Positions 1 to 64,000 of a stretch of 64,000 nt of DNA are shown piece after piece. Below the pieces are notes generated by a model. It made no database searches. It had not been told where the DNA came from and saw nothing but the letters and a program-made list of their open reading frames with translations. Location of the stretch: NCBI GenBank assembly GCA_947631625.1, contig CANRMA010000002.1:62001-126000 (forward strand), written 5' to 3'. The position numbers and the translations under genes were made by a program. Source of the DNA: an uncultured Lachnospiraceae bacterium. GTDB taxonomy: Bacteria; Bacillota; Clostridia; Lachnospirales; Lachnospiraceae. Position 1 is the first letter of the stretch. The number at the start of each line of letters is the position of its first letter.

Positions 1-1210
1 AACTGTGGACGTGATCGGTCAGGGCCTTCCACTGCTGCTTCCTAAAGGCGCGAGAATGATTCAGAAGATGCAGCGTTGGATAGAAGATTTGGAGGATAAA
101 GAGTGGGGCTATGTCAGAACCAAGACTCCGCTTATGGCCAAGAGCGATCTGTATAAGATCTCAGGCCACTGGGATCACTATACCGACGGTATGTTTGTGC
201 TCGGAGACGAAAGCAAGGATAAAGAAGTGCTGGCGCTTCGTCCTATGACCTGTCCTTTCCAGTATTACTGCTATAAAAATTCCCAGCATTCATATCGTGA
301 TCTGCCGATTCGTTACGGTGAGACTTCGACACTTTTCAGAAACGAAGATTCGGGTGAGATGCATGGGCTTACCAGAGTGCGCCAGTTTACGATTTCGGAA
401 GGACATTTGATAGTAAGACCCGATCAGATGGTACAGGAGTTTAAAGACTGTCTGGCTCATGCCAAATACTGTCTGACGGTGCTTGGAGTGGAGGAGGATG
501 TTACTTATCACCTGTCCAAGTGGGATCCGGAAAACCGTGAAAAATATATCGGCGAACCGGAAGTGTGGAACGAGACTGAGCGGCATATAAGGGAAATACT
601 TACGGAGCTTAATATTCCGTTTGTGGAAGATATAGGCGAGGCGGCGTTCTATGGGCCCAAAGTCGATATTAACGCTAAGAATGTGTACGGCAAAGAAGAC
701 ACCATGATAACCATTCAGTGGGATGCGCTTCTGGCCGAGCAGTTCGATATGTATTATATAGACCGGAACGGCGAAAAGGTCCGTCCTTATATAATCCACA
801 GAACTTCGATGGGCTGCTATGAGAGGACGTTGGCATGGCTTATTGAAAAATACGCCGGAAAATTCCCGACCTGGCTGTGTCCCGAGCAGGTACGTATACT
901 TCCTATTTCCGAGAAATATGAAGAGTATGCGCAGAAGCTCAAAAAAGAGCTTGTAAAGAATGACATTGACGTAACCGTGGACGACCGTTCCGAGAAGATC
1001 GGCTTCAAGATTCGTGAAGCCAGACTGGATAAAGTTCCGTACATGTTGGTTGTAGGACAGAAGGAAGAAGAAGACGGTACGGTTTCCGTAAGAAGCCGTT
1101 TCGCGGGAGACGAAGGCGTAAAGCCGCTTGACGAATTTATCGCGCAGATCTGCGAGGAGATAAGGACCAAGGCGATTCGCAGGGAAGAAGCGCAGGGAGA
1201 AAATAAGTAA
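1..1210 (+). CDS. thrS: Threonyl-tRNA synthetase, C-terminal part (5' end outside window)
   Basis: Cytosolic class II enzyme that charges tRNA-Thr. The reading frame is open from base 2, so the N-terminal TGS and editing domains lie before the window. Visible parts are motif 2 (RNEDSGEMHGLTRVRQF), motif 3 (IHRTSMGCYERTLAWL) and the three expected zinc ligands: Cys in RPMTCPFQ, His in SEGHL and His in IHRTSMG. A C-terminal anticodon-binding domain starts near QVRILPISEKYEEYA. The gene is followed by 170 bp of AT-rich spacer. Its upstream control region, where a T-box would be expected, cannot be seen. Identification is secure. Confidence 0.97.
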   Translation, partial: TVDVIGQGLPLLLPKGARMIQKMQRWIEDLEDKEWGYVRTKTPLMAKSDLYKISGHWDHYTDGMFVLGDESKDKEVLALRPMTCPFQYYCYKNSQHSYRDLPIRYGETSTLFRNEDSGEMHGLTRVRQFTISEGHLIVRPDQMVQEFKDCLAHAKYCLTVLGVEEDVTYHLSKWDPENREKYIGEPEVWNETERHIREILTELNIPFVEDIGEAAFYGPKVDINAKNVYGKEDTMITIQWDALLAEQFDMYYIDRNGEKVRPYIIHRTSMGCYERTLAWLIEKYAGKFPTWLCPEQVRILPISEKYEEYAQKLKKELVKNDIDVTVDDRSEKIGFKIREARLDKVPYMLVVGQKEEEDGTVSVRSRFAGDEGVKPLDEFIAQICEEIRTKAIRREEAQGENK

Positions 1211-1384
1211 AGCGGTAAGAATAAATAAAGCTTAAAAAAATAAATCATAGAAAATAAATAAATCAGTGAGAATAAATAATATAGTAAGAAATAAATAAAG
1301 CATTAAGAAAAGCAGTAAATTGGTAAGAAAAGAAGTAAAACAATTAGAAATAAAAGATAAACGTGCAATAAGAGAAAAATAAAA
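1205..1384. repeat. AT-rich spacer of degenerate short tandem repeats
   Basis: The thrS tail and the following spacer contain about eight imperfect copies of a GTAAGAATAAATA-like word (for example near 1215, 1269 and 1287). No gene or clear terminator is visible here. Confidence 0.5.
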
Positions 1385-3091
1385 ATGGGCAAAGATTTAA
1401 GATCAAGCAAAAAAGTCTGCAAAGCTGCGGTCGGCTGTTTTTTTATGATACTGAGCATATTAATGCTTGTAAACAGTCTGCGGCTGTGCTTTAGCGGCGA
1501 TATCTGGTATGATGAATTATTCACCGTGGGAATGGCCGAACATTCCTACGGTGAATTAATTAATTTTACGGCGAGGGATGTACATCCGCCGCTTTATTAT
1601 TTTATAGTTAAATTTTGTCTCGACTTATGTAAACTGGTTTTTCCCGCGGCTGACAGCGTAGTGGTCATAAAGGCGGTATCTGTTCTGCCATATTTTATAA
1701 TGCTACTGTGTTCCTTTACATTTGTCAGAAAAAGATTTGGAATGTTTGTATCCGGCCTGTTTATGTTCTGCATACTTGCCATGCCGCAGCTTAGCGCCTT
1801 TACGGTGGAAATGAGGATGTATGGTTGGGCTATGCTGTTTGTGAATGCGACGTTTTTCTACGCACATGAGGTCACTTGTGAGCGAAAGAATAATATTAAG
1901 AATTACGTCGCAATCATCCTGTCCGGGTTGGCGGCAGCGTATACACAGTATTTTGCGTGTGTGGCTGTAATCATGGTGTATATTTATATGCTGATATGGT
2001 CCGTACACAGTTTTATTGAAGAAAAGGAAGAAAATGAAGAAAAAGTGGAAAAGGAGGAAAATGAAGAAAAGGCGGAGAAAAAACGCGCATGGGCGGCGGA
2101 TAGGGGCATTGATCTGAAAAGTTGGAGTTTATGCGTGATCTTTTCCATTATAGGCTATATTCCGTGGTTATTTGCGCTGATATCCCAGATCAGTGCGATA
2201 AAAGACAATTACTGGATACTTCCGCTGACATGGCGCAGTATCGGCGGCTGCGTTAAATTTCTTATGAAACCGGCAAGCGGTTGGGATAAGATAAACGTCG
2301 CATTTGCCGTGATATTGTTTTTTATATACGCGGGTCTTATGATTTCATACGCGTTTGATATCCGTAAAAAGAAGCGCGTCAATGCGGATGAGGAGGATAA
2401 TGCCGCGCAGATTGCGACGTTTTTCTATACGATTTCCGCTTGTTTTGTCCTGTGCGGACTGGTACTATTCGGATTTATTGCTTCCATTATAATAAGGCCT
2501 GTTTTTGTGTACCGCTATATGATCCCGGCGGCGGGCTGCTTTTGGTTTTGTTTTGCGCTATGCCTGGATAGATTTACGGAAAGAGCCGACAGATTTATGG
2601 AGAAGAATACAAAGCTCAGGACTGCGGTCATGGCAACAGCCTGTGTCGTCTGTATGATAATCCTTACGGTGGGATATTTCGACTACAGCGCTTTTAACGG
2701 AGAAGAAGAATTTAAGGCTGAGAGAATGCAGGAAACACAGGAAATGTTTGCCGGTATGGGCAGGGATGATGTGATAATATATAATTTCGACCAACTTCAG
2801 GCAGTATGCGGATATTATGTAAACCAAGACAACTTTTTATGGCAGGCTGAACCTGAGCAGTTGATTATTGATATGTTTGGCAATAAGGGCAGCATAAAAA
2901 GTACGGATGATATTAAGAAGTTTCTTGACGACGGCAGGACGGTGTGGTTTTTCGGAAGCTTTAACAGCAGGGAGAATATCCGTGAAGATTGGGCTAAGGA
3001 CGGGATCGATACCGAAGAACTCGGAAGTTTCATGTTGGAGCGGTATTGGTTTAACATTTACCGGGTATCGTCAGGCAATGCAAATTTTTGA
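1385..3091 (+). CDS. Polytopic membrane glycosyltransferase (GT39/ArnT-like, GT-C fold)
   Basis: A 568-residue integral membrane protein with about ten hydrophobic segments. The N-terminal motif SGDIWYDELFTVG followed by HPPLYYFIVK matches the first loop of GT-C enzymes of the ArnT/PMT type, which transfer sugars from polyprenyl-phosphate donors outside the membrane. The Asp-Glu pair in YDE is the expected catalytic or metal-binding acid. A cytosolic loop near residues 214-238 holds a Lys/Glu-rich duplicated stretch (EEKEENEEKVEKEENEEK), an apparent microsatellite expansion. The C-terminal 120 residues form a soluble domain. Acceptor and substrate cannot be told from sequence. The ribosome site is weak (AAGAGA). 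Confidence 0.75.
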   Translation: MGKDLRSSKKVCKAAVGCFFMILSILMLVNSLRLCFSGDIWYDELFTVGMAEHSYGELINFTARDVHPPLYYFIVKFCLDLCKLVFPAADSVVVIKAVSVLPYFIMLLCSFTFVRKRFGMFVSGLFMFCILAMPQLSAFTVEMRMYGWAMLFVNATFFYAHEVTCERKNNIKNYVAIILSGLAAAYTQYFACVAVIMVYIYMLIWSVHSFIEEKEENEEKVEKEENEEKAEKKRAWAADRGIDLKSWSLCVIFSIIGYIPWLFALISQISAIKDNYWILPLTWRSIGGCVKFLMKPASGWDKINVAFAVILFFIYAGLMISYAFDIRKKKRVNADEEDNAAQIATFFYTISACFVLCGLVLFGFIASIIIRPVFVYRYMIPAAGCFWFCFALCLDRFTERADRFMEKNTKLRTAVMATACVVCMIILTVGYFDYSAFNGEEEFKAERMQETQEMFAGMGRDDVIIYNFDQLQAVCGYYVNQDNFLWQAEPEQLIIDMFGNKGSIKSTDDIKKFLDDGRTVWFFGSFNSRENIREDWAKDGIDTEELGSFMLERYWFNIYRVSSGNANF

Positions 3092-3171
3092 GTATGCAGT
3101 ATATTTTTCCATCACAAGGCAATAATAATTCCGAAACTTAACTTTAACAAAAATAATTTCAGGAGGTTATT

Positions 3172-3486
3172 ATGGCGTTATTAAAATGTGGTGTGGAAAA
3201 TTGTTTCTATAATGAAGAGGCTTGCTGCTGCAAGGGTGATATAATGGTAGGCGGTCAGCATGCAGACAGCAGCAGGGATACCTGTTGTGAAAGCTTTGCC
3301 CAAAGAAGAGATGATTCATATACAAGTTCCATAAATCACCCGAGTCTGACGATAAGCATAGATTGTGAAGCGGCGAATTGTATGTATAATAGTAATTACA
3401 GGTGTCATGCGGATCATGTTGATATAAGAGGCTGCGGCGCGGAAAATTGCAGAGAAACGGAATGCGCTACCTTCCGGGAAGCCTGA
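3172..3486 (+). CDS. DUF1540 domain protein, cysteine-rich
   Basis: A 104-residue protein with two copies of the short DUF1540 cysteine module, at roughly residues 5-45 and 62-102. Each has the pattern C..(N)C.YN....C....I.V.G, for example CGVENCFYNEEACCCKGD and CEAANCMYNSNYRCHADHV. Such modules look like small metal-binding units and are common in Clostridia, but the function is unknown. The start has a perfect AGGAGG site seven bases upstream. The gene stands alone between the glycosyltransferase and a MITE-like insertion. Confidence 0.88.
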   Translation: MALLKCGVENCFYNEEACCCKGDIMVGGQHADSSRDTCCESFAQRRDDSYTSSINHPSLTISIDCEAANCMYNSNYRCHADHVDIRGCGAENCRETECATFREA

Positions 3487-3538
3487 GAAGCTTAATGGGG
3501 AGGATAAAAGGGTATATTTTTTTAGATAAGTTGTGAAG

Positions 3539-3763
3539 ATAAATTTAATAGGTAATTGCGAAACTCCGATTTACGTCTTTGAGATTGTGCAGATTTAACA
3601 AACACCATTGCAGGTGCTCTGAGCCCGCCGGTTCTTAGGCTGCGTATTTTGCAGCCTTAGCACCGTTGCGAGGCTCAACGCAGCGAAAGCGACCTGCAAG
3701 GGTTTTGTTAAATCTGTACAATCAATGTACATTGTGGGAGCGTTTCGCAATCTATAAATTTAA
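3539..3763. mobile_element. MITE-like element, copy A1, with flanking duplication
   Basis: A ~205-bp non-coding element (about 3549-3753). Its ends are inverted repeats, GGTAATTGCGAAAC on the left and GTTTCGCAAT on the right, with nested internal palindromes (ACAGATTTAACAAA / TTTTGTTAAATCTGT and GGCTGCGTATTTTGCAGCC). It is flanked by the direct repeat ATAAATTTAA at 3539-3548 and 3754-3763, as expected of a target-site duplication. Related copies lie near 12.3, 32.5 and 41.0 kb. It separates DUF1540 from the infC promoter. Confidence 0.75.
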
Positions 3764-3775
3764 GATAAAAAGGGA

Positions 3776-3804
3776 TTGACATATCGATATTCCTATGCTA
3801 TATT
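3776..3804 (+). promoter_or_regulatory. Sigma-A promoter of the infC operon
   Basis: TTGACA (3776-3781), a 17-bp spacer and TATATT (3799-3804) give a near-consensus sigma-70-type promoter. Transcription would start near 3811 and produce a ~215-nt leader before infC. Confidence 0.85.
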
Positions 3805-3810
3805 ATATAA

Positions 3811-4022
3811 GCGTGTTGAGCGCACAACAACAAAGCAGAGTATCCACTCTCACCCTGCAACGAGCGGGTTCGCAGGTGTTAATAGCTTGGCAGTACAGGT
3901 TTCGGGACTGACGATATTATGTCGGAGGGAGATATTATCCTGATGTAACCGGATTGCGGCATGAGTATATAAGTGGATAGTTATGCTATCCATTTTTTTT
4001 GTTGGAATTGCCGTAAGGAGGG
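3811..4022 (+). promoter_or_regulatory. infC-rpmI-rplT RNA leader with transcription attenuator
   Basis: A structured leader ahead of the IF3-L35-L20 genes, the place of the L20-type autoregulatory leader in Firmicutes. An intrinsic terminator is formed by TGGATAG (3974-3980) and CTATCCA (3986-3992) followed by eight T residues (3993-4000). An upstream segment TATCCACT (3841-3848) is exactly complementary to AGTGGATA (3972-3979), the 5' arm of that terminator, so it could act as antiterminator. Binding of surplus L20 is the expected signal by analogy; the ligand is not shown by the sequence. Confidence 0.75.
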
Positions 4023-4029
4023 AAAAACT

Positions 4030-4536
4030 ATTAGCGATTTATTCATTAACGAACAAATTAGAGACAAAGAAGTCAGAGTGATCGGGGAAGACGGAGAACA
4101 GCTTGGGATCATGTCGGCTAGAGAAGCATTAAGCCTTGCAGATGAAGCGGGCCTGGATCTTGTTAAGATCGCTCCGACAGCGAAACCTCCGGTCTGCAAG
4201 ATTGTAGATTACGGTAAATACAAATATGAGCAGACCAGAAAAGAAAAAGAAGCCAAGAAAAAGCAGAAGACTATCGAGGTCAAAGAGATACGTCTGTCTC
4301 CGAATATCGATACCAATGATCTTAATACCAAGGTTAATGCGGCAAGAAAATTTCTTACTAAAGGTGACAGAGTTAAGGTCACGTTGCGTTTCAGAGGACG
4401 TGAAATGACGCATATGAACAACAGCAAACATATTCTTGATGACTTTGCACAGGCTCTTTCCGATATTTCGGTTATTGAAAAGGCGCCTAAAGTTGAGGGC
4501 AGGAGCATGACAATGTTTTTAGCTGAGAAGCGATAA
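4030..4536 (+). CDS. infC: Translation initiation factor IF-3, AUU start codon
   Basis: IF3 binds the 30S subunit and checks start-codon and initiator-tRNA pairing. The protein begins SDLFINEQIRDKEVRVIG and has both domains joined by a Lys-rich linker (YEQTRKEKEAKKKQK). I place the start at ATT 4030: AAGGAGGG (4015-4022) lies seven bases upstream and homology begins there. An in-frame GTG at 3973 lies inside the terminator stem and has no ribosome site. The rare AUU start is the classical means by which IF3 limits its own synthesis. First gene of infC-rpmI-rplT; 168 residues, normal length. Confidence 0.93.
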   Translation: MSDLFINEQIRDKEVRVIGEDGEQLGIMSAREALSLADEAGLDLVKIAPTAKPPVCKIVDYGKYKYEQTRKEKEAKKKQKTIEVKEIRLSPNIDTNDLNTKVNAARKFLTKGDRVKVTLRFRGREMTHMNNSKHILDDFAQALSDISVIEKAPKVEGRSMTMFLAEKR

Positions 4537-4611
4537 GCTTGGTCAGTTTAAAATAAATGATATCCCTATGATATCTTATTAACTTAATATAAATATAGGA
4601 GGAATTCTGAA

Positions 4612-4809
4612 ATGCCAAAAATGAAGACAAGCAGGTCAGCTGCAAAACGCTTTAAAGTAACAGGTACAGGTAAATTAAAGAGAAACAAAGCTTATAAACG
4701 CCATATCTTGACTAAGAAAACTACGAAGACAAAGAGAAATCTTAGGAAACCTGCTATTACAGACAAGACAAATGTTAAGAATATGAAAAAGATTTTACCT
4801 TACATGTAA
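4612..4809 (+). CDS. rpmI: 50S ribosomal protein L35
   Basis: A 65-residue basic protein of the large ribosomal subunit. It begins [20 protein letters not shown] and has the Lys/Arg-rich pattern and length usual for bL35. An AGGAGG site precedes the ATG. It is the middle gene of infC-rpmI-rplT, 75 bp after infC, and is probably translated from the attenuated operon transcript. Confidence 0.97.
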
Positions 4810-4884
4810 AAATTCAGGCTTTTTAGGTAAAAAGATTTTATGTAAACTGAATTTCATGTGTCAGATTTTAAGGAGGAAGAAGAC

Positions 4885-5241
4885 ATGGCAAGAATTAAAG
4901 GCGGTATGAACGCTAAAAAGAAACATAACAGGGTTTTAAAGCTTGCAAAAGGATATAGAGGAGCAAGATCAAAACAATACAGAGTAGCAAAGCAGTCTGT
5001 AATGAGGGCATTGGCATCAGCATATGTCGGAAGAAAAGAAAGAAAACGTCAGTTCAGACAGCTGTGGATAGCTCGTATTAATGCAGCGGCAAGAATGAAC
5101 GGTTTATCATACAGCAGATTTATGCACGGACTTAAAGTTGCAAATGTTGACATCAACAGAAAGATGTTGTCAGAGATGGCGGTAAATGACGCGGAAGGTT
5201 TTAAAACGTTGGCAGAGCTTGCAAAAGCTAATCTTGGATGA
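4885..5241 (+). CDS. rplT: 50S ribosomal protein L20
   Basis: A 118-residue bL20, an early 23S rRNA assembly protein and in Firmicutes the repressor of its own operon. It begins [20 protein letters not shown] and contains the conserved [21 protein letters not shown] choose ATG 4885, preceded by AAGGAGG with good spacing, rather than the in-frame GTG at 4858, which would add nine residues not found in the family. Last gene of the operon. Confidence 0.97.
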
Positions 5242-5256
5242 TAATAATGATAAGAT

Positions 5257-5295
5257 AAATGGAGAATGGCCAAAAGCTGTTCTCCATTTGCATTC
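5257..5295 (+). terminator. Hairpin terminator after rplT
   Basis: A ten-base inverted repeat AAATGGAGAA (5257-5266) and TTCTCCATTT (5280-5289) lies 16 bp after the L20 stop. It ends in a short T-rich stretch. It probably ends or attenuates the infC operon before the dipeptidase gene. Confidence 0.6.
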
Positions 5296-5330
5296 ATGGT
5301 AACAAATATACAGGGCATGGAGGGAATGGC

Positions 5331-6821
5331 ATGGGAGTTTTATCAGGGCTTAAACCGGAGCCGGTCTTTCATTTTTTTGAGGAAATATGCAATATACCGC
5401 ACGGTTCCGGCAATGAAAAGCAGCTTAGCGATTATATAAGGGATTTTGCCGATAAGAGAGGGCTTAACTGTATTCAGGATGAGCTGAACAACATAATAAT
5501 AACCAAGCCTGCGTCTGTGGGTTATGAGTCGGAAGAACCCGTGATCTTACAGGGGCATATGGATATGGTTGCGGTTAAAGAACCGGACCTGAATATGGAT
5601 ATGTCGAAAGATCCGCTTACGCTTGAGCGGGACAAAGATCTGGTCCGGGCCAGAGGGACAAGTCTTGGCGGGGACGACGGGATCGCCGTTGCATATTCTC
5701 TTGCGCTGCTCGATTCGCATGACATCCCTCATCCGCCTCTTGAAGTGATACTTACCGTAGGAGAAGAGGTTGGAATGGACGGCGCAAAAGCGATAGATGT
5801 TTCAATGTTAAAAGGCAGAAGAATGCTGAATCTGGACAACGAAGAAGAGGGCGTTCTTTTAGTAAGCTGCGCCGGCGGCGCAAGGGCGGACTGCAAGCTT
5901 CCCGTCGCTTTAGAAAAACGTCGCGGAATAGTCCTGGATATAGAAGCAGGAGGCCTGATGGGAGGACATTCCGGAGCAGAGATAGATAAAGAAGGCGGTA
6001 ACTCCAACTGCCTGATGGGACGCGCGCTTGAGGCGCTGTCTGCAAAGACGTCGGCGGCGCTCATATCGCTTAAAGGCGGAGCAGCCGATAATGCTATTCC
6101 AATACTCACAGGCGCGTCCGTGGTGGTGGAAGAGAGTGAAGTTATGGACTGTCTGGATATAATGGCAGGTCTGGAAAAAGATTTGCAGACTGAACTTTCC
6201 GTAAAGGATCCGGGAGTTTATTTAACCGTAAAAAATTCAGACGATATTGCAAAAAAATGTGCCGCAGGGCATGGTGTAAAAACTGAGACAGATTATGTAA
6301 ACTGCCTTACAAAAGACAGCATGAAAAAGGCGGCAGCTTTTATAATGGCCATGCCAAACGGCGTACAAGCCATGAGTTCTGATGTTGAAGGCCTGGTTGA
6401 AACCTCTTTAAACTTAGGTATAATGGAGCTTACAGACGAAGCGCTGTTGCTTGGTTTTTCCATAAGGAGCTCCCTGCAGAGCGCTAAAGAGGCCCTTATC
6501 AAAAAGCTGGAAGCAATCTGTACGCTTGCAGGAGCGGATATTAAGATAAGAGGAGATTATCCCGGTTGGGCATACAGGCAAAAGTCTCCGCTGCGGGATA
6601 AGATGGTCAGGATATATGAAGAAATGTATGGAAAAAAGCCAAGGGTTGAAGCTATTCATGCCGGCCTTGAATGCGGAATGATCCTGGATAAAATAGAAGA
6701 TCTGGACTGCGTATCATATGGGCCTGATATGAAAAATATTCATACAACCAACGAAGTCCTGAGCATATCTTCGGTGAACCGCGTATGGGAATATCTTTTG
6801 GAAATATTGAAGAGAAAATAA
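5331..6821 (+). CDS. pepD: Aminoacyl-histidine / cytosol non-specific dipeptidase (M20 family)
   Basis: A zinc-dependent dipeptidase that cleaves Xaa-His and other dipeptides in the cytosol. M20 features in order are the first metal His-Asp (LQGHMDMV), bridging Asp (GTSLGGDDGIA), catalytic Glu-Glu (TVGEEVGMDGA), Asp (LNLDNEEEG), a dimerisation insert with GGLMGGHSGAEI, and the late His in YGPDMKNIHTTNE. The length (496 residues) suits the PepD subfamily. ATG 5331 follows GGAGGG and starts at the family-typical VLSGLKPEPVFHFFEEI; a longer in-frame start at 5259 lies in the upstream hairpin. The gene's end overlaps a 31-bp tandem repeat. Confidence 0.92.
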   Translation: MGVLSGLKPEPVFHFFEEICNIPHGSGNEKQLSDYIRDFADKRGLNCIQDELNNIIITKPASVGYESEEPVILQGHMDMVAVKEPDLNMDMSKDPLTLERDKDLVRARGTSLGGDDGIAVAYSLALLDSHDIPHPPLEVILTVGEEVGMDGAKAIDVSMLKGRRMLNLDNEEEGVLLVSCAGGARADCKLPVALEKRRGIVLDIEAGGLMGGHSGAEIDKEGGNSNCLMGRALEALSAKTSAALISLKGGAADNAIPILTGASVVVEESEVMDCLDIMAGLEKDLQTELSVKDPGVYLTVKNSDDIAKKCAAGHGVKTETDYVNCLTKDSMKKAAAFIMAMPNGVQAMSSDVEGLVETSLNLGIMELTDEALLLGFSIRSSLQSAKEALIKKLEAICTLAGADIKIRGDYPGWAYRQKSPLRDKMVRIYEEMYGKKPRVEAIHAGLECGMILDKIEDLDCVSYGPDMKNIHTTNEVLSISSVNRVWEYLLEILKRK

Positions 6822-6903
6822 GTTATTTTAATAATACTAAAAGAGAAAATAAGTTATTTTAATAATACTAAAAGAGAAAATAAGTTATTTTTAATAATCA
6901 TAA
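6811..6903. repeat. 31-bp tandem repeat overlapping the pepD stop codon
   Basis: Three head-to-tail copies of a 31-bp unit (6811-6841, 6842-6872, 6873-6903). The first two are identical and the third slightly diverged. The first copy contains the last codons and stop of pepD, so the duplication copied a gene end into the spacer. Confidence 0.85.
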
Positions 6904-6952
6904 AGATAAAATAATTTGTAGTATAATTAATTTTTATACGTTATAGTATTTA

Positions 6953-6981
6953 TTGACATCGTTACCATATAATTGTAAACT
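6953..6981 (+). promoter_or_regulatory. Putative promoter of the thioesterase gene
   Basis: TTGACA (6953-6958), a 17-bp spacer and TAAACT (6976-6981) lie 54 bp before the likely thioesterase start. The -35 matches consensus and the -10 is moderate. Confidence 0.5.
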
Positions 6982-7034
6982 GTATATATATATTGTATAT
7001 TGTACTAAAATAGGACGAGAAGAGGTTGTGTCGG

Positions 7035-7451
7035 ATGTTATCCTATGAACATCAGGCGCAGTATTATGAGACCGACCAGATGGGGATAATTCATCACTCC
7101 AATTATGTCAGATGGATGGAATCTGCCAGAATGTGGTGGATGAAACAGGCGGGGATCGATTATGCGCAGATGGAAAAAGACGGGATAATCAGCCCCGTTG
7201 TGGAAATTGCATGTAAATATAAATCTATGGTGCATTTTGGGGATACGGTGCTGATAGAGCCTGTAATTAAGAAATATAACGGATTTGTTCTGGAATTATC
7301 ATATGTTATTACAGATAAAGAGAGCGGTGAGGCGCGGTTTGAGGGCAGCAGCAAACACTGTTTCTTGGATAAAGACGGTAAAATTGTTTCCTTGAAAAAA
7401 TCTTATCCGGATTACGACAGGGCGTTCAGAGATCATATCGGGGGGTTATGA
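7035..7451 (+). CDS. Acyl-CoA thioesterase, YbgC/4HBT hot-dog family
   Basis: A 138-residue single hot-dog-fold thioesterase that hydrolyses acyl-CoA or acyl-carrier thioesters. The active-site segment YETDQMGIIHHSNYVRWME carries the catalytic Asp of the 4HBT/YbgC type, followed by the long helix. ATG 7035 is chosen because AGAGG lies nine bases upstream; an in-frame TTG at 7026 would abut the ribosome site. The substrate cannot be deduced. It stands between pepD and a cyclic-di-GMP phosphodiesterase with no sign of shared function. Confidence 0.85.
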   Translation: MLSYEHQAQYYETDQMGIIHHSNYVRWMESARMWWMKQAGIDYAQMEKDGIISPVVEIACKYKSMVHFGDTVLIEPVIKKYNGFVLELSYVITDKESGEARFEGSSKHCFLDKDGKIVSLKKSYPDYDRAFRDHIGGL

Positions 7452-7502
7452 TATTTGTGTTTGCGCCCGTATCTGCGGTTTGAGTGAAAATGGGGGATTA
7501 AT

Positions 7503-8840
7503 ATGGCGGAAATGAAAGATTCTCTGACAGGCTTGGATAAATATGAGACTTTTTTGGAAAAGCTTAAAATAGAGATATCAAAAATGGACGGTTACCGGAT
7601 CGCGATTATTTATACTGATATTAAGCATTTTAAGTATATAAATGATACTTACGGGTATCAGCGCGGCGATATGCTGTTAAAAGAATTTGTCAATCAGGTA
7701 TTAAAAATTGATAAGAAACTTTTATGCGCGGCAAGGGTATATTCTGACAACATAGTAGTTGCGACAAAACTTGATACAGATTTTAATAACAATACTTTCA
7801 GAGACCTTATTTATGAAAGAAACATGGTGCTTGAGCGGATGCTCAGGGATAAATATCTCGATGAGCGCCTTAAATTAAGCACCGGGATCAGTATCATATC
7901 CAAAGACGACAGACGCCTGGATCCCGCAACGGCTGTTTCCAATGCCAATCTTGCAAGAAAAATGGCTAAGGAGATGAATGATGACTGTTGTATATTATTT
8001 GATAATCAGATGATAGAGGGCATCAAGAAAGAGGTTGAGGTTACCTCTTCACTTCCCAAAGCGATCAGAAACTATGAATTTAAGGTATATTATCAGCCCA
8101 AAATGGGAAGCGGAGATAAGGTTATCATTGGAGCCGAAGCCTTAGTGCGTTGGCAGAAACCGAACGGCGGTTTTGTTTTTCCGGATGAATTTATACCTAT
8201 CATAGAGCAGAGCGGTCAGATCGTGGATCTGGACTATTATGTATACAGGGAAGTATTTAAGTTCATTGCAGAACGGTTGGAAAATGATCTGCCGATCGTG
8301 CCCATATCGGTCAATGTGTCAAGGGTGCATTTGAATAAGATGGGTATACTGAGCTATGTTTCGTCCCTTTTTGAAGAATATAATATTCCGCCTCAGTATG
8401 TTGAGTTTGAACTTACGGAGAGCATTTATATAGAAAATACCACTAAGGCTCTGGAGCTTATAGAAGGCCTGCATTCAATGGGCGTTAAGGTTTCCATGGA
8501 TGATTTCGGCTCCGGATATTCGTCGCTCAATCTTTTAAGCGGTCTGCCCATCGATATCATTAAATTGGATAAAGTATTTTTGAAAGAAGGAAGCTTGGAC
8601 GACGGCAGCCTTAAGGAAAATGAAAAGATCATTATCTCCTGTGTGATCGATATGGCAAAAAGACTGAAAATAACATCTTTGTGCGAAGGCGTAGAGACTA
8701 TAGAGCAAAGCGATTATCTTTCAGAGATCGGCTGTGAGATACAGCAGGGCTATTATTTTTCAAAGCCTGTGCCGCAGGAGGAGTTTGAGAAACTGCTTGA
8801 CGGCGATGTGGAGGAATGCTCTGAAGAGGTAGTGATGTGA
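7503..8840 (+). CDS. EAL-domain cyclic-di-GMP phosphodiesterase with degenerate GGDEF domain
   Basis: A 445-residue soluble protein. Residues ~5-165 resemble a GGDEF domain (DSLTGLDKYETFL, IIYTDIKHFKYINDTYGYQRGD), but the GGDEF signature position reads YSDNI, so cyclase activity should be lost. Residues ~180-435 form an EAL domain with the expected catalytic set: EALVRW, NVSRVHL, ELTESIYIE, MDDFGSGYSSL, IKLDKVF, CEGVET and QGYYFSKP. It probably degrades c-di-GMP to pGpG, with the GGDEF part as a regulatory module. No membrane segments. Two chemoreceptors and a hybrid kinase in the window fit a motile or surface-sensing lifestyle. Confidence 0.9.
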   Translation: MAEMKDSLTGLDKYETFLEKLKIEISKMDGYRIAIIYTDIKHFKYINDTYGYQRGDMLLKEFVNQVLKIDKKLLCAARVYSDNIVVATKLDTDFNNNTFRDLIYERNMVLERMLRDKYLDERLKLSTGISIISKDDRRLDPATAVSNANLARKMAKEMNDDCCILFDNQMIEGIKKEVEVTSSLPKAIRNYEFKVYYQPKMGSGDKVIIGAEALVRWQKPNGGFVFPDEFIPIIEQSGQIVDLDYYVYREVFKFIAERLENDLPIVPISVNVSRVHLNKMGILSYVSSLFEEYNIPPQYVEFELTESIYIENTTKALELIEGLHSMGVKVSMDDFGSGYSSLNLLSGLPIDIIKLDKVFLKEGSLDDGSLKENEKIIISCVIDMAKRLKITSLCEGVETIEQSDYLSEIGCEIQQGYYFSKPVPQEEFEKLLDGDVEECSEEVVM

Positions 8841-8950
8841 TATTATCCTGAGTTCTGCCGCAAGAGCCATATCCGGAAAAAGTTAAGGTAGGAAAATATA
8901 ATAAAGTAGGAAGATAAAATAAGAAGATATAATAAGATAAGAAGATATAA

Positions 8951-8982
8951 TAAAAGCCGGCTGATAAACAGTCGGCTTTTAT
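8951..8982 (-). terminator. Terminator of the tRNA-Pro gene
   Basis: AAAAGCCG/CGGCTTTT arms (8952-8959 and 8973-8980) with T-rich flanks on both sides. It lies just beyond the 3' end of the minus-strand tRNA and could also stop transcripts from the EAL gene. The preceding spacer (8880-8950) is a degenerate AAGAAGATATAATA repeat. Confidence 0.7.
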
Positions 8983-8994
8983 CGAATCTGGCAA

Positions 8995-9067
8995 TCGGAA
9001 TGACAGGACTTGAACCTGCGGCCTCTACTTCCCTAAAGTAGCGCTCTACCACCTGAGCCACATCCCG
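8995..9067 (-). tRNA. tRNA-Pro (anticodon AGG)
   Basis: A 73-nt cloverleaf on the minus strand. The acceptor is CGGGATG/CATTCCG with discriminator A, the D stem GCTC/GAGC, the anticodon stem CTACT/AGTAG and the T arm GCAGG-TTCAAGT-CCTGT. The seven-base loop TTAGGGA has U33 and G37, giving anticodon AGG. No CCA is encoded. A proline tRNA with A34 is unusual in bacteria, where UGG or GGG is normal (see findings). Confidence 0.88.
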
Positions 9068-9117
9068 GTATATTATTTTGGCAGCCTTTTGTCAGCTTAC
9101 CGCAAAGCACATTTAGT

Positions 9118-9146
9118 ATTATACATAATAATATGATAAATTGCAA
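9118..9146 (-). promoter_or_regulatory. Promoter of tRNA-Pro
   Basis: On the minus strand TTGCAA (9141-9146), a 17-bp spacer and a perfect TATAAT (9118-9123) lie about 50 bp before the mature tRNA 5' end. Confidence 0.75.
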
Positions 9147-9149
9147 GGA

Positions 9150-9232
9150 AAATTTTTTAATACTGATTTTTTAATTTTTTAATACTGATTTTTTAATGCA
9201 GATTTTAATACTTATTTTTATGCTGATTTTTT
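9150..9232. repeat. Degenerate TTTTTTAATACTGA repeats in spacer
   Basis: About five imperfect direct copies of a 14-20 bp word (TTTTTTAATACTGATT) fill the spacer between the tRNA-Pro promoter and the next gene. Nothing else is seen in this stretch. Confidence 0.6.
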
Positions 9233-9348
9233 GGCATGGACTTTATATTTGACTTATGATACAATGTGTTTGTTCTTTTAATATAAGGGGACTATCAGAG
9301 GTGTAAGATCATTGTGATTGGATTTTGCGCCTTTTAAAAGGTGATAAC

Positions 9349-9645
9349 ATGATAGACAAAGAGACTTTTCATCCGCTTAACTATATTAAAAAGGAAGAGT
9401 ATTCTGGCAGCATGGATGGCATGCGCTATATGTTAAAAAGGGAGAAGTCCGGGGATGAGGATGTTATCCGTATAACAATATGGCCGGAGCCTTTTGGGAT
9501 AAATAAGACGCCGGAGGGGTCAAAGCAGTTTAAGGAAGTGCCGCTGACTGAAGAAGGAGTGGAGATGGCGGCGGATTGGCTCAATGAACAATATATGCAG
9601 CAGGAAGAAAGGTGGAAGGAAAGCCGGCGAAAACCGCTGGTCTGA
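9349..9645 (+). CDS. Small conserved-looking hypothetical protein
   Basis: A 98-residue soluble protein without signal peptide or membrane segment and not recognised. The ATG at 9349 is preceded by AAAAGGTG at suitable distance, so I prefer it to an in-frame start at 9325. Features are a possible compact alpha/beta fold (YMLKREKSGDEDVIRITIWPE, then FGINKTPEGSKQFKEV) and a charged C-terminal helix (WLNEQYMQQEERWKESRRK). It lies 9 bp before the MATE exporter gene and is probably cotranscribed. No function is assigned. Confidence 0.65.
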   Translation: MIDKETFHPLNYIKKEEYSGSMDGMRYMLKREKSGDEDVIRITIWPEPFGINKTPEGSKQFKEVPLTEEGVEMAADWLNEQYMQQEERWKESRRKPLV

Positions 9646-9654
9646 TACATAGGT

Positions 9655-11187
9655 ATGAAAACGGAAATTGAGAAAACAGAGATAAAGCAATCAGAAGATA
9701 AAAAAGCAGAAGTTAAACAGAAAGCGGAAGTTAAACAGAAAGCGGAAGTTAAACAATCTGAGGTAAGAGAAGAAGTTATAAAAGAAGAAGTTATAAAAAC
9801 AGAAGTAAATGAAAAGGACAACAAAAAAGACAAGGGCTCCAAATATGAAATGGACATGTGCAGCGGCTCCATACTGGGGAAGCTGCTGCTGTTTTCATTG
9901 CCGCTTATGGCATCGAGCATATTGCAGCTTCTTTTTAATGCGGCGGATGTTATCGTGGTAGGACGCTTTGCCGGAGACAATTCACTGGCGGCTGTCGGCT
10001 CGACTTCATCGCTTGTTAATCTTTTAACAAACTTTTTCATGGGACTGTCGGTAGGCGCCAATGTTCTGGTTGCCAGATATTTTGGCGCGCGGCAGAAAAA
10101 AGATATGTCAGAGACGGTGCATACGGCAATGATGTTAAGCGTTTTCAGCGGGCTTGCGCTGACTGTCATCGGCGTTATCGGCGCGCCGAAGATACTGATC
10201 TGGATGCAGACTCCTGAAGAGGTGCTTTCGTTGGCTGTGTTGTATCTTCGTATATATTTTGTCGGAATGACGGCAATGATGCTTTACAACTTTGGTAGCG
10301 CGATCATGAGGGCTGTGGGAGATACCAGAAGACCGCTGTATTATCTTTCGGTTGCCGGAGTTGTCAATGTTGTTTTAAATCTGTTTTTTGTAATAGTATT
10401 ACATATGGATGTGGCAGGAGTTGCGACCGCCACGGTGATATCGCAGTGTATATCGGCGTTTTTGATCGTAAGATGTATGATGCGTATGGAGAGTGTCAGG
10501 TTGGAACTGTCCAAGCTTAAGATAAATGCGGATAAATTTAAAAGGATACTGCAGATCGGACTGCCGGCCAGCGTACAGGGAATAATCTTTTCTTTTTCCA
10601 ACGTGATTATCCAGTCTTCGGTAAATTCGTTCGGCGCCGTTACGGTTGCGGGCAATTCTGCGGCGGCCAATATAGAGGGGTTCGTCTATGTGGCTATGAA
10701 CGCGTTCCATCAGGCGACGATTTCTTTTACCGGTCAGAATGTCGGAGCCGCCAAATACGAGAGGGTAAACAAAATTGCATATACTGCGGAACTTTGCGTG
10801 CTTGCGGTAGGAGCGGTGTTGGGAAATATCGTGGTGCTTTTCGGCAGGCCGTTGCTTAGTCTGTATACGCCAAGCCCTGAAGTTATAGAGGCCGGTATGA
10901 GGAGAGTGCGGGTTATCTGTTCCACATATGCATTTTGCGGTATGATGGATGTTATGGTTGGGGTTTTAAGAGGACTCGGTTATTCTGTAATGCCTATGTT
11001 CGTATCTCTTATAGGCGCCTGCGGACTCAGGCTTTTATGGATATTTACATTTTTCAGGATGGAGACTTTCCACACGATAACGTCTTTATATTTGACTTAT
11101 CCGGTCAGTTGGTTTATAACCTTTGCCGCGCATGTGATATGTTTCATCATAGTAAGAAGAAAACTGGCAAAAAAATGGGGCGTGTGA
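9655..11187 (+). CDS. MATE family efflux transporter with repetitive charged N-terminal extension
   Basis: A 510-residue multidrug/toxin antiporter of the inner membrane driven by Na+ or H+. From about residue 66 it is a standard MATE protein with 12 membrane segments (ILGKLLLFSLPLMASSILQ, FNAADVIVVGRFAG, then the second homologous half near QIGLPASVQGIIF). The first ~60 residues are highly charged and built of repeats, including three copies of AEVKQK encoded by 18-bp units at 9703-9756, and EEVIK duplicates. This tail is not part of the usual fold. The ribosome site at 9655 is weak, so a later start is possible. Confidence 0.88.
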   Translation: MKTEIEKTEIKQSEDKKAEVKQKAEVKQKAEVKQSEVREEVIKEEVIKTEVNEKDNKKDKGSKYEMDMCSGSILGKLLLFSLPLMASSILQLLFNAADVIVVGRFAGDNSLAAVGSTSSLVNLLTNFFMGLSVGANVLVARYFGARQKKDMSETVHTAMMLSVFSGLALTVIGVIGAPKILIWMQTPEEVLSLAVLYLRIYFVGMTAMMLYNFGSAIMRAVGDTRRPLYYLSVAGVVNVVLNLFFVIVLHMDVAGVATATVISQCISAFLIVRCMMRMESVRLELSKLKINADKFKRILQIGLPASVQGIIFSFSNVIIQSSVNSFGAVTVAGNSAAANIEGFVYVAMNAFHQATISFTGQNVGAAKYERVNKIAYTAELCVLAVGAVLGNIVVLFGRPLLSLYTPSPEVIEAGMRRVRVICSTYAFCGMMDVMVGVLRGLGYSVMPMFVSLIGACGLRLLWIFTFFRMETFHTITSLYLTYPVSWFITFAAHVICFIIVRRKLAKKWGV

Positions 11188-11201
11188 TGCGCCCCGTTTT
11201 T
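11177..11201 (+). terminator. Terminator overlapping the MATE stop codon
   Basis: GGGGCG and CGCCCC arms around TGTGATG (11177-11196), followed by a short T run (11197-11201). The MATE stop codon lies in the loop. It also sits exactly at the end of the convergent degV gene. Confidence 0.8.
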
Positions 11202-12088
11202 CAGTCGTTTCTTTCGCTGCCCCAGAAAAATAAAGCTACGGTTCCGGGCCCTGTATGGCTGCCTATAGTGGCGCCTATGGGAAAGATCTCCACTTTACCG
11301 TCAAGATCCGGGAAGCGTTCTTCAACTAAGGCGGCAACGGCTTTGGCGTCTTCAGGGCAGGCGGAATGGCTGATAAAGCACTTTCCGGTATAGCCTGTCC
11401 CGTTTTGGGCGTAGGTTTCCATCTTTTCTACGATGCGTTCTATGACTTTTTTCTTGGTTCTTATTTTTTCCCTGGGGATAAGCTTGCCTTCAAAGTTGAC
11501 ATTTAACAGCGGACAGATATTTAAGACCGATCCGATAAAACCGCTGGCTTTGGAAATACGGCCGCCTTTTACGAAAAATGTCAGATCGGTCGAGAAGAAC
11601 CAGTGATGGAGCCTGAGTTTGTTTTTTTCAACCCAGTCATACAGAGTGTCTATGTCTGCGCCGTCGTCCCGCATGTCGGCGAGAGTTTCCATGATGAGAC
11701 CGAAACCGCTTGAGGCTGCAAGCGAATCAACTATATACAGTTTCCTGTCGGGATATTTTTCAATAAGATCGTCTCTTGCGATGCAGGCTGAGTTGCAGGT
11801 GCCTGAGATACCGCTTGACAGGCAGAGGTGAAGGACATCAAAGCCCTGCTGCAGCATATCTTCAAAATATTCGGTATATTCGCCTGCTGAGATCTGCGAG
11901 GTCTTGGTCGTTGCGCCCTCCAACATTTTTTGATACATGGTTTCCATTGGGATCGACTGTCCAAGATCGTCCGGATAGTCCTGCCCGTCAAGCTCAAAAT
12001 GAAAGCTGGCATAGCGGATATCTCTTCTTTCAAACCATTCTTTGGTTAAATCTGCCGTGGAACAGCAGCTCAGTATATATCGCGACAT
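11201..12088 (-). CDS. DegV family fatty-acid-binding protein
   Basis: A 295-residue DegV/FakB-type protein. These bind a single fatty acid and present it to the FakA kinase for phospholipid synthesis. Family features are an N-terminal strand with CSTADLT, the F.LDG.DY..D segment (FELDGQDYPDDLG), TSQISAGEYTEYFE, the ligand-contact motif CLSSGISGTCNSA, and the C-terminal GATIGSHTGPGTVALFF. ATG 12088 follows AGGAGA. It converges on the MATE gene and shares the terminator between them. The lipid ligand cannot be told. Confidence 0.92.
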   Translation of the reverse strand: MSRYILSCCSTADLTKEWFERRDIRYASFHFELDGQDYPDDLGQSIPMETMYQKMLEGATTKTSQISAGEYTEYFEDMLQQGFDVLHLCLSSGISGTCNSACIARDDLIEKYPDRKLYIVDSLAASSGFGLIMETLADMRDDGADIDTLYDWVEKNKLRLHHWFFSTDLTFFVKGGRISKASGFIGSVLNICPLLNVNFEGKLIPREKIRTKKKVIERIVEKMETYAQNGTGYTGKCFISHSACPEDAKAVAALVEERFPDLDGKVEIFPIGATIGSHTGPGTVALFFWGSERND

Positions 12089-12321
12089 ATATGTTTCTCC
12101 TGTTTTTATTAGTAAGATCTATATCTTAAGTCTAGCATATAAGGCAGATATATGCAAATGGATATATTGGAAAATTTTGAAGAAAATTAAACAAAATTAT
12201 ATTTACCTGTTTTGCGAAATTTACGTTTTTTCAATTCCATTTCAATGTCATTTCAATGTAATTAAATATTTTATATTGAAACATTGATAAAAACGTGATA
12301 GATTATTAATTGTGAACAATC

Positions 12322-12569
12322 AATATATATAAAAGATATTTACGAAACTCTCTTTAAACGTATATTGATTGTATAGATTTAACAAACACCTATGCAGGCG
12401 CTCTGAGCCCGCAGCGCAAAGAATTTGCGCTTGTTATAAGGCTGCGTATTTTGCAGCCTTAGCACCGTTGCGAGGCTCAACGCAGCGAAAGCGGCCTGCA
12501 AGGGTTTTGTTAAATCTGTACAATCTCAAAGACGTAAATCAGCGTTTCACAATTACCTGATATATATAG
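12322..12569. mobile_element. MITE-like element, copy A2
   Basis: The element spans about 12334-12559. It has a degenerate left end (AGATATTTACGAAAC), a good right end (GTTTCACAATTACCTG) and the internal palindromes shared with copies A1 and A3, plus an extra hairpin (GCGCAAAGAATTTGCGC). Flanking AT-rich direct repeats (ATATATATA) resemble a target-site duplication. It fills most of the 550-bp gap between degV and the chemoreceptor gene. An AT-rich stretch at 12120-12320 holds nothing recognisable. Confidence 0.7.
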
Positions 12570-12638
12570 TACATGATTAATATTCAGAAATAATTTATAT
12601 CCGGATAACATAAGCATGGCGCACAACAGGAGGATCAG

Positions 12639-14657
12639 ATGAAAACGATTAAGGGACGGCTTATTACGATCATATCTTTGGCAGCAGTATTGATACTGAT
12701 AGTTTCTTCACTGGCAGGTTATATGATCGCCAACAGGACATTGAGTGAAAAAGTACGTCAGCTGCAGAATGAAAAGGCGCAAAAGGCCGCAGAAGAGATA
12801 AACGGTTGGATGGCGGAGCAGATCCTGTGGGTAAGGGAAAATGTTGATACATATGAACTTAAGATGCGCGGTGAATCTTATGATGTGATAAAAAGTTATA
12901 TGGCGGCGCATCTTGGACAAAATGACGGTACTGTCATGGACGCTTATTATGGTTTTGAAGATCATACCATGCTTATTATTAATTCTGAAGTTGACGATGA
13001 TTATGATCCCTGTGAGCGCGGTTGGTATACGCAGGCCAAAGAGGCGGATGCGACTATAGTGACCGATCCTTATGTGGATGCTTTTACGGGAAAGATAGTA
13101 ATTACCGTGGCGGCGCCCATGCATGACGAGCAGGGAGCCATAGTCGGCGTAAGCGGCGCGGATATTACGATAGAAGAACTGGTTAATGTAGTAAACGGAT
13201 TGAACGAAGATAACAGTTACGGATTTTTGGTAGACAGCGTAGGAAATTTTATCACGCATCCTAACGACGCATATCTGCCTACCGCAGAGAAGGCAACGGC
13301 CGTTGCGGATGTGGAAGGCGGAGTCCTTAATAAAGTGGATGAACTTATCAAATCGGGCGGCGGTCTGATATTAAGCAAAGATTATGACAATGAACAGAAA
13401 TATTTTGCGACAGTATCCCTTAGGGACTGCGACTGGGCGATCGGAGTTGTGATCCCCCGTTACGCTGTTGCGAAAGAACTGTCGGGTCTGGTTGTTTCCT
13501 CGATATTTTTAAGTCTGGTGGGAATAATGATCATAATCATATGCATTGTTATAACGGCCAACAAACTGCTTGCGCCGATCGCAGATCTCAAGCAGTTTGC
13601 AAGCGGTGATTTCAGGGATGAAACAGCCAATGAAGGCGTTAAAAAGTCCAAAGTCGGAGAGGGCTTTAAGGATGAGCTTGAAGAGATAGAATATGCTACC
13701 AAGTCCGTGCGCAGGCAGATACGTGACACGATACTGGGGACCAAAGCCGAAGCGGCAGGAATCAAGGATATTGCAACTGCGGCTTACAGCGATATGGCTG
13801 ACCTTAATAACGGTCTTGACAAAATGGATCAGTTAGTGATGGATGTTACCGCCAGAACGAGCGAAGCGACCAATATGGTCAATACAGTCAGCGAAGCAAG
13901 TACGGAAATAGGCGGAGTGGTTGACAGTGTATCCATGAAGGCTTCAGAAGCGGCGGAGGCTTCTTCCGAGATAAACGCCCGCGCAGATAAGGTGCTTGAA
14001 ACTACGGAAGAGGCTAAGCAGCAGGCTAGCGACATTTACCGTAAAGTTGAGAAAAAACTTGAAGCTGCTTTGCAGGAAGCAGAGAAAGTTGAAGTTGTAA
14101 AGACTTTATCACAGGAAATTCTTACGATCGCATCGCAGACAAACCTTATTGCGTTGAATGCGTCTATCGAGGCGGCGAGGGCCGGAGAAGCCGGAAGAGG
14201 TTTTGCGGTTGTTGCGGATGAGGTAAGGAATCTTGCAGAGCGTTCCACGGAAGCAGTGGACAATATTCAGAAGGTAATAGATGAAGTTGTAAGATCCGTT
14301 ACGGATCTGAAAGAAAGTTCAGGTACTTTGCTGAATTTCATGAAAGAGCATGTTATAGGCGATTATCACGCTATGCTCGATACTGCTAAGCAGTATAAGC
14401 AGGACGCTTTATTTTATGACGGAATCGCAACTGATCTTGGGGCTTCGGCTCAGGAGATGGGAGCTTCCATAGAAGAGCTGCTTGCTTCCATACATACTAT
14501 ATTGGAGGCAAACTCCGAAATAGAAGATGATATTAAAAATGTCGCGGAGGCAATGCAGAATACCAACATAAGTTCTGAGGAAATCTTAAGGCAGATGGCC
14601 ATTCTTGAAAAGAGCAGCCGCACGCTTGAGGAAATAGTTGACAGTTTCAAAATTTAA
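12639..14657 (+). CDS. Methyl-accepting chemotaxis protein with dCache sensor
   Basis: A 672-residue chemoreceptor. Transmembrane segment 1 is at residues ~8-30 and an extracellular double Cache domain spans ~35-275 ([45 protein letters not shown]). Segment 2 is at ~285-308, followed by a HAMP-like linker and a long cytoplasmic coiled coil. The signalling tip is [20 protein letters not shown] followed by [13 protein letters not shown], which binds CheA/CheW. The Cache motif (DxxxR-type GWYTQ and D-PYVDA) resembles amino-acid-sensing receptors, so an amine ligand is possible. The start has AGGAGG-like spacing. No che genes are nearby. Confidence 0.93.
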
Positions 14658-14678
14658 GCGGCTTATGCATAGGTAATC

Positions 14679-15992
14679 TTATAAACCGGACTTTATATGG
14701 CGGCGCAGGAAAAAGAGAGCCATAATGTTAGGCACTGCCATAAGAGCGTTTATAAGATCGCTGCATTCCCAGACCAGTTTCATTGGAATGACTGCTCCGA
14801 GGTATATCATAAGCACATAAATAAATTTATAATACGGAATACCTTTTTGGCCAAGGAGGTATTCCGTTGCCTTTTCGCCAAAGTATGACCAGCCTATAAG
14901 AGTCGTTACCGCAAAGGCTGTGAGCGATATCGTAAGAAAGGCCTCGCCCACATAGGGAAGGTGTGAAAAGGCAGCGGCCGTAAGCCCGGTCTCTGCGCAG
15001 TTTTGTACGGAAAGCGGGTCATAGAGCATATTTGAGACTATTACAAGACCTGTTATCAGGCACATTACAACGGTATCCCAGAAAACCGCAGTCATGGAGA
15101 CATAAGCCTGAATAAGCGGGTCCTGTGTTTCGGAGGCTGCCGCCGCTATCGAAGAAGTCCCGATTCCGGCTTCATTCGTAAAAAGACCTCTGGCTATGCC
15201 GTAGCGCAGCGCAAGCTGCAGGGTAGAGCCGACAAAACCTCCGGATATCGATGAGAAGGAAAAAGCGTCTCTAAGTATCCACAGACAGGCCGCGGGAAGC
15301 TGTTTACGGTACAGTATTAGCAGCAGAAAACAGCCAAAAAGGTAAAAAAAGCTTATCGCGGGTACCATTCTTTCACACAGGTTTCCGATGGTTTTTATAC
15401 CGCCGACGATCACGCTGCCGGCAAGAAGAGCCAGTATGAACCCGGTAATGTGAGGGGATATCTTAAAAGAAGAGTAAGCCGCCTGCGTTACGGAATTGGA
15501 CTGAGTGGCGGAGCCTGTGCCGAAGGCCGCAGCCAGTGTGCAGAGCGCATAAAAAGCGCCCAACGTATTATTATGTAAACCATTTCGCATCACATACATC
15601 GGTCCGCCCGTGAAAGCGCCGTCTTTGCGGCGGCTGCGGAATAAGACGCTAAGATAACATTCACCGTAAGCCGTAGCCATGCCTAATATGCCCGTGATCC
15701 AACACCAGAAAACGGCTCCCGGACCGCCGAGCGCAACAGCGGTGGAAACTCCGATTATATTTCCGGTTCCAAGCGTGGCCGCCAATGTGGTCGAGAGTGC
15801 GGAAAAGGGAGAAAGGTTTTTTCCTTTGCCTTCAGCGTTATCACAAAGACCAAGCGAAAGCTTTATGGCATATAAGATTTTCCTCTGCGGCATATGCAGC
15901 CTGAGGGTGAAATATATGTGGGTTCCCATCAGTATAAAAAGGAGAGGCAGCCCCCAGATGAAATTGTTGGCGTCTTTTATGATCTGCAGCAT
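14679..15992 (-). CDS. Sodium:alanine/glycine symporter (AGCS family)
   Basis: A 437-residue cytoplasmic-membrane transporter that imports small neutral amino acids with Na+. Signature segments are GPGAVFWCWITGILGMATAY, the GGPMYVMRNG motif, FTNEAGIGTSSIAAAA and GWSYFGEKATEYL, with about ten membrane helices. The ribosome site on the minus strand is weak. It converges on the chemoreceptor gene with only 21 bp between the stops and no clear terminator. No operon partners. Confidence 0.93.
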   Translation of the reverse strand: MLQIIKDANNFIWGLPLLFILMGTHIYFTLRLHMPQRKILYAIKLSLGLCDNAEGKGKNLSPFSALSTTLAATLGTGNIIGVSTAVALGGPGAVFWCWITGILGMATAYGECYLSVLFRSRRKDGAFTGGPMYVMRNGLHNNTLGAFYALCTLAAAFGTGSATQSNSVTQAAYSSFKISPHITGFILALLAGSVIVGGIKTIGNLCERMVPAISFFYLFGCFLLLILYRKQLPAACLWILRDAFSFSSISGGFVGSTLQLALRYGIARGLFTNEAGIGTSSIAAAASETQDPLIQAYVSMTAVFWDTVVMCLITGLVIVSNMLYDPLSVQNCAETGLTAAAFSHLPYVGEAFLTISLTAFAVTTLIGWSYFGEKATEYLLGQKGIPYYKFIYVLMIYLGAVIPMKLVWECSDLINALMAVPNIMALFFLRRHIKSGL

Positions 15993-16127
15993 GGCGTTTT
16001 TCCGTACATAGTTAAGTTGTTATATTTTATTATTCAGTTTTATAAAAAAGAACCGCGGTCCGGATGATTGAGCAACTGTCATCAAAGCCGCCGCGCTGCC
16101 TGGAATGGCTTATATAAGGAGAATATT

Positions 16128-16529
16128 ATGGACAAAGATGATATGGTTGACATAAGTACACGGAAAGAGGCTTGGGAATGGGCTAAGGCTCTGTGTTATT
16201 ATGCAGGGGAAAATGATGATTTCCTTAACGGATTTTGGAAGGAGCTTATAGGCTCTGAGGGAATATATAAGGAGTTTGTTTATTATTTAACAAACCGAAC
16301 ATTTTTATGTGAGTATAAAATACAGGGGTACAGTGTCATCGACATAATGGTATGGCAGATGGATCATTTTAAAGCCAGACTTGACGATGACAGGTCAGGT
16401 ATGAAGCAGAACGGGGACAGAATGCTGCTGATGGCTTTTGACACCATGCTGAAGATGGAAAAAGATCCGGTTAAATATGTAAGTCTTATGCAGTCCGAGA
16501 CCGGAACGGATTATCCCGAAAAATATTAA
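16128..16529 (+). CDS. Hypothetical protein
   Basis: A 133-residue acidic soluble protein that I do not recognise. It is predicted largely helical (EAWEWAKALCYYAGENDDFLN, KEFVYYLTNRTFLCEYKI). The ATG at 16128 follows AAGGAGA, and the in-frame upstream start at 16068 lacks such a site. It lies divergent from the alanine symporter and upstream of trkA, without evident functional link. Confidence 0.65.
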   Translation: MDKDDMVDISTRKEAWEWAKALCYYAGENDDFLNGFWKELIGSEGIYKEFVYYLTNRTFLCEYKIQGYSVIDIMVWQMDHFKARLDDDRSGMKQNGDRMLLMAFDTMLKMEKDPVKYVSLMQSETGTDYPEKY

Positions 16530-16676
16530 TGTTGCTAATTATAGAAATAGATAATATAATAAGCTAAGGTTCATATGGATAATCCGGTGTTGCCAAACTG
16601 TTATCCCGTCATACGGGAAGGGGTCTTGCAATTACCTGATTTATACGTTATTGATTAAGAAGGGTATAACATTTAT

Positions 16677-18032
16677 ATGCACATTATAATAGTCGGCTGC
16701 GGAAATGTGGGTTCAACATTGACACAGCAGCTTAGTTCTGAAGGACATAATATAACGATAGTGGATGTCGATAACCGCAGAATGCAGAATCTTGTTAATA
16801 ATTATGATGTAATGGGCGTTCTTGGAAACGGCGCGAGTTTTTCCGTGCAGAGCGAAGCCGGAGTAAATAATGCGCATCTGCTCATTGCGGTCACGGGTTC
16901 TGACGAAGTCAATCTTTTGTGCTGTCTTATAGCGAAAAAGACCGGCGGCTGTCATACCATCGCCAGAGTGCGTAATCCCATTTACAATATGGAGATCGGC
17001 TATATCAAGGAAGAGCTTGGTCTGTCAATGGTAGTAAATCCTGAGCTTGCGGCGGCGCAGGAGATGGCGAGGCTGCTTAAGTTCCCGTCTGCGATAGCGA
17101 TCGGCACTTTTACCAAAGGCCGGGTCGAGGTAGTAAAATACCGTGTGGAGGCAGGCTCAATTCTTTGCGATCAGACGCTTCAGCAGATCAATTCAAAGCT
17201 TAAGGCCGATATCCTGATATGTTCCGTAGAGCGCGGCGATCAGGTATTTATTCCGGGCGGTAATTTTATAATACGTGAAAGAGATGAAATTTCCATAGTA
17301 GGCACGCAGCAAAAGACCGTGGAGTTTTTTAAAAAGATGGGCGTTGCCGTTGCCGCCGCAAAAAACGTAATGATAGTAGGCGGAGGGGAGATAGCTTTCT
17401 ATCTTGCGAAGCAGCTTATCTCTATGGGGATTCGCGTTAAGATAATAGAGATCGACAAAGAAAGATGTATGACGTTGAGCGAACTGCTTCCGGAAGCGGC
17501 TGTCATAAACGGAGACGGAACCGACAGGGATCTTCTTATGCAGGAAGGGCTTATACAGACTGAAGCGTTTGTTTCGCTGACCAACGTGGATGAAGAAAAT
17601 ATCATGCTCTCTCTTTTTGCAAAAAGTCTGACTAAGGCCAAGCTTATAACAAATGTGCACCGCATCACTTATGACGAGATAATAGACAGTCTGGATATAG
17701 GGAGCGTGATATATCCCAAATATCTTACTGCCGAGTATATCATTAAGTATGTCCGCGCTATGGTAAATTCGCTTGGCAGTAATATCGAGACGCTTTACCG
17801 GCTCAATGACAATAAGGTGGAGGCGCTTGAGTTTTATGTAAAAAAAGATTCTCCCGTGATCGGAATCCCTCTTCAGGATCTGAAGATCAAACCTGATATT
17901 TTAATATGCGCGATAAACCACAAAGGACATATCACTATTCCGGGCGGCCAGAGTATAATAAGTATCGGCGATACAGTCATAGTAGTGACTACAAATACCG
18001 GACTGAATGATATAAGAGATATACTGAAGTAG
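16677..18032 (+). CDS. trkA: Trk potassium uptake regulatory protein TrkA
   Basis: A 451-residue peripheral subunit that gates the TrkH K+ channel. It has two tandem RCK units, each a Rossmann domain plus TrkA_C lobe. The first begins IIVGCGNVGSTL with the acidic strand end VDVD; the second (residue ~225) begins MIVGGGEIAFYL with IIEID. Both nucleotide-binding glycine loops look intact. TrkA_C lobes appear near residues 140-215 and 370-450. trkH follows after 26 bp, clearly one operon. The 147-bp upstream spacer shows no recognisable c-di-AMP riboswitch, only a degenerate MITE end. Confidence 0.95.
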   Translation: MHIIIVGCGNVGSTLTQQLSSEGHNITIVDVDNRRMQNLVNNYDVMGVLGNGASFSVQSEAGVNNAHLLIAVTGSDEVNLLCCLIAKKTGGCHTIARVRNPIYNMEIGYIKEELGLSMVVNPELAAAQEMARLLKFPSAIAIGTFTKGRVEVVKYRVEAGSILCDQTLQQINSKLKADILICSVERGDQVFIPGGNFIIRERDEISIVGTQQKTVEFFKKMGVAVAAAKNVMIVGGGEIAFYLAKQLISMGIRVKIIEIDKERCMTLSELLPEAAVINGDGTDRDLLMQEGLIQTEAFVSLTNVDEENIMLSLFAKSLTKAKLITNVHRITYDEIIDSLDIGSVIYPKYLTAEYIIKYVRAMVNSLGSNIETLYRLNDNKVEALEFYVKKDSPVIGIPLQDLKIKPDILICAINHKGHITIPGGQSIISIGDTVIVVTTNTGLNDIRDILK

Positions 18033-18058
18033 GGAGAATGAAAGGACCGGGTATATAA

Positions 18059-19501
18059 ATGAACTTTTCCATTATTAGATATATACTGTTCCGTGTGTTG
18101 GAGTTTGTTGCGTTGTTTTTAAGCCTGCCCTGCCTGTTGGCGGTAATATATCATGAAAAGGCAGGTTTTGCCTTCGCGGCGGTAATGGCAGTGTGCATAG
18201 TGGTCGCGGAGATAGGCAAACAGTTTAAGCCTAAGAGCAACGTTTTTTACGCAAGAGAAGGTTTTGTTACGGTTTCGCTGACGTGGATACTTCTTAGTGT
18301 CGTGGGAGCGCTGCCTTTTTATATAAGCAGAGAGATACCATGCTTTGTGGACGCTCTTTATGAGACTGTGTCAGGTTTTACAACTACGGGAGCGACCATT
18401 CTCTCAGATGTTGAACACCTTTCCAAAAGCGTGCAGTTCTGGAGACTTTTTACCCACTGGATAGGCGGAATGGGGATGTTGGTCTTCATCATAGCGGTAC
18501 TGCCGCTGTCCGGAGGCTACAATATGCATCTTATGCGGGCAGAAAGCCCCGGTCCGTCCGTAGGCAAGTTGGTGCCGAGGGTGCAGGCGACGGCCAAGAT
18601 CCTTTATGGAATATATATAGGGATAACTCTTTTACAGATAATTCTTTTGATTGCGGCGGGGATGAGTGTTTATGACTCTGTCGTACTGTCTTTTTCCACT
18701 ATGGGAACAGGAGGATTTGGCGTTTTAAACAGCAGCATAGGCAGCTATTCTATCGTTGTACAGGTTATATTCACCGTTTTTATGATACTGGGCGGTATGA
18801 ATTTCAACGTATATTATCTGCTTCTGGTGGCAAGAAAGCCTAAAGAAGCCTTAAAGCATGAGGAGGCGAGGACATATCTTATGCTCATCCTTATCTCGTC
18901 TGCGCTCATAGCGTGGAATATAAGGGGGTACTATCCGAATTTTGCTCTTGCTTTTAAGGACGCGGCTTTCCAGGTGGCCTCCATCGGCAGCAGTACCGGG
19001 TTTTCAACGACCAACTTCGATCTGTGGCCTTCTTTTTCAAAGGCGCTGCTTATCGTGGTCATGGCTATCGGAGCCTGTGCAGGCAGTACGGGCGGCGGCT
19101 TTAAAGTATCCCGCGTCATGATACTCTGGCAGGATATGAAGAATGAGCTGTTGCGCGTCGTACATCCTCAGATCGTGAAAAAACCTCATCTTGAAGGCAG
19201 GGCGGTAGAGGACGAGACTCTTCGCTCCATTCAGTCGTATCTGATGATATATTTACTTATATGCGTAATTTCGTTTTTGATACTGTCGGTTGACAAGTAT
19301 GATTTTACCACGAATTTAACGGCTGTCATGGCCAACATAAACAATACGGGGCCGGGCCTTGGCGCGGTCGGACCTGTCTGCAATTATGGGGGATATTCCG
19401 CCCTGTCTAAACTTGTACTTATGTTTGATATGATAACCGGAAGGCTTGAACTTCTGCCTATGCTGATACTTTTTTCACCTAAGACGTGGAAGAAGTTCTG
19501 A
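18059..19501 (+). CDS. trkH: Potassium transporter TrkH/KtrB
   Basis: A 480-residue membrane pore subunit of the Trk system. It has four pseudo-repeats, each with a pore-loop glycine: SGFTTTGAT, FSTMGTGGFG, GSSTGFSTTN and NNTGPGLGAVG. These form the K+ selectivity filter. It is translated just after trkA and is predicted to form the channel with the TrkA ring on the cytoplasmic side. Length and architecture are normal for TrkH. Confidence 0.95.
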   Translation: MNFSIIRYILFRVLEFVALFLSLPCLLAVIYHEKAGFAFAAVMAVCIVVAEIGKQFKPKSNVFYAREGFVTVSLTWILLSVVGALPFYISREIPCFVDALYETVSGFTTTGATILSDVEHLSKSVQFWRLFTHWIGGMGMLVFIIAVLPLSGGYNMHLMRAESPGPSVGKLVPRVQATAKILYGIYIGITLLQIILLIAAGMSVYDSVVLSFSTMGTGGFGVLNSSIGSYSIVVQVIFTVFMILGGMNFNVYYLLLVARKPKEALKHEEARTYLMLILISSALIAWNIRGYYPNFALAFKDAAFQVASIGSSTGFSTTNFDLWPSFSKALLIVVMAIGACAGSTGGGFKVSRVMILWQDMKNELLRVVHPQIVKKPHLEGRAVEDETLRSIQSYLMIYLLICVISFLILSVDKYDFTTNLTAVMANINNTGPGLGAVGPVCNYGGYSALSKLVLMFDMITGRLELLPMLILFSPKTWKKF

Positions 19502-19594
19502 TGAATGGCGGAGTCTCACATTTGAATATTTGCATACACCTATTACATATTTCCTGCATACTATATGAATATAACCGTAGTCAGGGGCTGTGCC

Positions 19595-20284
19595 ATGAAA
19601 TCGTGCGTCTGTGTTGCAATAATAGGGCGTTATCCTGATACCCGCAACTATGAAAATGCGCTCAGGCTGATAGGAGTAGATACGATCACATCACTCTATC
19701 CTGAACAGTGCAGGGAATGTGACGGTCTGCTTTTACCGGGCGGAGGAGACATTACGCCCGCTTTTTTCGGGCAGAAAGATCATGCGTCAAGAACGGTAGA
19801 TACGGAACTGGACATAATACAGCTTATGGCGCTGGATCTTTTTGTCAAGTGGAAAAAACCCGTACTTGGTATCTGCAAGGGGCTACAGATAATAAATGTG
19901 CATTTTGGAGGAACCATCTGTCAGCATATCCCAAATGCGCACATACATGAGTGGAGAGGAAAGGATCAGTATCATTGCGTATATCATGAGGGCTGTGGGC
20001 GAAAGGATTTCTTTTATCAGTTATACGGCTGCAGCGTCTGCGTCAATTCGGCGCATCATCAGGCTGTTGACAGGCTTGGAAGGGGGCTTGTGCCGGTCTG
20101 TCGTTCACACGATGGCGTAATAGAAGCCCTTACCCATGAGAGTCTGCCTGTGTGGGGAGTGCAGTGGCATCCCGAAAGGATCATGGATAAAGGCGGTGAA
20201 GAATTGTTGAAATATTATGTAAACCAATGCCGCAGATATGGGATATCTCCGCTGACCGAAGCCGTGTATGGCAACAGGATATAA
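19595..20284 (+). CDS. Class I glutamine amidotransferase-like hydrolase (peptidase C26, gamma-Glu-GABA hydrolase type)
   Basis: A 229-residue cytosolic amidase of the PuuD family, which splits gamma-glutamyl amides. Catalytic triad segments are present: nucleophile elbow GICKGLQIIN with Cys, and VQWHPE with His and Glu. The oxyanion strand LLLPGGGDITP is also typical. ATG 19595 is preceded by AGGGGC; a longer start at 19565 has no ribosome site and adds ten non-family residues. Substrate is uncertain. Confidence 0.85.
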   Translation: MKSCVCVAIIGRYPDTRNYENALRLIGVDTITSLYPEQCRECDGLLLPGGGDITPAFFGQKDHASRTVDTELDIIQLMALDLFVKWKKPVLGICKGLQIINVHFGGTICQHIPNAHIHEWRGKDQYHCVYHEGCGRKDFFYQLYGCSVCVNSAHHQAVDRLGRGLVPVCRSHDGVIEALTHESLPVWGVQWHPERIMDKGGEELLKYYVNQCRRYGISPLTEAVYGNRI

Positions 20285-20287
20285 TGT

Positions 20288-21307
20288 TTAGAAGCGCGCT
20301 TCCAGATGTTCGATATTTTTGATAAGCACCGAGACTGTACCGTTGGGATTTGTTATAAATTCCACGCTTTTTGGGTTTTTGTATTGTTCCATCGGGATTT
20401 TGATCTCTATGCCGGTATCTGTATACAGATGTTGGCTTTGATATTTTCTGACGGTATTTTCGCTCTGCGGCCTTATTTCCTCTTTTACCATATCGTATTT
20501 TTCCATTTTGTCCTGAAAAGCCACGCGAAGGTCAGGCTCGTTGTCAAAGATTTTATCAGCGATTTCTTCAACCTTGAAACCGCCGTTTTCCTGAATTTCT
20601 TCCTGAATTATATTTTTGGCTTCCATCTGCTTAGCGAAGCGCTCGCCTTCGCCATAGCCTTCCTTTTGTACGCTTTCAACTGCCTTGCTTACGATGGAAA
20701 GCTTGGATTTGTGGGAAAGATGACTGCTGCATTTTAAAAAGAGTAAAGAAAAGTAGTTGGTCTTCTCGCCGTTTACTTCATACTTTTTCTCAATGACTTT
20801 GAGCGCAAGGTCGTCAAGTCTGATAACGGCGGCCTCGGTAAGCCTCTGACCCTCTGAGGGCAGAATGGACCTGTGGCGAATGATCTCATTGCTGTTGCCT
20901 TCATCAAGCGGCATGGTCCTGTGGGTATAGAGGGATTTGTAATTCATCTTAAGAAATGCCATGTATTCCTCCTCGTCATACCAAAACCGTGTGATGATAA
21001 GATCTGCGGGCGGAATGTCTATATTGCTTTTCATGATATCATATAAAATGCAGGCAATATCTTTGCTTATGTCAATGAAGGCTTCGTCGGAATACTGCTC
21101 GAGTATATGGAAAACTTCGGATTCTTCTTCATAAAAGCGACATTCTTTCGCGTCGTCTCCGGAGCTTATCTTGGAAATATGTTCTTTAAGAAAATCCGCG
21201 AAGTCAGAGCCGTATTCAAGCTCCGTATCGGAAAGCACGGGCATTCCTATAGTAGAATCCATTATATGTACTATGGCCTTTTTTATCTTAATGTTTTCTT
21301 TTATCAT
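20288..21307 (-). CDS. Nucleoid-associated protein (NdpA/YejK family)
   Basis: A 339-residue protein matching the NA37/NdpA family in overall pattern: an N-terminal conserved block (IKIKKAIVHIMDSTIGMPV), RHRSILPSEGQRLTEAAVIR in the middle, and a C-terminal strand-rich part (YTDTGIEIKIPMEQYKN). Family members bind DNA and associate with the nucleoid; the precise role in Clostridia is unknown. It starts after AGGAGA on the minus strand. The C-terminal stop lies 3 bp from the convergent C26 hydrolase. Confidence 0.75.
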   Translation of the reverse strand: MIKENIKIKKAIVHIMDSTIGMPVLSDTELEYGSDFADFLKEHISKISSGDDAKECRFYEEESEVFHILEQYSDEAFIDISKDIACILYDIMKSNIDIPPADLIITRFWYDEEEYMAFLKMNYKSLYTHRTMPLDEGNSNEIIRHRSILPSEGQRLTEAAVIRLDDLALKVIEKKYEVNGEKTNYFSLLFLKCSSHLSHKSKLSIVSKAVESVQKEGYGEGERFAKQMEAKNIIQEEIQENGGFKVEEIADKIFDNEPDLRVAFQDKMEKYDMVKEEIRPQSENTVRKYQSQHLYTDTGIEIKIPMEQYKNPKSVEFITNPNGTVSVLIKNIEHLEARF

Positions 21308-21343
21308 TGCGTAAATCTCCTATTTCTGAATTCCGTCCGCCGG

Positions 21344-21640
21344 GACTGAGCCTATTACATCATAACTCAAAAGCGACCATACTAAATCATTCCAATACAG
21401 AATTGCCAAGCAATTCTGTAGGCTCAGGCTGCCGAGCCTGAGCCTATTACATCATAACTCAAAAGCGACTGCCCTAAATCATTCCAATACAGAATTGCCA
21501 AGCAATTCTGTTGGCTCAGTCCGCCGGGACTGAGCCTATTATATATCATAACTCAAAAGCGATTACCCAAAATCATTCCAATACAGAATTGCCAAGCAAT
21601 TCTGTTGGCTCAGGCTGCCGAGCCTGAGCCTATTATATCA
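21344..21640. repeat. Tandem double-hairpin repeats, family B cluster 1
   Basis: Three units of ~92 bp in direct order (starts at 21351, 21443 and 21535; a fourth partial at 21629). Each contains the hairpin CAGAATTGC-CAA-GCAATTCTG and a second GC-rich hairpin of GGCTCAGGCT/AGCCTGAGCC type. The second hairpin alternates between two versions (GGCTCAGGCT... and GGCTCAGTCC...) with compensated arms. Related units lie at 36.8 and 40.7-40.9 kb. Confidence 0.9.
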
Positions 21641-21647
21641 TAAGTAA

Positions 21648-21683
21648 TTTCAAAATTCATTCTAAACGCATGAAATTTTGAAA
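21648..21683. promoter_or_regulatory. Dyad upstream of the hybrid kinase promoter
   Basis: TTTCAAAATTCAT (21648-21660) and ATGAAATTTTGAAA (21670-21683) form a near-perfect inverted repeat with a 9-nt loop, 24 bp before the -35 element. It may be an operator or a hairpin end of the preceding repeat cluster. Confidence 0.4.
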
Positions 21684-21706
21684 TTTCGACAATATGCCGC
21701 CGCGCA

Positions 21707-21735
21707 TTGATTTTTAGGAGTTCAGGTTGTATAAT
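21707..21735 (+). promoter_or_regulatory. Promoter of the hybrid histidine kinase
   Basis: TTGATT (21707-21712), a 17-bp spacer and a perfect TATAAT (21730-21735) lie about 97 bp before the kinase start codon. Confidence 0.65.
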
Positions 21736-21832
21736 GGTTATGATTGATATTTATGCATATATTGAATATTCGTAATAATCATAATTATAAGTAAACATAT
21801 AGGTCATAAACTTCCGGGGGGCAGCTTTTCAA

Positions 21833-24800
21833 ATGAAAAAGAAGAAAAATTCGCTTAATCAGATAATTTATGCGTTAATTCTGGTGGGCGCCATAATCAT
21901 TTTATTCAGGTGGTATACGGTGCAGAATGGTCAGCGTATAGAGGAACAGAATAAGAATTATGCGATGGATTCCGCCAGGCTGACGACTATGCGTATAGAT
22001 GAAGAATTTGAAAGCGCAAAGAAACTTATAGATATCTGCGCGTATTTCGTGGGAGAAAGTCTTGATGAGCCGATCGTGACTGACGATACTCTGAGAGCCA
22101 TAGAGGAAAGGACCATTTTCGACGCAGTCCTTTTTGCCGATGCAAACGGCACGGATCATAATTCAGACGGCAGGTCTGCGGACGCGAGCAACAGGAAATA
22201 CTATATTAACGGTATGAACGGCCAGAATGGAATATCCATAATATTTAATTCACCGTACTATGACGAGGTTATGGCAAGTTTTTACGCTCCCGTATATTAT
22301 AAGGGTGAGATAATAGGCGTGCTGCGCGGCGCATTTACCGCGGAAGCTTACCTGGAGTCCATGCTGCAGACTACATATTTTGGCGAGAAGGCGAACGTAT
22401 ATCTGTGTATGGCGGACGGAAGGGTGATCGCAAGTTCAAGCAAGAGAGCTTTTGAAGATAACCTGATAGACCTGCTTCGAAAATATAATGTGATAGATGA
22501 GAATACTGCGGCACAGGTATCGGAAATCTTTGAAAACGGGGGCGAAGGCGCCTTTATCTGCGACGAGAAGAGTCAGACCGATAATATCTGCGTTATGAAC
22601 CTTCCGGACAAGTCCTATATTATTGTGCAGACTTTTCCCAAAAGTGTGACTCAAAAAATGACCAACGAAGCGAACTTTTTAGGTATAGTCTTGGAGATCA
22701 TACTGGCTGTTTTGTTTATCATATATATTCTGATACTTATTGTGAAAGCCGGTTGGGACAGGAGGATACTGGAAAAAGAAAACAGGGAAATGGGCTATGT
22801 GATAGACGGCGTAAATACGTTATTTTCACGCTTTGCAATGGTGGATTTTGAACAGGATACTTATAAGTATCTGTCGGGAACCAGACCGGTCGACAATAAA
22901 ATACCGATAAGCGGCGGGTATGAGGATTTGCGGGACTACCTTGTTTCGCTTATCATAAAAGAAGAAGATCGCAAAGAGTTTTATGAGCAGATAGACAAAG
23001 AGGCAGTAATAGCGGCTTTGGAGCATGAAAGTAATCTGCGTTTTGAGTGTTATGTCATGCGCGGCGGCAGTCCGCAATGGGAGCATGTCAATGTCATCTG
23101 TCTGGAAAGGAAAGACGGCAGGGCGAGCAAGGCATTGTTCATGCGTCAGAATATTACTGAGATCAAGAAGAGAGAACTTAGCGCACAGGCCAAGATCTCT
23201 ATTGCAGGGCGTAAAGAGAGACAGTATCGTATAGCGCTTGTAGCCAATGCCATATGCACATTTGAATTTAATCTTTCCAAAGATCTGATAGAAAATGATA
23301 TTACCCGTCTTGTAAACGGAAAACCGATATCGCTGCTTGAAAAAGTTGGAATGAAAGCGCCCTGCAAAGCGTCAGAGTGGTTTAAGAAGATGGGAGAATC
23401 GATACCTGAAGATAATATAGAAGAGTATAATGAAAAAGTTAATATGGAATACCTTAAGAAGCGCTTTGAGGACGGTGAGGCGGAAGTAGTCGTCGAACAT
23501 TGGGCAAAGGATTCTTATGATGATGAAGTATGCGTGCGGCAGTCATTTCTTATGACGCGCGATTATGATACGGACGACATAATCGCTATGGTAATAACCA
23601 AGGATATCACTGCGGAAGTAAAGAAAAGAAGAGAGGCTACGCAGGCGCTTCAGGACGCGCTGATGCAGGCGCAGCATGCAAACAGAGCCAAGACCACTTT
23701 CCTCTCCAATATGTCGCATGATATAAGAACGCCTATGAATGCCATTATCGGTTTTGCGACAATTGCCGTAAGCCATATTGATAACAAAGACCAGGTGCTT
23801 GACTGTCTTCAGAAAGTGCTTTCTTCCAGTAACCATCTGCTCAGTCTTATCAATGATATACTTGATATGAGCAGGATAGAAAGCGGTAAGCTTCAGATCA
23901 AGGAGCAGGAGTGTAATTTATCCGAGCTTATGCATAATATGGTAAATATCATACAGCCGCAGGTCAAAGCCAAGCAGCTTGAACTTTTCATAGATACTTT
24001 TGAAGTTGTCAATGAGGACGTAATAGCCGATCCGCTCAAGATGAATCAGGTATTTATAAATCTTCTCAGCAATGCGGTAAAATATACGCCTGCAGGCGGA
24101 AATATATCATTCCGCATCATTCAGAAAAATACATTCAAACATGGGTATGCGGATTATACATTTATAATCAAAGATAATGGAATAGGAATGACAGATGAAT
24201 TTGTCGAACATATATTCGAACCGTTCGAGCGTGAAGCTACAGTGACCCAGACAGGTATACAGGGAACCGGTCTTGGTATGGCCATTACCAAGAATATTGT
24301 GGAAATGATGAACGGTAACATTACGGTCGAAAGTGAAAAAGGAAAAGGGACTACATTTACCGTCGAACTAACTCTGGAACTGCAGGATCTTGAGAAAAAT
24401 GCAGAGCAGATCAAAGAACTTAACGGATTGCGCGCATTGGTTGTTGATGATGATTTCAACGTATGCGACAGCGTAAATAAAATGCTTAAGCAGATAGGCA
24501 TGCGCTCCGAGTGGACCACATCCGGAAGAGAGGCTGTATACAGAGCTAAGCTTGCGCATGACGACGGCGACGATTATCATACTTATATAATAGACTGGCA
24601 GATGCCTGATACGAGCGGAGTTGAAACGGCAAGAAAGATCCGCAAGATGGTGGACGGCAATGTGCCTGTTATTATAATGACGGCATATGACTGGAGCGAT
24701 ATAGAGGAAGAAGCCAGAGCCGCAGGAGTTACGGCTTTCTGTGCCAAACCGTTATTTATGTCGGATCTTAAATCGGCGCTGCTTGCAGCCAATAATCTTT

Positions 24801-25222
24801 TGGATAAGGAAGAAACCGATGACTGGACCAAGGCTGATTTCAAAGGCAGGAGGATACTGCTTGTAGAGGATATTGAACTTAACAGGGAGATTGCGCAGGT
24901 CATACTCGAAGAGACCGGCTTCGTGGTAGAGTGCGCGCCGGACGGAACTGATGCTGTGGATATGGTCAAAGCTTCAGAAGAATATTATTACGACGCAATA
25001 CTGATGGATATACAGATGCCAATCATGAACGGATATGAGGCGACCAGAGCCATAAGAGCGCTGCCGAGAAAAGATGTCAACACGCTTCCCATCATCGCAA
25101 TGACAGCCAACGCGCTTGAAGAAGACAAGGAAGCCGCGCTTAAGAACGGTATGAATGCGCATATAGCCAAACCTATAGACGTGGATGTGTTTATAGAAGT
25201 GCTCAGCCAGTTTTTGGGGTAG
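21833..25222 (+). CDS. Hybrid sensor histidine kinase with Cache sensor and two receiver domains
   Basis: A 1129-residue membrane kinase. Transmembrane segments are near residues 10-28 and 282-305 and enclose a Cache-like sensor. PAS-like regions follow (~310-600). HisKA has the phosphoacceptor His in NMSHDIRTPMNAI (~residue 628). The ATPase domain has NLLSNAVKYT, DNGIGM and GTGLGMAI. Receiver 1 (~865-985) carries phospho-Asp in IIDWQMPDTSG; receiver 2 (~1005-1129) carries it in LMDIQMPIMNGYEAT. No output domain is present, so signal probably passes to a separate Hpt or regulator. It has its own promoter and no cognate partner nearby. Confidence 0.93.
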   Translation: MKKKKNSLNQIIYALILVGAIIILFRWYTVQNGQRIEEQNKNYAMDSARLTTMRIDEEFESAKKLIDICAYFVGESLDEPIVTDDTLRAIEERTIFDAVLFADANGTDHNSDGRSADASNRKYYINGMNGQNGISIIFNSPYYDEVMASFYAPVYYKGEIIGVLRGAFTAEAYLESMLQTTYFGEKANVYLCMADGRVIASSSKRAFEDNLIDLLRKYNVIDENTAAQVSEIFENGGEGAFICDEKSQTDNICVMNLPDKSYIIVQTFPKSVTQKMTNEANFLGIVLEIILAVLFIIYILILIVKAGWDRRILEKENREMGYVIDGVNTLFSRFAMVDFEQDTYKYLSGTRPVDNKIPISGGYEDLRDYLVSLIIKEEDRKEFYEQIDKEAVIAALEHESNLRFECYVMRGGSPQWEHVNVICLERKDGRASKALFMRQNITEIKKRELSAQAKISIAGRKERQYRIALVANAICTFEFNLSKDLIENDITRLVNGKPISLLEKVGMKAPCKASEWFKKMGESIPEDNIEEYNEKVNMEYLKKRFEDGEAEVVVEHWAKDSYDDEVCVRQSFLMTRDYDTDDIIAMVITKDITAEVKKRREATQALQDALMQAQHANRAKTTFLSNMSHDIRTPMNAIIGFATIAVSHIDNKDQVLDCLQKVLSSSNHLLSLINDILDMSRIESGKLQIKEQECNLSELMHNMVNIIQPQVKAKQLELFIDTFEVVNEDVIADPLKMNQVFINLLSNAVKYTPAGGNISFRIIQKNTFKHGYADYTFIIKDNGIGMTDEFVEHIFEPFEREATVTQTGIQGTGLGMAITKNIVEMMNGNITVESEKGKGTTFTVELTLELQDLEKNAEQIKELNGLRALVVDDDFNVCDSVNKMLKQIGMRSEWTTSGREAVYRAKLAHDDGDDYHTYIIDWQMPDTSGVETARKIRKMVDGNVPVIIMTAYDWSDIEEEARAAGVTAFCAKPLFMSDLKSALLAANNLLDKEETDDWTKADFKGRRILLVEDIELNREIAQVILEETGFVVECAPDGTDAVDMVKASEEYYYDAILMDIQMPIMNGYEATRAIRALPRKDVNTLPIIAMTANALEEDKEAALKNGMNAHIAKPIDVDVFIEVLSQFLG

Positions 25223-25231
25223 GGGCGTGAT

Positions 25232-25900
25232 TTATAACATTCCAAGCCCCAATCCGATCATGATCATATACATAATGGTTTTGGGTATCATCAACATGCC
25301 GACAATAGGTTTTTCTTTGGCCAAAAGCGTAACGGGCATGTAGAACGCGAAGCTTAAGAATATACACACAGCCATTGCGGTGTTATAACCGCCGCCTGCC
25401 ATAAAAAACAGGATGATTTCAATCAGCCCCATGAATGCAAAGATAATATTGCGGCATAAAGAAAGCTTCTTGTTTCCTCCGCCAGACCATTTGTTTTGGG
25501 GAAGCAGGCAGATTATGATCCTGATAGCGGCGATGGCAAGGATTATTATCGAAATCGAATTGCTGTCAATAGAACCTGAAGCGATAAAATCTGCATTTAT
25601 AATACTCCAAATATAGTACAAAAATACATAAAATACAGTCATTGTCACTGATGTAACTGCCAGACCTATATTCATCATATGACACACCGACGGAGTTTCG
25701 CCTTTTATATTTCTTATAATTCTTGGGATAAGGTGAAAAGCATCGCCAAAGCAAAGAAGCAATGTCATTGATCCATATAATAGAAACAAGCGGTCATGAC
25801 CATTCGATAAAAAAATTATTCCCGCTGTCAGATCGTACAGTAAATAGCATATGCTGAATACGGATTCGCCTATTCTCATTCCTGATTTGTTTCCGGTCAT
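25232..25900 (-). CDS. Polytopic membrane protein of unknown function
   Basis: About 222 residues with seven likely membrane segments and short charged loops (IPRIIRNIKGETPSVCHMMN, LPQNKWSGGGNKKLSLC). No family is recognised with confidence. I prefer ATG 25900 because AAAGGA lies ~12 bases upstream; in-frame starts at 25912 and 25981 are possible and the longest form is 249 residues. It converges on the hybrid kinase gene with a 9-bp gap. Confidence 0.6.
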   Translation of the reverse strand: MTGNKSGMRIGESVFSICYLLYDLTAGIIFLSNGHDRLFLLYGSMTLLLCFGDAFHLIPRIIRNIKGETPSVCHMMNIGLAVTSVTMTVFYVFLYYIWSIINADFIASGSIDSNSISIIILAIAAIRIIICLLPQNKWSGGGNKKLSLCRNIIFAFMGLIEIILFFMAGGGYNTAMAVCIFLSFAFYMPVTLLAKEKPIVGMLMIPKTIMYMIMIGLGLGML

Positions 25901-26162
25901 ATTGATTTTCATTCCTTTTTTATTATATAGTAATATATACAGACTGTCTTTTATATAGATTATAAGTTTGCTTTGGTTCATACGTCAAGAGTGTCTGGAG
26001 ATGAAATTTTGTTATTAAGCTTTACAAACTATATAGTCAAGGGTAGAATTATCTCGCGTGCTGTTACAAGCATATAATAAAAGCTATAAATAAAGGTTAT
26101 TCATATGTTATTTATTTAATATAATTATTTACTTATACAAATTTTAAAAGGAAGATATACCA

Positions 26163-27917
26163 ATGATATCAGTATTAATAAACTGGGTTTACATAATATT
26201 GACAACTTACATAGTCGGAAATGCCTGCCTGCGCCTGTTGGAATTTATATTCAGGCGGCATGATAAGAATGATGAAGGTAATGGGGATAATGGCAGATGG
26301 CGGAGAACTCCCTTTTATGATCTGTTTGCGGGTATAATGTGCACTACCTGCTATGCTCAGGTATACAGCCTGTTTGCCGGAGTCAGTGTGTGGGCCAATA
26401 TAGCAATGCTTATATTCTGCGTGGTTTACATAATATTTTTCCGTAAAAAAATTTTACAAGAGTTTGCAGATTATATAAAAACTCTGAGAAAAGAAATGCC
26501 CGCGCCTGTAAAAAGACTGCTGATCTGTGCGTTGATCCTTGGAAGCGTAGTATATGCGCTGGCCTCGTCGGGCGCGCCGAAACTCATCGATACCGACTGG
26601 TATCACGCCCAGACCATACGCTGGATAGAAGAATACGGCTGCGTAAAAGGCGTATCGAACCTTTTTTACTCATTGGCGTTTAACAGCGCGCAGCATTATT
26701 TTGACGCGCTTTACAGTATGAAAGCTGTGCTTGGCGCATCTATGCATGCCACGGGCGGATATTTCGGGCTGCTGCTTCTTTTTCATGGACTTATAAGGAT
26801 TGCGGGCTTTAAAGGACATAAAAGACACATAGCGGACGCGCTTGCGCTTGCCGAAGTTGTTTATACAATTATTGTGACTGCGTTTTATGCTGATCCTTAT
26901 ACGGATACCCTGCCGAATTGTCTGGTCTTTTTTATACTGACAGAATGGCTGATACTTATTGAAGATAATGAGGAAGACGATTTTCCGTACGCTTTTTTGT
27001 GTATTTTCGGAGTCTTTGCAACGGTTGTAAAAACGTCTGCAGTTATTATAGTCCTGCTTGTGATAAAACCTGCGATAAAGCTTATTAAAAATAAAGAATG
27101 GGTAAAGACGGCGGGCTATATATCGACAGGTGTGTTGGTGGCAGTTCCGTTTTTTATGACCAATGTGCGGGTTAGCGGCTATCTTGTGTATCTGGCGACC
27201 GCAATCGATATATTCGACGTGCCGTGGAAGATAGATATTGAAATAGTTAAATATGCTGTGGCAAGCATGATACATGATGCAAGAGCAGTAAATGCGACAA
27301 TGGAAGAAGCTCTTCACAGCGGCCTGTCCTGGGTGCCCGTATGGTTTAAGAATGAATCCGTAAGCCACAGAATTTTATACGTGTCAGTAGCGGCGATGCT
27401 TTTATTCGATATAATAAGCACTGTATTATCTGCCGTAAAAAAGAAGACTTTGGAAATTTCCATGCTTTTACCCAGGGCGGTTGTCGTAATCGGACTCATT
27501 TACTGGTTTTTTACCATTCCGCAGGTGAAATACTGTTGGGTATTCCTGCTGTTCCCGCTTACCGTCGTGCCTGCGATATGGTTGGAAAAGTCGGGCAGGC
27601 AGCGGTCGTTTAGCAGGGCGTCAGCCATTACTGCGGCGTTTATGGGCGGAGCGGTGCTTCTTATGTTTACCGGCTTTTATACCCTGCGTACGTTGGGTTA
27701 TGTCCGCGACGCGGTTATGAACAATCTGCTTGTGCAGGAAGACTATGCGAAGTTTGAGATGAAACCTGTACAAAAAAACGGTCAGACCTTTTACGTGCGG
27801 GAAGAGGGCGGCGATATCGTGTGCGGTTACTATGTTTTCCCTTACTTAAATGAAGAGGAACTGCTTGACAGACTTGTTGTGGGCGAGGAGCTGTCGGACG
27901 GGTTTTATCTGGAATAA
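26163..27917 (+). CDS. Multi-spanning membrane protein, LIC_10190-like (GT-C-type)
   Basis: A 584-residue integral membrane protein with 12 or more hydrophobic segments. The extracytoplasmic segment KLIDTDWYHAQTIRWIEEYG followed by NLFYSLAFNS resembles the D.D.YH...I.WI..YG motif of the LIC_10190 group, whose topology recalls GT-C glycosyltransferases. That suggests an export-side sugar transfer role, but no activity is established. A good AAAGGAAG ribosome site precedes the start. A hydrophilic linker (RRHDKNDEGNGDNGRWRR) follows the first helix. Confidence 0.6.
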   Translation: MISVLINWVYIILTTYIVGNACLRLLEFIFRRHDKNDEGNGDNGRWRRTPFYDLFAGIMCTTCYAQVYSLFAGVSVWANIAMLIFCVVYIIFFRKKILQEFADYIKTLRKEMPAPVKRLLICALILGSVVYALASSGAPKLIDTDWYHAQTIRWIEEYGCVKGVSNLFYSLAFNSAQHYFDALYSMKAVLGASMHATGGYFGLLLLFHGLIRIAGFKGHKRHIADALALAEVVYTIIVTAFYADPYTDTLPNCLVFFILTEWLILIEDNEEDDFPYAFLCIFGVFATVVKTSAVIIVLLVIKPAIKLIKNKEWVKTAGYISTGVLVAVPFFMTNVRVSGYLVYLATAIDIFDVPWKIDIEIVKYAVASMIHDARAVNATMEEALHSGLSWVPVWFKNESVSHRILYVSVAAMLLFDIISTVLSAVKKKTLEISMLLPRAVVVIGLIYWFFTIPQVKYCWVFLLFPLTVVPAIWLEKSGRQRSFSRASAITAAFMGGAVLLMFTGFYTLRTLGYVRDAVMNNLLVQEDYAKFEMKPVQKNGQTFYVREEGGDIVCGYYVFPYLNEEELLDRLVVGEELSDGFYLE

Positions 27918-28160
27918 AACATGTTTGGGTAAATATGTTTGGGTGGATATGTTTGAGTAAATGTGTTTGAGTAAAAGTGTTTTCCCATAATATTTTTTCT
28001 TTGTGCGAATGTATAATAAGTAATAAGTTCTGATTGAGAATTTTATTTGTAAATTAATTATAAATCAATGAAAATCTTATTTACAAAATTTTATTGGCAA
28101 AGTTTTATTTGTAGACTTATGAAAAATTTATTTGCAAATTTTATTTGCAAATTTATGAAA
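27905..28160. repeat. Degenerate tandem words in spacer before tRNA-Leu
   Basis: Two sets of imperfect direct repeats: TGTTTGGGTAAATA-like words (27920-27980) overlapping the end of the preceding gene's spacer, then TTTTATTTGCAAA-like words (28040-28155). No gene is visible in this ~300-bp gap before the tRNA promoter. Confidence 0.6.
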
Positions 28161-28165
28161 AGCCC

Positions 28166-28194
28166 TTGACTTTTTGGCATAGTGATAGTATGAT
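28166..28194 (+). promoter_or_regulatory. Promoter of tRNA-Leu(AAG)
   Basis: TTGACT (28166-28171), a 17-bp spacer and TATGAT (28189-28194), 20 bp before the tRNA. Confidence 0.75.
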
Positions 28195-28214
28195 ACTATT
28201 TGTGTTGTGAATAC

Positions 28215-28299
28215 GCGGAAGTGTCGGAACTGGCAGACGAGCAAGACTAAGGATCTTGTGACCGTTTAGGTCGTGTGGGTTCAAGTCCCATCTTCCGCA
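28215..28299 (+). tRNA. tRNA-Leu (anticodon AAG)
   Basis: An 85-nt class II tRNA. The acceptor is GCGGAAG/CTTCCGC with discriminator A, the anticodon stem CAAGA/TCTTG around loop CTAAGGA (anticodon AAG, G37), a long variable arm GACC-GTTTA-GGTC and a T loop TTCAAGT. No CCA is encoded. A34 in a leucine tRNA is uncommon in bacteria. Confidence 0.9.
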
Positions 28300-28403
28300 G
28301 TAGATTAGGTGCGGTAAATATGACAGAAATGTCGTGTTTATCGCATTTTTCTTTTTCTGAGTATATAAAATGTTCTGTAAAAAGTATTATTTTCAACGAT
28401 ATC

Positions 28404-28431
28404 TTGAAAAAATCTGTCATTATGATAAAAT
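28404..28431 (+). promoter_or_regulatory. Promoter of small-peptide RNA, cassette 1
   Basis: TTGAAA (28404-28409), a 16-bp spacer and TAAAAT (28426-28431). The same elements occur at the same place in cassette 2 although surrounding bases differ. Confidence 0.65.
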
Positions 28432-28521
28432 ATACATGGGTGTTACCTAAACGGTAGCGGTTCGCCTTTTGCCAAAATGAGTACATTTTGAGAACTTCCG
28501 GTATCGAAGGAGGGGATACAT

Positions 28522-28686
28522 ATGGAAAATAACGTGAAAGGTAAAGAAGGATTGGTGTTTGCTATGATTTTGGAGCTTGTCGGTATTGTAGTGACGGTTA
28601 TCAGTATCATCGTTACGATAATCAGTATTCGACAGACCGGAAAAAATAAAAGACATCAAAAAAGCAACCGCCCCGACCAAGGTTAA
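28522..28686 (+). CDS. Small hydrophobic peptide, candidate type I toxin, copy 1
   Basis: A 54-residue peptide: a charged N-terminus (MENNVKGKEG), one membrane helix (LVFAMILELVGIVVTVISII and onward to ~residue 36) and a basic tail (RQTGKNKRHQKSNRPDQG). AAGGAGGGG six bases upstream is a very strong ribosome site. A stem formed by CTTC/GAAG and inner CG pairs directly abuts it and could mask it. The stop codon lies in the loop of a terminator that works on both strands, and a strong promoter faces back from downstream. This layout resembles Fst/TxpA-type type I toxins; sequence homology to them is not evident. Confidence 0.7.
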   Translation: MENNVKGKEGLVFAMILELVGIVVTVISIIVTIISIRQTGKNKRHQKSNRPDQG

Positions 28687-28699
28687 TGGTTGCTTTTTT
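28658..28699. terminator. Bidirectional terminator, cassette 1
   Basis: Arms AAAAAAGCAACC (28658-28669) and GGTTGCTTTTTT (28688-28699) give a U run on either strand. It would end both the peptide mRNA and the converging antisense RNA. It encloses the peptide stop codon. Confidence 0.85.
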
Positions 28700-28754
28700 G
28701 ATTAATAACCATTAATTAAGGCGAACCGTTGCTTCACGGTAACACCCTTTTGTA
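28658..28754 (-). ncRNA. Predicted antisense RNA (antitoxin-like), cassette 1
   Basis: A minus-strand promoter, TTGACG (28784-28789), 17 bp, TACTAT (28761-28766), would start a ~97-nt RNA near 28754. The RNA runs through the right inverted repeat and ends at the shared terminator, overlapping the 3' end of the peptide mRNA. The promoter is kept in copy 2, where the spacer has changed. Confidence 0.65.
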
Positions 28755-28760
28755 TAAAGT

Positions 28761-28789
28761 ATAGTAACATTTATTGACACTTTCGTCAA
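28761..28789 (-). promoter_or_regulatory. Antisense promoter, cassette 1
   Basis: -35 TTGACG, 17-bp spacer, -10 TACTAT on the minus strand, pointing into the cassette. Confidence 0.7.
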
Positions 28790-28848
28790 TACTTTTTTGC
28801 TTGGCAACGACTCTTCTGTTGTAAAAATAAATTATTCACTATAATATA

Positions 28849-28876
28849 TTGTAATTTTTCCCAATTATTATAAAAT
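28849..28876 (+). promoter_or_regulatory. Promoter of small-peptide RNA, cassette 2
   Basis: TTGTAA (28849-28854), a 16-bp spacer and TAAAAT (28871-28876), exactly 445 bp from the cassette 1 promoter. Confidence 0.65.
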
Positions 28877-28966
28877 ATATATGGGTGTTACCTAAACGGT
28901 AGCGGTTCGCCTTTTGCCAAAATGAGTACATTTTGAGAACTTCCGGTATCGAAGGAGGGGATACAT

Positions 28967-29131
28967 ATGGAAAATAACGTGAAAGGTAAAGAAGGATTGG
29001 TGTTTGCTATGATTTTGGAGCTTGTCGGTATTGTAGTGACGGTTATCAGTATCATCGTTACGATAATCAGTATTCGACAGACCGGAAAAAATAAAAGACA
29101 TCAAAAAAGCAACCGCCCCGACCAAGGTTAA
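28967..29131 (+). CDS. Small hydrophobic peptide, candidate type I toxin, copy 2
   Basis: Identical 54-residue peptide to the one at 28522-28686, with the same ribosome site, masking stem and terminator. Complete identity of coding, leader and terminator sequence implies a recent duplication or gene conversion. Confidence 0.7.
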   Translation: MENNVKGKEGLVFAMILELVGIVVTVISIIVTIISIRQTGKNKRHQKSNRPDQG

Positions 29132-29144
29132 TGGTTGCTTTTTT
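29103..29144. terminator. Bidirectional terminator, cassette 2
   Basis: Same AAAAAAGCAACC / GGTTGCTTTTTT hairpin as in cassette 1, serving both strands. Confidence 0.85.
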
Positions 29145-29199
29145 GATTAATAACCATTAATTAAGGCGAACCGTTGCTTCACGGTAACACCCTTTTGCA
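29103..29199 (-). ncRNA. Predicted antisense RNA, cassette 2
   Basis: The minus-strand promoter TTGACG (29229-29234), 17 bp, TATTAT (29206-29211) would drive an RNA from about 29199 to the shared terminator. The -35 element is unchanged from cassette 1. The -10 reads TATTAT instead of TACTAT, and the spacer also differs. Confidence 0.65.
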
Positions 29200-29324
29200 T
29201 AAAGTATAATAACATTTATCTATACTTTCGTCAACATCTTTTTGTTTTGTAATCACTCATGGTTTGTTTGGTAATCACTTATGGTAATCATTCATTAAAT
29301 ATATATAAAATAACTAAAAAGGTA

Positions 29325-29355
29325 TTGACTTGGAGTAAATTCCGAGGTGTAGTAT
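29325..29355 (+). promoter_or_regulatory. MerR-type promoter/operator
   Basis: TTGACT (29325-29330) and TAGTAT (29350-29355) are separated by an over-long 19-bp spacer holding a dyad, CTTGGA (29329-29334) and TCCGAG (29341-29346). Long spacers with a CTTGGAGT..ACTCCAAG-like dyad are typical of promoters activated by MerR-family regulators. No merR gene is in view. It precedes the DUF3737 remnant. Confidence 0.65.
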
Positions 29356-29445
29356 AACTATATCAACTTGAAACTGCACAGTTTCCTGAAGAGTTAATTT
29401 AAAGCTGAGTGAATGATAGAATATATGAAAAGAGGTTTATCTGTT

Positions 29446-30299
29446 ATGGAGAAATTTGTTAAAAATCAGGTTTATGATGAAGAACGGGCTCTTTATGGAA
29501 GTAACGGCATTACGGTAGAAAGATGCAGATTTGACGGTCCTGCCGACGGTGAGAGCGCATTGAAAGAAAGCAGGAATGTAAAGGTTTATGACAGTTTTTT
29601 AATTTAAGATATCCGTTTTGGCACAATGACGATCTGCAGATCGACGGCAGTGAAATGACGTTAAACTGCAGGGCTGCGCTTTGGTATACGAATAATGCAG
29701 TCATTACAAATACTAAGTTTTACGGGATAAAGGCGCTGAGGGAATGTTCCGATATCAGGATTGAAAACAGCGACATCATATCAAAGGAATTTGGCTAGTC
29801 CGTAAAAAACATAATCATGAAAGATACCTCCGCGCAGAGTGAATATTTTATGATGCGGTCTGAAAGGCTTCAATTTGACAACGTAAAGTTGGACGGAAAA
29901 TATTCTTTCCAGTATATTAAGGATTCCGTATTTGAAAATTGTGATTTTAACACAAAGGATGCATTTTGGCATGCCCGAGACGTAGTTATAAAAAACTGTA
30001 CCATTAGGGGAGAGTACCTTGCATGGTATTGTGAGAATGTGACATTTGAAAACTGCACGATCATAGGAACTCAGCCGCTATGCTATTGCAGGAAGCTTAA
30101 GTTGAACAACTGCAGAATGATTGATACCGACCTTGCTTTTGAAAAATCAGATGTAGAAGCAACAGTAACCACGCGGGTTATCAGTATCAAGAATCCTTTG
30201 AGCGGAACTATTACAGTTCCGGAAGTAGGAGAGATCATTATGGATGATGCCAATGCAGCAGGCAGGGTTATTGTCAAGGGAAAGGGAAAATGCGCCTGA
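29446..30299 (+). pseudogene. DUF3737-like gene, disrupted by frameshift and nonsense codon
   Basis: The three reading segments together give a DUF3737-type right-handed beta-helix protein of ~285 residues (repeats such as FENCDFNTKDAFW, VIKNCTIRGEYLAWYCENV, FENCTIIGTQPLC). After KVYDS at ~29595 the frame breaks at a run of six T; one more T would restore DSFFNLRYPFWHND. Further on, FG is followed by TAG at ~29796 where TGG would read W. Two independent lesions make sequencing error a weak explanation. The ATG at 29446 has an AAGAGG site, and the MerR-type promoter is intact. Function of the family is unknown. Confidence 0.85.
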
Positions 30300-30517
30300 A
30301 ATCCGCTGATATATGGTTGTGGCTGTCGAATTGATATTGCGTGCAGAATGTGGCGGTGCATGCCGAACTGATATTGTGTGCAGATTGTGGCAGTGTCTGC
30401 TGCATCTTATTGACGATTGGACGCTGCCGCATTATAATTTAAAAAGCAAACTAAAGTTTAAGCGAAATTAAATTATATACGGAAATTATATACAGAAATT
30501 ATATACGGAGCAAATAT

Positions 30518-31006
30518 ATGGGCGATAAAAAGCAAAAAATCGAAAAGACAAACGTAATGCGCCTGTTTGAGCAGAAAAAAGTGGCATACACTGCGCACTA
30601 TTACGGCAATACGGAGGCGATAAGCGGCACAGAGGTTGCCGCTGTGCTTGGCGAGGATCCTGATAAGGTTTTTAAGACATTGGTAACAACAGCTTCAAGC
30701 GGGGAACATTATGTTTTTATGGTGCCTGTGGAACGTGAACTGGATTTAAAAAAGGCTGCCAAAGCGGTGCATGAAAAGAGTATTGAAATGCTTAAATCCA
30801 AAGAGCTTTTGCCGCTTACGGGTTATATACATGGCGGCTGTTCGCCGGTTGGAATGAAGAAAGTGTTTAAGACCGTCATAGATGAATCCGCAGAAAGTTT
30901 TGATACCGTAATTTTCAGCGGAGGCAAGATCGGTTATCAGGTGGAGACCGCGCTTTCGGAGCTTAGAAAGGTCATAGAGGTCGAAGCGGGAGATATATGT
31001 GTTTAG
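30518..31006 (+). CDS. ybaK: YbaK/EbsC family aminoacyl-tRNA deacylase
   Basis: A 162-residue single-domain trans-editing factor. Proteins of this type remove mischarged cysteine from tRNA-Pro. Landmarks are KTNVMRLFEQKKVAYTAHYY, VFKTLVTTASSGEHYVFMVP with the invariant Lys, and the GYIHGGCSPVGMKK loop, followed by EVEAGD near the end as in YbaK. Start has a weak GGAG site. A second, more divergent family member lies at 34358. It sits upstream of the Mef-like exporter with its own leader. Confidence 0.88.
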   Translation: MGDKKQKIEKTNVMRLFEQKKVAYTAHYYGNTEAISGTEVAAVLGEDPDKVFKTLVTTASSGEHYVFMVPVERELDLKKAAKAVHEKSIEMLKSKELLPLTGYIHGGCSPVGMKKVFKTVIDESAESFDTVIFSGGKIGYQVETALSELRKVIEVEAGDICV

Positions 31007-31049
31007 GCGGCTTTTAAAGTTAAGTGCGCTAAATGAAGGAGAATGTATT

Positions 31050-31130
31050 ATGTTATGCCATATGGTGATTAATTTGGATGCTTTGCTCTGTACAAGGTCT
31101 GGTGTAGGGACGAAACTTGTACAGAGGTAG
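31050..31130 (+). CDS. Putative 26-residue leader peptide of the MFS exporter
   Basis: A short frame, MLCHMVINLDALLCTRSGVG and six more residues, preceded by AAGGAGA at correct distance. Its second half covers one arm of an 11-bp inverted repeat, CTCTGTACAAG (31086-31096) and CTTGTACAGAG (31116-31126). A competing pairing is possible between GGACGAAA (31108-31115) and TTTCGTCC (31137-31144). Such peptides upstream of Mef/Msr-type resistance genes sense stalled ribosomes; this is inferred here from layout only. Confidence 0.55.
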   Translation: MLCHMVINLDALLCTRSGVGTKLVQR

Positions 31131-31160
31131 GGACTTTTTCGTCCGCATTGGATCTTGTAC
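31086..31160 (+). promoter_or_regulatory. Attenuator-like alternative hairpins before the MFS gene
   Basis: Three mutually exclusive pairings: 31086-31096 with 31116-31126 (11 bp, perfect), 31108-31115 with 31137-31144 (8 bp, perfect), and GTACAAG (31090-31096) with a second CTTGTAC at 31154-31160. A TTTTT run at 31135-31139 follows the first hairpin after 8 bases. Confidence 0.55.
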
Positions 31161-31201
31161 TTATATTGGGAAAACTAATAAAATATAAGGAGATGGATTC
31201 A

Positions 31202-32491
31202 ATGAACCAAAATTTTAAGAAATTTATCATATTCTGGCTCAGCCAGGCAGTTTCACAGTTAGGAAGCGCAATGACGGGGTTTGCGCTGATATTATGGGTA
31301 TATTCGGTCAGACATTCCGCAATGACGGTTTCGCTTATGACATTTTGCAATTATGTGCCATATGTTATCGTGAGCCTGCTTGCGGGTACGTATGTGGATA
31401 CCCACAACAAAAAACGCATAATGCTTATATCTGACAGCGTGGCGGCGGGCTGCAGCGTTTTTGTATTCATAATGTTTATGAGAAACGGGCTTCAGATATC
31501 GCATATTTATCTTATAAACTGTGTCATAGGCTTTGCAAATGCGTTTCAGTCGCCGGCGTCCGGCGTGGCGGTTGGTATGATAGTGCCGAAGGATAAGATA
31601 TCCAATGCAAGCGGAATGCTGTCTTTTTCAGGCAGCCTAATATCAATATTTGCGCCTGTGCTGGCGGCGTCAATGTTTGCGTTTGGGGGGCTTAAATATA
31701 TTCTGGCTTTTGACCTTGCGAGTTTTGTTTTCGCTTTTTTGATCCTGCTTTTTGTTATAAAAATTCCGGAAAATCAGGAAAGCGAAAAGAAGGCTTTTTC
31801 AATGCTTGAGGGCTGTAAGGAAGGGTATGCCTTTTTGCTTAATAACAGAGGCATAATGATAGTAATATTGACTATGGCTGCGCTTAATTTCTTTTCCAGA
31901 CTGACCTATGAAAATATCTTATCGCCTATGATACTTGCTAGAAGCGGCGGGGATAATTTTGCGCTTGGGTTGGTAAATGCGGCTATGGGTGTCGGAGGGG
32001 TGCTTGGCGGCATACTGGTTTCCGCCGGAAAAACCCCTAAAGATTGCGTCAAAGCCATTTATGTTTCCGCAGGCGTTTCCTTTTTGCTGGGGGATCTGCT
32101 TATGGGTGTCGGACGCGGGCCAGCCGTATGGTCGTTCGCCGGTTTTATGGCAAGTCTGCCTATTCCTTTTATTAATGCGGGACAAAATGTAATATTGTAT
32201 AAACTGATTCCGGAGCAGATGCAGGGCAGGATATTTTCGCTGCGCAATGCCATTCAGTTCAGTACGATTCCTGTCGGCATCCTGCTTGGCGGGTTTCTGG
32301 CGGATTATGTATTTGAGCCGTTTATGAACAAAAACAGCGCCTTTTCACAGGTTTTGCATATGGCAGTGGGAAAAGGCGAAGGCGCGGGTATGGCGGTAAT
32401 GTTTCTGTGCACAGGAGTTTTGGGGAGTATATTCAGCCTGATTTTCTTTAGGCATAAGGAAGTTGCGGCGCTAAAACAGGTGTTGCAATAG
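31202..32491 (+). CDS. MFS transporter, macrolide-efflux (Mef)-like
   Basis: A 429-residue drug:H+ antiporter-type MFS protein with 12 membrane segments. The first helix (FIIFWLSQAVSQLGSAMTGF), motif A equivalent (AGTYVDTHNKKRIMLISDS) and the central NRGIMIVILTMAALNFFS match the Mef/MFS_3 group. ATG 31202 has AAGGAG about nine bases upstream; in-frame earlier starts overlap that site. The leader peptide and switching hairpins just upstream suggest drug-inducible expression. Substrate is not proven. Confidence 0.85.
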   Translation: MNQNFKKFIIFWLSQAVSQLGSAMTGFALILWVYSVRHSAMTVSLMTFCNYVPYVIVSLLAGTYVDTHNKKRIMLISDSVAAGCSVFVFIMFMRNGLQISHIYLINCVIGFANAFQSPASGVAVGMIVPKDKISNASGMLSFSGSLISIFAPVLAASMFAFGGLKYILAFDLASFVFAFLILLFVIKIPENQESEKKAFSMLEGCKEGYAFLLNNRGIMIVILTMAALNFFSRLTYENILSPMILARSGGDNFALGLVNAAMGVGGVLGGILVSAGKTPKDCVKAIYVSAGVSFLLGDLLMGVGRGPAVWSFAGFMASLPIPFINAGQNVILYKLIPEQMQGRIFSLRNAIQFSTIPVGILLGGFLADYVFEPFMNKNSAFSQVLHMAVGKGEGAGMAVMFLCTGVLGSIFSLIFFRHKEVAALKQVLQ

Positions 32492-32497
32492 TAAAAA

Positions 32498-32660
32498 TAT
32501 TAATATAGTTGATTGCGAAACTCATTTTTACAACATAGAATTTAGTAAAAATATACAAATAAGGGGTGACTCTGCGCCCCGCAATGGAACCCCGTTTTGT
32601 ATATTTTTGATAAATTCGGAAGTTTTAGACAGCGTTTCGCAATTGCCTAAAATATTAAAA
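32498..32660. mobile_element. MITE-like element with different core, copy A4
   Basis: It spans about 32506-32650. Ends are GATTGCGAAAC and GTTTCGCAATTGCCTA, as in family A, but the core is a different palindrome (AAAATATACAAA / TTTTGTATATTTT with GGGGT/ACCCC arms). The flanking AAATATTAA on both sides looks like a target-site duplication. It lies between the MFS gene and the DUF6056 gene. Confidence 0.65.
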
Positions 32661-32677
32661 GTTTAAAAGGAGCGTAA

Positions 32678-34237
32678 ATGGAAAAGGAAACCAAGGAAAG
32701 CAAGTCCATAACTGCATTTCGCGTTTTGGCTGACAGGCTTATAAAGGCCGTCGATAAGTTAGTCGGGATAAACTCCTTATTCTGTATATTGACGGCCGGA
32801 TATGTTCTTAGCCTTATTCCGCTGTTTTTGATAGGGCTATACGACTATCCGGCTGCTGATGATTATACGTTCGGAGCGGCGTGTCGGACTGTTTGGGCGG
32901 AGAGTCATTCCGTTATCGCAGTGCTGGGACGCGCGTTTACCCGTTCCTATGAATATTATTTAAACTGGGCAGGCTGTATGTCTTCGTCTTTTTTTATGGC
33001 GCTGCAGCCGGCGGTATTCGGGGAGGGCTTTTATAAACTGACTCCTTTTATAATGATCGGAATATTAAGCGCGGGAACTTTATATTTTATGCATGTGGTC
33101 TTTGTAAGGCTTCTTAAATGCGATTCAAGATTAACGGGCTGCATTTCTTTGCTTTTGCTTTTCGTGACGGTTCAGTGTATGCCGAATCCGGCCGAAGGCT
33201 TGTTCTGGTATAACGGAGCGGCGCATTATACATTGATGCACGCAATTTCGTTAATTTTTTACGCTTTAATAATATCGGCGCTGCTTTATCCTGATGAAAG
33301 AAAAAGCAGAAGGACTTTTATAATAAGCGCGCTGCCGGGGCTGATTGTCGGAATGGGGAATTATTTAACTGCGTTAAATGTAGGCCTTGTTCTTGCGCTG
33401 CTTATTACGGGACTTTTGATTGGTAAAAAGTTTAAAAGCCGGAGGTTTATCCTTATTCCGACAATAGTTTTTTATATTGCTTTTATTTTTAATGTGGCGG
33501 CGCCGGGGAACGCCGTAAGGAGTGCAGTTTCTAACGGTATGAATCCGCTTAAGGCCGTTTTGGTTTCTTTTTATTATGTATTGGATTATTGTATAGGGAG
33601 CTGGTCAGGTTGGGCGGTATGGCTGTATATAATAATAATTGCGACGTTATTCTGGAACGTTGCAAAGACTGTGGACTTTGATTTTTCTTATCCGTTGGCT
33701 GTGGTCGTTTTAAATTACTGCCTGCTTGCGGCAATGATAGCGCCGCCGCTTTTTGGAACAGGCAATATAGAGGCGGGGCGGATACAGTCGCTTATTTTTA
33801 TAATGTATATGCTTTTACTTACATTTACTGTGTGCTATGTGACGGGCTGGGCGGTAAAAAGACTTGGCCCTGTACCCGGTGTCGGCATAACAGTTGCGCT
33901 CACGCCGGATTCTAAAGTTTTAATAGTATTTTGCCTAATTTTTGGGCTTATTTCTTCTGCGCTCTGCATAATACCCAAGCCGCAGTATTATACTTTCAGC
34001 GCCGCGGCGGCAGATGTATTGAACGGAAACGCGGCGGCCTACGGGAAGGCTATGCGGGAGAGGATAGAGCTTTATAATGAGTCGGGGGGTATGGACGTGG
34101 AGGCAAAAGCGCTTCCTGTTAAACCCGCGCTTTTGTGCAGTTCGGACATATCGGAAGATCCCGACGACTGGATAAATGCGGGAGTAAGCAGGTTTTACGG
34201 GCTTAAATCTGTGCGGGTAAAGCGCAATGGCAATTAA
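32678..34237 (+). CDS. DUF6056 family polytopic membrane protein
   Basis: A 519-residue membrane protein with 11-12 predicted helices. The extracellular segment YDYPAADDYTFGAACRTVW and GLFWYNGAAHYTLM are characteristic of DUF6056, a family often found with surface-polysaccharide genes and resembling GT-C enzymes in layout. The paired Asp in ADDY would be the likely functional acid. Good AAAAGGAG ribosome site. Its exact reaction is unknown; it is not next to other glycan genes here. Confidence 0.75.
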   Translation: MEKETKESKSITAFRVLADRLIKAVDKLVGINSLFCILTAGYVLSLIPLFLIGLYDYPAADDYTFGAACRTVWAESHSVIAVLGRAFTRSYEYYLNWAGCMSSSFFMALQPAVFGEGFYKLTPFIMIGILSAGTLYFMHVVFVRLLKCDSRLTGCISLLLLFVTVQCMPNPAEGLFWYNGAAHYTLMHAISLIFYALIISALLYPDERKSRRTFIISALPGLIVGMGNYLTALNVGLVLALLITGLLIGKKFKSRRFILIPTIVFYIAFIFNVAAPGNAVRSAVSNGMNPLKAVLVSFYYVLDYCIGSWSGWAVWLYIIIIATLFWNVAKTVDFDFSYPLAVVVLNYCLLAAMIAPPLFGTGNIEAGRIQSLIFIMYMLLLTFTVCYVTGWAVKRLGPVPGVGITVALTPDSKVLIVFCLIFGLISSALCIIPKPQYYTFSAAAADVLNGNAAAYGKAMRERIELYNESGGMDVEAKALPVKPALLCSSDISEDPDDWINAGVSRFYGLKSVRVKRNGN

Positions 34238-34357
34238 TAAATGTAAATGGGGTATGGGAAAGCAATTAAATAGAAAATTTAGATAAATAAAAAACTTCAA
34301 TAAATATAATGTTTAAGGAAATTTAAAAGTTTGTTAAAAATTTAACAGGAGGCAGAA

Positions 34358-34831
34358 ATGGCTATTGAAAGGGTAAGGGAATATTTTAAAAAGTATAATA
34401 TGGAGGATCGAATACAGGAGTTTGATGTATCGAGCGCAACAGTGGAACTTGCGGCAAAAGCGCTTAACTGTGAGCCTAAGCGTATCGCCAAGTCGCTTTC
34501 TTTTATGATCGACGGGAGGGCCGTACTGGTTATTACGGCGGGAGATGCCAAAGTTGATAACCATAAATATAAAGAACGTTTTAAAGTAAAGGCGAAGATG
34601 CTTTCTCCGGATGAGGTGGAGGAGCTTATAGGACATGCTGTGGGAGGCGTTTGCCCTTTTGGGATAAACGATGGCGTAGAAGTATATCTGGATGAGTCTT
34701 TGAAGCGGTTTGACACGGTTTTTCCGGCCTGCGGCAGCGCCAACAGCGCGATAGAACTTACGATAGAAGAGCTTGAAAAGTATTCGGGATATAAGGAATG
34801 GGTAGATGTATGTAAGGAATGGTTTACATAA
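34358..34831 (+). CDS. YbaK/ProX-type deacylase domain protein
   Basis: A 157-residue single-domain protein of the YbaK/prolyl-tRNA editing superfamily. Landmarks are VELAAKALNCEPKRIAKSLS with the conserved Lys, KVKAKMLSPDEVEELIGHAV, and the substrate loop GGVCPFGI followed by DESLKRFDTVFPACGSANS. The loop and ending are closer to ProX/INS-type deacylases than to the protein at 30518. Expected role is hydrolysis of a mischarged aminoacyl-tRNA; the amino acid is not predictable. AGGAGG site upstream. Confidence 0.82.
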   Translation: MAIERVREYFKKYNMEDRIQEFDVSSATVELAAKALNCEPKRIAKSLSFMIDGRAVLVITAGDAKVDNHKYKERFKVKAKMLSPDEVEELIGHAVGGVCPFGINDGVEVYLDESLKRFDTVFPACGSANSAIELTIEELEKYSGYKEWVDVCKEWFT

Positions 34832-34919
34832 CTTAAAAATTTTGTAAATTTTCTGAAATTTTATTAAATAAAGTATTTAAAAATGTAAAATAAAATATTA
34901 TAATGTTACCATAGAGCAT

Positions 34920-34950
34920 TTTAGGTAATTGTGAAATTTTTCACAAGCGC
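34920..34950. mobile_element. Collapsed MITE remnant (ends only)
   Basis: TAGGTAATTGTGAAA is followed after two bases by TTTCACAA, i.e. the two termini of family A joined without a core. It lies just before the chemoreceptor ribosome site. Confidence 0.45.
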
Positions 34951-34983
34951 CGGATAATGTATTTTAATCAAGGAGGCAGCGGC

Positions 34984-36816
34984 ATGAATAACGAAAACGA
35001 AAATAATTCAGTTAAGCCGGAGACAGTTTCCAAACGATCTACAAGCATTGCGTTCGTATTGGTAATATCGGTATTTTCAATGATCGCAGTGACGGTAATA
35101 GTTCTTGGAGCGCTTGGAATTTCTTTTTTGAAGAGGTCCATGAACGAGGATATATCTACATATGAAGAAACTATGTATGATGGTTACCGTATGGAAATTA
35201 AATCCGAGATCGAGGCGGCGGTTTCAATAGTGCAGTCATACTATGATCTGGCGCAGGCAGGAGAGATGACTGAAGAGGAAGCAAAGTATACGGCCAAAGA
35301 GACTATACGTGGAATGCGTTACAGAAGCGACGGTTCGGGGTATATGTGGATTGATGATACGGATTATACTCTGGTCATGCATCCTATCCTTCCGGAGCAG
35401 GAAGGCGATAACCGTTATGACCTGACCGATCAGAACGGAGTTAAGATTATTCAGAATATTATGAAATCCGCTAATGAAGGTGGCGGATATAATGAATTTT
35501 ATTTTACCAAAGCGGACGGAGTTACCGTTGCTCCGAAGCTTGCTTATTCAGAGATGTTTGAGCCATGGAACTGGGTTATCACAACCGGTAACTATGTGGA
35601 TGATATGAGTGCGGAAATAGATGCAAAAGAAGTTGATATACAGAAAGAATTCCGCAACATGCTGGTCGCATATGCAGTATGTATTATAATAATAATAGCC
35701 GCAGTGCTTGCGATATCGATTATGATTGCAAGAAGGCTAGCGGTAGGCATACAGAAGGTAGAGAAAAATCTGCGCAAGATAGAGGAAGGCGATCTGTCGT
35801 TTGAGATTGACGATAAACTGCTTAAACGTTCGGATGAGATTGGTAAGATCGCGCAGTCGCTCGACAAGGTAAAAATGTCATTAATGGGTATGATAGGCGA
35901 AGTCAGTCATACAAGTACGGAGCTTATGAGAAGCAGCGAAGATTTCAGCTCCAAATTCGGCAGCATTACCAATAATATTCAAGATACCAACCGCGCTGTC
36001 GAAGAAATGGCCAAAGGCGCTACCAGTCTTGCGCATGAGACAGAGGTGGTAAGCGATAAGGTACAGGAGCTTGGCAATGTAATCGATATAGAAAAAGAAG
36101 AAATAGATAAACTCGGAGCTTCCGTTGATGAAATGATGAAATATTCCGACGGGGCATCTAAGAGCATTAACAAGCTTTATGAGATTTCGGAAGTTACCAA
36201 CAGCGCTATTCAGGTTGTTGCCGAACAGACCAAACAGACAAGCGAATCCGCAGTGCATATCAACAATATGGTTGAGATCATTAAGAGCATGGCGGCGCAG
36301 ACCAATCTTTTGTCCTTAAATGCCAGCATAGAATCCGCGCGCGCAGGAGAAGCCGGACGAGGCTTTGCGGTAGTTGCGGGAGAGATCAGAAATCTTGCCG
36401 AAAAATCAGCGGAGAGCGCTGCAGGAATTGAAACGGTTGTTAAAGAATTAACAATGAACGTTGAAACTTCTACCGAAAGAATGCAGGAAGTAATGAGCAA
36501 CGTACTTGAGCAGCAGCAGCAGCTTCAGGAAACGCAGGATTCATTCAGCAATCTGTATAAAGAAATTAATGTAGTAGACGGTGTCGCTAAAAATATCGGC
36601 AGCCAGACAGAAGTGCTCAATAATTTGAAGGTAGTCGTTTCTGATTCCGTATCCAACCTCGGAAGCGTTGTGGAAGAAAGCTCAGCCTCCGCGCAGGAGA
36701 CCAGCGCAGGAATGCAGCTTGTGGCGGAATCTATCAGAGAGTGTTATACTGATACTCAAAAGCTTGTATCGCTTAGCGACGAGCAGAGCGAAAAGACCCA
36801 GAAGTTTAAAGTGTGA
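34984..36816 (+). CDS. Methyl-accepting chemotaxis protein with single Cache sensor
   Basis: A 610-residue chemoreceptor. Transmembrane 1 is near residues 20-45 and an sCache domain spans ~50-205 ([36 protein letters not shown]). Transmembrane 2 is at ~220-245, with HAMP to ~300 and then the signalling coiled coil ([20 protein letters not shown] followed by [13 protein letters not shown]). The WID..Y..VMHP motif is typical of sCache_2 domains that bind small organic acids. ATG 34984 follows AAGGAGG; an upstream in-frame start at 34957 precedes that site. The core tip has S for A (IESAR), a common variant. Confidence 0.92.
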
Positions 36817-36824
36817 TAATAGGC

Positions 36825-36880
36825 TCAGGCTCGGCAGCCTGAGCCGACAGAATTGCTTTGCAATTCTGAATTGGAATGAT
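36825..36880. repeat. Double-hairpin repeat, family B, single inverted copy
   Basis: GGCTCAGGCT/AGCCTGAGCC hairpin followed by CAGAATTGC/GCAATTCTG, in reverse orientation to the cluster at 21.4 kb. It sits directly after the chemoreceptor stop codon and may serve as its 3' end structure. Confidence 0.8.
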
Positions 36881-36968
36881 TAGGATATTCGCATTTAAGG
36901 ATATGGTATAATAAGAGCGACAAAATTAAATAAATTTAACATTATTTAATATAATTTGGGAAATGGAC

Positions 36969-36997
36969 TTGACAGACGCGTCAAAAAAAGTTACAAT
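36969..36997 (+). promoter_or_regulatory. Promoter of tRNA-Leu(CAG)
   Basis: TTGACA (36969-36974), a 17-bp spacer and TACAAT (36992-36997), 12 bp before the tRNA. A GACGCGTC palindrome overlaps the start of the spacer. Confidence 0.85.
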
Positions 36998-37008
36998 AAC
37001 GTTTGTTC

Positions 37009-37092
37009 GCAGGAATGGCGGAATTGGCAGACGCGCACGGTTCAGGTCCGTGTGATAGCAATATCATGAGGGTTCAAGTCCCTTTTCCTGCA
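37009..37092 (+). tRNA. tRNA-Leu (anticodon CAG)
   Basis: An 84-nt class II tRNA. The acceptor GCAGGAA/TTCCTGC is perfectly paired with discriminator A, the anticodon stem is CACGG/CCGTG around loop TTCAGGT (anticodon CAG), with a long variable arm and T loop TTCAAGT. No CCA encoded. Confidence 0.93.
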
Positions 37093-37210
37093 CTTGTAAA
37101 TACCCATAAAATAAACAGTTTGAGTACTGTATCATGTAGGTGTAAACAAAATAGGTAAATGAATAGTATACAAACCTAAACTTATATCATATCGTATCAC
37201 TGTCATGGGT

Positions 37211-37244
37211 AAAAAAAGGGAGGCTTAGATTAGTCTCCCTTTTA
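37211..37244 (+). terminator. Terminator after tRNA-Leu(CAG)
   Basis: AAAAGGGAG (37214-37222) and CTCCCTTTT (37235-37243) form a stem with T residues on both outer sides. It probably ends the tRNA transcript. Confidence 0.8.
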
Positions 37245-37390
37245 TATTGTAATTAACATTTGGCTATCTTTATAATTAATTTGAATATAACTTTTACAAT
37301 ATTAAATAGTAAATATTAAGCTTGCAAAAAGATTGCTTGTATATATTGTCCGTGTTATAATCTTTATATATAGGGAAGGGGGCGCACGAT

Positions 37391-37639
37391 ATGACAGATA
37401 GTGAAAAATTGGATTTACTTTTAAAGAAAGTATCAAATATTGAATCGGATATCACTACAATTAAACTAACTATTGAAAATGAAATACGTGTAAATATTCA
37501 AAGAATAGCTGAAGGGCATCTGGATTTATCAAGAAACTTACATGAAGCAATGAAACCAAGTAATGAAGTAGAAATGTTGGCTATAAAAGTTAGGAGTTTG
37601 GAATCTGAAATCAGAGAACTAAAAAGAAAAATAGTCTAA
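37391..37639 (+). CDS. Small coiled-coil protein
   Basis: An 82-residue protein with heptad-like spacing at both ends (LDLLLKKVSNIESDITTIKL and VEMLAIKVRSLESEIRELKR) around a conserved-looking middle (NIQRIAEGHLDLSRNL). GGAAGGGGG lies before the ATG. Similar short proteins occur as orphan genes in Firmicutes, but no function is known. Lower GC than neighbours, as is the following pair, which suggests an acquired segment between tRNA-Leu and 38.6 kb. Confidence 0.65.
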   Translation: MTDSEKLDLLLKKVSNIESDITTIKLTIENEIRVNIQRIAEGHLDLSRNLHEAMKPSNEVEMLAIKVRSLESEIRELKRKIV

Positions 37640-37833
37640 GGATTGATAAATATACCGGTATCAGAAGTAAAGAAAAAAGCTGATAAAAATTGCAGGACGC
37701 ACATTGCAAAAGAGTACAATTAGTTATTCCCAATGAAGAAGCTGAAAAATAAGATTAAAAAAATGAAATGTTAAATTTAAAAATATTTGTGAGATTAAAA
37801 TGATGTAATGCATAATAACAGGAGACGTTTTTT

Positions 37834-38013
37834 ATGTGCGATTTAAAAAAATACAGTGAGATATATGAAGAGATCATCAAGCTTAGTCCGGATGACACTC
37901 TGCAGCTTGTTTTAGAGTCTGCAACTGAAGAAGAAAAGTTATTCTATGAGATGGTGGGAGATTATTTACTTCAGCAAAAACAAAAAGAGTCCATAGCGAG
38001 GAATGTATTTTAA
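37834..38013 (+). CDS. Putative antitoxin of zeta-like toxin pair
   Basis: A 59-residue acidic helical protein (MCDLKKYSEIYEEIIKLSPD, then LQLVLESATEEEKLFYEMVG). It ends in TAATG, overlapping the start of the zeta-toxin-like gene by one base, and has an AGGAGA site. Position, size and charge are those expected of the neutralising partner in zeta/PezT systems. Sequence relation to known epsilon or PezA antitoxins is not apparent. Confidence 0.65.
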   Translation: MCDLKKYSEIYEEIIKLSPDDTLQLVLESATEEEKLFYEMVGDYLLQQKQKESIARNVF

Positions 38014-38570
38014 TGAAAAAATATGTTATTTTAGGCGGAGTCAACGGGGCCGGAAAGTCAACGTTGTTTTCGCTTATTTATTCGTTGGGAGAGATAGAAA
38101 AAATTAATTTTGATGATGTTGTAAGAAAATTGGGAGACTGGAAAGATATTGATAATGTAGTAAAAGCAGGGAAGATTGTTATTAATAAAGTAAATAATTG
38201 TTTTGATAATGGAATTTCTTTTAGTCAGGAAACAACATTATGTGGCAGAAGTATTTTTCATAATATCAAAAAAGCAAAGGAACTCGGATACAGCGTAGAA
38301 TTACATTATGTAGGTCTTGATAGTGCAGAAATTGCAAAAGAAAGAGTAAAAAACAGGGTTAAGCAAGGCGGGCATGGAATACCTGATAAAGATATTGAAA
38401 GACGTTACGTAGAAACTTTAAAAAATCTAAAACCTGCAATATTACAATGTGATTTGGCCGCAATATATGACAATTCGGAAGCATTCAGAAGGTTTGCAAT
38501 TTACAAGAATGGAAAATGCGTGAGAATTTCACGTAATGTTCCTAATTGGTATAAAGCGATATTAAGTTAA
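38013..38570 (+). CDS. Zeta-toxin-like P-loop kinase
   Basis: A 185-residue P-loop protein of the zeta toxin/PezT group. Walker A is GGVNGAGKSTLF. The conserved FDDVVRKLG (substrate-site Asp), SQETTLCGR, and RVKNRVKQGGHGIPDKDIERRY (Arg-rich lid) all match zeta-type kinases. Classical members phosphorylate UDP-N-acetylglucosamine and poison wall synthesis; others act on different substrates. Translation is coupled to the small upstream gene by TAATG. Shorter than streptococcal zeta (~290), like many chromosomal versions. Confidence 0.8.
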   Translation: MKKYVILGGVNGAGKSTLFSLIYSLGEIEKINFDDVVRKLGDWKDIDNVVKAGKIVINKVNNCFDNGISFSQETTLCGRSIFHNIKKAKELGYSVELHYVGLDSAEIAKERVKNRVKQGGHGIPDKDIERRYVETLKNLKPAILQCDLAAIYDNSEAFRRFAIYKNGKCVRISRNVPNWYKAILS

Positions 38571-38583
38571 TAGAAAATCAGCC

Positions 38584-39288
38584 TCAAAAGTGCAACCTCC
38601 TGTTCACTTCGTTTCGCAGGCGCTTTTTGGTCAGGATTGTTATAAGCGTTATATCAATAATGGCGCAGACCGTGAGTACGACCGCCGACCAACTTATACA
38701 CAACGCATCGTTGTAATAATTGCGTATCAACAACTCCAGAGCGACGCAGAATACAGCAGTTTCCGTAAAAAGGTATAGTGAACCCGAAAGTATATTGAAC
38801 GGAAAGCTGCGCGCGAGCAGCGTAAAGAGTTCGATAAGCGCAGTTACCATGACTGCTATATACAGTCCAAGCTCCCAGAACCATCTTGAATCATTCGTAA
38901 GGAATGTTATGAGGTATAAATACGTGGCAACTGCGGCTCCGTCAGCGAGCAGGGACAGATATAAGGGACATTTTGTATAAATAACCGCCGGAAAAGCAAA
39001 GAAGAAAAGGCATATGCACACGCCTATGACCATAAAGGACCAAAGCGCGCCTTTAAAAACAAGCATATTTAAAAGCAGACAGGTTATTGAGGTCGCAGAC
39101 AGAACCACGGTCAAAAGAAGCCCTAAATCTTTTCGTTTCACTACCTCTACTTCGCCTTTGGAAGCGGGGTATGAGTCCCCGGCAAGTACAGTGTCGGGGT
39201 TATTTGGATTTATTACCGGCGTGTTGCACAGCGGACATTCTTTTAAAGATGAGTCCAGTTCCACGCCGCAGTTTACGCAATATGACAT
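38584..39288 (-). CDS. DUF6320 zinc-ribbon membrane protein
   Basis: A 234-residue protein with an N-terminal zinc ribbon (MSYCVNCGVELDSSLKECPL followed by CNTP; four Cys) and six membrane helices from residue ~53. It matches DUF6320, whose genes in Lachnospiraceae usually lie beside a condensation-like acyltransferase and an alpha/beta hydrolase, exactly as here (39367 and 41232). A joint role in a lipid or ester modification is inferred, not established. Confidence 0.75.
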   Translation of the reverse strand: MSYCVNCGVELDSSLKECPLCNTPVINPNNPDTVLAGDSYPASKGEVEVVKRKDLGLLLTVVLSATSITCLLLNMLVFKGALWSFMVIGVCICLFFFAFPAVIYTKCPLYLSLLADGAAVATYLYLITFLTNDSRWFWELGLYIAVMVTALIELFTLLARSFPFNILSGSLYLFTETAVFCVALELLIRNYYNDALCISWSAVVLTVCAIIDITLITILTKKRLRNEVNRRLHF

Positions 39289-39366
39289 ATCATTTCCTGC
39301 CTTTCTTTGTTGTTAATTTTTTAACGATCGTCAAGTTATTTCTGATCTCGTTACCATTTATTATTT

Positions 39367-40701
39367 TTATTTTTGGAAATCCGGTTGCTGTTTCCTGCTT
39401 TTGGCGTCCTTATTACTTTCAATTTTGACATGAATTCCGTCCTGCACCAGTTTTCTAAAAAAGAAGCGTTCTACGTCATTTTCCACTATGCTTGAAGCAA
39501 AATTTATGGTGAGAGTGTCCTCAAAACTTATAATGGCGCAGTTGGTGCGTGACGAAAATGGCTGTCCCATATAAATATCAAATCGTTCAATATGTTTTTT
39601 CATATCTTCAGGAACCTTCATCGCGCCCATATTGGTCAGTCCTGCCGAAGAATTTTTGTCCTGGATCTTGGTGTAAAAAGTGCGGACCACAAAATCCTTA
39701 ATAAAAAGAGGAACAACGCGGATAAAAGGATTGCGCTGTGTAGAGGCATTTGTGGTTATATCGCCGCGCAGAAGTTTTTCATTGATATAATAACGCATAA
39801 AATTATGAACATGCGTAACGATCTCGTCAAAAGTATAATCCCCAAGACGCGGATCTATGGACGGATATACCATTGTTATGAAATTGCGTAAAGTTTTAGA
39901 CGGAAAAAAGCGTCTCAAATTAACGGGCATGGCGATCTTAACAGGCTTAAGTCTCAAGTGAGGTTCTTTTTCCTGTTTTTGAAGTAAAGCATAAAGCAGT
40001 ACCGAGTTCAGATATTCCGTTAAAGTGGCATTATATTTTCCGGCAACAGCCATAAGCTCCTTTACCGACATTATGCCGTCGATTATATTTAAAGTATAAA
40101 AAGGCTCTTTGGTTCCTCTGACGCGGTATGCTTTTTCGCTTGGGCGCGGCGGACATACTCTGGCATTGGCATAGCGCATATAAGCGTCTTCAAGTTCTTC
40201 CTCATCCGGCGCATCGTCAATATTCAATACAAAACCTGACGGTTTGACGTTATGGCCTTTCAGCCCCAGATATACGGCTGTCAGAGTCTGCAAAACACAC
40301 ATGCCCCCCGTACCGTCGCCCAGACAGTGGTGGGCTTCAAGCGAGATCCTTCTGCCATAATAGTAAACCCGTATCAGATAGCGGTTGTTTGCCTTAAAAG
40401 GCATAGGCATACAGGGATTTTTGATATCGGGCATAACAAAAGGACCGGGTCTGTTATTCGGCTCCAGATAACGCCAGAATACTCCTTTCCTGATAGCCAC
40501 CTTATAAGTGGGAAAGCGCGGAAGCGTCATATCAAGCGCTTTCTGCAAAAGACCGGGATCTATTTCTTCCTTCAAAAGTACCGACAAACGATACACTGAA
40601 GAAAAATCCCTGCGCTGCAGCGTTGGATATACGATTGCCGACAGATCCAACTTATACCATACTTCTTTTTTATTCTTCTGAATTGAACGTGCCTTGTCCA
40701 T
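39367..40701 (-). CDS. Alcohol acetyltransferase / condensation-domain-like acyltransferase
   Basis: A 444-residue cytosolic CoA-dependent acyltransferase-fold protein. The catalytic motif appears as AHHCLGDGTGG, i.e. the HHxxxDG signature with His and Asp retained, and a late structural motif reads NFASSIVENDVERFF. The first half has KALDMTLPRFPTYKVAI, typical of this group. Upstream of DUF6320 on the same strand (gap 78 bp), so probably one operon with it. Substrates are unknown. Confidence 0.78.
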   Translation of the reverse strand: MDKARSIQKNKKEVWYKLDLSAIVYPTLQRRDFSSVYRLSVLLKEEIDPGLLQKALDMTLPRFPTYKVAIRKGVFWRYLEPNNRPGPFVMPDIKNPCMPMPFKANNRYLIRVYYYGRRISLEAHHCLGDGTGGMCVLQTLTAVYLGLKGHNVKPSGFVLNIDDAPDEEELEDAYMRYANARVCPPRPSEKAYRVRGTKEPFYTLNIIDGIMSVKELMAVAGKYNATLTEYLNSVLLYALLQKQEKEPHLRLKPVKIAMPVNLRRFFPSKTLRNFITMVYPSIDPRLGDYTFDEIVTHVHNFMRYYINEKLLRGDITTNASTQRNPFIRVVPLFIKDFVVRTFYTKIQDKNSSAGLTNMGAMKVPEDMKKHIERFDIYMGQPFSSRTNCAIISFEDTLTINFASSIVENDVERFFFRKLVQDGIHVKIESNKDAKSRKQQPDFQK

Positions 40702-40708
40702 AAAAACC

Positions 40709-40906
40709 CTACCCCATTAATCATAGAAGCGGATAACCCAAACCCTTCCAATCAAGAATTGCATAGCAATTCTTGCAGCTCAGGTCGCCGGACCTGAGCT
40801 TATCACCTACCCCATTAATCATAGAAGCGGATAACCCAAACCCTTCCAATCAAGAATTGCATAGCAATTCTTGCAGCTCAGGTCGTCGGACCTGAGCTTA
40901 TTATAG
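40709..40906. repeat. Double-hairpin repeats, family B-like, two tandem copies
   Basis: Two nearly identical 98-bp direct units (from 40711 and 40809). Each has hairpin AAGAATTGC-ATA-GCAATTCTT and hairpin CAGCTCAGGTC/GACCTGAGCT, and the shared box CCTTCCAATC. The loop of the second hairpin differs by one base between units. The arrangement parallels the clusters at 21.4 and 36.8 kb with diverged sequence. Confidence 0.88.
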
Positions 40907-40976
40907 CATACATTGCCTGACTTATGGTATAATATACCTGCAATTAATATATTTTTATCCGGCAGCAGCATTATCC

Positions 40977-41209
40977 GGTCAATATTATAGGTAATTGTGA
41001 AACACTATACCAACGTATATTGATTGTGCAGATTTAACAAACACCATTGCAGGCGCTCTGAGCCCACCGGTAGTTAGGCTGCGTATTTTGCAGCCTTAGT
41101 ACCGCTGTGAGGCTCAATGCAACGCAAGTGTGCCTGCAAAGGTTTTGTTAAATTTGTACAATCTCGATAACATATTTCATAGTTTCACAATTGCCCGGGT
41201 CAATATTAT
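40977..41209. mobile_element. MITE-like element, copy A3, with 12-bp target duplication
   Basis: The element spans about 40989-41197, with ends AGGTAATTGTGAAAC and GTTTCACAATTGCCC and the family core. It is flanked by perfect 12-bp direct repeats, GGTCAATATTAT at 40977-40988 and 41198-41209. This is the clearest evidence of transposition in the window. It lies between an extended -10 box (TATGGTATAAT, ~40924-40934) and the esterase gene. Confidence 0.85.
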
Positions 41210-41231
41210 TATAATACAAGGAGCAAACATT

Positions 41232-42128
41232 ATGGCGATCGCAGACAAAAAAAACCAAAATTTAATGCATCTGATAAAGAAGATGCACGGAGCCGTGGAA
41301 AACGTGGATATAGAGAAGCACAGGCAGTCTCAGGATCACTTCGGGGTACTGCTTGGAAACAGTAAGGACGTAAATATCAAAGAATTTGATATTGAAGGAA
41401 TTCACGGCGAATGGATATCGGTAAACCGGGCGCACATGAAAAAGTATGTTATCCTTTACTGTCATGGCGGCGGATATTCAACGGGCAGCAGTATATATGC
41501 AAGGACGCTGACGACCAAGTTAGCCATGTCTACTTCTATGGACGTGCTGAGCTTTGATTACAGGCTGGCGCCCGAACACCCTTATCCGGCTGCAACGGAC
41601 GACGCCATGACGGTCTGGAATTATCTTATGCTTTTAGGTTATGGGGCAAGGGATATAATAGTTGCGGGAGATTCGGCCGGCGGTAATCTGGCTCTGTCGC
41701 TTACGCTTAAGCTTAAGAGCGAGGGAAGGCTCCTGCCCAGAGGACTGGTGCTCATGTCGCCGTGGACGGATTTAACTTCGTCGGGCAGGTCGCATAAGAC
41801 GAGGGCGGATATAGATCCTGTGCTTGATGATGCATATATAGAAGAGATGATAAACAATTACGCAAACGGTGAAGATTTGAAAGATCCTCTTATATCGCCG
41901 CTTTATGGCAGCTATGACGGTTTTCCGCCAACATATATACAGGTGGGCGATAATGAGATTCTTTTAAATGATTCCACCCTTCTGCACAAAAAGATGGTCA
42001 AGGCCAATGTTTCGGTCAAAATAGATGTATTTAAAGGCATGTGGCACGTTTTTCAGATGTCGCCGTTTAAGACCGCATATGAGGCGATGGATAAAAATGC
42101 GGAGTTTATTTATGATATTTGCAGATAA
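41232..42128 (+). CDS. Alpha/beta hydrolase, hormone-sensitive lipase family
   Basis: A 298-residue esterase. The oxyanion motif HGGGYSTGS, nucleophile elbow GDSAGGNLAL (Ser), acid region in DIDPVLDDAY or PTYIQVGDNEILL, and His in GMWHVFQ complete the HSL-type triad. It probably hydrolyses short acyl esters. The ATG at 41232 has AAGGAG; the frame continues back into the MITE to 41130 but that start is not credible. It neighbours the divergent acyltransferase-DUF6320 pair often found with it. Confidence 0.9.
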   Translation: MAIADKKNQNLMHLIKKMHGAVENVDIEKHRQSQDHFGVLLGNSKDVNIKEFDIEGIHGEWISVNRAHMKKYVILYCHGGGYSTGSSIYARTLTTKLAMSTSMDVLSFDYRLAPEHPYPAATDDAMTVWNYLMLLGYGARDIIVAGDSAGGNLALSLTLKLKSEGRLLPRGLVLMSPWTDLTSSGRSHKTRADIDPVLDDAYIEEMINNYANGEDLKDPLISPLYGSYDGFPPTYIQVGDNEILLNDSTLLHKKMVKANVSVKIDVFKGMWHVFQMSPFKTAYEAMDKNAEFIYDICR

Positions 42129-42249
42129 AAAAAGGATTTTGCTAAAAGAAGCAGAATAATATAATCAGGATTATTTTTTTATTTATTTAGTATATCGGTC
42201 GTGAAGTTGGGTTTTATTGTTTAATTTAATTCATGTATGGAGAATCTGA

Positions 42250-43254
42250 ATGAATATACGGGAAAGCCTTGAACAGTGGGAAAAAGAATACCTAAGCCCC
42301 TATGCGACGTTAAGCATGAATTCCAAAGGACGGCGCAGAGAAGAGGAGCAGTGCGATATACGGCCTGTATTTCAGCGTGACAGGGACAGGATCATACATA
42401 GTAAATCATTCCGCAGGCTGAAAGACAAGACTCAGGTATTTCTGACGCCGGAGGGAGATCATTACAGAACCCGTCTGACTCATACATTAGAGGTGAGCCA
42501 GAATGCGAGGACTATTGCAAAGGCGCTTATGTTGAATGAGGATCTTGTCGAGGCCATAGCGCTTGGACACGATCTCGGGCACACGCCTTTTGGACATGCG
42601 GGAGAACGGGCGCTTAACCGTAAATGTCCTTACGGTTTTTCACACAATGAGCAGAGCGTCAGGACTGTGGATATTCTTGAGAAGAACGGGCAGGGGATAA
42701 ATCTTACTTATGAAGTGCGGGACGGTATCAGAAATCATCAGACTTCCGGTATGCCGGGCACTTTGGAGGGAAAAGTTGTAAGACTGTCCGATAAGATAGC
42801 CTATATCCATCATGACATGGACGATGCGATAAGAGGCGGCATACTTAAGGAAGCCGACGTGCCGGAAGAGATAGGCGATGTTATAGGCTACAGCTGCGGA
42901 GAACGGTTGGACTTTTTTATCCATGATATCGTGACGACAAGCCGCGGTAAAAATGATATATGCATGTCGCCCGAAGTGGAAGAGGCCATGTTTAAGTTAA
43001 GGCAGTTCATGTTTGAAAGAGTATATCAGAATCCGGTCGCGAAAAGCGAAGAGGGTAAGGCGGAGCAGCTTATAGAGACTTTATATGATTATTATCTTGA
43101 ACACATAGAGCTTTTGCCGGATTTCATGCTGAAGCTGTATGATGAGGGAGAAAAACCTGAGATACTGGTGTGCGATTTCATAGGTTCGATGACGGACAGA
43201 TTTGCCATCGCGACTTATCAGGAAATATATATTCCCAAGACATGGCACGGTTAA
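42250..43254 (+). CDS. dgt: Deoxyguanosinetriphosphate triphosphohydrolase-like protein
   Basis: A 334-residue HD-domain phosphohydrolase that removes triphosphate from dNTPs. The metal-site residues are in RTRLTHTLEVSQNARTIAKA (His), ALGHDLGHTPFGHAGE (His-Asp) and the later DKIAYIHHDMDD (Asp). The N-terminal RIIHSKSFRRLKDKTQVF is family-typical. It opens the dgt-dnaG-rpoD-trmK block usual in Clostridia, 93 bp before dnaG. Confidence 0.93.
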   Translation: MNIRESLEQWEKEYLSPYATLSMNSKGRRREEEQCDIRPVFQRDRDRIIHSKSFRRLKDKTQVFLTPEGDHYRTRLTHTLEVSQNARTIAKALMLNEDLVEAIALGHDLGHTPFGHAGERALNRKCPYGFSHNEQSVRTVDILEKNGQGINLTYEVRDGIRNHQTSGMPGTLEGKVVRLSDKIAYIHHDMDDAIRGGILKEADVPEEIGDVIGYSCGERLDFFIHDIVTTSRGKNDICMSPEVEEAMFKLRQFMFERVYQNPVAKSEEGKAEQLIETLYDYYLEHIELLPDFMLKLYDEGEKPEILVCDFIGSMTDRFAIATYQEIYIPKTWHG

Positions 43255-43347
43255 AGGCGCGTTACGTTACATAAGCGCATAAATTTATGATAGTATTTTA
43301 TGCAGGATTTATGCAGGATATTTATTTGATACAGGGCAGGTTAGGGT

Positions 43348-45120
43348 ATGTATTATCCGGATGAACTTATAGAAGAAGTAAGAGCCAGTAATGATATAGT
43401 GGATGTGATCTCCGGTTATGTCCGTATTCGGAAAAAGGGCAGCAGTTATTTCGGTCTTTGTCCTTTCCACAGTGAGAAATCGCCGTCCTTTTCCGTTTCT
43501 CAGGACAAGCAGATGTATTACTGTTTCGGCTGCGGCGCCGGGGGCAACGTCTTTACTTTTCTTATGGCGTATGAAAACTACACTTTCCCGGAAGCGGTAA
43601 AGTATCTTGCAGAGAGGGCGGGGATAGCCCTTCCGGAAGCGGAATATTCCGAAGAGGCAAAGAAGCGGGAGAACAGGAAAAATAAATTATTGGAAGTAAA
43701 CAGGGAAGCGGCTAAGTATTTTTATTATCTGCTGCGGTCGCCTGCGGGGAATGCCGGATACAGGTATTTGGCGGGCAGGGAACTTAGCGATGAGACCATG
43801 AAGCGTTTTGGCCTGGGCTTTGCCAATGTTACAAGTAACGATTTGGTGAAATACTTAAATTCCAAAGGATATGACGACGGGCTCATAAAGGAAGCCGGAC
43901 TTGGGGATTTTGATGAGAAGCGCGGAATGCATGACAAGTTCTGGAACAGAGTGATGTTCCCCATTCAGGATATAAATCATAAGGTCATAGGTTTCGGAGG
44001 AAGGGTTATGGGAGACGCCAAACCCAAGTATCTCAATTCTCCGGAGACTATGATATTTGATAAGAGCAGAAATCTGTACGGCCTTAATTTTGCAAGGGCT
44101 TCGCGCAAAAATAACATGATCCTGTGCGAAGGATATATGGATGTCATAGCCATGCACCAGGCGGGCTTTACGCAGGCTACGGCCTCTCTGGGAACCGCTT
44201 TTACGGTGGGACAGGCTAATCTGCTCAAACGTTATACAAACGACGTGCTGCTTGCTTATGACAGCGACGGCGCCGGGGTAAATGCGGCGCTGAGAGCCAT
44301 AGGCATATTAAAAGAGAGCGGTTTAAGGGGCAGGGTCATAGATATGTCGCCGTATAAGGACCCTGATGAATTTATAAAGGCGAATGGCGCGGAAGCCTTT
44401 GAGGAGCGTATAGAGAAGGCGCAAAACAGCTTTTTCTTCGAGATAAAAATACTGGAGAAGGATTACGATTTATCCGACCCGGACTCCAAGACGAGATTTT
44501 ACAGGGAAATAGCCCGAAAGCTCTGCGGTTTTGAAGAGGCGGTCGAGCGTGAGAATTATACCGAAGCGGTGGCGAAGCAGTATAATATAGCGCTTGAGAA
44601 TTTAAGAAAAATGGTGGCTTCATATGCGGCGCAGACGGGTTATATAAAGCCGGTTGAAAGACCAAAACCCACAACGGCGCCAAAGAAGGAAACGAAGGAA
44701 AATGAAGATAAATCGCAGAAACTCCTTCTGACATGGATAACGGAGGAGCCTGAGCTTTATCAGAAGATCAAAAAATACATAAAGCCGGAAGATTTTACGC
44801 AGGAAATGTACAGGAAGGTCGCCGAGAAGTTTTTTGCTGATCTTGAGGAAGGAAATTTTAATCCTGCGTCCATAATCAGCATGTTTGAAGATGAAGAGGA
44901 ACAGCGGGAGGCGGCGTCGCTTTTTAATACGAAGCTTATGGAGCTTACTTCCGAGAGTGAGCGGGAAAAGGCGTTTCACGATATAGTATATGCGGTCAAG
45001 AAAAACAGCTTCGAATACTATTCAAACCGTATGGGAGCTGACATAAACGCCATAAATCAGGTTATTTTGGCTAAAAAAGCGTTGGAAGAACTTAGCAAAA
45101 CGCATATTTCCCTGAATTAA
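43348..45120 (+). CDS. dnaG: DNA primase
   Basis: A 590-residue replication primase. The CHC2 zinc finger includes CPFHSEKSPSFSVSQDKQMY and CFGCGAGGNVFTF. A catalytic core with TOPRIM motifs ILCEGYMDVIAMHQAG and LAYDSDGAG follows. The C-terminal helicase-binding part (from ~residue 450, after a Lys/Thr-rich linker) is present. Start codon ATG follows AGGTTAGG. Directly followed by rpoD, as in macromolecular synthesis operons. Confidence 0.97.
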   Translation: MYYPDELIEEVRASNDIVDVISGYVRIRKKGSSYFGLCPFHSEKSPSFSVSQDKQMYYCFGCGAGGNVFTFLMAYENYTFPEAVKYLAERAGIALPEAEYSEEAKKRENRKNKLLEVNREAAKYFYYLLRSPAGNAGYRYLAGRELSDETMKRFGLGFANVTSNDLVKYLNSKGYDDGLIKEAGLGDFDEKRGMHDKFWNRVMFPIQDINHKVIGFGGRVMGDAKPKYLNSPETMIFDKSRNLYGLNFARASRKNNMILCEGYMDVIAMHQAGFTQATASLGTAFTVGQANLLKRYTNDVLLAYDSDGAGVNAALRAIGILKESGLRGRVIDMSPYKDPDEFIKANGAEAFEERIEKAQNSFFFEIKILEKDYDLSDPDSKTRFYREIARKLCGFEEAVERENYTEAVAKQYNIALENLRKMVASYAAQTGYIKPVERPKPTTAPKKETKENEDKSQKLLLTWITEEPELYQKIKKYIKPEDFTQEMYRKVAEKFFADLEEGNFNPASIISMFEDEEEQREAASLFNTKLMELTSESEREKAFHDIVYAVKKNSFEYYSNRMGADINAINQVILAKKALEELSKTHISLN

Positions 45121-45190
45121 AGGCAAAAATAATCGCAATAAAGGAAAAATATACAAAGTTTAACACCCAATAAGGAAGGATGGCCAAGGA

Positions 45191-46303
45191 ATGGACGAAA
45201 ATGTACAGGCAAAGTTTGAAGAGCGTCTTAAAGAACTCTTAAATATTGCTAAGAAGAAAAGAAATGTTCTGGAATATCAGGAGATTGGCGATTTTTTTCA
45301 TGATATGCCGCTTGAAGAGGAGCAGTTTGACAAAATTCTGGAAACATTGGAGCAAAACGGCGTAGATGTTCTGCGCATTACTGAAGGTGATGACGTGGAC
45401 GATGAGGAGATCATGCTTACCGACGAAGAAGAGGTTGATGTGGAAAACATCGATCTGTCCGTTCCGGACGGAGTCAGTATTGAAGATCCGGTAAGGATGT
45501 ATCTTAAAGAGATAGGCAAGGTACCGCTGCTTAGCGCAGAGGAAGAGATCGAGCTTGCCAAGAAGATGGAGATGGGCGATGAGGAAGCCAAGAAGCGTCT
45601 TGCGGAGGCGAACTTACGTTTGGTCGTAAGCATTGCCAAGCGTTATGTCGGCCGCGGCATGCTGTTTCTGGATCTGATCCAGGAGGGTAACCTGGGTCTT
45701 ATTAAGGCAGTGGAGAAATTTGATTACAGAAAAGGATATAAATTTTCCACCTACGCAACATGGTGGATACGTCAGGCTATTACAAGAGCCATAGCGGATC
45801 AGGCGAGGACGATCCGTGTTCCCGTTCATATGGTAGAGACTATAAATAAACTCATCCGTGTCAGCAGACAGCTTTTGCAGGAACTTGGAAGGGAGCCTAC
45901 CCCTGAGGAGATCGCCGAAGAGATGAATATGCCGGTTGAGAGGGTAAGAGAGATACTTAAGATATCCCAGGAACCGGTGTCTCTGGAGACTCCTATCGGT
46001 GAGGAAGAGGACAGTCATCTGGGCGATTTCATTCAGGATGACAATGTACCTGTGCCTGCGGACGCTGCAGCTTTCACACTTTTGAAAGAGCAGCTTGTGG
46101 AAGTGTTGGGAACTCTGACGGAGAGAGAACAGAAAGTATTAAGACTGCGTTTTGGCTTAGACGACGGCCGCGCAAGGACCTTAGAGGAAGTCGGCAAAGA
46201 ATTCAGTGTTACGCGTGAGCGTATAAGGCAGATTGAGGCTAAGGCTTTGAGAAAACTGCGTCATCCGAGCAGAAGCCGCAAGTTAAAGGATTATCTGGAC
46301 TGA
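45191..46303 (+). CDS. rpoD: RNA polymerase primary sigma factor SigA/RpoD
   Basis: A 370-residue housekeeping sigma factor. Region 1.1 is at the N-terminus. Region 1.2 is [20 protein letters not shown], region 2 includes [20 protein letters not shown] and [20 protein letters not shown] (the -10 recognition helix), and region 4 ends with [20 protein letters not shown] (-35 recognition). Length equals that of Bacillus SigA-type factors. Its stop overlaps the trmK start (TGATG), so the two are translationally coupled. The promoters listed in this window fit its expected TTGACA/TATAAT specificity. Confidence 0.98.
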
Positions 46304-47139
46304 TGAGGAAGAGGATAATCCTTTCGGACAGGCTTAAGGCAGTGGCAGATATGGTCACGCATAAAAACCGTGTGTGCGACGTAGGCTGCGATCACGCATT
46401 CATACCTATATATCTGGTAAGCAAGGGTATAAGTCCGTACGTGCTTGCAATGGATCTGAGGAAGGGGCCTCTTGGGCAGGCTGATGAAAATATAAGAGAG
46501 TATGGTTTTGAGAAATACATAGAAACAAGGCTTTCCAACGGGCTTGACGCTTACAGAGAGGGAGAAGCGGATTCACTTGTCTGCGCCGGGATGGGCGGCA
46601 GGCTTATTATGAATATCCTTGAGAGGGAACCTGCCAAAACCGCCTCTTTTAAGGAACTTATCTTACAGCCTCAGTCGGAGCTTGAACAGTTCAGGCATTT
46701 TCTTGGAAGCAGCGGATATATGATCGCAGATGAGAATATGATAGAAGAGGGCGGAAAATTTTACCCCATGATCAGAGCCGTTAAGATCGGAAAAGATGCA
46801 GGAACGGATTTAACGGAAAGTCTAACATTGGGCAAGAGTTTTGAGGCCGTAAAAAAAGAAAAAGATGAAGATGAAAATGAAGATGAAGCATATCGCCGCA
46901 GGCTTGAAGACAGGTACGGACCGGTTTTGATAAGGAGCAAAAATCCCGTGCTATGCAGGTATCTTGAGTGGGAGATGGGGATTTACAGGGGGATATTGTC
47001 ACAGCTTGAAATTAAACTAAGAACAGAGGAGATACCGGATTTAAAGCTCAGTGCCAGATATGCAGAGGTGGAGCTTAAGCTTAGAGAGGGTATGGCCGTA
47101 TTAAAAGAGATAGGAGGGTACAGCGATGGTAAAGATTAA
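46303..47139 (+). CDS. trmK: tRNA (adenine22-N1)-methyltransferase TrmK
   Basis: A 278-residue SAM-dependent enzyme that methylates A22 in tRNA D-loops. The SAM motif VCDVGCDHAFIPIYL, MDLRKGPLGQA, and the catalytic-site CAGMGGRLIMNIL are diagnostic of TrmK, with a C-terminal coiled-coil domain. That half carries an acidic insert (KKEKDEDENEDEAY). It overlaps rpoD by one base and the next gene by 14, giving a tight operon. Confidence 0.93.
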   Translation: MRKRIILSDRLKAVADMVTHKNRVCDVGCDHAFIPIYLVSKGISPYVLAMDLRKGPLGQADENIREYGFEKYIETRLSNGLDAYREGEADSLVCAGMGGRLIMNILEREPAKTASFKELILQPQSELEQFRHFLGSSGYMIADENMIEEGGKFYPMIRAVKIGKDAGTDLTESLTLGKSFEAVKKEKDEDENEDEAYRRRLEDRYGPVLIRSKNPVLCRYLEWEMGIYRGILSQLEIKLRTEEIPDLKLSARYAEVELKLREGMAVLKEIGGYSDGKD

Positions 47140-48781
47140 AATTGACGGTGAAGAAAGATTGTATGAAGAGGGTATCAAATATGAGATCATAGCCAAGGAA
47201 TATCAGCATAAATATGATGATACGATAGCCCTCGTATTTATAAACGGCAAAATACGCGAACTTATGAAGCGGGTAGATAAGGATTGTGAACTTGATTTTG
47301 CAACATATGGCGACCCTATCGGGCATAAAACCTATGTCCGGACTGCGATCATGATGCTTATGAAGGCAATAAAAGATGTGGAAGGCATAGAGACGGCAGC
47401 CGATATCAAAGTAGAGTTCGCGATAGGAGCCGGTTATTATTGCTGTTTAAAGGACGGACGCATTTTAGACGACGAAAAAATAAAGCGTATTAAAGAAAGA
47501 ATGACAGAACTTTCCGAAGCCGATCTGCCTATTACCAAGAAAGCCTATCCGGCGGATGAGGCAGTGGCTTTGTTTAAAGAATATAATATGCAGGATAAGG
47601 TAAAGCTTTTCCGCTACAGAAGAAGTTCGACTATAAATGTATATTGTCTTGGGGATTATTTTGACTATTATTACGGCTATATGCTGCCCAGTACAAGTTA
47701 TGTAAACTGCTTTGACCTGTTAAGTTATGAGGGCGGCATGATACTGCTTTTGCCTGAACAGAATGCGCCTGATATCCTTCCGGCATTTGAACCCAGGGAA
47801 AAACTTTTCCGGACGCTTAAACAATCCGGAGAATGGGGAGAACAGATCGGTATCGATACGGTAGGCGATCTGAATAATATGATATGTCACGGCAGCATTG
47901 CCGATATGGTATTGGTGCAGGAGGCGCTGCAGGAACGCAGGATCGGTGAGATCGCAAGGGATATTGCAAGAAGAAACGGGATTAAGTTTGTCATGATAGC
48001 GGGGCCTTCGTCCTCGGGAAAGACCACTTTTTCCCACAGGCTGTCCATACAGCTTAGAACGTACGGGCTGAATCCGCATCCGATAGGGCTTGATAACTAT
48101 TACCTTAACCATGACAGAACGCCGCTTGATGAAGACGGCAATCCGGATTTTGAATGTATTGAAGCGTTGGATGTGGAGCAGTTTAACAAAGACATGTTGG
48201 AACTGCTTGCAGGCAAAAGCGTAGAGCTTCCGACTTTCAACTTCAAAACGGGAAGACGGGAGTATAACGGTAAGGTGACTACGCTTGGCGCGGATGATAT
48301 CCTCGTCATTGAAGGCATACACGGGCTTAACGAGAAGATGTCGCATTCGCTTCCGGCGGAATCTAAGTATAAGATATATATAAGCGCGCTTACAAGCCTG
48401 AATGTGGATGAACATAACAGAATCCCGACCACGGATACGCGGCTGCTCCGTCGTCTGGTGCGGGACGCCAGAACAAGAGGGGCTACCGCCAAAAAGACCA
48501 TAGAGATGTGGCCTTCCGTAAGACGCGGTGAGGAAAAGTATATATTCCCATATCAGGAACAGGCGGACGCCATGTTTAATTCGGCGCTTATATATGAGCT
48601 GGCAGTGCTAAAACAGTATGCCGAACCGCTGCTTTTTAGCATAGAAAAGGACGAACCCGAATATTATGAGGCAAAACGTCTGCTTAAATTCCTTGAATAT
48701 TTCCTGGGAGTGAGCAGTGAAAATCTGCCTAACAATTCTCTTTGCAGGGAGTTCATAGGCGGAAGCTGTTTTGATGTATAA
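47126..48781 (+). CDS. Nucleoside (uridine) kinase with TGS-like N-terminal domain
   Basis: A 551-residue fusion found in Clostridia. Residues 1-60 resemble a TGS domain and are followed by a ThrRS-editing-like region (to ~250). Then comes a P-loop uridine kinase domain: Walker A MIAGPSSSGKTTFS, GLDNYYLNHDRTPLDEDG, and the lid region NRIPTTDTRLLRRLVRDART. It should phosphorylate uridine or cytidine; the role of the N-terminal part is unknown. GGAGGG site; coupled to trmK. rnpB follows after about 10 bp. Confidence 0.88.
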   Translation: MVKIKIDGEERLYEEGIKYEIIAKEYQHKYDDTIALVFINGKIRELMKRVDKDCELDFATYGDPIGHKTYVRTAIMMLMKAIKDVEGIETAADIKVEFAIGAGYYCCLKDGRILDDEKIKRIKERMTELSEADLPITKKAYPADEAVALFKEYNMQDKVKLFRYRRSSTINVYCLGDYFDYYYGYMLPSTSYVNCFDLLSYEGGMILLLPEQNAPDILPAFEPREKLFRTLKQSGEWGEQIGIDTVGDLNNMICHGSIADMVLVQEALQERRIGEIARDIARRNGIKFVMIAGPSSSGKTTFSHRLSIQLRTYGLNPHPIGLDNYYLNHDRTPLDEDGNPDFECIEALDVEQFNKDMLELLAGKSVELPTFNFKTGRREYNGKVTTLGADDILVIEGIHGLNEKMSHSLPAESKYKIYISALTSLNVDEHNRIPTTDTRLLRRLVRDARTRGATAKKTIEMWPSVRRGEEKYIFPYQEQADAMFNSALIYELAVLKQYAEPLLFSIEKDEPEYYEAKRLLKFLEYFLGVSSENLPNNSLCREFIGGSCFDV

Positions 48782-48792
48782 TATGTATGAAA

Positions 48793-49129
48793 CCAAGTAG
48801 AACAAATGGTCGCGCCGGCTTAGCCGGTGAGGAAAGTCCGGGCTTCACAGGGCAGGATGCCGGATAACGTCCGGTGGAGGCGACTCCAAGGATAGTGCAA
48901 CAGAAATGATACCGCCGCAGATCCTGCGGTAAGGGTGGAATGGCAGTGTAAGAGACTACCGCTTTTTTGGTAACAAAAAAGGCTGTGTAAACCCCATCCG
49001 AAGCAAGACCAGACAGAGAGCGACAGGCTTGCCCAGCCTGCTCTCAGGTAGGTCGCTTGAGACCATCGGCGACGATGGTTCCAGATAGATGACCATTCGC
49101 GACATAACCCGGCTTATCGTTCTGCTTGG
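48793..49129 (+). ncRNA. rnpB: RNase P RNA
   Basis: Catalytic RNA of ribonuclease P, which matures tRNA 5' ends. Universal segments are visible: GAGGAAAGTCCGGGCTTC (CR I), ACAGAAATGATACCGCC, GGGTGGAATGGCAG, GTAGGTCGCTTGAG and ACATAACCCGGCTTA. The 5' CCAAGTAGAAC pairs with the 3' GTTCTGCTTGG to close helix P1 and set the ends. It looks like a bacterial type A fold. Confidence 0.95.
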
Positions 49130-49158
49130 TTCATTATTATATTTGCCGGAGGTATGGT

Positions 49159-50007
49159 ATGAATAAGGGTGTATGGTCCGGAATCGCGCGCAGACTATAT
49201 ATTCTTGTCTGTGTATCGGTTCTGGCGCTTATGCCGCGCAGCGCTGTTTATGCGCAGGAGACGCGGGATGTATCCGAGCCGCCGCATTTGATACAGACCG
49301 TTACGGAAAAAGATATATATGATGGGATGCTTGAACTTGGCTTACTGGAGAATAAAGTGCTTGATGAACCGGACAGCAGGAAAGCCTATGAAAATACTGC
49401 AGGCTGCATCGTAAGCGTTAATATGGGAAAGGCGTATGGCAGCGGCGTTGTCTGGGATATGACACCGGAGCGGGTGATAATTGTTACCAATAAGCATGTA
49501 CTCGAATATTGGAATAAGTTCATAAGTTATGTATGTTTTCCACAGGGCTATTATCTGGATGCGCAGATCCTGGGCATTTCAGAGGATCATGATATAGGCT
49601 TTCTCTCAATAGATGTATCCGCGTTTGAATACAGCGAGCTTGAAACGCTTTGTTATGTGAAAAAGGATATGGGCGCGTATGAAAAAATGAAAAGTGGTGA
49701 TGAGATATACTGCCTGGGAACGGAATTAAATAAAGATGTAAACGATAAAACGTTTATCCCGTCCGCGGATACCGCAGATAATTTCTATATAGGCAATGTA
49801 GGAGATATGGAGAGGTATATAGATGAATTTGGAGAGACCATGATATACGGGCTTGGATATGCCAGAGCGGGAATGTCGGGCGGAGGCACTTTCGATGCAA
49901 AAGGCAATTTCATAGGTATGATCTCAGGCGGGACGACCAACGGCGAAACAGCAAGCGTACCGTTGCCTGTTATAATGCAGGAGTATGAAAAATTTGCGGA
50001 ATATTAA
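49159..50007 (+). CDS. Secreted or anchored trypsin-like serine protease (S1C/HtrA-like catalytic domain)
   Basis: A 282-residue protein with a signal peptide or anchor (GIARRLYILVCVSVLALMPR, then SAVYAQE as a likely cleavage site). The trypsin-fold triad is visible: His in VTNKHVLEYW, Asp in SEDHDIGFLSI, Ser in ARAGMSGGGTF. No PDZ domain follows, so it is shorter than HtrA/DegP. ATG 49159 is preceded by GGAGG. A role in surface protein quality control or processing is inferred. Followed by two terminators. Confidence 0.8.
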   Translation: MNKGVWSGIARRLYILVCVSVLALMPRSAVYAQETRDVSEPPHLIQTVTEKDIYDGMLELGLLENKVLDEPDSRKAYENTAGCIVSVNMGKAYGSGVVWDMTPERVIIVTNKHVLEYWNKFISYVCFPQGYYLDAQILGISEDHDIGFLSIDVSAFEYSELETLCYVKKDMGAYEKMKSGDEIYCLGTELNKDVNDKTFIPSADTADNFYIGNVGDMERYIDEFGETMIYGLGYARAGMSGGGTFDAKGNFIGMISGGTTNGETASVPLPVIMQEYEKFAEY

Positions 50008-50081
50008 GGTTTACAAATTCATTTGATAAGTATGGCTGAAAATACGGCCTGAATATAAAAAGCATATTAAATAATGATATG

Positions 50082-50135
50082 ATTCCCCTTAGGCAGACAG
50101 GGTAAGTAACCAAAATCTGTTTAAGGGGAATTTTT
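50082..50135 (+). terminator. Terminator after the protease gene
   Basis: ATTCCCCTTA (50082-50091) and TAAGGGGAAT (50122-50131) form a stem with inner CAGA/TCTG pairing, followed by TTTT. Confidence 0.8.
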
Positions 50136-50158
50136 ACGTTAAAATCCGAAACAAAGAA

Positions 50159-50193
50159 GTATCCGGCAGGTAAGATTGCCGGATGCTTTTTTT
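50159..50193 (+). terminator. Second terminator abutting the left inverted repeat
   Basis: ATCCGGCA (50161-50168) and TGCCGGAT (50177-50184) followed by GC and seven T (50187-50193). The last three T are part of the inverted repeat. It insulates the switch from upstream transcription. Confidence 0.85.
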
Positions 50194-50219
50194 CGCAGAT
50201 TGCGCGCGTCTGCGAAAAG
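50191..50219. repeat. Left inverted repeat / recombinase core site (IRL)
   Basis: A 29-bp sequence whose exact reverse complement lies at 51655-51683. It is itself a core-site-like palindrome, TTTCGCAGA (50191-50199) and TCTGCGAAA (50209-50217), around an asymmetric 9-bp centre TTGCGCGCG. This is the design of a tyrosine recombinase crossover site. Confidence 0.9.
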
Positions 50220-50261
50220 AACTTTCGATACCCGCATGTCAATCATGAATAAACCATACTT

Positions 50262-50290
50262 AGTATAGCATTGTTTTTTTGATATTACAA
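50262..50290 (-). promoter_or_regulatory. Outward-facing promoter inside the invertible segment
   Basis: On the minus strand TTGTAA (50285-50290), a 17-bp spacer and TATACT (50262-50267), pointing left out of the segment through IRL. After inversion it would read rightward into the genes from 51833 with a ~215-nt leader. Confidence 0.6.
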
Positions 50291-50474
50291 CAGTTTTTTA
50301 CCGGATTTTATTCACATATTATTCAGATTTATGTAAATTATTTCTCAAATAACCACACGGAAAACGTGATAAAACAAAAGAACAGTCAAAATTTTTGGAT
50401 CTTACAAAATAATAAATTCTTTTATGGTCAGATATGTGGTCAGAAATCATTGAAAAAAACGGAGGATCGATCGA

Positions 50475-51623
50475 ATGGGAAGACATGGCGAAAATATAAG
50501 GAAACGCAGTGACGGGCGTTGGGAGGCGCGCTATATGGCATATGATGAGGGAAAGGGAGGTAAGATCTGCCGTTCCGTATATGGGCATACGTATGAAGAA
50601 GCAAAGGCAAAACGCGCCGCAGCTTCAGGAATGTCTGCGTTCTTGATCAAAACGGGAAATGTTTCGGCGCAGGATGCGGACGGGCTGCAGGGCATTGCTT
50701 TTGGAACGGCGGCGCTGGAATGGCTGGCCGCCGTGAGATCGGAGCATAAACAGTCCACCTTTGAGAAATATAACTTTATTTATCATAATTATCTTGAAAC
50801 TCCGTTCAGCGGCATCATGCTTTGGCAGGTTACGGAAAAGATCGTCCGGGACAGGCTTGCATCCTGCGGGGCAGCATCGGAGAGCCTGCAGAAAAGCATC
50901 TATGGCGTGCTGAACGGGATCCTGCGTTATGCGGCGGGCCGCTATCATGCGACGCTTCCGGAAATAAAAAGACCGTCCGTGAAGGCGCAAAGGAAAGAAG
51001 CGGGAACGTTTACCAGATCCGAGCAGACAAAGCTTCTGTCGGTCCTCTGCGCCAACACGGACCGTTTCAAACTGGGAGTGCTGTTATGCCTTTTTACGGG
51101 CCTGCGTCTTGGAGAATTATGCGCCCTGAAATGGACGGACATTGATTTTGCAAATAAGACACTCTCCATAAAAAGGACCGTTCAGAGACTTTATGCAGAG
51201 GACGCCGGCACAAAGACGGCTTTGATGGAAACTTCTCCCAAAAGCGGCAATTCAAAACGCGAGATCCCGCTGCAGGACGCCATGATCGCGCTGCTTTCGG
51301 ATCACCGGAACGGGAAAGCATATGTATTCGGCGGCGATAAGCCGCTTGATCCGAGGACCATGCAGAACCGTTACAAAAAGATCTTAAAAGAAGCGGGCGT
51401 GTCCTATAAAAATTTCCACACCCTGCGCCATACATATGCCACAAACCATATCGAAGGCGGGACGGACATAAAATCATTGAGCGAGATGCTGGGGCATTCC
51501 AGTGTAAAGATCACCCTGAATTATTATGCGCATCCGTCCATGGACACAAAGCGCATGTATGCGGACGACCTGTGCAGATTTTATGCCCGGCTTCATGGTC
51601 AGGTTGCGGGTAGGGCCGGTTAA
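50475..51623 (+). CDS. Tyrosine recombinase enclosed by inverted repeats
   Basis: A 382-residue site-specific recombinase. Residues ~1-60 form an arm-type DNA-binding domain (IRKRSDGRWEARYMAYDEGK), ~75-165 a SAM-like core-binding domain, and ~175-370 the catalytic domain. Active-site residues are Arg in TGLRLGELCALKW, His and Arg in NFHTLRHTYAT, His in LGHSSVKIT and the nucleophile Tyr in LNYYAHPSM. A CGGAGG site precedes ATG 50475. No phage or conjugative genes are nearby, while perfect inverted core-like sites flank it, so its likely job is inverting its own segment. Confidence 0.92.
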   Translation: MGRHGENIRKRSDGRWEARYMAYDEGKGGKICRSVYGHTYEEAKAKRAAASGMSAFLIKTGNVSAQDADGLQGIAFGTAALEWLAAVRSEHKQSTFEKYNFIYHNYLETPFSGIMLWQVTEKIVRDRLASCGAASESLQKSIYGVLNGILRYAAGRYHATLPEIKRPSVKAQRKEAGTFTRSEQTKLLSVLCANTDRFKLGVLLCLFTGLRLGELCALKWTDIDFANKTLSIKRTVQRLYAEDAGTKTALMETSPKSGNSKREIPLQDAMIALLSDHRNGKAYVFGGDKPLDPRTMQNRYKKILKEAGVSYKNFHTLRHTYATNHIEGGTDIKSLSEMLGHSSVKITLNYYAHPSMDTKRMYADDLCRFYARLHGQVAGRAG

Positions 51624-51654
51624 GAGATCCTGTAATAATGAGGGATCGCAGGGC

Positions 51655-51683
51655 CTTTTCGCAGACGCGCGCAATCTGCGAAA
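51655..51683. repeat. Right inverted repeat / recombinase core site (IRR)
   Basis: Exact reverse complement of 50191-50219: arms TTTCGCAGA (51657-51665) and TCTGCGAAA (51675-51683), centre CGCGCGCAA. It lies 31 bp after the recombinase stop and 149 bp before the next start codon. Confidence 0.9.
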
Positions 51684-51832
51684 GATATTTTCGGCCGGGT
51701 CTGCTTTTCCGGTGAAGACGTTCCAAAGAAAAGCCGCACAGTTATCATTATCGGCGTGACGGGCCGTTTTATCAAGAATGCGCATAAGAAAACAGAGATG
51801 ACATTTGCCTGTTGTCGGGAGATGGGAACAGT

Positions 51833-53194
51833 ATGAGAAAAAAACAGAAGCGGGAGATATTGGAGATCCTGCATACGCTTGCCGCGGCGCATGAGGCGGT
51901 GAAAGTCTCCGCTGACAGGGGAGACATCCGGGAAGCCCGTGACGTCCTGACACAATGCCAGCAGGCCGCCGTCGCAGTGGGCGCCAGCATTGAGCAGACC
52001 GAGGGCGAGGGGCATACAGCGGTCTCATGCCTTGAAGGATACTGCGAGACGCTGTTCCGCATATATGAGTCATTGGAGTCGGGCGGCTGCAGCGCAAATA
52101 AGGCATGCCGGATGCTGCAAAAACAGCTTGTAAAAATCGAGAACATTGTAAAAAATGACATAAGTGTCAGAAAAGAAGCCGTTTTCTTCCCGTACAAGGC
52201 AAGCATGTGGGATTCACTGGAAAGCGTGTATCTGGCATTGAAGGAAGATCCGGGATATGACGCTTACTGCGTGCCGATCCCGTATTTTGAGCTGAACCCC
52301 GATCACAGTTTCGGGGAGATGCGCTATGAAGGGGATCAGTATCCCAAAGGCATAGAAGTCACTGACTGGCAGGGATATGGATTTGAAGAAAGGATGCCGG
52401 ATGAGATCTATATCCATAACGGATATGACGAGTGCAACCTTGTCACAAGCGTCCACCCGCGCTTTTATTCAAGCAACCTGAAAAAATATACGGACATGCT
52501 TGTGTATATCCCCTATTTTGTCCTGGGTGAGATCGAGCCTGACGATCAGGCGGCGGTCGACTCCATGAAGCATTTCATATGGGTGCCGGGCGTTATTTAT
52601 GCGGATAAGGTGATCGTCCAGTCTGAAAAGATGAAGCAGATCTATGTGAACGAATACATAAAGGCGGCAAAAGAAAGCGGCCTGAGGGGCGAGCATCTGG
52701 ACAGGAGATATCTGGAACGGAAGATCAGCGGCGCGGGTTCGCCGAAACTGGAACGGGCGCGGCGTATCAGGAAAGAAGAACTTGACATACCGCAGGAATG
52801 GCGGAAGATCATACAAAAACCTGACGGCGCGGACAAAAAGATCATTTTTTATAACACGAGCATAAATGCGCTCCTGGAGCACGGGGATAAGATGCTGGAG
52901 AAAATGGAACGCGCCTTTGCGATATTTAAGGAGCACAAAGATGACGTGGCGCTTCTGTGGCGTCCCCATCCGCTGATCCCGTCAACGATCCGGGCCATGC
53001 GCCCGCAGCTCTGGGCGGGATACGTAAGGATCGTTGAGAGATACATACGGGAAGGCTGGGGCATTTATGATGACAGCGCGGACATTGACCGCGCGGTGGT
53101 ATTGAGCGACGCCTATTACGGCGACGGGAGCAGCGTCGTGCAGTTGTGCAGGGAGCGCGGGATGCCGGTCATGATACAGAATGTGGATGTATGA
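51833..53194 (+). CDS. CDP-glycerol glycerophosphotransferase-like protein, first gene of surface-glycan locus
   Basis: A 453-residue protein. The N-terminal ~110 residues are helical (REILEILHTLAAAHEAVKVS). The rest resembles the TagB/TagF (PF04464-type) fold: VFFPYKASMWDSLESVYLAL, PDEIYIHNGYDECN, VHPRFYSSNLKKYTDMLVYI, LLWRPHPLIPSTIRAM and the terminal LSDAYYGDGSSVVQLCRERG, equivalent to the nucleotide-contact TDYSS region. It could transfer a polyol phosphate or a related group; the reaction is unproven. ATG 51833 has a weak GGGAGA site. It is the first gene past the invertible segment and GC-richer than the later glycan genes. Confidence 0.7.
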   Translation: MRKKQKREILEILHTLAAAHEAVKVSADRGDIREARDVLTQCQQAAVAVGASIEQTEGEGHTAVSCLEGYCETLFRIYESLESGGCSANKACRMLQKQLVKIENIVKNDISVRKEAVFFPYKASMWDSLESVYLALKEDPGYDAYCVPIPYFELNPDHSFGEMRYEGDQYPKGIEVTDWQGYGFEERMPDEIYIHNGYDECNLVTSVHPRFYSSNLKKYTDMLVYIPYFVLGEIEPDDQAAVDSMKHFIWVPGVIYADKVIVQSEKMKQIYVNEYIKAAKESGLRGEHLDRRYLERKISGAGSPKLERARRIRKEELDIPQEWRKIIQKPDGADKKIIFYNTSINALLEHGDKMLEKMERAFAIFKEHKDDVALLWRPHPLIPSTIRAMRPQLWAGYVRIVERYIREGWGIYDDSADIDRAVVLSDAYYGDGSSVVQLCRERGMPVMIQNVDV

Positions 53195-53222
53195 AGATGC
53201 GGACATATGGGGATGCAGGCGC

Positions 53223-54650
53223 ATGAAGACAGATGAGATCATTACCAAAACAGCCGCGCTCTACAGCGGGCCGCTGCCGGATGAGACGATGGAGTCCCTC
53301 CGGGGGATCGCCCGGGACTACTGCAAGGTAAAAAATTATGTGTACGGGCGCTATTCCGGCGTTGCAAACGTAAACCGTCTGACGCCAGTATATACCGTTT
53401 TAAACGAGATGCGGCACTGCGGGCTCAGACAGCAGCTCGGTCTGCCGGCGGTGTATTATGAACTCGCCGTTTCCGAGGCGGTCGGAGATATCAAAGGCAT
53501 GTGGGGCGTCCTCAGGAACAGGCTCCGTGAGCTGATAAGTGAAAATGAGAATCTAAGCGTAGAAGACCGGCTGTATCTTAGGACCGTTTTGAAAATAAAC
53601 AGCGTGTTTGCGGCGGTATTGAACCGTCAGGAGTATGAAATGCCTGACAAGGCAAAAGATATGGAGCTTGATGTCAAAAGGCTGAACAACCTGCTCTGCA
53701 GGTTGGTAAGACGGCATCTGAAGACTCCGTCGCAGCAAAAAAACGACTTTTTTACAGTGTCTACAAACGGATACAGGTCGGATGAGAAGGGACTGTATCT
53801 GACAGGCCGGACGCCGCGCAGACGCATCTTTATCCCCGTCAAAGGGATCGGGGGAGCGGACAGACAGCTTAGGATCATCCTCCGGGAAAACAGCGTAAGG
53901 ATTACGTTTCCGGTTGATGCGGCGGCAAGAAAACGGGAGGATTACACCAATACGGTCTATGCATATATCGGTTACGGAGACATGCTGACGCTTTCCAACG
54001 GAAACGTATACGGAAAGGGGCTTGGCAGCCTGGTCACTCCGGAGACGGAGCGGCTTTCGGAGAAAAATAACGAGCGCGGCAGGATCTATGCCGCATACCG
54101 TAAGAAGGCCGGACGATATAAAACGGCAGAAGAAAGGAACATTGAAAGACCTGCGGGAAATGATTTTGCCGCAGCAAAAGAAACGCCGGACGAGAGTTTA
54201 AAAAAGAGACTGGAAGAAAACAACCTGGGAAGGAAAAAATACGATGAACAGAAACGCCGGGCGAGGGAAAAGACGCAGAATTTCATCAATGCGGAATTAA
54301 ACCGCATGTTCCGCGAGGAAAAGCCTGAAAGGATCGTGATCACAAGACCCGTAACGAAGGACCGGGCAAAAAATCATTCCAAAGCGTTCAACAGGAAAAC
54401 GTCAAGAAACTTCCGCGGTTATATCCGGGATCAGATCGCATTTAAATGCCGTCTGAATGCGGTGGAAATGACAGAGATCAGTTCCAAAGGAACGGGGAGC
54501 ATATGTTCAAACTGCGGAAACGAGGGAAAGCGCGTGAAAGAAGGATTTATCTGTGAGGCCTGCGGATACCGCAGTTCAACAGCGGTCAATTCAGCCAGGA
54601 ATATAGAGAGAATTGCAAAGACCGGGGGAATGAAACATAGGACGGAGTGA
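53223..54650 (+). CDS. TnpB/Cas12-like protein with all three RuvC catalytic acids replaced
   Basis: A 475-residue TnpB-family protein. The N-terminal helical part (ARDYCKVKNYVYGRYSG, QLGLPAVYYELAVSEAVGDI) and beta part (RRRIFIPVKGIGGADRQLRI) correspond to the REC/WED lobes. In the RuvC region the Asp of the usual GxDxG motif is Tyr248 (YAYIGYGDMLTLSNG), the Glu of the IVxEDL motif is Thr374 (RIVITRPVTKD), and the late Asp of DxNAAxNI is Ala454 (STAVNSARNIE). The zinc ribbon Cys428/431/444/447 is intact. It should bind guide RNA and DNA but not cut. No TnpA and no transposon ends are visible, so it may be a domesticated regulator. An acquired but simply decayed gene is less likely because the frame is open and conserved-looking. 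Confidence 0.8.
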   Translation: MKTDEIITKTAALYSGPLPDETMESLRGIARDYCKVKNYVYGRYSGVANVNRLTPVYTVLNEMRHCGLRQQLGLPAVYYELAVSEAVGDIKGMWGVLRNRLRELISENENLSVEDRLYLRTVLKINSVFAAVLNRQEYEMPDKAKDMELDVKRLNNLLCRLVRRHLKTPSQQKNDFFTVSTNGYRSDEKGLYLTGRTPRRRIFIPVKGIGGADRQLRIILRENSVRITFPVDAAARKREDYTNTVYAYIGYGDMLTLSNGNVYGKGLGSLVTPETERLSEKNNERGRIYAAYRKKAGRYKTAEERNIERPAGNDFAAAKETPDESLKKRLEENNLGRKKYDEQKRRAREKTQNFINAELNRMFREEKPERIVITRPVTKDRAKNHSKAFNRKTSRNFRGYIRDQIAFKCRLNAVEMTEISSKGTGSICSNCGNEGKRVKEGFICEACGYRSSTAVNSARNIERIAKTGGMKHRTE

Positions 54651-55020
54651 AAAGCGCCTTGGGAGATAATTATGGAATAGATAAAAATGAGATAGAAAAT
54701 GAAGAAAATCCATGTCGTGGTGAAAATACCGTGGAATCATGAAAAAGCAAAGTTGGGAAGAAATGAGATAAAACTGCATGCCCTGAGAATGAACGGGAGA
54801 ACCGTTTGAACGGCCGGGCCGTATCGCAGGAAACAGCGTTTATGATATAAGCGGATGGGAAACTGTCCGGACGGCGTTATCAGGGATCTTCGAGATCCTG
54901 CTTGTACGCCAGGACCGCGGCTTTATGCGGAGCGAACTGCGTCAAAGGTGTGAAGGATGCCTTTTGCGCGGAGGCGGGATAGCCAAGCTAATTCTTATGA
55001 TGATGGAAAAGAAATATTTA
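54651..55020 (+). ncRNA. GC-rich structured non-coding stretch, candidate guide RNA of the TnpB-like protein
   Basis: About 370 bp without a plausible gene directly after the TnpB-like stop, the position of omega/guide RNAs in TnpB loci. It holds nested hairpins: GGCGT...ACGCC enclosing a stem of nine-base arm CAGGGATCT and AGATCCTG around TCG (~54868-54914), then CCGC/GCGG, and CCGTT-TG-AACGG. Its high GC ends abruptly near 54990. Boundaries, strand and guide segment are not determined. Confidence 0.45.
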
Positions 55021-55078
55021 TATTATGGTCATGTTGAAGGTGGTTATGCATGAACAAATTTAGTATTGGAGAAAAATA

Positions 55079-56176
55079 ATGGCTATAAAAAATACGGATT
55101 CACTAAATTTCGAAGCTGTAGTGAAGTGGAGTGACGAGATTGCATATGCAGCAAGTAGTGAATATAATGCGCTTTTTAAAGTTTTTCTATCAAGTGGAGA
55201 TACTGAATATCTCCAGATGTTTCCAGATGAGAAACCAAATGGTGTAAGACTATTTACAATGGCTGTTAGTTATGGTGGAAAAATATATTTTGTTCCAGCA
55301 TCGGCGAATCATATTGCGGTATATGAGCCTGATAAAAATAATTTATATAATCTGCAGATAGAAGCAATAGACCGAGGCAAAGATCCTTATTACAAAATAA
55401 ATGCAAAGTTTAATGGTGGCATGGTTATTGGTAAGTATATATATATGACACCATGTACTTATCCCGGATTTATAAGGATAAATTCTGATAATGATACTAT
55501 AGAGTATTACAGTGATTGGGTTGGTGATGGAAATTATGTGTTTAGGAAAGTACCATTGCTAGATGAAAACATGATTTACCTGCCAAGTACGATTAATAAT
55601 AGGATTCTTAAAATTGATACAAATACTTGTAACGGACAGCTGTTTAGTATAGGCGCCACAAAAGGTGGTTGGTGGAGTATGTGTAAGCAATGCGATAACT
55701 ATTGGTTCGCACCACAGATTCCGGGACCAATAGTTAGATGGGATACAAAGAAAAATACTTTTAAAGAATTTGACAATTATCCTGATGGTTTTGATGGTAG
55801 GGATTTTTATTTTACAAAAATTTTTCAACATGGTAATCAAATTGTATTAATACCAGCAAAAGCTAATATGGGTATTATTTTGAACGTTGAAACTGGAGAT
55901 ATGACACCATTGTTTTTGACAAAATACAATAAAGAATCGGTGACAAGAATATGTTTTGAAATGGATAAATGTGTTTATTTAAGTGTCTCAAAAGGAAGTG
56001 AAGTACAGTATGTAAAATTAAACATTAAGGATTTGTCCATGGAAAGTTTTGCATTTAGATGTTCAAAAAATATAGATAAGTTGAACCATGATATTTTATT
56101 AAATTTTATGAAGATAAAAACTGCTATAAAAGAAAAAAGATATTTTTATCTGAATGATTTTTTAATGGGGTTGTAA
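55079..56176 (+). CDS. Beta-propeller-like protein of the glycan cluster
   Basis: A 365-residue soluble protein built of repeated strand blocks: MAVSYGGKIYFVPASANHIA, GGMVIGKYIYMTPCTYPGFI, DENMIYLPSTINNRILKIDT, NYWFAPQIPGPIVRWDTKKN and HGNQIVLIPAKANMGIILNV. The pattern (Y/I)(Y/W)F.P.....I...D recurs about six times, suggesting a six- or seven-bladed propeller. No signal peptide is visible. Such domains in glycosylation loci may be binding platforms. GGAGA precedes the ATG. It begins the AT-rich part of the cluster. Confidence 0.6.
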   Translation: MAIKNTDSLNFEAVVKWSDEIAYAASSEYNALFKVFLSSGDTEYLQMFPDEKPNGVRLFTMAVSYGGKIYFVPASANHIAVYEPDKNNLYNLQIEAIDRGKDPYYKINAKFNGGMVIGKYIYMTPCTYPGFIRINSDNDTIEYYSDWVGDGNYVFRKVPLLDENMIYLPSTINNRILKIDTNTCNGQLFSIGATKGGWWSMCKQCDNYWFAPQIPGPIVRWDTKKNTFKEFDNYPDGFDGRDFYFTKIFQHGNQIVLIPAKANMGIILNVETGDMTPLFLTKYNKESVTRICFEMDKCVYLSVSKGSEVQYVKLNIKDLSMESFAFRCSKNIDKLNHDILLNFMKIKTAIKEKRYFYLNDFLMGL

Positions 56177-56186
56177 AGAAATTTTT

Positions 56187-57683
56187 ATGATTTTAAGAGT
56201 TGGCCTGCCTAAAAGAATTACTATAGAGAAATTAAACAGATGTGGGGGAAAATATGATATCTGTTGTATAGGGTGTGGTAAACGGTTGCATGAGATGCTA
56301 AAGACATATCAAGATGAGCCTTTTATCTTGAAAATTACGCATTTCATAGATAATAATGAAAAACTTTGGGGACAAAAGATTAGCATTGGAAATAAGAATT
56401 TTAATATTGAAAACAAGGAAATCTTAAATGAAGATAATGGAAAGAAGAAGCTTCTTTTGATTACATCTGATGCAGTTTTTTCAATATATCAATCGATTAA
56501 AAGAGAAATCTGTGCAAATAAGGATTTGTGTTATGTATATCCCTGTTTTTACAGAAATACAACGCCGATGCTTTTAAAACTGTTATCCGGTTTTATAAAT
56601 AATAGAAGGCTTTTATTTTATGCGGGAACTGAACCGCACGAAAATGCTGATGCAATAGTGGAATATTTATATCAGGAATATCATGGTAAGAAATTCAAGC
56701 TTGTTTATTTGGGTGATTCGTCTGAAAAAACAAAAAATAATGTTATACAAATAGATAAGTCTTCGGTGCAAAAGAAAACCCCCATAAAAGAAGTGTTTAG
56801 ATATTGCTATTATTATGCCACATCTAAATATTTGTTTTATGAGAATGAAGCATTGAATAAAGTTTGTGACAGACAGATTTTGATTTATCTAAATCACGGA
56901 ACGATTCCCTTAAAGCAGGTGAGCGATGTCCTTAAGCAGCCGGAAGAACTTAGCTATGGTGTTTGTCCATCAGAGGGGTGCGCTGATATATATACGGAAC
57001 AGTACGGCATACCCAAAACAAAGCTGCTATATATGATGCCGGCGCGTGTGAATTATTTGTTTCGGGACAATGTAACAGTTCCGTGGAAAAAACCTGAAGA
57101 GAAGTTGATATTATGGCTTCCGACATTTCGTCAATTGGAAGGCTCGATACGGAAGGATTCTGTTGAAGAAAATCCTTTGGAGTTGATTCGTACTGATCGG
57201 GAATGGCTAATGTTGGATAAGCTGTTAAATAATACAAAGCAGAGATTGGTAATAAAAAAACATCCCAGAGAAAAAATAGAATTTTCTATATTAAGTTATT
57301 GCACTAACATTAATATCATAACAGAAAACGACCTGAAAAATAGCGGTCTGCTGTTGCATCAAGTGTTGGCTCAAACTGATGCATTGATCACGGATTATTC
57401 CGGAATTGCTTTTGAGTTTATGTTGTTAAACAGACCTATAGGTTATGTTGTAAGTGATATGCAGGAATATATAAGAGGATTTGCAGTTGAAAACCCGTTG
57501 GATTATATGCCGGGTACTAAGATAAATAGTCTGAATGAAATGCTTATGTATATAAGTGATGTATCTGAGTCTGTTGACATATACAAGACAGAACGTGCTG
57601 AATTAGTTAAGAAATTATTTCAAAGTAGGGCTTATAAAAATGGTGCCAAAGAATTAATAGAATACATAGAAAGGAAAATATAA
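56187..57683 (+). CDS. CDP-glycerol glycerophosphotransferase family protein (TagB/TagF-like)
   Basis: A 498-residue peripheral membrane-type transferase. The N-terminal third resembles a nucleotide-binding fold (YDICCIGCGKRLHEML). The C-terminal GT-B-like half has the diagnostic segments YLNHGTIPLKQV, KLILWLPTFRQLEGS, RLVIKKHPRE and TDALITDYSGIAFEFMLLNR (CDP-glycerol contact). It likely adds glycerol phosphate to a wall or capsule glycan, using CDP-glycerol from the enzyme at 63750. It starts 10 bp after the propeller gene. Confidence 0.87.
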   Translation: MILRVGLPKRITIEKLNRCGGKYDICCIGCGKRLHEMLKTYQDEPFILKITHFIDNNEKLWGQKISIGNKNFNIENKEILNEDNGKKKLLLITSDAVFSIYQSIKREICANKDLCYVYPCFYRNTTPMLLKLLSGFINNRRLLFYAGTEPHENADAIVEYLYQEYHGKKFKLVYLGDSSEKTKNNVIQIDKSSVQKKTPIKEVFRYCYYYATSKYLFYENEALNKVCDRQILIYLNHGTIPLKQVSDVLKQPEELSYGVCPSEGCADIYTEQYGIPKTKLLYMMPARVNYLFRDNVTVPWKKPEEKLILWLPTFRQLEGSIRKDSVEENPLELIRTDREWLMLDKLLNNTKQRLVIKKHPREKIEFSILSYCTNINIITENDLKNSGLLLHQVLAQTDALITDYSGIAFEFMLLNRPIGYVVSDMQEYIRGFAVENPLDYMPGTKINSLNEMLMYISDVSESVDIYKTERAELVKKLFQSRAYKNGAKELIEYIERKI

Positions 57684-58640
57684 ATGGAGAGCTATATTAG
57701 GCATGCTCTGAAGTATTTAACAAAAGAATACAAGGATTTTGTTATATATCCATATGGTAAGTACGGTAAGCTGACAAAGCAAATTTTAAATGAAGAATAT
57801 GGTATTAAAGAAAATTATGTTGTTGATAATAATGTTCCTGTTGGTAATTATAATTTAGACGATGGTGGGAGTTATGAACTGCGAGATATCGCATACATGC
57901 GGGAAGACTATCAAAACAGAAATTTTCAGATATTGTTGGCAGTAGACCCTGCAAGGTGGAACACATCATTAGCTGTACATAGAGAGATTGATTTCGCAGA
58001 TATATCGCGCGTATCTGATATACTCAGTCGATCAACATTCTTTTGTCCATGGAATCATTTTGAGAAGGTAAGAACGCTTGATTGGCCTAAAATTTCATTG
58101 ATAGAGTGTGCTTCAAGAGAAATCTACAAAAATAATATCATTGGAGCGGTTGCTGAAGCCGGTGTGTTTCAGGGACAGACGGCAAGATTTATAAATTGCT
58201 TTTTTCCGGACAGAAAATTATATTTGTTTGATACCTTTGAAGGTTTTAATGAAAAAGATCAAATTCTGGATGATGATATGAATTTACATAATGAGAAATT
58301 GGATTTCACGGATACCTCGGTGGAATATGTGATGAGCAGAATGCATTATCCTAAGAATGTTATTATTAAGAAAGGATGGTTTCCGGAGTCCGCCCAAGAC
58401 GTTGATGACAGGTTCGCTTTTGTGCGGTTGGATATGGATCTGTATTCTCCTATATATAGTGGATTAGAGTTTTTTTATCCGAGAATGGCTAATGGTGGAT
58501 ACATAATAGTACATGATTGCAGGAGTAAAAATTTTGATGGAGCAAGAGCGGCATTAATCGATTTTTGTAAAAAATATAGTCTGGGCTATATGTGTGCGTC
58601 TGACAATCTGGGTAGCGCAATAATCTGTGTAGGTATGTAA
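57684..58640 (+). CDS. TylF/MycF-type SAM-dependent O-methyltransferase with N-terminal domain
   Basis: A 318-residue protein. Residues ~1-110 form a small nucleotide-fold domain (YPYGKYGKLTKQILNEEYGI) of the kind repeated in this cluster. The rest is TylF-like: VAEAGVFQGQTARFINCFFP (SAM motif), LYLFDTFEGFNEKD, VIIKKGWFPESAQDV, FVRLDMDLYSP (metal-binding Asp pair) and GGYIIVHDC. It likely methylates a sugar hydroxyl of the glycan. ATG 57684 directly follows the previous stop with an AAAGGAAA site. Confidence 0.85.
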   Translation: MESYIRHALKYLTKEYKDFVIYPYGKYGKLTKQILNEEYGIKENYVVDNNVPVGNYNLDDGGSYELRDIAYMREDYQNRNFQILLAVDPARWNTSLAVHREIDFADISRVSDILSRSTFFCPWNHFEKVRTLDWPKISLIECASREIYKNNIIGAVAEAGVFQGQTARFINCFFPDRKLYLFDTFEGFNEKDQILDDDMNLHNEKLDFTDTSVEYVMSRMHYPKNVIIKKGWFPESAQDVDDRFAFVRLDMDLYSPIYSGLEFFYPRMANGGYIIVHDCRSKNFDGARAALIDFCKKYSLGYMCASDNLGSAIICVGM

Positions 58641-58669
58641 GTGTAAAAGAAGAAAGGCAAAATATAGTT

Positions 58670-59810
58670 ATGTATATTAAGAAATATATTTTAGAAGAAG
58701 TAAGAAAGGATTTTGAGTCTATTGAGATGGCAAAAAGGCTTTGGATCTACGGGTACAGTAATCTTGGACGTAATGCCTTTAATAAACTGCATAGTATATG
58801 GCCGGAGAAAACACAAGGTATTATTGTTACGGAGAATGGTAAGAGGTCTTTGAGGTCAAATAAAAGTATTATAGAAATCGAGAAGGCTGATATAAGCAAT
58901 AGCGTTATTGTGATTGCAACAAATCCGTTATTTCATAGCGATATTATACATATGCTAAAGGAAAAACATGAAAATTACAGTGTGTATATATATGATGAAG
59001 TATTGGATGATTGGTTGAATGATAAATTAAAGCAAATTCCGTTGCTCGAAACAAAATTTCTGAGTGTATGTGTGGGACAGGCATGTAATTATAAATGTAA
59101 AGACTGTGCAAATTTTGCGCCTTTTGCCAAAAGAGAAAATTTACGATACGAAATAGATGCCATCAAAAAGGATTTGAAAAATATCATGCCGTATTTTTCT
59201 ATTATAGATACACTGCATATTCAGGGAGGTGAACCTTTTGTTTATTCAGATCTGTCGATGTTGATAGAGTATATTGGGGGGGGGGTATGGTAACAAAGTA
59301 AAAAATATCCAAATTGCTACAAATGGGTCTATAGTACCTTCAAAAGAAACCCTTGAAGCGTTGAGCAAAGAAAAGTGTACAGTTCGTATATCTGATTATA
59401 AAAAGGAAAATACGGAAAAAGTTCTGGTAGATAAACTTGAAGAATATGGAATTAAATATAAAAAGTATGATTTTGCAGGAATGAAAGGTGAATGGAATGA
59501 CAGCGGCGGAATGGATTATGTTAGTCCGGTTAATGAAGATATTTTTAGCAAGGTTTTAGAGTGTAGTTGGTGTATGTGCTATACAATGGAAAACGGTATA
59601 ATAGGGCGCTGCGCGCGAAGTATTCCGGCGCGGAGTCTGCAGAATATAGATATAAAAAGGGAAGATTATATAAATGTAAGAGAGCCAATAGATATAGTTG
59701 AAGTTTCTAAATATTTCATGTTTATTCATCCCATGGAAAGTTGTAAACATTGTAAGGGTTCTAATGGAGAACCAATTAAAGCAGCCGTTCAGATTGGTGA
59801 AGAGGAATGA
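58670..59810 (+). CDS. Radical SAM protein, reading frame broken at a G10 tract (phase-off)
   Basis: Two overlapping frames make one radical SAM enzyme of ~379 residues. The first ~120 residues are a nucleotide-fold domain (LWIYGYSNLGRNAFNKLHSI). The 4Fe-4S motif is CNYKCKDCANF (CxxxCxxC), followed by HIQGGEPFVYSDLSMLIEY and a Cys-rich C-terminus with additional cluster-type ligands (CSWCMCYT, CKHCKG). The frame breaks at ten G (59276-59285): ten G lead to TAA three codons later. Nine G would read IGGGYGNKVKNIQIATNGS and continue to 59810. It probably modifies the glycan or its donor. Confidence 0.82.
59276..59285. repeat. Poly-G tract (G10) in coding sequence
   Basis: Ten consecutive G inside the radical SAM gene. 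Loss of one G, or gain of two, restores the full frame. No other G run this long was noticed in the window. Confidence 0.9.
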
Positions 59811-59847
59811 TTAAAAAACACGGTTTTAGTACGGAGGAATGACAATA

Positions 59848-61482
59848 GTGTTTTCGAGGATATTATGTGAAGAATTACATAAGTATGATATGGCTATAAT
59901 ATATGGATTTGCTGATATTGGGACATGCTTGCTCGATTATATAATTGACATTGAAACCAGTATAAAAATAGCTAATTATTCAGGTAAAGTGAAGTATTTT
60001 GCCACTTCGAATCAAATAAGAGAATCACTACGAAGTGAGGTTAAAGGGATAAAAATAAAGTATATAGGTGATTTGATTAATTATAAAAATAAAGCATTGA
60101 TCATTATTGCGACGCAGGAAAAGCATCATCGTGATATATCGAAAACATTAGATGAATTTGGCTTTGAAAACAGGTTATATGTCAAGCATGAAGATTATTG
60201 TGAAATAAGAGAAAATATAGAAAATCATAAAGCAATTATTAACTCTAGAATTGGGCAGTACCATATTAATCATCAAATTAAGCTTGACAGACTCAGACGA
60301 AAGATTGAAAAAGGGAAGAAAGCAAAAGTTTTCTTTATGACACATGATTCGGCAGTGTTTGGAGCAGCATCAGTATATAGAAGCATGGAACAAAATCCAA
60401 TTTTTGAACCGTATATTTATGTGATTTCTCGCAGAGATGTAACTTACAAAAATTATATGGAAGATGTTAGGCGTGATGTCGAATTTTTTTCTAATAATAA
60501 ATATAAAGTAATATGCGGATATGATGAATACGGGAATCCTGTAGATATTCACCGATATAACCCGGATATACTCTTTTTTGATTTACCTAAATTGCATGGT
60601 AATGGCAGTTCATTTTATAACAGACTGGATTATTTGAATTGGGAATATCTCACATGTTACATACCGTATGGAATGAATATGATAGATTCATTTTATTATC
60701 ATTATCATTTAGACGCTATTAGAGAAACATGGAAATATTTTGTTGATACACAAAGTGATTACAAAAGAGTTTTAAAAGATGGTGATTTTAATGGATTCAA
60801 TATGGTTATGTCGGGGTATCCAAAGTATGACGATTATTACTCTGAGTATATAAAAATTCCTGAAAAAATCAATAATGATAAACCATTGGTAATATATGCG
60901 CCACATCATTCATTGGGTGGCGTGAGCAATAATCTTGCGACGTTTGATCTTTATGGTGGCTTGATTTTGGATTTTGTTAAACAGAATCCTAATATTAATT
61001 TTGTTTTTAAACCGCACCCGCTTTTATATTTTCAAATACGAAACCGCTATAATGAAGGGAAAATTAATATCTCTCAATCGGATTATGATAATTATCTTAA
61101 AGAATGGTCTAATCAATCTAATGCAATAGTAATTTCAGAAGGAAATTATATTGGATTATTTAGAAAAAGTATGTGTATGATTACAGATTGTGGTTCATTT
61201 ATAGGTGAATATTTTCCTTCACTAAATCCATGTATTTACATATTTAATCCAAGAAAAGAACAACAAATGGAATGCTATACACCTTTAGCTAGGAAAATAT
61301 TAGATACATACTATATCACTAAATCAAAAGAGGCGCTTGAAGAAATGTTTCAAGAAATAGTAATAAAGAAAAATGATATAAAGTTTGAAAAAAGAAAACG
61401 GCTTCTTGATGAAGAGTTTCACAATATCGGAAGAGCTGGTCAATATATATGTGATTATTTGGAAAGGGAATTGGTGGATTGA
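59848..61482 (+). CDS. CDP-glycerol/polyol-phosphate transferase-like protein
   Basis: About 544 residues. The N-terminal ~120 residues form a nucleotide-fold domain (YDMAIIYGFADIGTCLLDYI) similar to those of its neighbours. The rest resembles TagB/TagF enzymes: KVFFMTHDSAVFGAASVYRS, VMSGYPKYDDYY, LVIYAPHHSLGGV, NFVFKPHPLLYF and MCMITDCGSFIGEYFPSLNP (nucleotide-binding TD.GSF). Likely a second glycerophosphate-type transferase. A GTG at 59848 has GGAGGA nine bases upstream; the ATG at 59839 touches that site and is less likely. Overlaps the next gene by one base. Confidence 0.75.
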   Translation: MFSRILCEELHKYDMAIIYGFADIGTCLLDYIIDIETSIKIANYSGKVKYFATSNQIRESLRSEVKGIKIKYIGDLINYKNKALIIIATQEKHHRDISKTLDEFGFENRLYVKHEDYCEIRENIENHKAIINSRIGQYHINHQIKLDRLRRKIEKGKKAKVFFMTHDSAVFGAASVYRSMEQNPIFEPYIYVISRRDVTYKNYMEDVRRDVEFFSNNKYKVICGYDEYGNPVDIHRYNPDILFFDLPKLHGNGSSFYNRLDYLNWEYLTCYIPYGMNMIDSFYYHYHLDAIRETWKYFVDTQSDYKRVLKDGDFNGFNMVMSGYPKYDDYYSEYIKIPEKINNDKPLVIYAPHHSLGGVSNNLATFDLYGGLILDFVKQNPNINFVFKPHPLLYFQIRNRYNEGKINISQSDYDNYLKEWSNQSNAIVISEGNYIGLFRKSMCMITDCGSFIGEYFPSLNPCIYIFNPRKEQQMECYTPLARKILDTYYITKSKEALEEMFQEIVIKKNDIKFEKRKRLLDEEFHNIGRAGQYICDYLERELVD

Positions 61483-62531
61483 TGGAGGATTTGAGATATT
61501 GTGCATCTAGCTATTTAATGTTTAGGTATATATTTCATGAAGAAAAGCTCTTTAAAGATAATGTTCCAATCAATATTATTAGCTTGGCTTTTGATAGAAA
61601 ACCGGTAAAAACAGCTGATGATCTTATAGAAATTTTAGATATGGTTATAAAAGAGTCTGTATCTAAAGGGAAAACAGTATTAGCGTTGAGTGGTGGAATT
61701 GATTCAGCTATATTAGCGCGATTGATGCCTAAAGGCGCGAAGGCGTATACATTCCGGTGTGTTGTTCCGGGAAAAGGGGTAATCGACGAATCCAAGCAGG
61801 CCTCTATTTGGGCAGAAAGCAACGGACTACATCATGAAATTATAGACATTAGATGGGAAGATATAGAGGCTGTTGCAGATAAATTAATGCTACATAAAGG
61901 AGCTCCAATTCATTCTATAGAGGCTCAGATTTATATTGCTTCTTGTAAAGCAAAAGAGGATGGCGCTGAAAGATTTGTATTCGGTGAAAATGCAGATATT
62001 ATATATGGAGGTATGAACGGATTGCTTCAGAAAGATTGGCACTTTGGAGAATTTGTAGATAGATATATGTATGTCAATCCATATTATGTGTTAAAAGACC
62101 CGGAATTAATTTTGCAACCATTTAAAGAATTTGAAAAAGATGGTTATATAGACGGTCATGATTTTATCAATCAGTATTTTAGACAGGAGGCGTTAGGTAC
62201 ATATAATAATGCGTGTCAAACTGCTGGGATAGAATTTGTAGGACCGTATTCATTAACTTATCTTGATTCACCTATTGACTATAGTCGGATAAGATCCGGA
62301 GATACGAAGTATATAATTCGAGAAGCTTTTAAAAAGTTATATCCAAAGATGGAGATGCCAGCTAAAATACCAATGCCGAGGCCTGTAAATGAATGGTTTA
62401 AAAATTGGAAAGGGCCTCAAAGGGACGAGTTTATACCTCATTGTACAGATGATATGTCAGGAGACCAAAAATGGATGGTTTGGTCATTAGAGCGATTCTT
62501 AAACCTGATAGAAAGGCAGGAGATGATATGA
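61482..62531 (+). CDS. Asparagine synthetase-like ATP-pyrophosphatase domain protein
   Basis: A 349-residue protein with the PP-loop LALSGGIDSAILARLM and a following FVFGENADIIYGGMNG, matching the synthetase half of AsnB. The N-terminal glutamine amidotransferase domain is absent; only ~55 short residues precede the PP-loop. It probably adenylates a carboxylate and transfers an amine, forming an amide on a glycan or its precursor, as amidation enzymes in polysaccharide loci do. TGATG overlap with the previous gene and ATGA overlap with the next show tight coupling. Confidence 0.82.
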   Translation: MEDLRYCASSYLMFRYIFHEEKLFKDNVPINIISLAFDRKPVKTADDLIEILDMVIKESVSKGKTVLALSGGIDSAILARLMPKGAKAYTFRCVVPGKGVIDESKQASIWAESNGLHHEIIDIRWEDIEAVADKLMLHKGAPIHSIEAQIYIASCKAKEDGAERFVFGENADIIYGGMNGLLQKDWHFGEFVDRYMYVNPYYVLKDPELILQPFKEFEKDGYIDGHDFINQYFRQEALGTYNNACQTAGIEFVGPYSLTYLDSPIDYSRIRSGDTKYIIREAFKKLYPKMEMPAKIPMPRPVNEWFKNWKGPQRDEFIPHCTDDMSGDQKWMVWSLERFLNLIERQEMI

Positions 62532-63748
62532 GTAGAGTAGCGATTGAATATGCTGATAACTATAGGTTAGAGACAATAAAAGAAGCATTGCGAAAATGTT
62601 TTGTAAATCTCGGAATGCAGGAGGAAAATCCTTTCGGTGAAATTATAAAACCGGGCAACAAAGTTTTTATAAAGCCCAATTGGGTGGCATCCAGATGGAG
62701 AGCATCATGCCAACATAAAGACTCTTTATATTGCGTGATAACACATCCTGCGGTTATAGAGGCGGTTGCTGATTTTGTTGATGAAGCGTTGCGGGGTGAT
62801 GGTGAGATTATTATAGGTGACAATCCTTCAATAGATGCAGATTTTCAGGAATTAATGGAATTTACTGAAATAAAGAAATTGGAGTCAAAATATAGTGTAA
62901 AAACTAAAATACTGGATTTAAGACCATTAGTTTGCGATGATTTGAATAACTACGGAAAAAAGAATTTAATGGTATCTCAGTTAGGAGATCCTTTCGGTAC
63001 GGTTGAAGTTAATTTAGGAAAGGATTCATTGTTATATGGAATTGATCCTGCAAGATTTAGAGGAGTATTTGATGAAAGAGATGAAACCATAGCCTCTCAT
63101 ATGGGAGAAACGCAGCTATATACTTTTGCCAGAAGTTTATATGATGCAGATGTATATATTTCAATACCTAAAATGAAAACACATCAGAAGGTCGGGGTTA
63201 CACTTAATTTAAAAGGGTTGGTTGGCACCATATCTAATAAAAATCAATTGGTTCATTGGCAAGTAGGTTATCCTGAAATACGGGGAGATGAGTATCCGAC
63301 TAAGGAAGCCTGGGAGGCAGGACAGGTAGCTAATGTAAAACATCGAGGCGCATGGCCGGGCAATGACACCATATGGAGAATGGTGGTTGATTTATATAAA
63401 GCAATGCTTAGGAAAGAGAGAAAATATTTTTCGGTAGTGGACGGTATAGTTGGAGGAGAAGGTCAGGGACCGTTCTGCCCTACAAGTAAGTATGCCAATA
63501 CAGTGATAGTTGGAGATAATTTGTTAAATGTTGATCTTGTGACTGCAAGATATATGGGTTTCGATCCGTTAAAAATCAAGTATCTTGAATATTTTGTAAA
63601 AACCTTGGATGAAGATATTATGAATGAACTTCAAATTATAAAAAACGGATATGTAGTAGATGATTATTTTGGCGCAGCTTCTTCATATGCAGATTTTGCT
63701 GTTGTAGAGCAGTGGAACATAATAAAACATACATATATGGAGGATTAA
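62528..63748 (+). CDS. DUF362 domain protein
   Basis: A 406-residue protein of the DUF362 family: GNKVFIKPNWVASRWRA, ITHPAVIEAVADFVDEAL, EIIIGDNPSIDADF, YISIPKMKTHQKVGVTLNLK and VVDGIVGGEGQGP are the usual landmarks. The frequent C-terminal ferredoxin domain is missing. DUF362 proteins lie in anaerobe genomes near Fe-S and glycan genes; the reaction is unknown. ATG 62528 (site AGGAGA) overlaps the previous stop; an in-frame start at 62471 inside the upstream gene is rejected. Confidence 0.82.
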   Translation: MSRVAIEYADNYRLETIKEALRKCFVNLGMQEENPFGEIIKPGNKVFIKPNWVASRWRASCQHKDSLYCVITHPAVIEAVADFVDEALRGDGEIIIGDNPSIDADFQELMEFTEIKKLESKYSVKTKILDLRPLVCDDLNNYGKKNLMVSQLGDPFGTVEVNLGKDSLLYGIDPARFRGVFDERDETIASHMGETQLYTFARSLYDADVYISIPKMKTHQKVGVTLNLKGLVGTISNKNQLVHWQVGYPEIRGDEYPTKEAWEAGQVANVKHRGAWPGNDTIWRMVVDLYKAMLRKERKYFSVVDGIVGGEGQGPFCPTSKYANTVIVGDNLLNVDLVTARYMGFDPLKIKYLEYFVKTLDEDIMNELQIIKNGYVVDDYFGAASSYADFAVVEQWNIIKHTYMED

Positions 63749-63749
63749 T

Positions 63750-64000
63750 ATGATAATAGGATATACAACGGGAGTATATGACTTGTTTCATGTCGGTCAT
63801 TTAAATTTATTTAAAAATGCTAAAGGAATGTGTGACAAATTAATTGTAGGAGTTACAGTGGACGAGTTGGTGCAATATAAAGGTAAAAAGGCAATGATTC
63901 CTTTTGAAGATCGCATTGAATTAGTACGGAGTTGTATCTATGTTGATGCAGCAGTTCCACAATATGATATGGATAAACTGACTGCGGCTAAAAAATTAGG
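63750..64000 (+). CDS. Glycerol-3-phosphate cytidylyltransferase-like protein (3' end outside window)
   Basis: The first 83 residues of a small nucleotidyltransferase: GYTTGVYDLFHVGHLNLFKN carries the GxxDxxHxGH catalytic motif, followed by KLIVGVTVDELVQYKGKKAM and PFEDRIELVRSC as in TagD/GCT. It should make CDP-glycerol from CTP and glycerol-3-phosphate, the donor for the TagF-like enzymes upstream. A related alcohol-phosphate substrate cannot be excluded. It starts one base after the DUF362 stop and has a GGAGG site. Confidence 0.88.
   Translation, partial: MIIGYTTGVYDLFHVGHLNLFKNAKGMCDKLIVGVTVDELVQYKGKKAMIPFEDRIELVRSCIYVDAAVPQYDMDKLTAAKKL

Follow-up and report, generated by a model that had tools for sequence, protein, structure and literature searches.

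A nuclease-dead TnpB family with a structured RNA at switchable surface-glycan operons of Lachnospiraceae: a possible domesticated regulator

The window, which is the whole stretch of 64,000 nucleotides that was analysed, comes from an uncultured Lachnospiraceae bacterium and carries a gene for a TnpB homologue between a recombinase-bearing segment and a run of glycan genes. The features of the locus are the following.

50161..50184, minus strand: terminator-like hairpin outside the switch (a consensus match; the hairpin count of the region is not above shuffles)
50191..50237, plus strand: left inverted repeat, 87% identical to the right arm over 47 bp, of the same site type as in relatives
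50192-50216, plus strand: core recombination site TTCGCAGATTGCGCGCGTCTGCGAA, within the left inverted repeat
50262..50290, minus strand: promoter-like site within the invertible segment, facing outward: TTGTAA-17-TATACT, with a TG ahead of the -10
50475..51623, plus strand: tyrosine recombinase (Phage_integrase, Pfam PF00589, 5.9e-28), the presumed invertase
51638..51683, minus strand: right inverted repeat, with the core site at 51658-51682
51812..53194, plus strand: 460-aa glycan-type gene; the first glycan gene of locus L050 (852 aa) is homologous to it in its N-terminal half, with 39% identity over 452 aligned columns
53223..54650, plus strand: nuclease-dead TnpB, 475 aa (489 aa from an upstream ATG at 53181)
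54770..54870, plus strand: probable 5' domain of the RNA, placed by eye where upstream sequence is conserved among relatives, and lying outside the covariance model
54871..55001, plus strand: structured RNA core with stems P1, P2 and P4 (the P3 hairpin is lost in the clade of the window)
54985..55010, plus strand: RNA 3' tail CTAATTCTTATGATGATG, the right end of a duplicated cassette, where the 98.8% identity between copies stops
55079..63748, plus strand: downstream glycan and surface genes, those scanned including Glyphos_transf, TylF methyltransferase, radical SAM-like, Asn_synthase and DUF362 products

The frame for TnpB is uninterrupted from 53223, or from the ATG at 53181, to 54650, as the initial annotation had it for the 475-residue form. 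The protein matches the Pfam family Cas12f1-like_TNB at 4.5e-9 and, weakly, the NCBIfam family guided_TnpB (29.9 bits, the cut-off being 100). The kinship with TnpB claimed at the outset also appears in predicted structure: the AlphaFold2 model (mean pLDDT 79.6, pTM 0.56) matches AsCas12f (8j3r) at E 2.6e-11 and, at E 1.5e-9 with a TM-score of 0.61 on the target, the TnpB-omegaRNA-DNA complex 8h1j, which is of ISDra2 TnpB; ISFba1 TnpB (8iaz) and ISDra2 TnpB in 8exa match as well. The residues at the three RuvC catalytic positions are Tyr248, Thr374 and Ala454, the very replacements of the acids that had been read from the motifs, and in 101 aligned family rows no Asp or Glu occurs at any of these columns; the zinc ribbon, described earlier as intact, keeps Cys428, 431, 444 and 447 in all 101. 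These rows are not all distinct loci, as some contigs occur twice, and a few are truncated; L108 was omitted for 25 stops within its match, and one in-match stop was skipped in the row of L073. The outgroup TnpB controls are acidic at the same columns, the active-type L223 with Asp at 248 and 454 and L222 with Glu at 374, and HMMER aligns the last-motif Asp of CnCas12f1 and AsCas12f to Ala454. L016 and L225, whose frames had been taken wrongly, do not enter these comparisons, and loci present under two names were removed from some of the counts given below. This family lacks the active D-E-D RuvC nuclease of IS200/IS605 or IS607 TnpB and has the loss of RuvC acids that marks TldR proteins.

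The dN/dS of tnpB is 0.129 against L057 and 0.111 against L059, two related MAG loci, and 0.259 against the second copy in its own genome. An inner stop is absent from 76 of 80 matches, and two of the remaining four have the stop at the frame end only. With no acids at the catalytic columns, four cysteines kept and a low dN/dS, the residue losses are, judged from these alignments, a selected trait of the whole family and not a local accident. The selected, non-cutting binding role proposed in the initial annotation finds support in this family-wide loss, in the kept fold and ribbon, in the low dN/dS and in the co-occurring RNA described below. Six ORFs between 49126 and 57683 were scanned, and they contain no TnpA transposase and no transposase domain except that of TnpB; the sole recombinase is of the Phage_integrase family. 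A separate observation concerns L222 (genome G410, of the same genus), which is a different, second TnpB of 387 aa that scores 231.8 bits to guided_TnpB, above the cut-off; its RuvC-I column reads His and its RuvC-III column Asn, the RuvC-II Glu being kept, and it is possibly another dead TnpB.

A conserved noncoding element lies 3' of tnpB in the relatives, and its core in the window fits covariance model R1 at E 6.4e-12, the window being part of the training set. When arms were swapped between RNAs, pairing fell from 4.83 to 4.60 for P1 and from 3.60 to 2.93 for P4, and none of 2000 swaps reached the observed pairing (77 of 79 distinct RNAs were usable). Fifty RNAs outside the training set had 97.0% of cells paired, with 84 double-change cells as opposed to 17.8 in shuffles. 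The covariation score was 0.309 versus 0.114 in shuffles and at most 0.082 in slid controls, where the partner is moved by 1-3 columns and the RNA signal is destroyed; the alignment was structure-fitted and is thereby favoured over its slid versions. RNAalifold on the raw MAFFT alignment gave 8 pairs only, because the 3' stems were misaligned, and a manual structure was used in its place; the last two stems, P5 and P6, were seen by eye. Searches of the window stretch and of three relatives gave no Rfam match for the RNA. Pairing of the tail with the 5' domain, in the manner of the ISFba1 pseudoknot, was considered and rejected, since own tails scored 7.53 and swapped tails 7.34 in RNA class A (sd 0.16; best swap 7.64), and 6.44 and 6.52 in class B, with no covariation in either class; pairing of the tail with the 5' box RTCATAAGA was rejected likewise (own 4.96, swapped 4.99). 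In L083 (from 3667) and L087 (1802-1938) the last RNA hairpin and the tail seem, by eye, to be tandemly repeated.

The covariance model was built from 15 sequences, which match by construction, and it matches 94 of the 98 sources (these include L038, which is without TnpB), the weakest at E 0.089. The RNA lies beside 94 of the 97 TnpB loci of the main search (79 of 82 outside the training set) and beside tnpB in 8 of 9 further loci, among which L097, L100, L131 and the miss, L101, repeat contigs of the main search. A match is lacking at three TnpB loci: L034, which holds a TnpB fragment; the locus of genome G283 that is named both L041 and L101; and L091, which reaches E 0.03 in a smaller search. 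An RNA encoded beside the gene, a further TldR feature, is present.

Genome G283 has a single intact TnpB without adjacent RNA and four RNAs elsewhere. One of these (L213) lies beside a broken TnpB, and the other three have no TnpB in stretches of 14-19.5 kb, although in L215 the contig extends only 1.2 kb upstream of the RNA. Each of the three follows a fully complementary inverted-repeat pair, with arms of 22-26 nt that are 101-111 nt apart, and each is followed by glycan-type genes. These orphan RNAs, from one genome, are the best hint that the RNA may belong to the operon and that TnpB may act on it in trans. Elsewhere, in genome G367, a decayed cassette with recombinase and TnpB remnants and a good RNA match was seen beside gltBD-type genes (L211, 7830-9012).

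A recombinase switch and wall-glycan genes had been named as the neighbours of tnpB, and both are there. In the window the promoter-like site is directed away from tnpB (OFF) and inversion would direct it to tnpB; the call is a consensus match in a region where the promoter count is not above shuffles. A perfect TTGACA-17-TATAAT occurs at the equivalent place in L045, L047 and L050. The recombinase is spanned by an inverted-repeat pair, 1.37-1.47 kb apart, in 13 of 13 first-set loci (the window and its copy counting as two), and the arms hold sites of the form TTTCGCAGATT-N6/7-ATCTGCGAAA. If both near-identical copies of the own genome are counted separately, tnpB and the recombinase gene adjoin in 25 loci. 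Once twice-fetched contigs were removed, the recombinase was on the strand of tnpB in 18 and on the opposite strand in 7 of 25, so both switch states occur between genomes, in a comparison between loci and not within one strain. Where flank sufficed, an inverted-repeat pair was found upstream of tnpB in 42 of 62 loci, compared with 2 of 62 in the downstream control, the window and L057 being scored as misses because an extra gene shifts the switch beyond range. The anatomy of an invertible promoter switch is present, with inverted sites around a promoter and an adjoining site-specific recombinase. Some loci have a short inverted-repeat segment without a nearby recombinase, or another site type, and retain TnpB and RNA. 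In L042, L043, L212, L214 and L215 the short segment is a different one of about 145-165 bp, with arms around TTGCAAAA or TTCTCAAAAA that are identical in L212 and L215. TGGTCA direct repeats, possible arm-type sites, lie near the recombinase start in the window (about 50421-50446) and also at the 3' end of recombinase genes in relatives, and the recombinase has a weak AP2-like N-terminal match.

The glycan genes next to tnpB in the window are of teichoic-acid type. The 460-aa gene at 51812..53194 has no Pfam match; together with 55079-56176 it flanks the TnpB-RNA unit, and the two correspond to the N- and C-terminal parts of the 852-aa L050 protein (39% and 23% identity). The own genome holds a second TnpB copy at 97% protein identity, and the whole segment 50180-55010 (recombinase, 460-aa gene, TnpB and RNA) recurs at 98.8% identity over 4.85 kb on another contig. 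The identity stops directly after the RNA tail, and the second cassette is followed by different genes (nucleotidyltransferase/kinase, SIS, radical SAM/SPASM and cytidylyltransferase). Across the loci, 258 of 268 of the first four ORFs downstream are on the tnpB strand, versus 149 of 192 upstream. The commonest downstream families (98 of 138 proteins scanned; counts from the best 25 of 68 families) are Gfo/Idh/MocA (9), cytidylyltransferase (8) and CDP-glycerol glycerophosphotransferase (6), followed by DegT (4), nucleotidyltransferase (4) and polysaccharide synthesis (3), while the upstream controls (76 of 100; best 25 of 139 families) gave ABC, HAD and some glycosyltransferases and epimerases. 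In six first-set loci the next genes encode a small membrane protein and a secreted protein, and the one such pair scanned has no Pfam match. The RNA is at some loci separated from the next gene start by hundreds of bases. Elsewhere in the window we noted a 395-bp direct duplication (28419-28813/28864-29258, 96%), and at 3539-3723, 12323-12525 and 40981-41163 there are dispersed, partly self-complementary repeats of about 200 bp.

A wider scan gave 266 relatives, of which 80 were kept; these come mostly from Lachnospiraceae MAGs and isolates, three being of Selenomonas or Veillonellaceae type and one of Chitinispirillia. The nearest are from samples named Lapin. TnpB and RNA are both carried by the commensal strains Schaedlerella arabinosiphila DSM 106076 (L126) and Sporofaciens musculi WCA-9-b2 (L136). 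Among the 397 genomes of a family-level sample, 17 gave a TnpB match at E up to 1e-20. The RNA, at E up to 1e-6, is present in 18, which include all 17 TnpB genomes; the eighteenth, with no TnpB match, is 59% complete. As the RNA model was trained on RNAs of these genomes, the informative result is the lack of an RNA match in 379 of the 380 TnpB-negative genomes. Few candidates were scored per genome in these searches, so copy numbers are lower bounds. Carriage by phages or plasmids was considered and set aside: the window protein gave three weak Thermus phage matches, the L050 protein one weak Thermus plasmid match, and IMG/VR two relatives, from which the family is mainly chromosomal.

TldR proteins are established as TnpB-like, nuclease-dead repressors (PMC13418256). 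The csrA-TldR loci of Oscillibacter and Flavonifractor, as far as that source describes them, carry hin and show inversions of promoter segments of about 120 bp, and their guides cross-target fliC ORFs (PMC13418256). They share a general plan with the family of the window: a TnpB-derived, nuclease-dead protein with an RNA beside its gene, several loci per genome, an upstream recombinase with promoter inversion, and a surface structure as the regulated trait (PMC13418256). The two differ in recombinase type, which is tyrosine recombinase here and hin there, in the regulated genes, which are glycan/teichoic-type and secreted surface-protein operons here and fliC there, in the placement of the RNA as an operon leader, in the presence of orphan RNA copies, and in that no guide or target was identified here. 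The novelty of the context, which the initial annotation had suggested, holds in part: the glycan setting and the present TnpB-RNA-glycan family were not found in print in the open-licence literature searched, but a hin-inverted promoter with a TldR at flagellin genes of gut Clostridia is already published (PMC13418256). In IS607 elements the reRNA is wholly downstream of tnpB, and ISFba1 TnpB, which has a RAGATH-18 reRNA, shares this arrangement and a similar fold (8iaz) with our family; it is, unlike our family, an active nuclease with a 20-nt guide (PMC11061315). Its RAGATH-18 reRNA differs from the RNA described here, which is without an Rfam match in the window stretch and three relatives. 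Nuclease-dead or non-cutting RNPs of Cas12f and Cas12m (PDB 9n9c, 8hio) share the fold and binding without double-strand cutting, and Cas12m is a CRISPR effector according to the source consulted (PMC10442227). The capsule loci of Bacteroides also combine an invertible promoter, an early regulatory gene and glycan genes, in several loci per genome. There the early products are UpxY and UpxZ, a NusG-type antiterminator and its inhibitor, and the family of the window has TnpB and a structured RNA instead.

The evidence suggests that a former transposon protein may now help to control the appearance of the cell surface. We think it quite possible, if a little short of an even chance, that this nuclease-dead TnpB family has been domesticated and regulates phase-variable surface operons by binding RNA. 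Directly supported elements of such a scheme are the fold, the acid loss, the selection, the RNA structure, the co-occurrence, the switch anatomy and the orphan RNAs. To hypothesize from these, inversion of the recombinase-bearing segment would turn the outward promoter to tnpB, and the resulting transcript would comprise tnpB, the structured RNA and the glycan genes. Dead TnpB would bind the structured RNA, which is probably derived from an omegaRNA and would now be a leader element of each operon, and the RNP at the leader would set transcription or translation into the glycan genes, either positively (in an antitermination-like way) or negatively. The observations in one genome suggest that TnpB might also be supplied in trans to RNA-only operons. 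More specifically, and only tentatively, we propose that a TnpB guide RNA has turned into a cis-acting operon leader with a fixed tail, its target search being lost, and that dead TnpB has become a leader-binding factor for phase-variable glycan operons, shared in trans with RNA-only operons. Transposon ancestry would likewise place the RNA downstream of tnpB, since the reRNA of IS607 is located in this way (PMC11061315).

The same evidence fits a cis leader and a fixed guide acting in trans alike, and a TldR-like repressor has to be weighed, although we judge it rather unlikely. The constant 3' tail would then be a fixed guide, and the RNP would bind boxes in its own and in sister operons, resulting in feedback or mutual exclusion of surface types. 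The tail is situated at what we take to be the place of the guide in an omegaRNA, by IS605 right-end logic. Published csrA-TldRs behind hin-inverted promoters do cross-target several fliC ORFs (PMC13418256). Tail-like boxes AAAGTWTATRTRYYTTATTW, which the leader model leaves unexplained, occur 3' of the RNA in 10 of 54 loci with at least 17 of the 20 positions matching, a level reached by none of 100 shuffles of each, as well as in L136 (20/20) and in L101 (18/20), a TnpB locus without RNA. However, nine of the ten loci had been inspected before the consensus was drawn, which makes the test circular for them, the independent ones being L125 and, later, L136 only; the boxes fit their own tails at 10.8 and swapped tails at 11.4, so that no specificity for the own tail was seen. 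A conserved chromosomal target of the tail is not indicated by the searches either, with 66 matches in 10 genomes, the RNAs themselves included, against 60 for the reversed-pattern control. The own genome (81% complete) has a mild excess, with 15 matches at up to two mismatches (two of them the RNAs) against 8 in the control and no exact non-self site, and the sequence after the tail, tried as a guide in that 81% complete genome, gave only self matches at up to one mismatch. Matches inside the first glycan gene track the conserved peptide VYIPY, where codon choice is weakly biased (CCT in 18 of 61 versus 18% across genes as a whole); the 12 of 27 counted by eye in RNA class A is not trusted, because the loci are related. 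No guide target was found in a surface-gene promoter or ORF by these searches, which may have missed short or wobble-tolerant guides. Given an RNA 3' end that hardly varies within any clade, and no convincing non-self match in the 81% complete own genome, the TldR-like guided repression raised in the initial annotation is possible only. With no target and no own-tail preference of the boxes, the tail may be a fixed guide, a part of the scaffold or a nucleic-acid site in its own right. As a recurrent element, the box was noted downstream of the RNA or tnpB in L098, L099, L103, L105, L115, L125, L128, L132, L136, L214, L215, L043 and L101; it is tail-like with a different 5' flank, and L103 and L105 have two copies.

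It seems improbable that the RNP acts on the recombinase switch, by inversion bias or on its promoter, and not on the operon: tnpB does adjoin the recombinase in 25 loci, but TnpB with RNA, or RNA alone, is kept at loci without such a recombinase or with another site type. A functionless passenger or decaying transposon remnant, for which the decayed copies L211 and L213 would speak, is highly improbable in view of the dN/dS of 0.11-0.13 against related MAGs, the covarying RNA, the 76 of 80 matches without inner stop and the conserved gene order.

How gut bacteria are perceived by phages, immune cells and neighbouring bacteria is shaped by their surface glycans, and to our knowledge little is known about the control of these glycans in Lachnospiraceae. 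If the leader reading is true, TnpB would be expected to pull down the structured RNA of every locus, including the loci without tnpB, and if a transposon-derived RNP stands atop these operons, glycans would join flagellin as a second kind of surface trait under a dead TnpB. The family may then also illustrate the conversion of a guide RNA into an ordinary regulatory leader.
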